Source: Clostridiaceae bacterium (GTDB taxonomy: Bacteria > Bacillota > Clostridia > Peptostreptococcales > T1SED10-28). Taken from it: 38,010 nucleotides of DNA. Location of the stretch: the NCBI GenBank assembly GCA_003553525.1, contig PWEO01000031.1, forward strand, positions 1-38,010, read 5' to 3'. Position 1 is the stretch's first letter; each line of letters starts with the position of its first letter. A model generated the notes under the pieces. That model made no database searches, had not been told where the DNA came from, and saw only the letters and a list, made by a program, of their open reading frames with translations. The position numbers and the translations under genes are program-made. Below are positions 1 through 38,010 of this stretch, piece after piece.

Positions 1-42
1 GTATACTTTTACTACAAACCGATTCTCCGGACGCTCTTCATG

Positions 43-100
43 AAAAAACCTCAAAAAAAACTCGAAAAAACCTCCGAACCTCGGTTGATTAGGGTCGGAG
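43..100 (-). terminator. Rho-independent terminator after rlmH
   Basis: Read on the minus strand, a 9-bp stem with one mismatch (arms 92-100 and 72-80) is followed by three T tracts. Those tracts correspond to plus-strand A runs at 65-70, 53-60 and 43-48. The hairpin lies about 60 bases past the rlmH stop codon and faces the right way. The bases further left (1-42) show no gene that I can support. Confidence 0.75.
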
Positions 101-157
101 ACGCTTTACATATTTTATAGTTGCTTTTGGAATTACATTTAGAATAAATTTTTAGAA

Positions 158-637
158 TTACTTGTGGTAGGGTTCTTTTTTTAAAATTTTAAAACCCCGG
201 TAGATTTGCTCCACTAAAATGAGCCGCATTAATTGATGGGGAAAGGTCATCTTTGAAAAAGAAAGTCTAAGATCTGCTCGCTTTAAAATCGATTCTGAAA
301 GACCCACAGAACCTCCGATAATAAAAACCCAATGACTTTTGCCCCGAAGGCCGTATTCCTCAAAGGACTCCGCCAGTGCTTCCGATGTAAGCATTTTCCC
401 TTTAATGTCCAGCACAATCACCTGAGCACCCTCGGGGATTTTTTTTAGGATTCCCTGACTTTCCTTTTCCTGAATAATTTCCACTTCCCGGGGACTTCCC
501 CCTTCTACGGTTTTCTCATCGGGAACTTCCACCACTTTTACCTTTGCATAGCTCTGTAATCTTTTTAGGTATTCTTCCATACCCATCTTTAGATATTTTT
601 CTTTCAGTTTCCCCACCGCTATAATGTCAATTTTCAT
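158..637 (-). CDS. rlmH: 23S rRNA pseudouridine-1915 N3-methyltransferase RlmH
   Basis: RlmH is a small SPOUT-fold enzyme that uses S-adenosylmethionine to methylate pseudouridine 1915 in helix 69 of 23S rRNA on assembled ribosomes. The 159-residue length is standard for the family. It starts with MKIDIIAVGKLKEKY and keeps the C-terminal knot signature, a glycine-rich GGSVGLSES stretch followed by SFSKMTFPHQLMR and EQIYRGFKI. The start is fixed by an AAGGAG site seven bases upstream. It is the last gene of the minus-strand envelope cluster. In Bacillus subtilis the orthologue also follows walJ and an htrA-type protease, so both sequence and synteny support the call. Confidence 0.96.
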   Translation of the reverse strand: MKIDIIAVGKLKEKYLKMGMEEYLKRLQSYAKVKVVEVPDEKTVEGGSPREVEIIQEKESQGILKKIPEGAQVIVLDIKGKMLTSEALAESFEEYGLRGKSHWVFIIGGSVGLSESILKRADLRLSFSKMTFPHQLMRLILVEQIYRGFKILKKEPYHK

Positions 638-695
638 ATTGTAACTCCTTATTTTTCAGTCTGCAGAGTGACATCCGCTCACCATTTATCGACGT

Positions 696-742
696 GGGAG
701 CTGCGCCTTCCAGCAGCCTGGGAGCTACAGCCTAAGCAGGCT
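696..742. repeat. Imperfect tandem repeat, two 23-24 bp units
   Basis: Two adjacent units (696-719 and 720-742) share the frame GGGAGCT-C-CCT-AGCAG-CT. Each can form a small stem: GCTGC/GCAGC in the first and AGCCT/AGGCT in the second. The segment is more GC-rich than its surroundings and lies in the 132-bp gap between htrA and rlmH. No T run follows on the minus strand, so it is not an obvious terminator for htrA. Confidence 0.5.
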
Positions 743-769
743 AAATCCCGGCGCCCCCAGGGCTTTAAA

Positions 770-2062
770 TTAAAAGACCACATCAATATCCATTTCATCT
801 TCTCCCCGAACAATGGTAACCGTGGCCCGGTCTCCCGGGGTTAATTTATAAAGTTCCCTTATTAAGGTTCCTCGATTCCGGACTTCCTGACCATTGATTC
901 CAACGATCACGTCCCCGGCCTCAATACCATATTCTTGCGCTACGGAACCGGGATTTATCTCTGCCACATAAAATCCATGGTCTACGGCAAGTTCTTCTCC
1001 CCAGCTACGCTGATACACCTCGGCGTTCAGTCCCTGAACCCCAAGGTATACCGGTCGGAATTCTCCGGTTTCGACGAATTGTTCAATGATGGGTTTCGCC
1101 GTATTAATTGGGATGGCAAAGCCTAAACCTTCACCATTTCGCAATTTGGCGGTGTTGATGCCGATCACCTCGGCATCGGTATTCAGTAAGGGGCCTCCGC
1201 TGTTGCCGGGGTTGATGGATGCATCGGTCTGTATAAAATTATCGATCCCCTCAGCACTGCCTCCTGTCGTTGTAATGGTACGATTCAAACCGCTTACCAC
1301 CCCCTGGGTCAGGGTGCGTTCAAAATCAAGTCCCATGGGATTTCCGATAGCAATGGTAATCTCGCCTACCCGAAGGTTATCGCTGTCTCCTAACGTCGCC
1401 ACGGGGAGATTTTCTTCATCCACTTTGATAATGGCTAAATCCAGGGAAGCTTCATTCCAAAGAACCTCCGCCGGTATTTCCTGACCGTCATGAAGCAGCA
1501 CCATCAGTTCTGTCACCTCGCCGTCACCGATAACGTGGGAGTTTGTGAGAATATACCCCCGTTCATCCACAATCACTCCGGTTCCCAGTCCCGGTCGCTC
1601 CCGTATATCTCCGAAAATTACATCCCGCTCTAAGGTAATTGTGGTGATTCCCACGACGGAAGGCATAGCGTACTCTGCAACTGCGGAATAGATATTCAGA
1701 TCGTTATCATCAACCACAATGCTACGCTCGCCATTTCCAGTTTCCGGCATGGCTTGCTCAATTATATCCGGTAAAAAGTAAAGCCCGCTCCCAAGCACCA
1801 GAGCGCCTCCAAGAACGGCTCCCAGAAGCACCCCGAAAAATCCGATTTTTTTCCGAGGTTCTTTAGGAGTGTTATCTGTTGAAGGTTCTCTCTGTTTAGT
1901 CCCGTCTTTCCGGTTGTTACTGTCTGTAATTTTTTCATCTTCCGGATTCTCTTCTAAGAAATCCTCGGTTGACGAGGGGGCATGATAATAATAGTAATCC
2001 CCTTTGGAGTGCTTTTTTTCCTCATATTCCCCTTGTTGCTTTTCTCGCTCCTTATCCATCAT
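770..2062 (-). CDS. htrA: HtrA/DegP-family membrane-anchored serine protease with PDZ domain
   Basis: This is an envelope quality-control protease of family S1C. The N-terminal ~70 residues are charged and probably cytoplasmic, followed by one membrane segment at about 73-97, which puts the protease outside. The catalytic triad is visible as H176 (TNSHV), D208 (SLDLA) and S288 (GNSGGP). One PDZ domain fills about 340-430. The length of 430 is usual for Gram-positive HtrA with a single PDZ. AGGAGGG lies just upstream of two consecutive ATG codons, so the start may be either one. It follows walJ by about 54 bases, as htrC follows walJ in Bacillus. The paralogue name (htrA, htrB or htrC) cannot be assigned. 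Confidence 0.95.
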   Translation of the reverse strand: MMDKEREKQQGEYEEKKHSKGDYYYYHAPSSTEDFLEENPEDEKITDSNNRKDGTKQREPSTDNTPKEPRKKIGFFGVLLGAVLGGALVLGSGLYFLPDIIEQAMPETGNGERSIVVDDNDLNIYSAVAEYAMPSVVGITTITLERDVIFGDIRERPGLGTGVIVDERGYILTNSHVIGDGEVTELMVLLHDGQEIPAEVLWNEASLDLAIIKVDEENLPVATLGDSDNLRVGEITIAIGNPMGLDFERTLTQGVVSGLNRTITTTGGSAEGIDNFIQTDASINPGNSGGPLLNTDAEVIGINTAKLRNGEGLGFAIPINTAKPIIEQFVETGEFRPVYLGVQGLNAEVYQRSWGEELAVDHGFYVAEINPGSVAQEYGIEAGDVIVGINGQEVRNRGTLIRELYKLTPGDRATVTIVRGEDEMDIDVVF

Positions 2063-2116
2063 TTTCCCTCCTGACCTAAGGCAAATTCCATAGTTTCACA
2101 TAAACCTTGCTTTGCA

Positions 2117-2917
2117 CTAGCTTTTATTAAATTCATATACCCGCCCAATGCGGTTTCTAAAAGCAACATCCAGTTTTATTTTACCGGTTTCCAGAAGCTT
2201 TCTTTCCTGAAGTTTTCCTTGAATAGTGGACAGAGCCAGCTCCGGAAAATTATTTTCCTCACTTAAATGGGCCAATATGAAATTTTCAACGTTATTTTCC
2301 GCTAAATAGCAAATACAGTCTCCCGCCGCATCATTGGAAAGATGTCCCTGATCCGATAGGATCCTTCTTTTTAAAGAATAGGGATACCTGCCGGATTTTA
2401 AAACTTCCACATCATGGTTCGCCTCCAGAACTACAAGATCCGAGCCCTTTATTTCCTCCAGAATTTCCGGTGTTATGCATCCGATATCCGTGGCGATACT
2501 GATTTTTTCATTTTGCCCTGAAACCGTAAAGCCTACGGATTCCGCCGCATCATGGGACGTTTTATAGGGTTTGACTTTTAAGCTTCCCATAGAAAATATT
2601 TCATTGGTTGTAAAGATTTTTCGGTTTTTTTCTGACACCTTTCCGATTTTTTCTTCCATTGCCTCCCAAGTTCCCTGATTGGCATAAACCGGAATATCAT
2701 ACCTTCTTGAAAGAATTCCCGCTCCCTTAATATGATCAATATGTTCGTGGGATATTAAAATACCTGCTAATGTGCGGGGATCAATATCAACTTCTCCCAG
2801 CCTTTTTTCAATTTGTTTCCCACTGAGGCCCGCGTCCACTAAAAATCGCTGTTCTCCATCGGAAAAAGCATAACTGTTCCCGGCACTGCCGCTGACTAAT
2901 GAGCAAAATTTTATCAA
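2117..2917 (-). CDS. walJ: MBL-fold metallohydrolase WalJ/YycJ
   Basis: This is a metallo-beta-lactamase-fold protein of 266 residues. The metal-binding motif HEHIDH is near residues 57-62 (SHEHIDHIKGAG), with further ligands in the DIG and ANHD segments. YycJ/WalJ proteins have 5'-to-3' exonuclease-type activity and have been linked to mismatch repair and to coordination of wall synthesis with replication. The biochemical role here is inferred from the family. The start is TTG, supported by AAGGAGGG seven bases upstream. It sits between murA and htrA, matching the walJ-htrC-rlmH order of Bacillus, but the other wal genes (walK, walH, walI) are absent. Confidence 0.92.
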   Translation of the reverse strand: MIKFCSLVSGSAGNSYAFSDGEQRFLVDAGLSGKQIEKRLGEVDIDPRTLAGILISHEHIDHIKGAGILSRRYDIPVYANQGTWEAMEEKIGKVSEKNRKIFTTNEIFSMGSLKVKPYKTSHDAAESVGFTVSGQNEKISIATDIGCITPEILEEIKGSDLVVLEANHDVEVLKSGRYPYSLKRRILSDQGHLSNDAAGDCICYLAENNVENFILAHLSEENNFPELALSTIQGKLQERKLLETGKIKLDVAFRNRIGRVYEFNKS

Positions 2918-2955
2918 GTCTTTTCCCTCCTTGGTGTTTCTCTGCTTTAGGATAG

Positions 2956-4227
2956 TTATTTGTCAGCTTCTTTATCCTCTGCAAGCTCAATTTTTGCCCC
3001 CAGGTTCTGCAGCTTTTCTTCAATTCGATCATAGCCCCGTAAAATATGTTCCACCTCGTAGATTTCCGTAGTCCCCTTTGTACTGAGAGCTGCAATGATC
3101 AACGCTGCCCCCGCCCGGAGATCCGAAGCCTTAACCGTCGCCGGAGATAATTTTTTCACCCCTTCAATGATGGCCACTTTGCCTTCCACACGAATCGAAG
3201 CTCCCATGCGCTTTAGCTCATTAACATGCTTAAATCGGCCTTCAAAGATATTTTCAGTAATGGACCCTGTTCCCTCGGAAATCGCCAGGAGGCTGGACAT
3301 CGGTTGTTGCAGATCCGTAGGAAATCCGGGATAAACCAGGGTTTTGATATCCGCACTTTTTGTCCGTTTGGAAGCTTTCACTCGGATTTCATCACCATTT
3401 TCATCGATGGTTACATCCATTTCTATTAATTTAGCCGTAATCGACTCCAAGTGTTTCGGTATCACGTTTTTAATTAAAACCTCTCCCCGGGTTGCGGCTG
3501 CCGCAATCATGTAGGTACCCGCTTCGATCTGGTCGGGGATAATAGCGTGCTCACAGCCGCCCAGTTTCTTTACTCCTTGGATTTTAATCGTATCGGTTCC
3601 TGCCCCTTTCACCTTGGCTCCCATGGCGTTTAGAAAGTTGGCGACATCCACAATATGGGGCTCTTTTGCGGCATTCTCAATAATTGTCTGTCCTTTGGCT
3701 TTTACCGCCGCCAGCATGATATTAATGGTTGCACCGACACTAACCACATCCAAGTATATTTTTGCCCCTTTGAGCTCTCGAGCTTGTACCGAGATCATTC
3801 CCTGCTCAATTTTCACTTTGGCCCCTAAGGCTTCAAAGCCTTTAATATGCTGATCAATCGGTCTGGATCCGATATGACAGCCTCCGGGATAGGCCACCTT
3901 GGCTTTATGAAACCGACCAAGGCCTGCCCCTAAAAAGTAATAAGATGCCCTGAGGCCACTGGCCATATCATGTTCCGCCTTACATTCCTTCATTTTTGCC
4001 GGTTCAATGCTTACGGTATTATTACCTAAGGGAATAACCGTTGCATTCATAGACTCCAGTATTTTTAAGAGCGTTCGTGTATCACTAATATTGGGCAGGT
4101 TTTCAATCACTACTTTTCCTTCGGCTAAAATACTTGCGGGTAAAATTGCCACCGCTGCGTTTTTAAAACCGCTGATTTCCACTTCCCCTTTTAGTTTTTT
4201 ACCGCCTTGTATAATAAATTTATTCAT
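2956..4227 (-). CDS. murA: UDP-N-acetylglucosamine 1-carboxyvinyltransferase MurA
   Basis: MurA catalyses the first committed step of peptidoglycan synthesis, transferring enolpyruvate from PEP to UDP-GlcNAc in the cytoplasm. The family start [16 protein letters not shown] is present, with KNA near residue 22 and the catalytic cysteine in [10 protein letters not shown] (C117 from the ATG). That cysteine is the residue fosfomycin alkylates, so sensitivity would be expected. An in-frame GTG lies nine bases further upstream (4236). No good ribosome site decides between them, and I chose the ATG by family fit. Neighbours are a WalR-like regulator upstream and walJ downstream. Firmicutes often carry two murA copies; which one this is cannot be told here. 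Confidence 0.95.
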
Positions 4228-4292
4228 TATGTTCACTGATTAATATCAGCTGTCACCACCTTTTAGTTTTTCCTTATAACATTTCCATTCTA

Positions 4293-5048
4293 TCACTTTT
4301 TCAGAGTTATTTCTACAGAAGATGGACTCCGGGGCCCCTCGTCAATATCTCTATTTTGAAAATAATAGCCCAATCCTCTTTTTGTCAGTAGGTGCTTTGG
4401 TTTATTGGAATTATCTTCGATTTTTTCCCTAATTCGTCGAACGGTTACGTCCACGGTTCGAATATCACAGTACTGCTCTTGTCGCTCTCCATACCCCCAT
4501 ACCTTGTTTAACAGTTCTTTTCTGGAGAAAATATGGTTTTCCTTTGTGAGTAAATACCTTAACAACTGATACTCCCGCAGACTTAATTGCAAGGGTTGTT
4601 GTTTTTTATAAATTTCATTTCTCCTGGGGTTGTAGTGAAAAACCTTTCCGCTTTGTTTTTTATTTTTTATGGAATTCAATAAATGCTGTTCTCTTCGAAG
4701 ATGGGTTTTAACCCGGGCAACAAGTTCATCCCTATGATAAGGGATCTCTAAGTAATCAACAACACCCATTTCCAGGATTTTAACCTTTATGGCTACTCTC
4801 TTTTCTTCGCTCAAAACCACTAAGGGAGTCCGTGGCCTTCGATCGATGCATTGTGCAATAATTTCTTCAAATTCCGGGAAATTCCACCCTTCCAGGATAA
4901 TAATACTCGGACTGACTGTTGCTAGGTAGGGAACAATAAGTTCTTTTTTCATACAAAATTGCACATGATAGCCTTCCTGCTCAAAACGTTGTAAGAGCTT
5001 TGACGGAAAAAAGTCTCCTTTTTTTATAAGCAACAGTCTCTCAGTCAT
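4293..5048 (-). CDS. Atypical WalR-like response regulator (OmpR/PhoB family) with degenerate receiver
   Basis: The protein has 251 residues. The C-terminal winged helix (about 135-232) is intact and strongly WalR-like, including KVWGYG, DIRTVDVTVRRIREKIED and TKRGLGYYFQN. The N-terminal receiver (about 1-118) keeps the fold pattern but not the chemistry. The acidic pair after strand 1 is K9-K10, the phosphoacceptor position reads E53 (IIILEGW) and the conserved lysine before proline is I102 (LEIPY); S80 remains. It is therefore probably not phosphorylated by a classical histidine kinase, and none is encoded nearby. The position beside murA, walJ and htrA matches that of walR in Bacillus. Its targets are unknown; cell-wall genes are a reasonable guess. 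Confidence 0.88.
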   Translation of the reverse strand: MTERLLLIKKGDFFPSKLLQRFEQEGYHVQFCMKKELIVPYLATVSPSIIILEGWNFPEFEEIIAQCIDRRPRTPLVVLSEEKRVAIKVKILEMGVVDYLEIPYHRDELVARVKTHLRREQHLLNSIKNKKQSGKVFHYNPRRNEIYKKQQPLQLSLREYQLLRYLLTKENHIFSRKELLNKVWGYGERQEQYCDIRTVDVTVRRIREKIEDNSNKPKHLLTKRGLGYYFQNRDIDEGPRSPSSVEITLKK

Positions 5049-5089
5049 AATGAACGCCCCTTTAGATTTAATATTGCGAATACTCTTAT

Positions 5090-5135
5090 ATTATCCAGGA
5101 AATCTTTCCTTTTGTCCAGGCTTTCTTGAAAGCCT
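5090..5135 (-). promoter_or_regulatory. Promoter of the WalR-like regulator with two palindromes
   Basis: On the minus strand a -35-like TGGACA (5118-5113) is followed after 17 bases by a -10-like GATAAT (5095-5090). The spacer holds the inverted repeat AGGAAATCTTTCCT (5097-5110). A longer perfect palindrome, AGGCTTTCTTGAAAGCCT (5118-5135), abuts the -35. The promoter call is from consensus only, and the palindromes look like possible operators. Confidence 0.55.
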
Positions 5136-5161
5136 CCCCTTCATAGAATATCCACTTTGAT

Positions 5162-5194
5162 AAAAAAAAAGGAATAGCGGCTATGCTATTCCTT
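5162..5194 (-). terminator. Rho-independent terminator after the M23 peptidase gene
   Basis: Read on the minus strand, the arms AAGGAATAGC (from 5194) and GCTATTCCTT (to 5169) form a 10-bp perfect stem with a short loop, followed by a run of nine T (5170-5162). It separates the M23 gene from the downstream regulator. Confidence 0.9.
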
Positions 5195-5230
5195 AACTGT
5201 TAATGTTGTGTCTTATGATTTAATGTATTC

Positions 5231-6769
5231 TTAATAATTTACGAAATTTAAGGGGTTGACGGGCTGACCATTTCTTCGGACTTCAAAATGAAGATGGGGA
5301 CCGGTACTTCTACCTGTACTGCCCATGGCACCGATTCGTGCTCCTTTAACCACCCGGTCTCCCCGACTTACATTAATGGAGTTTAAATGGGCATAATAGG
5401 TTTGATAGCCATTTTCATGATTAATAATCACCAGGTTTCCATAGCTTCCCCGGTATCCTGCAAATTCTATTCTTCCTGCATCAGCAGAGCTTACCGGTGT
5501 GCCTGTGGGTCCTGCAACATCAATTCCGTTATGCATCCTTCCCCATCGGGTTCCGAATCCCGAGGTCAATCGCCCTCGCGTTGGGCTGCTAAAAGATCCT
5601 GTTGCAACGGTTGTCGGTCGTTTTGCTGTTCCCTGGGCCACAATTCGTGTAACCGGCTCCGAAAGAATTTTTTCTTCCTCTATTTCCATATCCACTTTTC
5701 GACCGTTTTCCCGAATAACATATCCCGTGATTTCACGCTCTCCCTGGGCTCCTTGCTGAGTGATTTTTCGGTCCCCTTCATATAGAGAGTCGGTGTTATT
5801 ATATTCCGTTTCAAAATCAATTTCTTCCCTATACTCTACATACTCTACGGTTCGAACGGTGACATAGGGCTTTGGTACAATAAGATTCAACTCATCACCA
5901 ATGCTGATCATGTGAACATCGGCCAAATGGCTATTGGCTTTTTCTATATCTTCTGCGGTCAGACCGTACTGTTTCGCAATTTCCGAAATTGTATCGCCTT
6001 CTGCTACGGTATGGACCTTCTCTTCATCGGTCCCTTTTTGTAAAATCTTCAAAGCGTTTTCCATCTCTACAATGTCACCCAAGGGAACCAAAGCCTCTTG
6101 AATGTCCACTTCTTCATTAAACTCAACGGTTTCGTATTCCTTGTCTTCTGTGATATACTCCCCTTTGATTTTTTCCAGGAGCTCTTGGGCTTCTTTCTTA
6201 CTTCGAAGATGCACCAGTTCTTCGTCTTCAATATAAATAGCGTAGGCCTCTACATTATAATCAATGCTGGCTAATATTCTTCTCTCAATAACCGATAAAT
6301 CCGTCAGGGGTGTTTCCTTTTCTTTAAATTCCCCTTCTGTAAAAGAGATTCCTTCATCCTCTACCACTATATTTTCCTGATATTGTTCCCGAAGATCTTT
6401 TTCAATATCTTCCACCATTTGCTGAACAATCTCCCGATTCTCAACCACTCCGATTTCCTGGTCATCGATGCTTACCCTATAGCCTTCATAGGTGGACTCG
6501 AGTATGGGTACCCCTTCACTGCTAAGGGTAAGCCCCACTACAAGTAATGCGGATAAACCGATTCCAAGCACCGTTCCTCCCACTTTCGGAAGTCGACGCT
6601 CCTTTGCATTTAACTTAATTTTTCCCTGCTCTTTTATGCTTACTATGTAATTTTTAAGGGTTTTTTGTTTTTTCTGAAGGTTCATGGTTGTGATTTTTTT
6701 CTGCAGCCATGCACTGCTTTTTCCGATGTGACCTTTGCCATGTTGTATTAATTTTTGGAAATAACTCAT
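5231..6769 (-). CDS. Membrane-anchored M23 metallopeptidase with LysM and G5 domains
   Basis: This is a probable peptidoglycan endopeptidase of 512 residues. A basic cytoplasmic head (1-62) precedes one membrane segment (about 63-85). An uncharacterised extracellular stretch (about 86-250) is followed by LysM (about 252-298, HTVAEGDTISEIAKQYGL), G5 (about 303-380) and a C-terminal LytM/M23 domain (about 395-512). The zinc-site residues are all present: H413 and D417 (HNGID), H461 (YYAHL) and H492/H494 (HLHFEV). This suggests an active enzyme. The start has AGAGGTG upstream. It has its own promoter and terminator. Its closeness to a WalR-like regulator is suggestive because WalR regulons often include such hydrolases, but I found no WalR-type box upstream. 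Confidence 0.93.
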   Translation of the reverse strand: MSYFQKLIQHGKGHIGKSSAWLQKKITTMNLQKKQKTLKNYIVSIKEQGKIKLNAKERRLPKVGGTVLGIGLSALLVVGLTLSSEGVPILESTYEGYRVSIDDQEIGVVENREIVQQMVEDIEKDLREQYQENIVVEDEGISFTEGEFKEKETPLTDLSVIERRILASIDYNVEAYAIYIEDEELVHLRSKKEAQELLEKIKGEYITEDKEYETVEFNEEVDIQEALVPLGDIVEMENALKILQKGTDEEKVHTVAEGDTISEIAKQYGLTAEDIEKANSHLADVHMISIGDELNLIVPKPYVTVRTVEYVEYREEIDFETEYNNTDSLYEGDRKITQQGAQGEREITGYVIRENGRKVDMEIEEEKILSEPVTRIVAQGTAKRPTTVATGSFSSPTRGRLTSGFGTRWGRMHNGIDVAGPTGTPVSSADAGRIEFAGYRGSYGNLVIINHENGYQTYYAHLNSINVSRGDRVVKGARIGAMGSTGRSTGPHLHFEVRRNGQPVNPLNFVNY

Positions 6770-6860
6770 GGTTTCACCTCTTATTTTCCGGTAAATTAAA
6801 CCGGTTTTTTGTTCCTTTTCCCCGATAATATTTAAACAAAATTTTATCGATGCTTTTTAC

Positions 6861-6888
6861 ATTATATCATAACTTCTTATAGATTCAA
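6861..6888 (-). promoter_or_regulatory. Candidate sigma-A promoter of the M23 peptidase gene
   Basis: On the minus strand TTGAAT (6888-6883), 16 bases, then a perfect TATAAT (6866-6861). The leader to the ATG at 6769 is about 85 bases. Confidence 0.6.
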
Positions 6889-6934
6889 TCATAAATGTTC
6901 TCTTTTGCAATTTTTGTCGAAATTTTTCGCTGTT

Positions 6935-6961
6935 TTGGTCTCCCCTGGGATGTGTTATAAT
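6935..6961 (+). promoter_or_regulatory. Candidate extended -10 promoter of the dnaD-like/dnaI operon
   Basis: TGTTATAAT (6953-6961) is an extended -10 with a perfect TATAAT. The -35 is weak: TTGGTC at 6935, 15-bp spacer. Transcription would start near 6968, which favours the ATG at 6995 over the ones at 6905 and 6971. A Spo0A-type heptamer TGTCGAA lies just upstream (6915-6921), but such heptamers are common by chance. Confidence 0.6.
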
Positions 6962-6994
6962 ATAGTAACTATGAATGATATTGGAGTGAATAAA

Positions 6995-8176
6995 ATGTTT
7001 TTTAAGAAATCTGTATCCATCGAAGAATTAGAGTCCATATCCCTGGACAATATTTTCATAAATAAATACCTTCCCAAGGCCAACGGAACCTATGTTAAAG
7101 TTTACCTCCTGGGTTACCAGAAATCCTTACAATCCGCAATTAACCGACCAGAGCAACCATCCATATCTCATCAGTCCCTGGCTAAGGTTTTGGAAATTCC
7201 CCTGTCCGATGTTATTGATGCATGGAAGTACTGGGAAGCTCAGGGAATAATCGAACTCCATCCCCTAACCCTTTCTTCCGATTATGAGGAGCGGGAAAGT
7301 TTTTCCGTGGAGTTTCTTGATTTAAAAGAGAAGTATCTGCTCGAGCACCATCACTGGAAAAATGCTTCCGCTAAAAGAGAGGAACCTTTCCAGCATGAAC
7401 CCGTGGAAAAGGAAGAACAGATCAAAACCCCGGAGGCGGGCACCTCTGAAGAATCTTCGGATAGTTATAAAAATCCTTATCATTGTACCCCGGAGGATTT
7501 AATTGAAGCCAATAAGGTCCCTCAAATCCGCACCATGTTTGGAGAAATCAATAAAATCATCCATCGGTCTCTCTACCCCAATGAGAAAATAGAAATCCTC
7601 GGCTGGTTTTTCAACTTTAATATCGAACCGCCGCTGATTGTTAAAGCTTATAACCATACCAAGGAAAAAAAGAACATTTCCACGGTTCAGTATGTGGGGG
7701 GAGTCGTAAGAAATTGGTACGATCTTGGCATCACCACGGAAGAACAGCTTGAAGCACATCTTGAATCCACAAAGGATCGTTTCTCATTATATAATCGGAT
7801 TTTCAGAGCCTTAGGTTTTTCAAGCCGTGAGCCCTCGGAAAAAGAAAAAGAAATCATGGATATTTGGTTCGATGACTTCCACTTTTCTTCGGAAATTATT
7901 CTTCGAGCCTGCGAAGAATCTATTAAGATATCCAATCCCAATATCAGTTACATCCATGGAGTTCTTAAGAATTGGCATAAAAACCAAATAAAGAACCTGG
8001 AGGATGTCGAAAAACTTCGAGTGGCATCGAAACAATCTTCCCCTTCCAGACCTGCCCTGAAGAAACCCTCCAGAGATAAATTCAAAACAAAATTCCATTT
8101 ATCCGACAGTCGAACATCCAAATACAATGCAGAAGAGCTGGAAGCCTTGATCCTGAAACGACAAAACAAAAAATAA
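6995..8176 (+). CDS. DnaD-domain replication protein
   Basis: This is a primosome-type protein of 393 residues from the chosen start. The N-terminal part resembles the winged-helix oligomerisation domain of DnaD/DnaB-type initiators. Two copies of the DnaD C-terminal domain (DDBH2/DnaB_2) follow, each with a helical block ending in a YI/YVxGVxxNW-like motif (YVGGVVRNWYDLG and YIHGVLKNWHKNQ). The C-terminal ~50 residues are basic. I chose ATG 6995 because GGAG lies eight bases upstream; in-frame starts at 6905 and 6971 lie before or at the predicted transcription start. It is 13 bases from the helicase loader gene, suggesting joint loading of DnaB at oriC or at restarted forks. It could be named DnaD or DnaB-like (initiation), which I cannot separate. 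Confidence 0.88.
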   Translation: MFFKKSVSIEELESISLDNIFINKYLPKANGTYVKVYLLGYQKSLQSAINRPEQPSISHQSLAKVLEIPLSDVIDAWKYWEAQGIIELHPLTLSSDYEERESFSVEFLDLKEKYLLEHHHWKNASAKREEPFQHEPVEKEEQIKTPEAGTSEESSDSYKNPYHCTPEDLIEANKVPQIRTMFGEINKIIHRSLYPNEKIEILGWFFNFNIEPPLIVKAYNHTKEKKNISTVQYVGGVVRNWYDLGITTEEQLEAHLESTKDRFSLYNRIFRALGFSSREPSEKEKEIMDIWFDDFHFSSEIILRACEESIKISNPNISYIHGVLKNWHKNQIKNLEDVEKLRVASKQSSPSRPALKKPSRDKFKTKFHLSDSRTSKYNAEELEALILKRQNKK

Positions 8177-8189
8177 TAGGGGGCCCTTT

Positions 8190-9167
8190 ATGTTTCAACA
8201 ATATACCAAAGAAATTTTACGTGAGTATGATCGCCTTCGTCAACAAAGTGAGGATCTGAAAAAGCAGCGTCGCCAGGAAGTTTACCGGCGAGTGCCGAAA
8301 ATCAAAGAAATCGATGACGAGATTGCAAGACTGGGACTTTTATTATCAAAATCTATCATTGAATCCCCCGAGAAAAGCCAACAATTAATGGAAAGAATTT
8401 CAAAAAAAATGGAGAGTTTGAAAGAAGACCGGGCTATGCTTCTTACGGAGAATAATATTCCCTTATCCTATATGGAGAAAGTCTACCACTGTGAACAGTG
8501 TAAAGATCGGGGATTTTTAAGCAATGGGAAAAAATGCTCCTGTTTTAAACAAAAGCTTATTGACCGGGCCTACAATCTTTCCAACTTGAACAATACCCTG
8601 GAAAAAGAGAATTTCCATAATTTTAATATCGATCTTTTCTCTTCGGAATCCTACGGTAAGGAAGAGCTTACCCCGCGACAGAATATGATGCATCTGTTGA
8701 ACACCTCCGAGGGTTTTGTAATGAATTTTGAGGATCCCCAAACAAAAAATCTTTTGTTTTATGGACCCACGGGACTGGGAAAAACCTACTTAGCCAACTG
8801 TGTTGCAAAAGCCTTACTGGACCGGGGATATATTGTAATTTATCAAACTTCCTTTAAAATGATTGAGGTATTGGAAGACCTTCGTTTCCGTCGAAGCGAG
8901 AACAAGGAGGAGTACAACCTTTTATTTGAGGCGGACCTTCTGATTATTGATGATCTCGGCGCCGAGCTTACCAATTCTTTTACCAACAGTGAGCTTTTTA
9001 ACCTGATCAACAGTCGGATTCTTCGGGAGAAAAAAATCATGATATCCACAAACTTAAGTCCCATGGAACTGGCGGAACGCTATGATGATCGTATTTTTTC
9101 CCGATTAATCGCCCATTTTGATGTTTTAAAGTTCTTTGGGGATGATCTTCGTTGGGAAAAGCAGTAA
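8190..9167 (+). CDS. dnaI: DnaI/DnaC-type helicase loader, AAA+ ATPase
   Basis: This is an ATP-dependent loader that delivers the replicative helicase DnaB onto DNA. The N-terminal half is a charged coiled region (about 1-90), followed by a likely zinc site with four cysteines (C101, C104, C116, C118; CEQCKDRGFL then CSC). The AAA+ core has Walker A GPTGLGKT (192-199), Walker B LIIDDLGAE (about 251-259) and an arginine-rich sensor region near YDDRIFSRL. The 325-residue length fits the DnaI family. The ribosome site GGGGG lies six bases upstream. It is the second gene of the dnaD-like operon. Its likely partner, dnaB, is at 12.0-13.4 kb on the other strand. Confidence 0.92.
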   Translation: MFQQYTKEILREYDRLRQQSEDLKKQRRQEVYRRVPKIKEIDDEIARLGLLLSKSIIESPEKSQQLMERISKKMESLKEDRAMLLTENNIPLSYMEKVYHCEQCKDRGFLSNGKKCSCFKQKLIDRAYNLSNLNNTLEKENFHNFNIDLFSSESYGKEELTPRQNMMHLLNTSEGFVMNFEDPQTKNLLFYGPTGLGKTYLANCVAKALLDRGYIVIYQTSFKMIEVLEDLRFRRSENKEEYNLLFEADLLIIDDLGAELTNSFTNSELFNLINSRILREKKIMISTNLSPMELAERYDDRIFSRLIAHFDVLKFFGDDLRWEKQ

Positions 9168-9181
9168 AAATATAAGCACAA

Positions 9182-9217
9182 AAAAATCCTTTACTGAGAT
9201 TTCAGTAAAGGATTTTT
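9182..9217. terminator. Bidirectional terminator between dnaI and the tRNA genes
   Basis: The arms AAAAATCCTTTACTGA (9182-9197) and its exact complement (9202-9217) enclose a 4-base loop. The A and T ends provide T runs on both strands, so the hairpin can stop transcripts from dnaI (plus) and from the tRNA operon (minus). Confidence 0.9.
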
Positions 9218-9222
9218 CTAAT

Positions 9223-9297
9223 TGGTGACCCCTAGGGGAATCGAACCCCTGTTACCGCCGTGAAAGGGCGGTGTCTTAACCGCTTGACCAAGGGGCC
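9223..9297 (-). tRNA. tRNA-Glu (anticodon UUC)
   Basis: The cloverleaf is complete, with acceptor GGCCCCT pairing with AGGGGTC, anticodon stem CCGCC/GGCGG around the loop CTTTCAC, T-loop TTCGAAT and an encoded CCA. The length is 75 bases including CCA. It is co-transcribed with tRNA-Lys, four bases upstream. Confidence 0.97.
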
Positions 9298-9301
9298 AAA
9301 C

Positions 9302-9377
9302 TGGTGACCCATCCGCGGCTCGAACGCGGGACACCCTGATTAAAAGTCAGGTGCTCTGCCAACTGAGCTAATGGGTC
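9302..9377 (-). tRNA. tRNA-Lys (anticodon UUU)
   Basis: Acceptor GACCCAT pairs with ATGGGTC. The D-arm is AGCTCAGTTGGCAGAGC, the anticodon stem CTGA/TCAG surrounds a loop reading CTTTTAA, and the T-loop is TTCGAGC. The CCA is encoded. The length is 76 bases. It is first in the two-tRNA operon. Confidence 0.97.
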
Positions 9378-9396
9378 ACTTTACTCACAGTTATAT

Positions 9397-9425
9397 ATAT
9401 TAACCGATCGGGTTTTGAAAGTCAA
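9397..9425 (-). promoter_or_regulatory. Sigma-A promoter of the tRNA-Lys/tRNA-Glu operon
   Basis: On the minus strand TTGACT (9425-9420), exactly 17 bases, then TAATAT (9402-9397). The start would fall about 10 bases before the tRNA-Lys 5' end. The rest of the gap up to purA (9426-9492) is AT-rich with no further feature seen. Confidence 0.8.
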
Positions 9426-9492
9426 TGGTTTTTTATCTTTAAATCTATTTCAAAGGTATTTCCATTTTTCTAAATTTTTAAGTTTTTAAACA

Positions 9493-9514
9493 GGCTTCCC
9501 TAATAAAGGAAGCC
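9493..9514 (-). terminator. Terminator after purA
   Basis: A 7-bp stem, GGCTTCC with GGAAGCC, has an 8-base loop. On the minus strand it is followed by a modest T-containing tail (TGTTTAAAAAC). It lies just past the purA stop codon. Confidence 0.7.
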
Positions 9515-9521
9515 CGTTTTC

Positions 9522-10811
9522 CTATTTTCGGTAAATTTCTTCTCGAACGATGGTTTGATCCCGTCCCGGTCCGATGGATACAATTTTTACAGGTATATCC
9601 AAATATTTTTCAATAAAAGCCATATATGCCTTCGCTTCCTTTGGAAGGTCCTGAAAATCTGTTATGTTTGAAAGATCCGCGCTCCATCCGGGAAAGGTTT
9701 TATATAGGGGCTTGGCTTTTCCAAGTCTCTTAAGACTTGCGGGGAAATCCGTAGTTTCCTCCCCCTCAATTTCATACCCTACACATATCTTGATGTCTTC
9801 AAATCCGCTTAATACGTCCAACAGCATCAAGGAAATAGCAGTAAGGCCATTAACCCGGGCGGTGTATTTTAACATCACCAAATCCAGCCAACCACATCTT
9901 CTGGCTCTTCCCGTGGTGGTTCCGAACTCTTTACCCTTTTGCCGGATGGCTTCCCCGGTTTCGTCTTGCAGTTCCGTAGGAAACGGTCCAAGCCCCACTC
10001 GGGTGGTATAGGCCTTTACAATCCCTAAAATTTCTTCTATTTTATTGGGACCGATTCCCGCCCCTACGGAAAATCCTCCTGCGGTGGGATGAGATGAGGT
10101 TACGTAAGGGTAAGTACCCAGGTCCAAGTCCAGCAACGTTCCCTGGGCCCCTTCAAACAGTACTTTTTCATCGGCTTCTAAAGCTTCATGGGTTAGTTTT
10201 GTGGTATCGGTTACGAATCTTTTAATTTTTTGTCCATGTTCCCGGTATTGTTGATAAAGGCTTTCCAGGTTATACCCCTTGGTATTATAAATTTTTTCCA
10301 AGATTTCATTTTTTTTGGAAACCTGTAGCTTCAGTCTTTCCCAAAGCAGTTCAGGGTCAATCAAATCTCCGACCCGAATTCCCGAGCGTTGTATTTTATC
10401 CATATAACAAGGCCCGATTCCCTTTTGGGTGGTTCCGATTTTTTCCTCTCCCCGGGATTCTTCCTCCAGTGCATCGATTTGTTTATGGTAGGGGAAAATC
10501 ACATGGGCTCGCTCATCTATACGAATATTATCCGCTGAAAATCCATTGCCTTCAAGTTTTTCAACCTCTCCTAAAAATCCTTCCGGATCAAAGGCCACAC
10601 CGTTTCCAATAATATTTAGCTTATCCCGATACAACACACCGGAAGGCAGTAAATGAAAAGTGTACTTTTTATCTCCTACGATGACGGTGTGCCCTGCATT
10701 ATTTCCTCCTTGAGCCCGCACCACCATATTGGACTCTCCCGCTAAATAATCAATTATTTTACCTTTTCCTTCGTCTCCCCACTGGGCTCCGACAATGACT
10801 ACTGAAGGCAT
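9522..10811 (-). CDS. purA: Adenylosuccinate synthetase PurA
   Basis: PurA joins IMP and aspartate using GTP to make adenylosuccinate, the first step from IMP to AMP, in the cytoplasm. The length of 429 is standard. The N-terminus shows the phosphate loop WGDEGKGK with the catalytic Asp and the NNAGHT segment. KGIGP, the IMP-binding TTGRARRCGWLD region and the C-terminal GPGRDQT guanine-contact region are all visible. GGAGAGG lies five bases before the ATG. It appears to be a single-gene unit with its own promoter and terminator. In many Firmicutes purA also lies near dnaB and rplI, as here. Confidence 0.98.
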   Translation of the reverse strand: MPSVVIVGAQWGDEGKGKIIDYLAGESNMVVRAQGGNNAGHTVIVGDKKYTFHLLPSGVLYRDKLNIIGNGVAFDPEGFLGEVEKLEGNGFSADNIRIDERAHVIFPYHKQIDALEEESRGEEKIGTTQKGIGPCYMDKIQRSGIRVGDLIDPELLWERLKLQVSKKNEILEKIYNTKGYNLESLYQQYREHGQKIKRFVTDTTKLTHEALEADEKVLFEGAQGTLLDLDLGTYPYVTSSHPTAGGFSVGAGIGPNKIEEILGIVKAYTTRVGLGPFPTELQDETGEAIRQKGKEFGTTTGRARRCGWLDLVMLKYTARVNGLTAISLMLLDVLSGFEDIKICVGYEIEGEETTDFPASLKRLGKAKPLYKTFPGWSADLSNITDFQDLPKEAKAYMAFIEKYLDIPVKIVSIGPGRDQTIVREEIYRK

Positions 10812-10843
10812 AAGATCCTCTCCTTTGTGTTAAATTCAAGACT

Positions 10844-10872
10844 ATCCTATCATAGATTCAAAAATAAATCAA
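10844..10872 (-). promoter_or_regulatory. Candidate promoter of purA
   Basis: On the minus strand TTGATT (10872-10867), 17 bases, then TAGGAT (10849-10844), about 30 bases before the purA ATG. I saw no purine riboswitch fold in the leader, which is too short for one. Confidence 0.5.
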
Positions 10873-10940
10873 TATAAGTCCGTACATTTATTTGTTTATA
10901 TGATTTATTATACGTATTTTCCAATGGCCTTTTTCTCATA

Positions 10941-10970
10941 AAAAAAAGCCTATGACTAATCACAGGCTTT
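10941..10970 (-). terminator. Terminator after the DUF1858 gene
   Basis: On the minus strand AAAGCCTGTGA pairs with TCATAGGCTTT (11 bp including one G-U) around a 4-base loop, followed by a T run (10947-10941). It lies 25 bases past the stop codon. Confidence 0.88.
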
Positions 10971-10994
10971 CTTGGGGTTTGCTCTTTTTAACTA

Positions 10995-11198
10995 TTACTG
11001 CTTTTCCAAATATGCATTTAATTCTTCTACAAGTTTATCGGAATCAATACCATGTACCTTGCCGGCATCTTCGATGCTTTCCATGGTAGCTCCGGGACAA
11101 CCTAAACAATGCAGTCCATGCTTCATGAAAATTTCTGCTAAACCCTGGTCCATTTTCAATACATCCATTATGGTCATTTCTTTTGTGATTTTAGCCAT
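10995..11198 (-). CDS. DUF1858 domain protein, small redox-type protein
   Basis: This is a 67-residue protein consisting of a single DUF1858 domain, the short helical unit also found next to hybrid-cluster-type proteins. The fold pattern is ITKEMTIMDVLKMDQGLAEIFMKHGLHCLGCPGA followed by a glycine-containing SIEDAGKVHGID stretch. The CLGC motif (C31 and C34) is the family's candidate redox or metal pair. AAGGAGG lies seven bases before the ATG. The substrate and partner are unknown. It stands alone between purA and the acetyltransferase and has its own terminator. Confidence 0.88.
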   Translation of the reverse strand: MAKITKEMTIMDVLKMDQGLAEIFMKHGLHCLGCPGATMESIEDAGKVHGIDSDKLVEELNAYLEKQ

Positions 11199-11341
11199 TG
11201 GAATCCTCCTTAATTTATAATAATTATGTTTTTATACACTGTTGTAAACCTTTTTAAACCTATTTAATCTTAACATTTCTGATAAAATTTATCAACAATC
11301 TTTTGTTCCGGAATCCTCTTTTCTTTCTTTGCTTGTTGATA

Positions 11342-11406
11342 TGTGTATAAGTTTTCCCGGGGTTTATCCACAGCTTATGAGTAATTATTGTGGATAGTGT
11401 GGATAT
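11342..11406. promoter_or_regulatory. Cluster of four DnaA boxes
   Basis: Two boxes match TTATNCACA exactly: 11342-11350 (minus) and 11364-11372 (plus, TTATCCACA). Two more differ at one base: 11389-11397 and 11398-11406 (both minus, abutting). The last two lie inside the 3' end of the acetyltransferase gene. The spacing is tight (65 bases) and the region lies about 22 kb from the main origin. Confidence 0.7.
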
Positions 11407-11980
11407 TTTCCTGTCGTATTCGCATTCGTTCGTATTTACAATAGACTTCACCCTTATAGATTTTAAAGTATTCCTCTTCATATCCCAAATTCGTTAAAAT
11501 TTCCGGGGTGATTTTTGGATTTTCGAAACTCTCCCAGTATTCATACTCCTTGATAAATCCCAGCTTGGTATATACTTGTTTTGCCCGCTTATTAAAAGCA
11601 CCTACGATTAAGTATATTTCTTTTAATTTTTCCTCTGTCAGCCAGTGATGTAAAAATAGTTGCAATGCCTCTTTTCCGTAACCTCTGCTTAACTCCTTCG
11701 GATCAAATACGACTCCGAGTTCCGCTTTTTTCTGAAATCGCCGGATCCTTTTCAATGTAATATAGCCCACAAGCCTTCCGTCTTGCAGAAATACTCCGAA
11801 AATTTTCCGAAAATATTTACCCTGCTTTTCCCGATACCAATAATTCCGATATTCGTCATTGGTTTTAGGAAAGTTGTAGGTTTCAAACAAAGGGTCCTGA
11901 TGGGTACCCCAATTTTTCAGTTGATCCACGTCTTTCCGGCTCAACCTTCGAATGCAAACTCGCTTTCCGATTATTAACAA
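11375..11980 (-). CDS. GNAT-family N-acetyltransferase (RimJ/RimL-like)
   Basis: The 201-residue protein has the GNAT fold. It begins LIIGKRVCIRRLSRKDVDQL, has a central beta strand GYITLKRI, the acetyl-CoA-binding segment ELSRGYGKEALQLFLHHW (the R/Q-x-x-G-x-G/A motif), and VGAFNKRAKQVYTKLGFIKEYEYW, typical of RimJ/RimL-like enzymes. The substrate cannot be inferred. The start is TTG, with GGGGGGAA a few bases upstream. It follows dnaB by only 33 bases, so it probably reads from the yybS-gdpP-rplI-dnaB operon. The final residues (about 192-201) are encoded by the DnaA-box cluster, so the gene's 3' end and the cluster share sequence. Confidence 0.85.
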   Translation of the reverse strand: MLIIGKRVCIRRLSRKDVDQLKNWGTHQDPLFETYNFPKTNDEYRNYWYREKQGKYFRKIFGVFLQDGRLVGYITLKRIRRFQKKAELGVVFDPKELSRGYGKEALQLFLHHWLTEEKLKEIYLIVGAFNKRAKQVYTKLGFIKEYEYWESFENPKITPEILTNLGYEEEYFKIYKGEVYCKYERMRIRQENIHTIHNNYS

Positions 11981-12013
11981 CGGATTCCCCCCAGTACTGT
12001 AAAAACATTTAGC

Positions 12014-13360
12014 TTACGGTTCTTCATGGAATCTATCGTAATCCATGAACTTTTGAATATTTCCGGACCAGCGAAGCTCCACGGTACCGGTTTCCCCGTG
12101 ACGATGCTTTGCTACGATCACCTCTGCGAGATTTTGCTTCTCACTGTCTTCATGGTAATACTCATCTCGATATAAAAACATTACCAGATCCGCATCCTGC
12201 TCAATGGCTCCCGATTCTCGAAGGTCGGATAAGATCGGACGATGGTCCGATCGAAGTTCCGGCGCACGGGAAAGCTGAGACAGTGCGATTACCGGGCAAT
12301 TTAATTCTTTCGCCATGATTTTCAGATTACGGGAAATTGCAGAAATTTCCTGCTGCCGATTTTCAATTTTTCCGTCTCCCTGCATCAATTGCAGGTAGTC
12401 AATAAGAACAAGGTCCAATCCGCTTTCCATTTTTAACCGTCGACACTTTGAACGCATTTCCGTAACGGAAACCCCGGGAGTGTCATCGAAGTAAATTTGG
12501 GCTTGAGACAGGGGCACCATGGCTCTGGCGATTTTCCCCCACTCCTCTTCATTTAAGTTCCCCGTTTGAATATTACTTAAATCCACCATGGATTCCGAAG
12601 AAAGCATACGAAGCATTAACTGCTCCTTTGACATCTCCAGACTAAAGACCGCCACCGCATTACCTTCCTTAATAGCTGCGCTTTGGGCAAGATTAAGGGC
12701 AAACGCGGACTTTCCCATGGCGGGTCTTGCGGCAATTAAAATAAGATCCGATTTATGAAACCCGTTTAACTTTTTATCAATATCGATAAATCCGGAAGTG
12801 GTTCCCGTGATGGTTTTATCACTTTGATACAGCAGTTCAATGTTATCAAACGTGGTATTTAAAACGTCTTTGATGGGAACAAAGCCTTCTTTCGCATGAT
12901 ACTGTGAAATATCATAGATGTTCTTTTGTGCTTTTTCCAATAGTTCAGGTACTTCAATATCGGAACTGTAGCCCAGCGTTACAATTTCTTCCGAGGCTCT
13001 AATGAGTCTTCGAAGGGTAGCTTTTTCCTCTACAATGACGGCGTAATGCTTCACATTCGAGGCTACGGGCACACTGGAGGATAGACTGGTAAGATACTGA
13101 ATCCCTCCCACCATCTCCAGCTTTTCCCGCCTTCGAAGCTCTTCTGTTAAGGTAACCAAGTCCACCGGTTCATTTCTATTAAACAGGGTTACAATACAGT
13201 CAAAAATATCTCCGTGGGCGGATTTATAAAAGTCTTCCGGTCGAACAATTTCCAGGGCAATGATCGTAGCCTCCCGATCAAGAAGCATGGAACCCAGTAC
13301 CGACTGCTCCGCATCAATGCTATGGGGCGGAAGTTTCCCAAATTTCAATTCTTCGGCCAT
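12014..13360 (-). CDS. dnaB: Replicative DNA helicase DnaB (DnaC in Bacillus naming)
   Basis: This is the hexameric 5'-to-3' helicase that unwinds DNA ahead of the fork. The N-terminal primase-contact domain (about 1-105) begins KLPPHSIDAEQSVLGSML. The RecA-like C-terminal domain has Walker A ARPAMGKSAFALN (about 210-222), LVLIDYLQLM as Walker B and REIK-type RESGAIEQDADLV near the arginine finger. The length of 448 is normal and no intein is present. AAAGGAAC precedes the ATG, and rplI ends one base upstream, so the two are translationally close. Its likely loader is the DnaI-type protein at 8.2-9.2 kb. Confidence 0.98.
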   Translation of the reverse strand: MAEELKFGKLPPHSIDAEQSVLGSMLLDREATIIALEIVRPEDFYKSAHGDIFDCIVTLFNRNEPVDLVTLTEELRRREKLEMVGGIQYLTSLSSSVPVASNVKHYAVIVEEKATLRRLIRASEEIVTLGYSSDIEVPELLEKAQKNIYDISQYHAKEGFVPIKDVLNTTFDNIELLYQSDKTITGTTSGFIDIDKKLNGFHKSDLILIAARPAMGKSAFALNLAQSAAIKEGNAVAVFSLEMSKEQLMLRMLSSESMVDLSNIQTGNLNEEEWGKIARAMVPLSQAQIYFDDTPGVSVTEMRSKCRRLKMESGLDLVLIDYLQLMQGDGKIENRQQEISAISRNLKIMAKELNCPVIALSQLSRAPELRSDHRPILSDLRESGAIEQDADLVMFLYRDEYYHEDSEKQNLAEVIVAKHRHGETGTVELRWSGNIQKFMDYDRFHEEP

Positions 13361-13361
13361 G

Positions 13362-13808
13362 TTATTGTTCCTTTACATGGACTTTAAGAGTTCCTGTAAT
13401 ATTAGGATATACCTTTACCTCTACATTGGTTACCCCAAGACTTTTTATCGGCTCTTTTAAATTGATTTTTCGCTTGTCAATTTTGATATTATGCTGTTTT
13501 TGAAGCTCTTCTCCGATTTCCTTTGAGGTAACCGAGCCGAAAAGCCGTCCCCCTTCTCCCGCTTTCGTTTCAATTTCCACAGGACTATTTTCAATTTTTG
13601 TCGCCAGGGCCTTTGCCTTATCAATTTCTGCTTGTTTTTTCTTCTCTTCCGCTTTCTTTTGTTTTTTTAAGTTTTTTACATTTCCTTCTGTGGCAGGTTT
13701 TGCCAATTGTCTGGGGAGTAAATAGTTTCTTGCATAACCGTCATTCACCTCGACCACATCCCCTGCATTTCCTAAACTTTTTACGTTTTTCTCTAAAATT
13801 ACCTTCAT
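13362..13808 (-). CDS. rplI: 50S ribosomal protein L9
   Basis: L9 binds 23S rRNA domain V and limits frameshifting and mistranslation. The protein has the two-domain form. The N-terminal domain starts [32 protein letters not shown], followed by a long charged central helix (about 40-80) and a C-terminal domain with [16 protein letters not shown]. The length of 148 is typical. The ATG overlaps the gdpP stop (ATGA), and GGAGGGTG lies inside the gdpP end, so the genes are translationally coupled. Confidence 0.98.
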
Positions 13809-15826
13809 TTTTTATCACCCTCCTGAAAATATTCTTCAATTGCTTCTTTCAACTGCTCTTTTGCAGCATCTAATGAGCTATCCTGTAATTGGGCTCCGGC
13901 CACGGCTAGATGACCGCCCCCTCCCAGCTTCTCCAGAATGATCTGTACATTGATTTTTCCCATGGAGCGTCCGCTGATGAAAATTTCTCCGTCCCCTTTT
14001 TTTCCCAGGACAAATCCCGCGGTAACATCTTTTATATTAAGGAGTTCATCCGCTGCTTGCGCCGCAAGAAGCTGAGAATTATCTCCTTCTTTAGTGATGG
14101 AGATTGCCACTTCATTTTTAAAGATTTCCGCTCTTTTCAGTACCTCGCTTTTGTTTAAAATGGTCTCAATACTGTCTTGGAAATATTGTTTTACTTCTAT
14201 GGTGTCAGCTCCGGCCCGTCTCAGCAGTGATGCTGCTTCAAAGGTCCGTACCCCGGTCTTGAAAGTGAAGTTTTTTGTATCCAGGGCGATTCCTGCCAGT
14301 AATGCATTGGCTTCGATTTCATCAATGTTCATTCGGCTGTCCATATAAGAGAGGATCTCGGTTACCAACTCACTGGTTGAGGACACATAGGTCTCGTGAT
14401 AGGTAAGCACCGTTTCATCGATAAAATCCGTTACTCTGCGGTGATGATCAATTACCACAATATTTTTAGTGAGTTTAAGAGCATCGGGACACTCGGTAAA
14501 ACTTGGTCGGTGGGTATCTACCACTATTAATAAGGAGTTTCGCTCGATTTTACCGAGGGCTTCTTCACAGGTAATAATATCACGGCGATAATCCTTTCGT
14601 TCCATTACTTTGCTGTAAAGCCTTTCTACACTTGCATTGCTCTCATTTAGGATAATGTACGTTTCTCTTTCCCGGTTTTTCGCGGCTCGATAAACCCCCA
14701 TGGCGGCTCCTAAAGCATCCATATCCGCATTTTTATGTCCCATAATAAAGACGTTTTCCGATTGATCCATCAGTCTTCGAAGGGCATAGGCAATCACCCG
14801 GTATTTCACCTTTGTGGTTTTTTCCACCGCCGTGGTTCTTCCCCCGTAAAATGAAATATGATCATTTTTCTTGACCACCGCCTGGTCTCCTCCACGGCCC
14901 AGGGCTAAATCCTTGGCTGCATTGGCAAAATCCGCAATCTCAAGAGGGGTTTTTCCGTTGGTGCCCACACCGATGCTTAGGGTTATGGGGATTTTGTTCC
15001 CCATTTCGATTTTTCGAATCTGATCCAGAATCTCAAACTTCTTAGCTTCCAGTTTTTCTAAATATTGAGCTTCGAACCCTACGATAAACTTATCCGTAGT
15101 ATATTTCCTGAAAAAGCCCCGCTGACCGTTGGCCCAGCGCTTAATCCGGTGATCAATTTCCGCCGTAACCAGGGGCCTTCGTTCCTCTTCCGTGTCCTGC
15201 ATTACTTCATCATAATTGTCCACCTGTACCAGGGCGATGGATAATTTTTCCTCGTTGTATTTCTTCTTTAATCGTTCATAATTGGTAATCTCAATGAAAT
15301 ACAACATCATAATATATTTACGATTACCCATATTTTCCTCGGAAACCCGGGCAATATTGTAAAGAAGCTTGTAATGACGGTCTTTGATCTCCACATTGAT
15401 AAAAGCCTTGTGTTCCTCACCCTTGCGGTTTTCCTCTAAGAGGTCTTCAATTTTAATATCGGGTACCAGTTCCTCTACATTTTTTCCAAAGATGTTTTTC
15501 TCTTCGAGAATTTTGATGAATTTTCCGTTATACCAATGGATGGTTCCGTCCAATTCTACAATGGTAAAAGGAATCGGAATATTGAGTATTGCCTGTTTCG
15601 TAGCAGAATCAATATCGGAAAAAAGCCCTTCCAAATATTTTTCCCATTCCTGTTTTTTTAAATTGTGTACCTTTAGATGATGGTAAATCAAATAACCTAA
15701 TAAAAACACTCCGAAAACTCCCATCCACCGGTTATAAATGGACAGGAAAAAAATCAGAAAAGCAATTATGATCAGGTAGATTTTGGTATCGGGAACAAAT
15801 AGTTGGAAAATCTTTCGGTTTTTCAT
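13805..15826 (-). CDS. gdpP: GdpP-type cyclic-di-AMP phosphodiesterase
   Basis: This membrane enzyme hydrolyses c-di-AMP and so affects wall stress and potassium balance. It has two membrane segments (about 15-50), a heme- or ligand-binding PAS-like domain (about 75-180), a degenerate GGDEF domain (about 195-320; the signature reads TTDKF, 243-247) and the catalytic DHH/DHHA1 module. In the latter, HKNADMD (364-370), VVDTH, IDHH (459-462) and GGGGH (635-639) supply the metal and substrate residues. All look intact, so activity is expected. The length of 673 is standard. The yybS-gdpP-rplI-dnaB order is the same as in Bacillus. Confidence 0.97.
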
Positions 15827-15888
15827 TATTTAACCTCTCTTTTTTAGATCCTGATTTCTTATGGGTTATTCTTTGAGTTTTCGGCAGT

Positions 15889-16824
15889 CTATGCCCTGGA
15901 TTTTTTCAGGTTTCTCATATCAAATAAGGCATCCACTAACCCCATGATTGCAACAATAGTAAGCAGGGGGCTTAAAACTATAATGATTCCTAGAATGATC
16001 ATTCTTAAAAATTTACTGATTCTGGTTTTTTTAATGAAAAAGCTGATAAAGGCAATTCCCTGCAGAAAAAATACAAAGGAAAAAATAAGCGTAATATTCG
16101 TCAGCAAGGTTTGAGCATAAATTCCTTCAATAAATTGGGTTGCAAAGGTTAGGATAAAGATAATAAAAGATCCTACAACAATGTTTCCCGGCCACCGAAA
16201 GTTGCTAAACTCCGGCAAATCCTGCTGTTCAACCCCTAAACGTTTTAGTACCGACGCCGTCATATAGTAATTTAGAAAACAGATCAAAAGGGACTGGACT
16301 ACAAAGGCCCCCGGGATAATAATTGCTACGTAGGATAATAACTCTTGTGCTGAAATCGCCTGAATGTCGAGATTTTCCAAGGCCCCTATTTGATGGTCAA
16401 TTACCGTCTGTAACATTAGAATCAGTTCATCAATTACATAAATACCAGCTACCCAGTCCACCAGCTGAACCGTAATAAATATGGAAAATACTGAAACCAG
16501 GGTGCCCAGCCCAATGACCCGGTAGGGGTTTGCTTTTCTTTTTAAAAAATATCCCATGATCAAGGTCATCGGACCGAAAAGCAGGAGGATAAAGATCGGA
16601 TAAATGATTCCTGTTAAGGCCCCCACAATCACACATGTTATGAAAAAACTAAAAACCACATAGCGATTCCCATGACGGGTAGCCAATACCAGAAAAGGTA
16701 CGGGCAGTAATATTAAAAGCAGGGCTAAAAAAGGGATATAAATAAAACTAATGACAAAAAACGATGAAATCGTTGCCATTAGGGCCGCTTCTATTAAGGC
16801 TTTTCGCTCAGACATCAGGTTCAT
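15889..16824 (-). CDS. yybS: YybS-like DUF2232 membrane protein
   Basis: This is a polytopic inner-membrane protein of about 311 residues with roughly eight hydrophobic segments, typical of DUF2232/YybS. Segments include FFVISFIYIPFLALLLILL and a late pair at IVVGSFIIFILTFAT and LIFSFVFFLQGIAFISFF. The function is not established in general. The conserved place just upstream of gdpP suggests a shared membrane or wall role. In-frame GTG (16833) and ATG (16830) lie upstream, but AGGAG is eight bases from ATG 16824, so I chose that start. Confidence 0.88.
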   Translation of the reverse strand: MNLMSERKALIEAALMATISSFFVISFIYIPFLALLLILLPVPFLVLATRHGNRYVVFSFFITCVIVGALTGIIYPIFILLLFGPMTLIMGYFLKRKANPYRVIGLGTLVSVFSIFITVQLVDWVAGIYVIDELILMLQTVIDHQIGALENLDIQAISAQELLSYVAIIIPGAFVVQSLLICFLNYYMTASVLKRLGVEQQDLPEFSNFRWPGNIVVGSFIIFILTFATQFIEGIYAQTLLTNITLIFSFVFFLQGIAFISFFIKKTRISKFLRMIILGIIIVLSPLLTIVAIMGLVDALFDMRNLKKSRA

Positions 16825-16863
16825 ATCCATCACTCCTGTATTTTTCTTCTGCTCACGGATGTT

Positions 16864-17886
16864 TTAATAATCGGGGATAAGATTGATTTTTGAAAGGCTT
16901 TGTTCCAAATTATAAATAAACACGAGTAATTTAATCATCTCATCCGTGGGGAATCGATTCAGATCCTCATGATTTTTTACATTCTTTTTCATCTCCCGAA
17001 GTTTCTCAATGATGGGATCCAGGTCAATGGTCTCCCGTATGTTCCGGTTCAGGATTTGTTCTTCCATATTGTGAATATTTCCAAGCATTTCCCGTACCAG
17101 TTGCATGTCCAGTCGGACAAGTTCCAGGGTTTCTTTTTTAATTCCCCGATCCATTACCTGGTGCATGCTTTGTAAGTGCTGATAGATTTCTCTCTCCAAT
17201 CGCAGGGTAATGACCGTATCCCGGGTGCGAAACTCTCCGTGTAATTTAATTTCCTCTTCTTTTCGCTGCAGTTCAAGGAATTTTTCCGATATTTCCAGTT
17301 CCTTTAGCACTTGTTTTTCCTGTTCATCCAGGGCTGCATACCGCTGTTCTTCCTGCAAGAAAAAATCGATTAAAATCAGATTGTATTTCCATAGGTCCTT
17401 AGAGGTCTTCCTGCTTTCCATAATAACTTTTTTATCATAATTCGGTGGAAAAACCAGATAATTTACGGCCACCGCCACAATAATACCGAGAAAGGTTTCA
17501 AAGAGCCTTGCACCGGCATAAAGGATATGCTCCTGGGTTGAGAGCACTTCGCTTAAATACACACTGGCAAATACTACGGCCCCAATGGAGATGGACTCCC
17601 CTTTTTTTATCCAATTCATAAAACTGATTAAGATGATAAAACCCAAGGCTGCCACCACGGGATTATGTGGTAATACAAGGGCCAGTATAACGCCTAAAAC
17701 AGCCCCGGCGGTGGTTCCCATCATGCGGTTCATTCCAAACTTCCAACTATCGACTACCGTTGGCTGCATTACAATTACTACTGCAATCACGGTATAAAAA
17801 GGGTATTCAATCCCCAGCAAATTCCCAAAAAGAATACTTACAAAGACTGCAATACCAGTCTTTATTACCCGAAGGCCTATTTTCAC
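16864..17886 (-). CDS. Aromatic acid exporter-like (FUSC/ArAE_1) membrane protein
   Basis: The 340-residue protein has an N-terminal membrane half (about 1-150) with roughly five or six hydrophobic segments, starting MKIGLRVIKTGIAVFVSILFG. This is the pattern of the ArAE_1/FUSC-like family, with conserved YPFYTVIAVVIVMQPTV and the R-MMGTTAGAVLG loop. The C-terminal half (about 155-340) is soluble, charged and helical, as in ArAE_1_C. The substrate is unknown; the family includes exporters of aromatic acids. The start is GTG with GGGAGGAG upstream. A promoter with TATAAT is visible upstream, so it may be the first gene of the yybS-gdpP-rplI-dnaB operon (gap to the next gene about 40 bases). 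Confidence 0.85.
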   Translation of the reverse strand: MKIGLRVIKTGIAVFVSILFGNLLGIEYPFYTVIAVVIVMQPTVVDSWKFGMNRMMGTTAGAVLGVILALVLPHNPVVAALGFIILISFMNWIKKGESISIGAVVFASVYLSEVLSTQEHILYAGARLFETFLGIIVAVAVNYLVFPPNYDKKVIMESRKTSKDLWKYNLILIDFFLQEEQRYAALDEQEKQVLKELEISEKFLELQRKEEEIKLHGEFRTRDTVITLRLEREIYQHLQSMHQVMDRGIKKETLELVRLDMQLVREMLGNIHNMEEQILNRNIRETIDLDPIIEKLREMKKNVKNHEDLNRFPTDEMIKLLVFIYNLEQSLSKINLIPDY

Positions 17887-17922
17887 TAACTTCTCCTCCC
17901 AAATTTCCCAAATTCTTTAGTA

Positions 17923-17955
17923 TTCCTATTATACTATAGTTTCCTTTGATTGAAA
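17923..17955 (-). promoter_or_regulatory. Candidate promoter before the FUSC-like gene
   Basis: On the minus strand a perfect TATAAT lies in AGTATAATAGG, with a weak TTTTCA 17 bases upstream. The leader to the GTG start is about 40 bases and contains GGGAGGAG. Confidence 0.5.
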
Positions 17956-17962
17956 ATAAAAG

Positions 17963-17986
17963 AACCTGCAATTTGCATTACAGGTT
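17963..17986 (-). terminator. Terminator after bofA
   Basis: On the minus strand AACCTG pairs with CAGGTT, extended by AAT/ATT across a G-U pair, around a short loop. It is followed by CTTTTATTTT. The bofA stop codon lies inside the left arm. It ends the dnaX-ybaB-recR-bofA unit. Confidence 0.75.
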
Positions 17987-18235
17987 TTGAAGAATCAACA
18001 GCACGATGATCCCGGGAACCCCAAATATCCCAACGATTAAGGCATTGATCGGTTCAATTTCTATAGCCAGGTTAAAATAGCCGCCGATCCAGTTGAAAAT
18101 AAATAACGTAATCGCTCCGATCACACCGTTCCATATCAACTTCATTGCAATTCTCATGGGTACTGCAAGGAGCTTTAGTAATACAAACAGGATTAAAATC
18201 CCCAGGACTGCAAAAAAGATTAATTGAAGATCCAT
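17978..18235 (-). CDS. bofA: BofA-family membrane protein
   Basis: This is an 85-residue protein with three hydrophobic segments (about 3-25, 33-50 and 62-84) and the family end motif INALIVGIFGVPGIIVLLIL. In Bacillus BofA restrains the SpoIVFB protease that activates pro-sigma-K in the mother cell. In many Clostridia the same family is encoded without a full sigma-K pathway being shown, so the exact role here is inferred. The ATG overlaps the recR stop (TAATG), and the recR-bofA pairing matches Bacillus. This supports a spore-forming lineage but does not prove sporulation. Confidence 0.88.
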   Translation of the reverse strand: MDLQLIFFAVLGILILFVLLKLLAVPMRIAMKLIWNGVIGAITLFIFNWIGGYFNLAIEIEPINALIVGIFGVPGIIVLLILQNL

Positions 18236-18834
18236 TAGATTTCTCTTCTCCCTTCCATCGCTTTGGAAAGCGTTACTTCGTCAATGTATTCCAAATCTCC
18301 CCCGACGGGAATTCCATGGGCGATTCTCGAAACTTTGATCCCCATAGGTTTAATCAACTTCGAAATATACATAGCCGTAGCTTCTCCTTCTATATTAGGA
18401 TTTGTAGCAAGAATAATCTCTTTAATTTCTCCTTGTTGTAGCCGGGTAAGCAGCTCTTTGATTTTAATTTCTTCCGGTCCGATCCCCTCTAGGGGGGATA
18501 TGGCTCCGTGAAGCACATGGTAAAGTCCTTTATATTCCTTCGTCTTTTCCATGGCTACCACGTCCCGGGGATCCTCGGTAACACAAATAATAGATGCATC
18601 CCGGTGGCTGTCACTGCAAATTGAGCACACATCCCGGTCTGTGATATTCGTGCAAAATTTACAGTAACGAATGCTTTTTTTAGCGGTAATAATAGACTGT
18701 GAAAGCTTTTCCACTTCGGATTCACTCATATCCAGTACATGAAAAGCCAATCTTTGAGCTGTTTTTTTACCTACACCCGGTAGTTTTGCAAAAGCTTCTA
18801 TCAGGTTTTCAATCGGTGCGGAATAATAATTCAT
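18235..18834 (-). CDS. recR: Recombination mediator protein RecR
   Basis: RecR works with RecO and RecF to load RecA onto SSB-coated single-stranded DNA. The 199-residue protein has an N-terminal helix-hairpin-helix ([13 protein letters not shown]), a four-cysteine zinc finger (C58, C61, C70, C73) and a Toprim domain (about 80-175) with [14 protein letters not shown]. The C-terminus includes ARIA-like [20 protein letters not shown], a conserved end segment. It follows ybaB by about 30 bases and overlaps bofA by one base, in the conserved dnaX-ybaB-recR order. RecF is encoded at 36.5-37.6 kb. Confidence 0.98.
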
Positions 18835-18864
18835 GGTCTCACCTGCGTCTTTGTATTTTTCTGA

Positions 18865-19206
18865 CTAAAACATTCCCGGCATATTCATCTTGCCGGTGAT
18901 TTTTTCCATTTCTTGATTCATCATATCCTCGGCGTTGCGAATCGCTTCATTCACCGCTGCCATAATCAAATCTTGAAGCATTTCCACATCCTCGGGATCT
19001 ACCACAGCCTGATCAATTTCCATTCCTAAAATTTCTTTTTTACCGTTAATGGTTACCTTTACCGCACCGCCCCCGGCGGTGGTTTCAATTTCTTTTTCTT
19101 CAAGTTCCGCTTGCTTTTCCTTCATTTCTTTTTGCATCTTTTGCGCTTGTTTCATCATATTACCCATATTCGGCATTCCGCCGCCTTTAAATCCTTTTTT
19201 ACCCAT
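18865..19206 (-). CDS. ybaB: YbaB/EbfC nucleoid-associated protein
   Basis: This is a small DNA-binding dimer of 113 residues. It starts with a glycine- and methionine-rich stretch (MGKKGFKGGGMPNMGNMMKQAQKM), then a charged helix and the core TAGGGAVKVTINGKKEI. The family is thought to bind DNA as a tweezer-shaped dimer, with no catalytic activity. GGAGGAAAAC lies upstream of the ATG. It sits between dnaX and recR, as in many bacteria. Confidence 0.95.
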   Translation of the reverse strand: MGKKGFKGGGMPNMGNMMKQAQKMQKEMKEKQAELEEKEIETTAGGGAVKVTINGKKEILGMEIDQAVVDPEDVEMLQDLIMAAVNEAIRNAEDMMNQEMEKITGKMNMPGMF

Positions 19207-19265
19207 ATTGTTTTCCTCCTTGGAAGTTTTGTTTAATTTTTTTCATTATACCATATCCCTTTTTT

Positions 19266-21026
19266 CTAATCATCCCTAAATTCGATTAAACTCTTCGGCA
19301 GGACTTCCGTAAGTTTTTTTTCGATATCCGTCGAGGTTTCCCGGGGAAGTTCCTCCCCCTTCATAATGAGCTTGAGTCCCACCGCTTCTCCTGTTATTCG
19401 ATGGATCACCTCAATAATCTGGGCCTTTTTCTCTTTTTTATCCAAGGCTTCCCGATGAAAGCCAAAACCTTTTTCAAAGCCCAGGATAAGATTTCCTTTA
19501 TCGGACCCCAGGATTTCCCCTTCTTTTAACAGGGCTTCCAATTGGGCTTTTTTCTCTTTTTTCAAAGCTTGAAGAATATCCTGCCAGTGTTGTTGGATTT
19601 TCCCCTGATCCAGGGACTGTTGTGTCTTTCCCTCCACTGCCGATGATTCCGTTTCTTTTTGATTATTAGGGTTTTCCCGTGGTTCTGGGCTTGCCGGTGG
19701 TTCTGTGCTCACAGGTCTGATGTTATTTGCTGTTATTTCTGTATCCTTCCCCTTGATGTTTTCAGGATTTTTGTTGTTTTCAGGGGTCTTATGAATTTCT
19801 CTTATGTTTTGAACAGGATTCTCTCTTTTCTCCCTTTCAGGTTCCTTGGAGTTGATTTTTCCTGTAATCAGCCCTTCCAGTTTTTGAATCCGCGCTTTAA
19901 GCTCCTCGACACCTGAACTCCCTTCATTTTCCTGGGCTGCATCGCTACTGCAGATTTGAACCATGAAAACCTCCAGTAAAATTCGCGGCTGTCCCATCCA
20001 TTTCATTTTTCCCTCCAGCTCTGACAGTGCTTCCAGGTTTTTCGTGATCCAGTTGCTGGAAAGCTTTTGGCTTTGGTCTTTCAATCGCTGCAAAAAGTCC
20101 TTAGGCATGGTGGAAAACTGCTCCAGTTCAACCCCTACCTTCGCCATTAATAGCTTGCGGAGATACAAAATCAAATCCTTTGTAAAGTGGGTAACATCCT
20201 TGCCTTCTTTTCCCCCGGCTTCCAAAATTTCCAGGGCTTTTTCCAGTTCTCCCCTGCTTAGGGCTTCCACCGTATCAAAGAGTTGCTCTTCGGGAACGAT
20301 GCCCAGGGTGTCAATGACCCCTTTTGTGGTCAGGATCTTCTCTTCCCAGTACACACTTTGATCAAGGATGCTAAGGGCGTCCCTAAGGGCCCCTTCTGCA
20401 CTTACGGATATAATTCTGAGGGCCTCTTCTTCAAATTCGATTTCCATGGATTCGAGTATAAAGATCAGTCGCTTTTGGATGTTTTCAATGGTTACGGGTT
20501 TAAAGTCGTATCGTTGACAACGGGATAAAATCGTTGCGGGTATTTTCCGGGGTTCTGTGGTGGCTAATATGAAAATTACATGGTCCGGAGGCTCTTCCAA
20601 GGTTTTTAACAATGCGTTAAAAGCCCCTTGGGATAACATATGAACCTCATCAATAATGTAGACTTTGTACTTCCCCTTTGAGGGATGATATTTTACATTT
20701 TCCCGAATTTCACGGATATTTTCCACTCCGTTATTGGATGCGGCGTCAATCTCCATGACATCCATAATTCTTTCCTCTGTGATTCCTATACAGGTTTCAC
20801 AGCGATTGCAGGGATTGCTGTCTTCCGGTTTTTCACAGTTTACCGCCTTTGCAAAAACCTTTGCGGTCGAGGTTTTTCCCGTTCCCCGGGTGCCCGTAAA
20901 AAGATAGGCATGGGCGATTTGTCCGCTTTGCATTTGGTTTTTTAACGTGGTTACGATAGGGTCTTGACCAATGAGGTCTTCAAATATTTCCGGTCTCCAT
21001 TTTCGATAAAGGGCTTTATGGGCCAT
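19266..21026 (-). CDS. dnaX: DNA polymerase III subunits gamma and tau
   Basis: DnaX forms the clamp-loader motor that places the beta clamp (DnaN) on primed DNA. The 586-residue protein has Walker A GTRGTGKT (45-52), a zinc site (C64, C73, C76, C79), Walker B IIDEVHM (124-130), SRC arginine finger near ILSRCQRYDF, and domain III (about 230-350). A low-complexity linker rich in N, P and E (about 385-455) precedes a C-terminal tau-type domain that would contact the polymerase. No frameshift signal was seen, so one product is expected. GGTGACG is the ribosome site. It begins the dnaX-ybaB-recR-bofA operon. Confidence 0.97.
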   Translation of the reverse strand: MAHKALYRKWRPEIFEDLIGQDPIVTTLKNQMQSGQIAHAYLFTGTRGTGKTSTAKVFAKAVNCEKPEDSNPCNRCETCIGITEERIMDVMEIDAASNNGVENIREIRENVKYHPSKGKYKVYIIDEVHMLSQGAFNALLKTLEEPPDHVIFILATTEPRKIPATILSRCQRYDFKPVTIENIQKRLIFILESMEIEFEEEALRIISVSAEGALRDALSILDQSVYWEEKILTTKGVIDTLGIVPEEQLFDTVEALSRGELEKALEILEAGGKEGKDVTHFTKDLILYLRKLLMAKVGVELEQFSTMPKDFLQRLKDQSQKLSSNWITKNLEALSELEGKMKWMGQPRILLEVFMVQICSSDAAQENEGSSGVEELKARIQKLEGLITGKINSKEPEREKRENPVQNIREIHKTPENNKNPENIKGKDTEITANNIRPVSTEPPASPEPRENPNNQKETESSAVEGKTQQSLDQGKIQQHWQDILQALKKEKKAQLEALLKEGEILGSDKGNLILGFEKGFGFHREALDKKEKKAQIIEVIHRITGEAVGLKLIMKGEELPRETSTDIEKKLTEVLPKSLIEFRDD

Positions 21027-21122
21027 TTTACGTCACCTTCATTCCTCTTATTCTTTTACTGCATTTAACTATTGATGCTTTTTCTTATCGAAGCTTTTCC
21101 ATTTTCTAAAGATATTTATTTT

Positions 21123-21638
21123 TTAAGGTCGAATCAAGGTTTTCTGTTTGATCGCTGCGTTTAACGCTTCATTTTCTTCTTCTGACAGCACCTGTTTTGC
21201 TATGCCCCGGTCAATGGGTTTTGCATAAGAGGCTGCGTAGTCCCTTCCATATATGCCCGTTAATACAAACCCTGAATTATGGGCATCCAAAAGAGCGGTA
21301 GAATAGCTTAAATCGCTACCGGTATTATCAAAGGCATTGTACCGATTGGTATACCCCTTTTGAATGCAGCTAGCCGCTCCCTTTTCTATACGGAAAAGTT
21401 CTTCACTCTGCTGCTTTAAAGCCTCTTGGGTTTGTTCTACTTTTCCCAGATGATCCATCAGCATGGCTTCTAAATTGTTTTTCTCGGTTCCTCTTAAGAA
21501 ACCCTTATATTTATTTATCATTTTTTTTAGTTTTACGGTGTTAATAATCCAAGCTAAAATGATTAGCAGATGAAGAGCGCTCATCAAAAGCAGTACTTGG
21601 CCAGTATTATTTTCCAGATAATTCATCAACTCATCCAT
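21123..21638 (-). CDS. DUF4446 family membrane-anchored protein
   Basis: The protein has about 171 residues. It has one N-terminal membrane segment (about 15-38), a helical stretch (about 40-90) and the family core RYNAFDNTGSDLSYSTALLD, followed by GFVLTGIYGRDYAASYAKPI. DUF4446 proteins are common in Clostridia near parA/parB but have no established function. The gene follows the cysteine desulfurase-like gene. An in-frame ATG at 21644 lies too close to AAAGGG, so I chose the second ATG (21638). It appears to be the last gene of the noc-to-DUF4446 segment; I saw no strong terminator in 21027-21122. Confidence 0.85.
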   Translation of the reverse strand: MDELMNYLENNTGQVLLLMSALHLLIILAWIINTVKLKKMINKYKGFLRGTEKNNLEAMLMDHLGKVEQTQEALKQQSEELFRIEKGAASCIQKGYTNRYNAFDNTGSDLSYSTALLDAHNSGFVLTGIYGRDYAASYAKPIDRGIAKQVLSEEENEALNAAIKQKTLIRP

Positions 21639-21667
21639 GATCATGTCCCTTTCTTTTCTTCTGATTC

Positions 21668-22810
21668 CTAAAGCTCGGTTCCAATGGATTTAATGGCCTC
21701 TACGGCTTTTTTTACATCTTCTATGGTTGTGCTGTATCCGAAGCTGAAGCGAACGGCTCCCTGCTCTATGGTACCAATGGTTTGATGGGCTAAGGGTGCA
21801 CAGTGAAGCCCCGGTCTTACGGCAATGTTAAACATGCTGTCTAGGATATAGGAAATTTCCGAAGAATCCATATCCCGAAAATTTAATGCTATCACAGGGG
21901 ACTGCTTTTTACAATCCTTCGGCCCATAGACTTGGATAAAATCCAATTTATTCATTTCTTCAAGAAAATACTTTACCAAGGACTCTTCATGACGTAAAAG
22001 ATTGTCCCTTCCTTTTTCTAAAATGTAGTGTATTCCCTCTTTAAGTCCCACAATCCCCGGAGTATTGGGCGTGCCGCTCTCGTATCGGTCGGGGAGAATA
22101 TCCGGTTGAGTTAGATCCTGGGATTTACTGCCTGTACCTCCCTCTTTCAGGGTTTTTAAATGAACATTTTCCCTAATATACAAAAATCCTGTGCCTTGGG
22201 GACCAAGCAGTGCCTTATGCCCCGGTGCAGCCAGCAAATCAATATACATTTTTTCTACATCAATAGGATATAACCCCGCGGTTTGCGCTGCATCGACCAA
22301 AAAAAGAATCCCCCTCTCCCTTGCAATTTTCCCGACTTCCCTCACGGGCATTAGGGTTCCCGTAAGATTGGAACTATGAGTGAGTACAATAAGCTTTGTG
22401 TTTTTTTGAATGCTTTGATCCACTTTTTCCAGGGGGAGACTTCCATCCTGATTGCACTGAACTATGGTGTTTTCTACGCCCTCATTTTCCAGGGCTTTTA
22501 TCGGCCGGAGTACTGAATTGTGCTCCATGGAAGTGGTTATTACATGATCTCCTGTTGTCAGGACCCCTTTAATGGCGATATTTAATGCCTCGGTACAATT
22601 GCTTGTGAAAATCACCTGTTTGGGATCTTTAATGTTGAAAAATTTGGCTACGGTTTCCCGTGCATCAAAAATTTCCCGACTGGCCCGAAGAGCTAATTGA
22701 TGTCCCGACCTTCCGGGGTTGGCACCAAAGCTTTCCATGGCTCTTAGGGCTCCTTCCATAACCTGTTTCGGTTTAGGGTAAGATGTAGCTCCGTGATCAA
22801 AATAAAGCAT
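21668..22810 (-). CDS. Cysteine desulfurase-like class V aminotransferase
   Basis: This is a PLP enzyme of fold type I, 380 residues. The N-terminus MLYFDHGATSYPKP is typical of the Csd/SufS/IscS group. The PLP lysine is K199 in APGHKALLGPQGTGFL, the PLP-contact aspartate is in VDAAQTAG, and C337 in RPGLHCAPL is the candidate sulfur-carrying cysteine. It most resembles the stand-alone group rather than the IscS operon type, since no iscU or sufU is adjacent. Sulfur delivery to tRNA thiolation or Fe-S assembly is possible; the acceptor is unknown. It follows the phzF-like gene by 17 bases. Confidence 0.9.
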   Translation of the reverse strand: MLYFDHGATSYPKPKQVMEGALRAMESFGANPGRSGHQLALRASREIFDARETVAKFFNIKDPKQVIFTSNCTEALNIAIKGVLTTGDHVITTSMEHNSVLRPIKALENEGVENTIVQCNQDGSLPLEKVDQSIQKNTKLIVLTHSSNLTGTLMPVREVGKIARERGILFLVDAAQTAGLYPIDVEKMYIDLLAAPGHKALLGPQGTGFLYIRENVHLKTLKEGGTGSKSQDLTQPDILPDRYESGTPNTPGIVGLKEGIHYILEKGRDNLLRHEESLVKYFLEEMNKLDFIQVYGPKDCKKQSPVIALNFRDMDSSEISYILDSMFNIAVRPGLHCAPLAHQTIGTIEQGAVRFSFGYSTTIEDVKKAVEAIKSIGTEL

Positions 22811-22827
22811 AAAATCCCTCTTTTCCT

Positions 22828-23787
22828 TTACTTTTCTTTGGCTTTTTCAGCGAACTCATCGGGCTGCAGGATTTCTCCCTTTAAGAAAATCCGTGCTTTC
22901 CCTCCAACTTTTATTTCATAGTTTCCTTTTTGGTTATTGATATAGCAGCGAATTTCGCTGGGGCGACCCATGAAATCTCCCTGCTCAAAAGTGAGTTTCA
23001 ACTCTTCATTATCCTCTACGCTAATATACTTATTGATTAACAGGTAATAGCCCAGAGCACCACTGGCGGTTCCTGTGGCTGCCTCTTCGGGTATCCCCAC
23101 AAGAGGGGCGAAATTTCTGCAGTGCGCCGTGTTTTTCCGTAAAGTTTCCGGTGTGAAGGCGTGAATACCCACAATATCCAGTTCTTTGCTGTAAACCCGC
23201 AACTTCTCATCTTCAATCCTGATTTTTTTCAGGGCCTCCAGATTTTTTATCGGGACAATCAGATCCTTTAGTCCCGTGAAAGCTATCCCCGGCAACAATG
23301 TCCTTTTGTTTTTATTATGTTCATTAATTCCGATATCCTCTTTTTCGATACCCATCATGCTGCTTAAACGATCCAGATCAATATGTGTATTGATCAGCCT
23401 GGGAGGGCTTTGCTCCATGAGGATCTCCATATCCTTATCCTCTTTCAGGATTTCCACCCCAAGTTCTTCATGAAGGGTTTTTTGTTTCACGTGAAACCGT
23501 GGTTGGTCCAGGGGAATAAAACCTTCCACAGCCAGTACATAGAAAGCGGCGATGGTGGCATGTCCGCACAGCTCCACTTCGGTTACGGGAGTGAAAAAAC
23601 GGGTTTGAAAGGTTTTAGGATTGTTAGGATCAATTTTAACAAATACGGTCTCCGATAAATTTAACTCTCCTGCGATTTTTTGCATCCATTTTTTTTCTAA
23701 TGCTTCACCGGTAACCACAACCCCCGCGGGATTTCCTCCGAAGGTTTCCGAGGTGAAAGCATCCACATAGTATACCTTTAGTTTCAA
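22828..23787 (-). CDS. PhzF-family isomerase-like protein
   Basis: The 319-residue protein has the PhzF/diaminopimelate-epimerase-like fold with two related halves. Motifs include VYYVDAFTSETFGGNPAGVVV, LNLSETVFV (with the general-base glutamate), ELCGHATIAA and EEAATGTASGALGYY near the second half. PhzF itself isomerises a phenazine precursor, but most homologues in Clostridia have unknown substrates and no phenazine genes are here. The start is TTG at 23787 because GGGGGAGAG lies just upstream; a TTG at 23853 lacks one. A parS site (23483-23498) is embedded in the reading frame, encoding R-F-H-V-K-Q. Confidence 0.87.
   Translation of the reverse strand: MKLKVYYVDAFTSETFGGNPAGVVVTGEALEKKWMQKIAGELNLSETVFVKIDPNNPKTFQTRFFTPVTEVELCGHATIAAFYVLAVEGFIPLDQPRFHVKQKTLHEELGVEILKEDKDMEILMEQSPPRLINTHIDLDRLSSMMGIEKEDIGINEHNKNKRTLLPGIAFTGLKDLIVPIKNLEALKKIRIEDEKLRVYSKELDIVGIHAFTPETLRKNTAHCRNFAPLVGIPEEAATGTASGALGYYLLINKYISVEDNEELKLTFEQGDFMGRPSEIRCYINNQKGNYEIKVGGKARIFLKGEILQPDEFAEKAKEK
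23483..23498. promoter_or_regulatory. parS site inside the phzF-like gene
   Basis: TGTTTCACGTGAAACC matches the parS consensus TGTTTCACGTGAAACA at 15 of 16 positions. It lies inside the phzF-like frame about 0.4 kb past the end of parB. Confidence 0.9.
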
Positions 23788-23903
23788 GTTTCTCTCCCCC
23801 CTTTTTTCATTCTTCCGTTCCCATGATAAAAACTTCAATTCCGCAACTTGCAATGTGGGATGGAACCCTTGCTTAAACTATATTCTGAAAGAAAAGGATC
23901 TAT

Positions 23904-24794
23904 TTACTCTCCTTTTAACAGTCCCAAAATCCGTTCTAAATCCATAGGACTGTAATATTCAATCTCCAGTTTCCCTTTTTTCTTTCCCGATATAATATTG
24001 ACCTTGGTTCCGAAATAACCCTTTAGTTCTTCTTCAATATTGACGATTTCTTCATCTTTTTGCTTTTTCTTCTTTTTATTCTTCACCGACTTTTTGTTTC
24101 CTTCTTCTTGCATAAATTTCTCGATTTGCCGCACGGTGAGCCCCTCTTTTTCAATTTTTAAAGCCCACTCCAGTTGCTTCTTGTGATCTTTTAAGGCCAG
24201 TAATGCTCGTCCATGGCCGCTGGTAATCCGGTTTTCTTCAACCATTTTTTGTACTTCCGGGTCCAGTTTTAACAATCGGAGAATATTGGTAATGTAGGAT
24301 CTGCTTTTTCCCAGGGCTTCTCCCACTTCATTTGCGGTTAATTTGTACTTTTCGATCAAGTACTCATAAGCTTTCCCTTCTTCTATGCCATTGAGGTTTT
24401 CCCTTTGCAGGTTTTCCACCAGGGCAACCTCTACAAGCTCCTGTTCCGTGAATTTTTTCACCAGGGCGGGAACGCTTTTGATTTTTAAGTTTTTGCAGGC
24501 TCGCCAGCGTCGTTCTCCTGCAATAATCACATAGGAGTCCTTTTTGTTTTCATCCTTGGATACCAGAATCGGCTGCAGCACCCCATGTTTTTTAATGGAT
24601 GTCATCAGTTCTTCAATGCTTTCCTTTGAAAATTCTTTTCTGGGCTGATGGGGGTTCGGGCGGATTTTATGGATATCAATCCCCTGGGTTGAATTTATGC
24701 TGTTGCCCTCTTTTTCCCGTTCCAGTAAGGCGGATTTCGGTATCAATGCTTCCAATCCTTTTCCTAAGGCTCTTTTCTTCGTTTTCGCTGCCAT
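23904..24794 (-). CDS. parB: Chromosome partitioning protein ParB (Spo0J)
   Basis: ParB binds parS, slides along DNA as a CTP-switched clamp and helps load SMC. The 296-residue protein has a basic N-terminus with the ParA-contact motif (KRALGKGLEALIP), the ParB/CTP domain (about 38-130) with PNPHQPRKEF and GERRWRACK, a helix-turn-helix (about 140-190, GEALGKSRSYITNILRLL) and a C-terminal dimer domain. A lysine-rich linker lies near 232-250. The ATG overlaps the parA stop (TAATG), so the two are coupled. Confidence 0.97.
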   Translation of the reverse strand: MAAKTKKRALGKGLEALIPKSALLEREKEGNSINSTQGIDIHKIRPNPHQPRKEFSKESIEELMTSIKKHGVLQPILVSKDENKKDSYVIIAGERRWRACKNLKIKSVPALVKKFTEQELVEVALVENLQRENLNGIEEGKAYEYLIEKYKLTANEVGEALGKSRSYITNILRLLKLDPEVQKMVEENRITSGHGRALLALKDHKKQLEWALKIEKEGLTVRQIEKFMQEEGNKKSVKNKKKKKQKDEEIVNIEEELKGYFGTKVNIISGKKKGKLEIEYYSPMDLERILGLLKGE

Positions 24795-25567
24795 TAGATC
24801 ACATCCTCTTCAAGATCTAGAAATTCTTCCGCTAAATTTCGATAGGCTTCTGCGCCTTTAGACTTGCCATCATAGTAAATCACCGGCAAACCATAACTTG
24901 GGGCTTCAGCTAAACGGATATTTCGAGGAATAATGCTGGTGTATACCTTTCCTTTAAAATATTTTTTAACCTCTTCCACCACCTGGATTCCAAGATTGGT
25001 TCGCCCATCAAACATGCTTAATACCACTCCTTGTATTTCCAGGTTCGGATTTAAGTTTTCCTGCACAAGTTCCAGGGTATTCATCAACTGACTTGTGCCT
25101 TCCAAGGCATAATATTCACACTGTATGGGAATCAACACACTATCCACCGCCGATAACGCATTAATGGTCAAAAGACCCAGGGATGGGGGACAGTCTATAA
25201 AAATGTAATCAAAATCCTGTTCAAAGTTTTCCAAGGCATGTTTTAGACGAAGCTCCCGATTTTCTCCCTGGGCCAACTCAATTTCCGCCCCCGCAAGTTT
25301 TCCGCTGGCGGGTACAATCCAAAGGTTTTCGAATTCCGTTTCCACAACCACGGTCACCAAAGGCTCTTCATTAATGATCACATCATAAATGTTTCGTTCG
25401 AATTGATCCTTTTGAAGTCCAAATCCACTGGTGCTGTTTCCCTGGGGATCGATGTCAATTACTAAAACCTTGTACCCTTTTTCTGCAATTGAAGCACTTA
25501 AGTTGACATTGGTGGTGGTTTTACCCACCCCCCCCTTTTGATTGAATATCGCTATCGTTTTTGCCAA
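24794..25567 (-). CDS. parA: Chromosome partitioning ATPase ParA (Soj)
   Basis: ParA is a DNA-binding ATPase that works with ParB in origin segregation and regulates DnaA in Bacillus. It shows the deviant Walker A KGGVGKTT, Walker A' VIDIDPQGN and Walker B DYIFIDCPPSLG. The start is chosen as TTG (25567) because GGGG lies eight bases upstream and it gives the family start LAKTIAIFNQKGG; an ATG at 25603 has no ribosome site. The resulting length, about 257, fits Soj. It follows noc by about 56 bases and overlaps parB by one base. Confidence 0.95.
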   Translation of the reverse strand: MAKTIAIFNQKGGVGKTTTNVNLSASIAEKGYKVLVIDIDPQGNSTSGFGLQKDQFERNIYDVIINEEPLVTVVVETEFENLWIVPASGKLAGAEIELAQGENRELRLKHALENFEQDFDYIFIDCPPSLGLLTINALSAVDSVLIPIQCEYYALEGTSQLMNTLELVQENLNPNLEIQGVVLSMFDGRTNLGIQVVEEVKKYFKGKVYTSIIPRNIRLAEAPSYGLPVIYYDGKSKGAEAYRNLAEEFLDLEEDVI

Positions 25568-25623
25568 AGTACTCGCCCCTTTGTCCATGAGATTCTGATT
25601 CATTACAAATGTCGTTACGTTTC

Positions 25624-26502
25624 TTAGTTCTTCGGAATTTTTAATATGACTTCAATGAATTCTCCCTTGTCCTCTTCACTGATTTCCGCACCCTCTTGTT
25701 TCTCTCGAATGGCCCGGTAAGCTTCTTTAATGGTATTTAAGTATATTTTATAATTCATGTAGGCTTTTACCCGGGTATGGGGCTTTTTCTCTTCCTTCCC
25801 TCCGGGGATTTCCTCATTCTCTTTTTCTTCGTCTTTTTTCACACTTTGTTCATCCTCGGACTCTTCTTGTTCTTCCTTCTGGTCCTGTTGAATTTCTTGT
25901 AATATTCCCTGAACCAGCTCTTCTGTTCTTTTTACCGTGAAGTCCTCTTTTACGATCCGATCCAGGGTCATCCTTCGGAGTTCTTCATCGGGAAGCTTCA
26001 ACAGGGCACGACCATGACGTTCTGTTAAACCTTCTTCAATGATTGTGCGGAGGATTTCCGGATGCAGCCTAAGAATTCGAATCTTATTGGCAATGGTGGA
26101 TTGGTTTTTACCGATTTTCTTTGCCAATTCTTTTTGCGTAAAACCATGATCCGATAACAAATGCTGATAGCCTCTGGCCTCTTCAATAAAATTCAAATCT
26201 TCCCTTTGCAGGTTTTCAATTACCGCTAACACGGCAGAACCCTTATCGTCTAACTGATCCTGGATAATTGCAGGCACCGTCAGTAAATTCGCCATTTTTG
26301 CCGCCTTTAGCCTTCGTTCCCCTGCCACTAACTCATATTTCTCCTTGCCGATTTTTCGTACACTTATGGGTTGTATGATCCCATAACTTTCTATGGAAGC
26401 GCTTAATTCCTTAAGACTTTCTTGGAAAAATTCTTTCCTCGGCTGGTAAGGATTCGGGATGATTTTTTCAATCGGAATTTCCATCACATATTTTTGTTCC
26501 AT
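25624..26502 (-). CDS. noc: ParB-like nucleoid occlusion protein (Noc)
   Basis: This ParB paralogue has 292 residues. In Bacillus Noc binds NBS sites, spreads on DNA using CTP and tethers the nucleoid to the membrane to block division over it. The ParB/CTP domain (about 5-100) shows PNPYQPRKEF and GERRLKAAK. The helix-turn-helix (about 110-165) shows KKIGKNQSTIANKIRILRL. An acidic E/K-rich linker (about 205-240) precedes the C-terminal domain. It starts MEQKYVMEIPIEKIIP, so the amphipathic membrane-targeting helix of Bacillus Noc is missing. No in-frame start codon lies between this ATG and the upstream stop. GGAGG is seven bases before the ATG. A perfect parS lies upstream. Confidence 0.9.
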   Translation of the reverse strand: MEQKYVMEIPIEKIIPNPYQPRKEFFQESLKELSASIESYGIIQPISVRKIGKEKYELVAGERRLKAAKMANLLTVPAIIQDQLDDKGSAVLAVIENLQREDLNFIEEARGYQHLLSDHGFTQKELAKKIGKNQSTIANKIRILRLHPEILRTIIEEGLTERHGRALLKLPDEELRRMTLDRIVKEDFTVKRTEELVQGILQEIQQDQKEEQEESEDEQSVKKDEEKENEEIPGGKEEKKPHTRVKAYMNYKIYLNTIKEAYRAIREKQEGAEISEEDKGEFIEVILKIPKN

Positions 26503-26630
26503 GCATACTCCTCCGTTTTTTAAAAGTCTGGTCTATTAAAGATTCGATACCGTTGTGCCTTTTTCCTTCTTTCCCCGGGACTTTCTTTTCTCCATCCCCC
26601 GGGATTCTTTGTCCATGCCTCTTATTTCCC

Positions 26631-26646
26631 TGTTTCACGTGAAACA
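26631..26646. promoter_or_regulatory. Perfect parS site upstream of noc
   Basis: TGTTTCACGTGAAACA matches the parS consensus at all 16 positions. It lies in the noc-rsmG gap, about 3.1 kb from the second parS. The gap also holds GC-rich CCCCGGGA repeats (26571-26605) loosely resembling half NBS sites. Confidence 0.97.
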
Positions 26647-26664
26647 ATTATTTTTCCCTTTAAC

Positions 26665-27381
26665 TTAAAGGGGCGCTTTTGAAGGCTTCCCTGCTTGTCT
26701 CGGATATTTTTTCGGCGTCTTTTTTGTTTTTTTAACCGTTACCACATGATGGCCTCTTTCCACAAAAGGGAGTTCCACTTCCTGAATACTGCTTATTTCT
26801 CCTCCTAAAATCTCCAAGGCTTTATTGGATGTTTCCAGTTCCTCTGTAATTCCCGGTCCTTTTTGGCAGATAAAGTATCCTCCCACTTTTACGAAGGGCA
26901 GAGCGTATTCCAGGAGAACGGGCATCCGTGCTACAGCCCTTGAAACTGCATAGTCATAAGTTTCTCTATGCTCAGGATCATTCCCATAATCCTCCGCCCG
27001 GCCGTGAAGGGTTCTAATGTCTTGCAGCCCCAATCTCTCAATGACTCCATCCAAAAAAGTCAGTCTCTTTTTTAAAGAATCCATTAAGGTTATTTCCAGG
27101 GCGGGCATCATAATCTTTAAAGGGATTCCGGGAAAACCGGCTCCTGTTCCGATATCCATTACCCTGCCCTTTCTTAAGCAGTCTTTTTTCTGTAACGGGG
27201 ATAAGGAGTCTAAAATGTGTTTAATGGCGATCTCCCGATCATCGGTGATCGTGGTCAGATTTATTCGTTCATTCCAGTACAACAGTTCCTCTTTAAAAAC
27301 TTCAAACTTCTTTAATTCCTCCATGGAGAGGTCTTTTGAAAACATTTTTGAATAGCCTTCCACTAAAGTATCCTTAAACAT
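26665..27381 (-). CDS. rsmG: 16S rRNA guanine-527 N7-methyltransferase RsmG (GidB)
   Basis: RsmG methylates G527 of 16S rRNA using S-adenosylmethionine; loss gives low-level streptomycin resistance in other bacteria. The 238-residue protein has the class I methyltransferase fold with [17 protein letters not shown] as the SAM loop, [12 protein letters not shown] as motif II and the [15 protein letters not shown] region near the catalytic face. The last ~20 residues are basic. The ATG overlaps the mnmG stop (ATGTTTAA), so the pair is coupled. GGGGGAATAAG is the ribosome site. Confidence 0.97.
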
Positions 27382-29260
27382 TCTTATTCCCCCTTTTCCG
27401 TTGTTCCAAATAGACCAGAAGCACGGAAATATCCGCCGGTGAAACCCCGGAAATCCTTGATGCCTGGCCTACAGAGTGGGGTCGAATGCTCTTTAGCTTT
27501 TGTTTGGCTTCGGTTCTTAAACTGTCAATTCTCTCGTATACCACATCATCGGGAATCCGTTTGTTTTCCAATTTCTTAAACTGCTCGATCTGTCGGAGCT
27601 GTTTTTTTATATAACCGTCATATTTGATAATCACTTCACATTGACTCTTTACATCCTGCATCAGGTCTTTGGATTCTGCATATAGGGGTTCTATTACCTT
27701 GTAGTTGATTTCCGGTCTTTTCAGCAAGTCATAAAGACTTAGGGACGTATCCACTTCGGAAGAACCGATTGTATCCAGAATCGGATTCAGTTCCCTTGCC
27801 GTTACCTTCTTCTTTTTTAACCGCTGAAGTTCCTGTTCAATCTCTTCCCTTTTTACAAGCAGGCGTTGGTAGCGCTCTTGTTGGACCAGACCAAAATCGT
27901 AACCTTTTTGTGTCAGCCGAAGATCCGCATTATCCTGTCGCAGCACTAAGCGGTATTCCGCCCGGGAGGTCATCATCCGGTAAGGCTCGTTCGTACCCTT
28001 AGTAACAAGGTCATCGATCAGTACCCCTATATAAGCCTCGGAACGATCCAAAATCAAGGGATCTTTGTTTTTAATTTTCATTGAAGCATTGATTCCTGCC
28101 ACTAACCCCTGGGCCGCTGCTTCTTCGTAGCCGGAAGATCCGTTAAATTGTCCCGCACTGAAAAGATTTTCGATGGCCTTGGTCTCTAGGGAAAGTTGTA
28201 AATCCGTGGGATCGATACAATCGTATTCAATGGCGTAGGCCGGGCGCATAATTTCTGCTTTTTCCAAACCGGTAACCGAACGAATCATAGCCACTTGCAC
28301 TTCCTCCGGAAGACTGGAAGACATTCCCTGTAAATACATTTCCTTCGTATGCACTCCCTCGGGCTCTAAAAACAGCTGATGAGTGGCTTTATCCGTAAAC
28401 CGTACAATTTTATCCTCTATGGAGGGACAATATCTCGGTCCCACACTTTCCATATCTCCCCGATACATGGAGGAGCGATGAATGTTTTCTTCAATAATGA
28501 ATTTGGTGTCCTCGGTGGTTCGGGTCAGCCAGCAGGAAATCTGATCAATTTTTAAGGCTTGATTCATAAAAGAAAAGGGTGTGTTCTCCTCATCTCCCAT
28601 TTGTTCCGTCATTTTTTCATAATCCACAAAATCCCCATGAATTCTTGCCGGGGTTCCGGTCTTGAATCGTCGCATATTGCAGCCGTAACTTCTGAGATTA
28701 TCAGGAAGCTCCTGGGTTGTGGCAAGGCCGTCGGGACCACCGGGATAATTTACTTCTCCCATGAAAATCCGGCTTTTTAAATATACTCCTGTGGCCAAAA
28801 TCACGGCTTTTGCATGGTACTCCGCCCCATTTCGGGTTTTTACCCCTGAAGCTTTTCCCTCTTCGACCATTAAATCAATCACATCTCCCTGTTTAAGGGT
28901 CAGATTTACTTGATTTTCCAAGGTTTGTTTCATTTGTAAGTGGTACTGCAGTTTATCGGCCTGAGCTCTTAGGGAATGTACCGCGGGACCTTTTCCCGTA
29001 TTTAGCATTTTGCTTTGGATGAAGGTTTTATCGATGTTTAAACCCATCTCTCCTCCTAAAGCGTCCACTTCCCGAACCAAATGCCCTTTTCCCGTACCGC
29101 CGATCGATGGATTGCATGCCATCATTGCTACGGACTCTAAGGAAATCGTAAGTACCAGGGTTTTCAGCCCCAGCCTTGCGGCGGCAAGTCCCGCTTCACA
29201 ACCGGCGTGACCCGCTCCTACCACGACTACATCATAACTTCCTCCGTTGTAAAAATTCAT
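27374..29260 (-). CDS. mnmG: tRNA uridine-34 modification enzyme MnmG (GidA)
   Basis: MnmG with MnmE makes the 5-carboxymethylaminomethyl group on wobble uridine 34 using FAD, a methylene-folate donor and glycine. The start chosen gives 628 residues, standard for the family. The N-terminus has the FAD loop [20 protein letters not shown], then [17 protein letters not shown]. The C-terminal helical domain with [13 protein letters not shown] contacts tRNA. GGAGGAG lies five bases before ATG 29260; an ATG at 29290 would overlap mnmE and lacks a ribosome site. It sits between mnmE and rsmG, as usual. Confidence 0.98.
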
Positions 29261-29274
29261 AAACTCTCCTCCAA

Positions 29275-30660
29275 TTATTTTCCAATACAAAAATTTTCAA
29301 ATATATGATCTAAAATATCTTCCGATACCGTATCTCCCGTCACTTCGCCCAAACTTTCCCAGGCATTCTTAAAATCCCCCTCCACAAAATCTAGAGGCAT
29401 GCGATTTTCCAGGGCTTTAATACCATCTTCCAAACTTTGAAGTCCCCGGCTGATGGCCTGTTGGTGACGGGCATTTGTAATAAAGGGCTGTTCTTTGGAA
29501 AAACCCTCACCTTCGTAAACCATATCCTCCAAGGCATCTTCCAGGGCCTCTAACCCTTTGTTTTTCAATAGGGATATTCGTACCAACTTTTTATCTCCGA
29601 TAATGCTTTTTATTCTTGAAAGATCAATCGCCTCTTTTAAATCGGTTTTGTTAACTACCACAAGGGCCCTCCGATCCTTTATCAGATGTAAAAAATCGTA
29701 ATCCTCCCGGTCCAACTCTTTTGAAGCGTCAATCATAAAGATGACTAAGTCCGCTTGCTGAAAAATTTCCCGGGATCGCTGTACCCCGATCTTTTCCACC
29801 GCATCCTCGGTTTCCCTTATGCCCGCCGTATCCAAAATTTTCAGGGGGATCCCTCGAACATTCAACTGTTCTTCAATAACATCCCGGGTAGTTCCGGGAA
29901 TGTCCGTAACAATTGCTCGGTTTTCCCGTAGCAGCGCATTGAGCAAAGAGGATTTTCCCACATTGGTTTTTCCCAAAATCCCGGTAACCAGACCTTCTCT
30001 GAGTATTTTTCCTGTTTTGGCGGTTTGAAGCAATCCTTGAAAGCTCTTTTTTGCATCCATACTTTTGGAAAGAAGCTGATCCATGGTTACTTCATCAATA
30101 TCCTCTTCAGAAAAATCGATGGATACTTCGATATGTGCCAGCATATCCTTAATAATTTCTTGGATTCCTTGAACCTCTCTGGAGAGCAATCCTTCAAATT
30201 GCCCTAATGCAACCTCATGGGAAATGTCGGTTTTTGCACTGATAAGATCCATGACCGCTTCCGCTTGAGAGAGATCCAGACGACCGTTTAAGAAAGCTCT
30301 TTTGGTAAACTCTCCTTTTTCCGCCATACCGGCTCCCTGTTCTAAAACCAGTTGTAGGGTTTTTCGAAGGGGTACCATGCCTCCATGGCAGTGGATTTCC
30401 ACCAATTCTTCTTTCGTATAGGTATTCGGCGCCTTCATATATACCGCCAGAACTTCGTCTATGATCTCTTGGCTTTCGGGGTTTTTAATAAAACCGTAAT
30501 ACATTTTTCTGGGTTCCCAGGACACTTTTTGATGATGGTCCTTTGTAACAAATACATTATTTAAAATTTCCAAGGCCCGTTCTCCGCTGATCTTAACAAT
30601 GCCTATTCCCCCTTCTCCTAAGGGGGTGGAAATCGCTGCAATGGTTTCTTCTCTATACAT
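29275..30660 (-). CDS. mnmE: tRNA modification GTPase MnmE (TrmE)
   Basis: MnmE is the GTPase partner of MnmG. The 461-residue protein has an N-terminal folate-binding domain (about 1-120), a helical domain split around the G domain (about 225-380) and the C-terminal signature ending CIGK. The G domain shows [15 protein letters not shown] as P-loop, [18 protein letters not shown] and NKTDL. The ribosome site is GAGGTGAT. Its promoter region holds a perfect Noc-type site. Confidence 0.98.
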
Positions 30661-30701
30661 TCGATCACCTCGTTATTTTCTATTCGGTTCTTTCTTTAAC
30701 C

Positions 30702-30736
30702 ATTATATCAAATTATCCATACATTTCCCGGGAAAT
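30702..30736 (-). promoter_or_regulatory. mnmE promoter with an overlapping Noc-type site (NBS)
   Basis: On the minus strand TGATATAAT (extended -10; hexamer 30707-30702) lies 42 bases before the mnmE ATG. The palindrome ATTTCCCGGGAAAT (30723-30736) matches the Bacillus NBS consensus at all 14 positions and sits where the -35 would be. No other good -35 is visible. Confidence 0.7.
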
Positions 30737-30803
30737 AATCAAAAAAATATATTTCCTCTAATTTCTTCCTTATTTCCCCGGGTTCGGTAAAAGGTTTTTG
30801 AGA

Positions 30804-30831
30804 TATAAAAAACCCAGCTTTCACTGGGTTT
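30804..30831 (-). terminator. Terminator after jag
   Basis: On the minus strand AAACCCAG pairs with CTGGGTTT around a 6-base loop, followed by a T run. It lies five bases past the jag stop codon, ending the rpmH-to-jag unit. Confidence 0.9.
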
Positions 30832-30835
30832 CGAT

Positions 30836-31459
30836 TTATTCCTTTTTCAATTCAATAATAACTCTTCGATTGGGTTCTTCCCCTTCACTGTATGTCTGAA
30901 TCCCCGGAATTTTCTGTAGGGTGGAATGAATAATACGCCGTTCATAGGGGTTCATTGGCTCTAAGTATACCGGTCGATGGGTTTTTTTCGCTTTGTCCCC
31001 CATTTTTTTGGCTAATCGCTGTAAGGTCTCTTCCCGTTTTTTTCGGTAATTTTCCGTATCAAGATATACTTTTACATATCGATCCCGATCCTTGTTGATG
31101 GCTAAGCTAAGCAAATACTGAATGGAATCCAAGGTTTGTCCTCTTCTTCCGATCAAAAGTCCCATATTCGGACCTTCCAAATCGATTTCCAGGGTGTCCC
31201 CTTTTTTCTCGATATGTACGGTGACCGGAATATCCATGGCATCGAACATTTTCAGCAAAAACTTTTTTGCATCATCCTCTATATCATCCTTTACCGTAAG
31301 TTCAACCTTTGCATCTTTTTGGCCGATAAGCCCTAAAAATCCGTTTGTCGGATATTCTAAGGTTTTCACCGTTACCTGTTCTCTTTTTCGGCTTAATTCC
31401 GTTAATCCCTTTTCAATTGCCTCGTCAATGGTTTTTCCAGTAGATTCAATTGTTTTCAT
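30836..31459 (-). CDS. jag: RNA-binding protein Jag/KhpB (SpoIIIJ-associated)
   Basis: This is a 207-residue RNA-binding protein with three parts: a Jag_N domain (about 1-50, MKTIESTGKTIDEAIEKGL), a KH domain (about 75-145, with GLLIGRRGQTLDSIQYLLSLA) and an R3H domain (about 150-205, MNPYERRIIHSTLQ). KhpB-type proteins bind RNA with KhpA and affect wall growth and division in other Firmicutes. It lies next to yidC as usual. The intergenic gap is one base. Confidence 0.96.
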   Translation of the reverse strand: MKTIESTGKTIDEAIEKGLTELSRKREQVTVKTLEYPTNGFLGLIGQKDAKVELTVKDDIEDDAKKFLLKMFDAMDIPVTVHIEKKGDTLEIDLEGPNMGLLIGRRGQTLDSIQYLLSLAINKDRDRYVKVYLDTENYRKKREETLQRLAKKMGDKAKKTHRPVYLEPMNPYERRIIHSTLQKIPGIQTYSEGEEPNRRVIIELKKE

Positions 31460-31460
31460 A

Positions 31461-32141
31461 TCAGTTAGAGTCCCCTTTCATTGGTAATGAAGGTTTGTTG
31501 ATTATTAACTGTTGAATAATTTGTGCCCCGCTATTAATTACCCAGTATAGGGTCAGGCCTGCAGGGAAACCAACACCGATCGCATCGGATCCCATAACAA
31601 ATATTAATACAGGGAAAAAGTAGGTCATCATTTTTTGGGTTTGCTGCACTTCTTTGCCCGCAGACATGGTTACACTGGAAAAATAGGTTAATGCCGCGGC
31701 GGTAATGGGTAAAATCCAGGTATCCGGTTCCGATAAATTCGGTAACCACAAAAAGCTGGTATCCATTAATTCATAGGTTTGTTGAGACATGGAGAAAACG
31801 TAGTTCCATGGTTCTCGAAGAGCGGTAAACAGTCCGATAATGATGGGGAATTGTACAAGCAGTGGCAAACACCCTCCCAGGGGATTTACATTATGTTCCT
31901 TATACAGTTCCATCATCTTTACATTTAATTTTTCTTTATCGTTTTTATATTTTTCTTGAAGGGCCTTTACCTTAGGTTGAATTTCCTGCATGTTTTTCAT
32001 GGATTTCGTCTGTTTAATGGTAAGGGGGAGTAAAATCATCTTTACAATAATGGTAAAGACAATAATGGAAATCCCGTAATTCCCTATCAAGTCATATACG
32101 AGTTTGAGTAGTGAACCCATGGGTTCGGCTAATATTGACAA
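31461..32141 (-). CDS. yidC: Membrane protein insertase YidC (SpoIIIJ type)
   Basis: YidC inserts membrane proteins. The protein has about 226 residues and five hydrophobic segments: ISIIVFTIIVKMILLPLTI, CLPLLVQFPIIIGLFTAL and three near the C-terminal half. A charged hairpin follows the first pair, with KNMQEIQPKVKALQEKY. It has no lipobox signal peptide, unlike Bacillus SpoIIIJ, a difference also common in Clostridia. The start is uncertain: TTG at 32141 is eight bases from GGAGG, while TTG at 32147 is only two bases from it, so I chose 32141. Confidence 0.95.
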   Translation of the reverse strand: MSILAEPMGSLLKLVYDLIGNYGISIIVFTIIVKMILLPLTIKQTKSMKNMQEIQPKVKALQEKYKNDKEKLNVKMMELYKEHNVNPLGGCLPLLVQFPIIIGLFTALREPWNYVFSMSQQTYELMDTSFLWLPNLSEPDTWILPITAAALTYFSSVTMSAGKEVQQTQKMMTYFFPVLIFVMGSDAIGVGFPAGLTLYWVINSGAQIIQQLIINKPSLPMKGDSN

Positions 32142-32160
32142 ATTCAAAACCTCCTAATCA

Positions 32161-32370
32161 TCACTTTAATGGATCATGCCCGCCTTTGTGAAAAGGATGA
32201 CACTTGCTGATGCGCCGGATGCTGAGTATTAATCCTTTCAAAAATCCGTATTTCTGAAAGGCTTCCAAACTATATTGAGAACAAGTCGGATAAAATCTGC
32301 AACTTGGTCTTTTCAGTGGTGAAATAAACCGCTGATATAATTGAATCAACAAAATTGCGACTTTTTTCAT
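32161..32370 (-). CDS. yidD: YidD, membrane protein insertion efficiency factor
   Basis: This is a 69-residue protein with the YidD signature: [35 protein letters not shown], including the conserved cysteines of the CRFYPTCS motif, and the end segment [16 protein letters not shown]. The family helps YidC-dependent insertion, probably as a peripheral membrane protein with an amphipathic N-terminal helix. Its ATG overlaps the rnpA stop (ATGA). Confidence 0.95.
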
Positions 32371-32717
32371 TGAACATCCTTCTTTTTGATCAGTTTTTTC
32401 TTCCGTAATAGATGCATCATGGCACTGTCTATTTCAGCCAAAGAAGAATCTGCCGCAGTATCACGAGCTATAAAAACCACATCATATCCCAATTTAACAT
32501 GATGATGTCTTAATCGATAACTTTCTTTCATTCTTCTTTTCACTCTATTTCTTACCGTAGCTTTACCTACCTTCTTTGAGACAGTAAAACCCACCCTATT
32601 ATATTCTTCCTGGTTTTCTCGAATATAAATGATCAATAACCGGTTGGCCATAGAATTTCTATGACGATATACTTTACGAAAGTCTCGATCTTTTTGCAGT
32701 CCTATGGTGGATTTCAT
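32367..32717 (-). CDS. rnpA: Ribonuclease P protein component
   Basis: RnpA is the protein subunit of RNase P, which trims the 5' end of pre-tRNA. The 116-residue protein begins with the family pattern [20 protein letters not shown]. It keeps [29 protein letters not shown], the central RNR motif region that contacts P RNA. The start chosen is the second ATG (32717), seven bases from GGAGG; the first (32723) is one base from it. The RNA subunit is not in the window. Confidence 0.97.
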
Positions 32718-32737
32718 CTTCATGCCTCCAAGTCATC

Positions 32738-32783
32738 TTTTCTGTAATATTTTTTACAGAAAAAGGCCGACGTAAGTGCGGCC
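32738..32783 (-). terminator. Tandem hairpins between rpmH and rnpA
   Basis: On the minus strand GGCCG (from 32783) pairs with CGGCC (to 32765), followed by five T (32764-32760), a plausible partial terminator that includes the rpmH stop codon. Immediately after, TTTTCTGTAA pairs with TTACAGAAAA (32763-32738, 10 bp, 6-base loop). The T run of the first is part of the arm of the second. Confidence 0.7.
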
Positions 32784-32917
32784 TATGCTGATAATCTCTT
32801 TCTTCCCTTTAATCTACGTCTTCTTAATACGTTTTGTCCATTTTTGTTTTTCATTCTTTTTCTGAATCCGTGCTCTTTCTTTCTTTGTCGAACTTTTGGT
32901 TGATACGTCATTTTCAT
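32783..32917 (-). CDS. rpmH: 50S ribosomal protein L34
   Basis: The 44-residue protein translated from the minus strand begins [18 protein letters not shown], continues with [15 protein letters not shown] and ends LKGRKRLSA. That is the full L34 pattern (family form MKRTYQP...HGFRxRM...GRKxLSA), although position 3 is M rather than R. L34 is a small, very basic 23S rRNA-binding protein. GGAGGTGG lies five bases upstream of the ATG. It is the first gene after the promoter at 33.02-33.05 kb. Confidence 0.96.
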
Positions 32918-33021
32918 AAAGGCCACCTCCTTTGAATCTTAAAAATCTATGGGTATTTTAACGATTTTAAATTCAATACCTATCGATATGAAGTCTCTAA
33001 AATTGCCCATACTACAGATAG

Positions 33022-33050
33022 ATTATACCAGCATTAAAAGACAGTGTCAA
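33022..33050 (-). promoter_or_regulatory. Consensus sigma-A promoter for rpmH-rnpA
   Basis: On the minus strand a perfect TTGACA (33050-33045), exactly 17 bases, then a perfect TATAAT (33027-33022). It drives the rpmH-to-jag unit away from oriC, about 105 bases before the rpmH start. Confidence 0.93.
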
Positions 33051-33070
33051 TAAACATTGTATTATTGTGT

Positions 33071-33427
33071 TGTGGATAAATCCTTTTTGTTTCAACTTCT
33101 TTTTTGTGGATATCTTTTTCCTTTTTGTTGAAAGTTTTTGGGATCTTTGATATTATTATGGTACTTGTTGATAAGCTGTTTTTTTGTGGACGGTTTATCC
33201 ACGTTATACACAAATTGTGCATAACCCTGTTGATAACTTAAGTTTTCTCTGTTTTTAAAGGTTTTGTTTTTCATTTTCTCCACATTTTTTTTATTTTTAA
33301 GCTTTTAAAAAAAGTTATCCTTCAAGTATCCACAGGATTATGACATAACTTCTGTATATTTTTTTTGACCTTTTTATCCGAAGCAATGATTAAATTATCC
33401 ACTTTTTCTGTGACTTCATGTGGAAAA
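33071..33427. other. oriC part 1: DnaA-box region upstream of dnaA
   Basis: DnaA boxes matching TTATNCACA exactly lie at 33071-33079 (minus), 33204-33212 (plus) and 33216-33224 (minus). One-mismatch boxes lie at 33105-33113, 33166-33174, 33195-33203, 33228-33236, 33326-33334, 33395-33403 and 33419-33427. The densest part is 33195-33236, with four boxes in 42 bases. This 565-bp rpmH-dnaA gap holds no gene; it corresponds to the incC-type half of a bipartite Firmicute origin and also controls dnaA. Confidence 0.88.
33365..33393 (+). promoter_or_regulatory. Weak candidate dnaA promoter
   Basis: TTGACC (33365-33370), 17 bases, then GATTAA (33388-33393), a poor -10. An alternative -10, GATAAT, lies near 33434. 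DnaA boxes at 33395 and 33419 would overlap either, consistent with autoregulation. Confidence 0.3.
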
Positions 33428-33482
33428 CCCTCGGGATAATTTAAATTATTCTAATAAATATTTTTGAAACGGAGGACTATTT

Positions 33483-34856
33483 ATGGACAACTTACCTCAA
33501 ATTTGGCAAAAAGCCTTGGACAACATCAAAAACCGACCGGAAATTACAGAGGTTAGCTTTGAAACCTGGCTAAAAACCATTAAACCTATATCTTTACGAA
33601 ACGGGGTATTGGTTTTTGGAGTGTATGATACGTTTACAAAGGGGATTTTAAAAAAGCACTATCGCAGCTTCATACAAAACATTATTAAGGAAATAACCGG
33701 TGAAGAGTATGAAATTGATTTTGTGATTCCTTCAGAGGAAGATATCAACCCGAAGAATCATAAAAACAACCGTAAAGTACAAGAACAGCAAAACTCCCAT
33801 ACTCAACTGGAAAATTCCATGAATCTTATCAAAGCCCAGGGACTGAATCCAAAGTATACCTTTGATACTTTTGTCATCGGTCATAGTAATCGTTTTGCCC
33901 ATGCAGCCTCCGTAGCCGTAGCGGAAACTCCCGCCAAAGCCTATAACCCCTTATTTATATATGGGGGCGTGGGCCTTGGAAAAACCCATTTAATGCACGC
34001 CATCGGTCAACATATTTCCCAGGTGGATCCGGAGAAACAAATCGTATATATTTCCTCCGAGACCTTTACCAATGAACTGATCAACTCCATTAAAGATGAT
34101 AAAAACGTAGAGTTTCGAAATAAATACCGAAACATTGATATTTTACTCATTGATGATATTCAGTTTATTGCAGGAAAAGAAAGAACCCAGGAGGAATTTT
34201 TCCATACCTTTAATGCCCTATATAATTCCAACAAACAGATTATTTTATCCAGTGATCGACCGCCGAAGGAAATTCCAACCTTGGAGGACCGGCTGCGCTC
34301 CCGTTTTGAGTGGGGACTGATCGCGGATATTCAAGCCCCGGATTACGAGACACGAATTGCCATCCTTCGAAAAAAAGCCCAGCTTGAAGAAATTGAAGTT
34401 CCCGATGACGTTATGCTTTTTATCGCAAAGAAAATCAAGTCCAATATCCGGGAACTGGAGGGAGCCTTAATTCGTATTTTAGCTTATTCCTCCTTAACCA
34501 ACAGTCCTATTAATATTGAGCTTGCCAGCGAAGCCTTAAAGGAAATTTTTTCTTCCAAACCTCGTGAGCTTAATATCGACTATATAAAAGAAGTAGTCGC
34601 TAATAAATTCAATATAAAAATTGAAGATTTAACCTCTAAAAAGAGAACCCGTATTATTGCTTATCCCAGACAGATCGCCATGTACTTATCCCGGGATTTA
34701 ACGGATCTCTCCCTGCCGAAGATCGGAAATGAGTTTGGCGGTCGGGATCATACAACGGTTATGCATGCCTGTGATAAGGTTTCTACGGATATGAAAAATG
34801 ATCCTGCCTTAAAGGATAAAATCGATTCTATTGTAAATGAACTAAAAACCGATTGA
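33483..34856 (+). CDS. dnaA: Chromosomal replication initiator DnaA
   Basis: DnaA binds DnaA boxes, melts the origin and helps recruit the helicase. The 457-residue protein has an N-terminal interaction domain (about 1-80), a variable linker (about 81-115), the AAA+ core with Walker A GGVGLGKT (161-168) and Walker [10 protein letters not shown]. The C-terminal helix-turn-helix has [19 protein letters not shown] and the signature [17 protein letters not shown] lies upstream of the ATG. DnaA boxes lie on both sides of the gene. Confidence 0.99.
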
Positions 34857-34929
34857 TTTCCACATTAACCTGTTAATTATATGTTATTATATTGTTAATA
34901 AGTTTTAAGGCTTTTGAAGCCTGTTAGTA

Positions 34930-35099
34930 TGTGTATAACTTTAAAAACTTATACCCCGGTTTATGAACATGTGGATATCTTTGTACTGTGAGGGTTTAGG
35001 CCCTTATCCACAAACCCACAGGCCCTATTACTATTACTACTACATTTTATTATTATATTTAGGTTAAAAATACAAAATTAAAGGAGGCTTTTATCCACA
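34930..35099. other. oriC part 2: DnaA boxes, DnaA-trios and AT-rich unwinding region
   Basis: Exact boxes lie at 34930-34938 (minus), 35004-35012 (TTATCCACA, plus) and 35091-35099 (plus); a one-mismatch box lies at 34970-34978. After the box at 35004 comes a GC-rich linker (35013-35024), then six trios read as CTA or TTA (35025-35042), then an AT-rich stretch to about 35080. This matches the basal unwinding element described in Bacillus, where DnaA-trios lie next to a box and a GC-rich linker. Confidence 0.85.
35025..35042 (+). promoter_or_regulatory. DnaA-trio array (six trinucleotides)
   Basis: The plus strand reads CTA TTA CTA TTA CTA CTA, the complement of the 3'-GAT/AAT-5' trios on which DnaA is proposed to form a single-strand filament. 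Confidence 0.8.
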
Positions 35100-35100
35100 C

Positions 35101-36207
35101 ATGCATATTATCTGTGATCAAAAAAAACTGATGAAAAGTATTACCACGGTATTAAAAGGGATTTCCAACAAAAGCACCATGCCCGTACTGGAAGGAATCT
35201 ATATGGAAGCTAAGGACAACCAGGTAAAGTTCATTGCAACGGATCTGGAACTTGGAATTGAGACTACCATAGAAACTCAGGTGATTGAGGAGGGTGTGAT
35301 GGTTCTAAATGCCCGATTATTAAATGAGATTACCCGGAAACTACCCGGTTCTCAAGTGGAAATGAGAATCAAGGAAAACGGAAAAGTTTTTATCAAATGT
35401 GAGCAATCGGAGTTTGATCTGGTAAGTTATGAAACCGAAGAGTATCCGGAACTGCCTAAGGTGGAAAAAGATCAGATTTCAAAAATTCCTCGGGGATTAC
35501 TTAAAAATATGATTGAACAGACAACCTTTGCCGTAAGTCAAGATGAATCCCGATTGATTTTAACCGGAGGACTTTTAGAAATTGAAGATACTACCTTAAG
35601 CATGGTGGCCTTGGACGGCTATCGACTGGCTCTTAGAAAAGGAGAGATCAAAGGCAGTCAAGACCATAAAGTCGTCATTCCGGGAAAGACCCTCAATGAA
35701 GTGGGACGGATTATCGACGAAGATTTGGAAGAAGATTTACAAATTCTCTTTACCGATAGTCATATTTTATTTGATCTTGGAAAAACGAAAGTGATTTCCC
35801 GACTGCTGGAAGGGCAATTTATTGATTATAAACAAATTCTTCCCGACGAGCATCGAGTGGCCGTTGAGGTTTCCCGTCAAAGTTTGCTGCACAGTATAGA
35901 AAGAGCCTCCCTGTTAGCAAAAGAAGGGAATAATCGTTTAGTTAAGTTTAAAATAGAAGATCACCAACTGCACATAAGTTCAAACTCGGAACATGGTCAG
36001 GTGCATGAGCAAATAGGAATTGATCAAAAGGGCGATGATTTGGAAATTGCCTTTAATGCCAAATATTTAATTGATGCCCTGAAGGTCATTGAAGAGGATG
36101 AAGTAAAACTTTTATTCACATCCAATGTCAGCCCGGGAATCATCACTTCCACGGAGAATGATCATTACACTTACTTAGTACTGCCCGTAAGACTTTCCAA
36201 TAGCTAA
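35101..36207 (+). CDS. dnaN: DNA polymerase III subunit beta (sliding clamp)
   Basis: DnaN is the ring-shaped clamp that holds DNA polymerase on DNA. The 368-residue protein has three repeats of the same fold, with KGISNKSTMPVLEGIYMEA at the start, FAVSQDESRLILTGGLLEI in the middle and a C-terminal end of VLPVRLSNS, usual for the family. AAGGAGG lies 13 bases before the ATG, which is long, and a DnaA box fills the gap. It is followed by a hairpin at 36216-36237. Confidence 0.98.
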   Translation: MHIICDQKKLMKSITTVLKGISNKSTMPVLEGIYMEAKDNQVKFIATDLELGIETTIETQVIEEGVMVLNARLLNEITRKLPGSQVEMRIKENGKVFIKCEQSEFDLVSYETEEYPELPKVEKDQISKIPRGLLKNMIEQTTFAVSQDESRLILTGGLLEIEDTTLSMVALDGYRLALRKGEIKGSQDHKVVIPGKTLNEVGRIIDEDLEEDLQILFTDSHILFDLGKTKVISRLLEGQFIDYKQILPDEHRVAVEVSRQSLLHSIERASLLAKEGNNRLVKFKIEDHQLHISSNSEHGQVHEQIGIDQKGDDLEIAFNAKYLIDALKVIEEDEVKLLFTSNVSPGIITSTENDHYTYLVLPVRLSNS

Positions 36208-36215
36208 TAAACCCT

Positions 36216-36237
36216 AAACCCAGCTTAAGCTGGGTTT
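36216..36237 (+). terminator. Hairpin after dnaN, likely weak terminator
   Basis: AAACCCAGCTT pairs with AAGCTGGGTTT with essentially no loop beyond the central bases. Only a short T tail follows (TTTATAAATTG), so readthrough into yaaA-recF is likely. Confidence 0.6.
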
Positions 36238-36270
36238 ATAAATTGTTACATACCGGATAGGAGGTAGAAT

Positions 36271-36480
36271 ATGAAAATTAAAATCAGTACAGAATTTATT
36301 AAATTGGATCAACTGTTAAAACACGCTGCCGTGGCTTCCACCGGCGGAGAGGCGAAAGCCATGATTAAAGAAGGGATGGTACTTCTAAACGGGGAAGTGG
36401 TAACCCAGCGAGGCAAAAAGATTTATCCCGGTGATCATCTGAAAGTCTTAGAAGAAGAGATCGAAGTGGAAACCTCTTAA
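36271..36480 (+). CDS. yaaA: S4-domain RNA-binding protein YaaA/RlbA
   Basis: This is a 69-residue protein made of one S4 RNA-binding domain: [47 protein letters not shown]. It is related to ribosome-associated S4 proteins. In Bacillus the same gene lies between dnaN and recF and acts in late 50S assembly. GGAGG lies seven bases upstream of the ATG. Confidence 0.94.
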
Positions 36481-36504
36481 AATATTCCCGGGGGGAAGTT
36501 TGAT

Positions 36505-37620
36505 ATGCATATAGAAAAAATACATTTAAGAAATTATCGGAACTATGAAACCTTAACCCTGGACTTTTCTTCAAAAATCAATGTCTTTATTGGGGAAAAT
36601 GCGCAAGGGAAGACCAACTTACTGGAAGCCATTTATTTTATGGCCATTGGAAAATCCTTTCGAACGTCTAAGGATGGAGATTTAATCGAAATTGATCAAG
36701 AGGGATCCTATGTAAAGCTTTTGTTGTTTAAAAATAACGGTCAGGAAAAACGAATTGAAATCGGTCTGGATCGATTAAAAAACAAAAAATGCAAAATTAA
36801 CGGGGTACCCTTAGATAGGGTATCGGAACTACTCGGCACCTTGAATGTGGTCATTTTTTCTCCCGAGGATTTACAGATTATCAAGCAGGGACCCAGTCAA
36901 CGAAGGGATTTTATTGACGGGGATCTGTCCCAAATCACTCCGAAATACCATCATATTTTAGGTCAGTACCAAAAGATTTTAAAACAGCGGAATCAGGCCT
37001 TAAAAATGAAGCAGTTTCGAAAGGTGGATTTAGATCCTTGGAACGGCCAGTTGGTTCAGTACGGTACGGAAATAATTTTATACCGAAAAGAGTTTATCAA
37101 GGGACTTTCCATACTCACCCGGTTAATGCACCGAAAAATCACCCGGGAAAAAGAAAATCTGAAGCTGATCTACGAAAGCAGTGTTCCCCTGGAAAAAGAA
37201 CAAAGTTCCCTGGATATTCAACGGAGTTTTTTAAGATTATTAAAAGAATTGGAAGAAGAAGAGGTCAAAAGAGGAATCACCTTGATTGGTCCCCATCGGG
37301 ATGATCTGGAATTTGAAATCAACGGGAAAAACGTGAAAAAATTCGGCTCTCAGGGACAACAAAGAACCACGGTGCTTTCTTTGAAAATGGCGGAGCTGGA
37401 ATTAATGAAAAAAGAAACCGGGGAATACCCCGTACTTTTACTGGACGATGTCATGAGCGAGTTGGATGAAAATCGGCAGCAGGATTTGCTGCAAAGTTTA
37501 AAAAATATTCAGACTTTTATCACCAGTACTTCCATGGAATCCATGGAAAAAATAGAATCCATGAACCTTTATGAAGTTCAGGGAGGAAAAATAAAAATCC
37601 TTCAAAAATCTGTTTCATAG
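36505..37620 (+). CDS. recF: DNA replication and repair protein RecF
   Basis: RecF is an SMC-like ABC ATPase that helps RecO and RecR at gaps in DNA. The 371-residue protein starts MHIEKIHLRNYRNYETLTLDF, has Walker A GENAQGKT (30-37), a signature region FGSQGQQRTTVLSLKMAE and Walker B YPVLLLDDVMSELDENR. The ribosome site is GGGGGGAAG. It follows yaaA by 24 bases. Confidence 0.98.
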   Translation: MHIEKIHLRNYRNYETLTLDFSSKINVFIGENAQGKTNLLEAIYFMAIGKSFRTSKDGDLIEIDQEGSYVKLLLFKNNGQEKRIEIGLDRLKNKKCKINGVPLDRVSELLGTLNVVIFSPEDLQIIKQGPSQRRDFIDGDLSQITPKYHHILGQYQKILKQRNQALKMKQFRKVDLDPWNGQLVQYGTEIILYRKEFIKGLSILTRLMHRKITREKENLKLIYESSVPLEKEQSSLDIQRSFLRLLKELEEEEVKRGITLIGPHRDDLEFEINGKNVKKFGSQGQQRTTVLSLKMAELELMKKETGEYPVLLLDDVMSELDENRQQDLLQSLKNIQTFITSTSMESMEKIESMNLYEVQGGKIKILQKSVS

Positions 37621-37662
37621 TTAATTAAGAAAGGTTATAATAGTAAGATAGGAGGAATTCCT

Positions 37663-37920
37663 GTGTATATACATCTTGGAGGAAATGTAATCGTATCCCG
37701 TCGAGATTTATTATATATTTTTGATGTAAAGGCTTTTCATCAATCCAAGGTTAATCGGGAGCTTCTGAAAAAAATGGAAGAGGCGGGAAGAGGGGTTACC
37801 CTGGAAAAAGGAAAAAGCCGATCGGTAATATTTATACAAAGAAAAAATCAACGGGCAAAAATTTATTACTCACCTATTACGGCTTTTACATTGTTGGGCC
37901 GTGGAAATCAAGTTAAATAG
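37663..37920 (+). CDS. remB: Extracellular matrix regulator RemB (YaaB), DUF370
   Basis: The 85-residue protein has DUF370 features: MYIHLGGNVIVSRRDLLYIFDVKAF and KSRSVIFIQRKNQRAKIYYSPIT. In Bacillus RemA/RemB-type proteins affect matrix genes. The direct role here is inferred from the family and from its place between recF and gyrB. The start is GTG, with GGAGG seven bases upstream. A TATAAT motif lies upstream (37636-37641). Confidence 0.9.
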   Translation: MYIHLGGNVIVSRRDLLYIFDVKAFHQSKVNRELLKKMEEAGRGVTLEKGKSRSVIFIQRKNQRAKIYYSPITAFTLLGRGNQVK

Positions 37921-37954
37921 GTGCGTTTTTTGGTGTCAATAGGAGGTAGAAAAA

Positions 37955-38010
37955 ATGGAAAAAGAACGTCAGTATAATGCGGAACAAATTCAAGTTTTAG
38001 AGGGCTTAGA
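37955..38010 (+). CDS. gyrB: DNA gyrase subunit B, 5' end only
   Basis: Eighteen codons are visible before the window ends. They encode [19 protein letters not shown], matching the start of GyrB (family form [22 protein letters not shown]). AGGAGG lies upstream of the ATG. GyrB is the ATPase subunit of gyrase; no domain beyond the N-terminal start is visible here. Confidence 0.93.
   Translation, partial: [18 protein letters not shown]

Follow-up and report, generated by a model that had tools for sequence, protein, structure and literature searches.

The WalRK two-component system has been described as common to all Firmicutes and as essential in every species studied (PMC9210968). Within the OmpR family, ChxR, HP1043 and CmrT provide precedents for regulators that form intrinsic dimers (PMC12632262, PMC12548384). 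A literature search returned nothing on point on an atypical WalR or on the absence of WalKR in Clostridia. Here we describe a WalR-derived regulator with a pseudo-receiver from the Clostridiaceae bacterium assembly GCA_003553525.1 (genome G000), encoded on contig PWEO01000031.1, of which positions 1 to 38,010 are called the window below. It appears to be the last WalR left in its lineage, an orphan with no spare copy.

Results

The regulator is encoded by an uninterrupted open reading frame of 251 amino acids that starts with ATG and runs from 5048 to 4293 on the minus strand, where all features of the locus given below also lie. The product (4293..5048) comprises a receiver (residues ~1-121; 4686..5048), a linker (122-150), a winged helix (151-232; 4353..4598) and a C-terminal extension (233-251). 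A sigma-A-type promoter, TGGACA-17-GATAAT, precedes the gene (5090..5118) and is also present at the orthologue in genome G003; its spacer contains an imperfect GGAAA/TTTCC inverted repeat, kept in G003, which is a possible operator. Further upstream, an intrinsic terminator (5169..5194) separates the regulator from an M23 peptidase gene, and a recognisable stem is present in each of the four genomes that have this region assembled. At the other end the probable murA promoter, TAGAAA-17-TAGAAT (4287..4315), overlaps the last codons and the stop of the regulator and is also found in G002, a genome without the regulator. The C-terminal tail VEITLKK (4296-4316) is conserved and overlaps this probable promoter, so its conservation need not mean protein function.

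The surroundings of the gene are those of walR. The M23 peptidase, which carries LysM and G5 domains (5231..6769), is the upstream neighbour here and in canonical walR loci; directly downstream follow murA (2956..4236), walJ with its metallo-beta-lactamase fold (2117..2917), htrA (770..2062) and rlmH (158..637). In G015 and G052, two genomes of family f11 in the same order, the arrangement is M23-walR-walK-walH-walI-murA-walJ-htrA-rlmH, with murA after walI, and G010 has the same arrangement minus murA. The window order (M23, regulator, murA, walJ, htrA, rlmH) equals that of G015 and G052 minus walK-walH-walI. The initial annotation had recognised the walR position from murA, walJ, htrA and rlmH and had reported walK, walH and walI as missing; both statements hold, none of the three genes being present at the regulator locus in the window. 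A horizontal origin of the regulator is disfavoured, because the gene order is that of the f11 loci minus three genes.

Phylogenetic placement points the same way. A tree of 58 OmpR-family regulators puts the long branch formed by the gene and its G003 orthologue within the WalR clade (100/99), and a tree of the DNA-binding domain only returns this placement (100/94); long branches dominate the tree built from receivers alone, which was not used for placing the gene within WalR. Clade and locus together indicate that the regulator is a WalR orthologue by descent. Its best NCBIfam model is YycF/WalR (NF040534), at 133.8 bits against an equivalog cut-off of 340, which is not reached.

Neither WalK nor YycI was found in the whole window genome. 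Apart from the regulator, the best YycF match in the genome (244 bits) is at C210, beside pstSCAB and phoU, and the best HK_WalK match (387 bits against a cut-off of 725) is the PhoR of this pst locus. The C210 response regulator and kinase were rejected as a canonical WalRK; lying in a pstSCAB-phoU locus and grouping with PhoP-type sequences, this pair is PhoPR. The search for a second, canonical walRK that had been proposed with the initial annotation thus came back empty, with PhoPR as the nearest pair. That annotation had spoken of a duplicated or converted WalR. Duplication was rejected, with no canonical copy elsewhere in the genome or the family, and conversion stands: the gene is the sole WalR, sits at the walR locus and groups in the WalR clade.

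Among the candidates scored, the YycF model at E 1e-90 was matched in none of the six genomes of family f1, for which completeness is 99% in the window genome, 100% in G002 and 63-80% in three of the other four. YycI was likewise found in none of the f1 genomes and is present in three WalR-bearing controls. Across the order, WalR at E 1e-90 occurs in at least 166 of 394 genomes, a lower bound with at most seven candidates scored per genome. Loss or strong divergence of WalR is thus not confined to family f1. More than half of the order's sampled genomes are without WalR at E 1e-90, including several at 99-100% completeness, which conflicts with the description of WalRK as universal in Firmicutes; in one genome without WalR at this threshold, G030 (L077), walJ and rlmH are still adjacent.

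For the receiver, Pfam Response_reg (PF00072) gives 23.6 bits, under the cut-off of 30.2, and the domain is still alignable with WalR over the full receiver length. Aligning the regulator with 31 canonical WalRs from its order gave the pocket residues. The acidic pair is K9 K10, as opposed to E/D-D in canonical WalRs (second position D in 31/31); the phospho-acceptor is E53, against D in all 31; the pocket Thr is S80, against T in 31/31; and the conserved pocket Lys is I102, against K in every one of the 31. Only the Ser is tolerated among these five changes. The Lys-Lys pair, E53 and I102 had each been called in the initial annotation and are confirmed by the alignment, which restores no aspartate at the acceptor site. 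All five residues are altered identically in the G003 orthologue, so that the changes, shared at 66% identity, reflect neither chance nor sequencing error, and the lost residues are conserved in a relative, a check that the annotation had suggested. With its acceptor Asp replaced and other pocket residues lost, the regulator would be of the aspartate-less or pseudo-receiver type. Because the receiver is without acceptor, acidic pair and Lys, a histidine kinase should be unable to run it in the usual way, and the phosphorylation-free action put forward in the annotation would follow from the loss of the pocket.

It had also been suggested that the glutamate may mimic phosphate. E53 would then hold the receiver active, like an engineered D-to-E WalR: WalR D54E has served as a constitutively active variant in C. 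difficile (PMC9210968), Glu is the replacement seen most often in aspartate-less receivers, at 26% (PMC4395418), and E53 is common to the G000 and G003 orthologues. Such a role is doubtful here because the Lys partner of the Glu is gone; the usual partners are all missing, the pocket Lys being Ile and the acidic pair Lys-Lys. Glu is also not decisive in comparable proteins, since E53A in CmrT was without substantial effect while K102A had one (PMC12548384), and DNA binding by ChxR survives replacement of the Glu (PMC4395418). We regard a natural phosphomimic as unlikely, and this part of the initial annotation finds weak support.

Outside the pocket, retention is uneven. The regulator keeps 20 of the 52 receiver residues that are invariant in canonical WalRs, against 34 of 42 in the DNA-binding domain (P 5e-5), and all 20 of these receiver residues are also retained in G003, the two receivers being 60% identical. 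The alpha4-beta5-alpha5 dimer face was defined from KdpE and PhoB (PMC4773095, PMC4888885). Seven of its eight charged residues are retained (P 0.003, for a set that was based on the literature but fixed after the alignment had been seen), namely K88, E93, D98, E108, R112, K114 and R118/R119; the set used R120, and the residue corresponding to KdpE Arg118 is R121, likewise retained. The one lost is WalR D99, a salt-bridge partner, which is V97 in the regulator. The phosphorylation pocket was thus lost, and the dimer face and the DNA-binding half were retained. A single-sequence AlphaFold2 model of the regulator had a mean pLDDT of 44, too low for a fold search.

A remodelled receiver could instead sense an input other than phosphate, through a ligand, a partner or redox state, for which the three cysteines C32, C67 and C194 would be candidates. 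All three are common to G003 and occupy positions where canonical WalRs have other residues (A at 0.94 for C32, K at 0.94 for C67, an invariant G for C194), and RitR, a redox switch derived from CovR, works with a linker Cys (PMC5965902). None of the three cysteines is in the linker, however, no partner gene adjoins the regulator, and two orthologues are too few to show constraint on the cysteines. Control of this kind seems improbable to us.

The winged helix is conserved, as the initial annotation had it. Pfam Trans_reg_C (PF00486) matches the C terminus with 75.6 bits (cut-off 26.2), its closest counterparts among solved structures are the DNA-binding domains of YycF, VicR and WalR, and the segment DIRTVDVTVRRIREKIED is retained. 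Immediately N-terminal to the recognition helix are a four-residue insertion, GERQ, and a Gly-to-Cys change (Cys194), both also in G003. The insertion sits near the RNA-polymerase-contacting loop of the OmpR/PhoB family, and the two changes may modify interactions with RNA polymerase or DNA. Between G000 and G003, dN (Nei-Gojobori; compared in place of the ratio, dS being near or at saturation) is 0.305 for the receiver, 0.39 for the linker and 0.066 for the DNA-binding domain, and 0.062 for murA, 0.042 for walJ, 0.067 for rlmH and 0.082 for htrA. The DNA-binding domain is therefore under purifying selection, constrained like the neighbouring housekeeping genes.

The WalR box of B. subtilis is TGTWAH-N5-TGTWAH. 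Exact boxes are not enriched in the window genome (16 against 14 for a reversed-pattern control) and number 8 against 10 for the reversed control in G003; in G010, which has WalR, there are 55 against 19. Intergenic boxes in G010 precede envelope proteins (SLH, AMIN, NAGPA, SLT, 3D); among those of the window genome none stands in front of a recognised wall hydrolase. Pho boxes look similar to the WalR box, and some matches are clearly Pho sites (pstS). As the box is not enriched in the genome, the old wall regulon seems to have been lost, and the target set of the regulator has probably changed. Within the window, eight matches with at most one mismatch compare with 6.2 expected, and the only exact boxes are two between dnaA and dnaN. 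At this place tandem TGTTAW repeats are found (TGTTAATTATATGTTATTATATTGTTAA; 34871-34898), with identical strings in G001 and partly in G002 and G003; although they fit the WalR box, they are more likely part of the origin region. Another sequence, TGTTAATTTATTGTTAA (L147 1532-1548, L165 1470-1486), conserved in G000 and G003, precedes a xanthine/uracil permease gene by 182 bp, and an exact WalR-type box also occurs near a permease gene in G001 (C70:8542).

Of the 394 genomes of the order, only G000 and G003 yielded the regulator; in G004 the assembly is broken at the regulator site, where its presence is not scorable. In G001 the contig with the M23 gene continues straight into the murA leader without a regulator, and in G002 about 190 bp lie between M23 and murA, with no gene there. 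A tree of neighbouring proteins joins G000, G003 and G004 (88/95) and leaves G001 and G002 outside, unresolved. Given an ancestral walR in the order, the regulator would have been lost once or twice. A putative relic of its 3' end in G002 was dropped as proof of loss, because the same likeness is expected if the C-terminal extension of the regulator ran into the murA promoter. Absence from G001 and G002, together with the rapid divergence of the receiver and the lack of box enrichment, would fit a walR relic on its way to being lost in the remaining species as well. Against such decay stand intact frames in two species, a DNA-binding domain constrained like murA, a conserved promoter, and the fact that all canonical receiver residues kept in G000 are kept in G003 too; we hold it to be very unlikely.

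Discussion

Our analysis favours, as the probable course, that an orphaned WalR became a kinase-independent, probably constitutively dimerising regulator that is controlled by its own synthesis. The regulator would derive from walR by vertical descent, in a lineage from which walK, walH and walI disappeared. Without a kinase, its receiver would have shed the residues of the phosphorylation pocket, with most of the dimer face and the WalR winged helix retained. The kept dimer face and winged helix suggest unaided dimerisation, as in pseudo-receiver regulators, and DNA would most likely be bound as a dimer without phosphorylation. Activity would be set by the amount made from the regulator's own promoter, together with turnover, and the regulon would differ from that of WalR and probably be smaller. 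Constitutive dimerisation, control by abundance and a changed regulon are what we infer from the combined data. Counting against this reading are the missing enrichment of WalR boxes, the loss of D99, the GERQ insertion, the weak support for a receiver fold (Response_reg score under cut-off, low pLDDT of the single-sequence model) and the number of orthologues, which is two.

The regulator resembles WalR/YycF/VicR in descent, gene order and a winged helix with the same recognition segment, and differs in having no acceptor, acidic pair or Lys, no adjoining WalK, WalH or WalI and no enriched boxes. CmrT of Clostridioides difficile is likewise an OmpR-family regulator with a natural Glu (E53) at the acceptor position and an inferred constitutive dimer; in contrast to the regulator, which has no acidic pair, Lys or adjoining kinase, CmrT has retained Thr, Lys and D9 and acts beside CmrR and a kinase. 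RitR of streptococci is also an orphan derived from a two-component response regulator and has Lys at the second acidic position, but it retains Glu9 and Lys103, carries Asn at the acceptor position and acts via the linker residue Cys128. ChxR and HP1043 are again OmpR-family regulators, and these two dimerise without phosphate; they are not known to derive from WalR.

A broader scenario would see WalRK dismantled stepwise, in that the kinase and its cofactors were lost, the regulator became independent of a kinase and was then lost in the sister genomes, the survivor having acquired both a new regulon and a new input, which may be redox through the three cysteines common to G000 and G003. We consider this full sequence of events rather unlikely.

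If the favoured reading is right, this pseudo-receiver has a traceable origin, with a known ancestor and a known locus. The genus is without WalRK and presents the intermediates side by side: the full locus in relatives, an orphan in two species and no regulator in two others. It would thus offer a natural system for how a pseudo-receiver regulator comes about, how an essential two-component system gets lost and what replaces its work.
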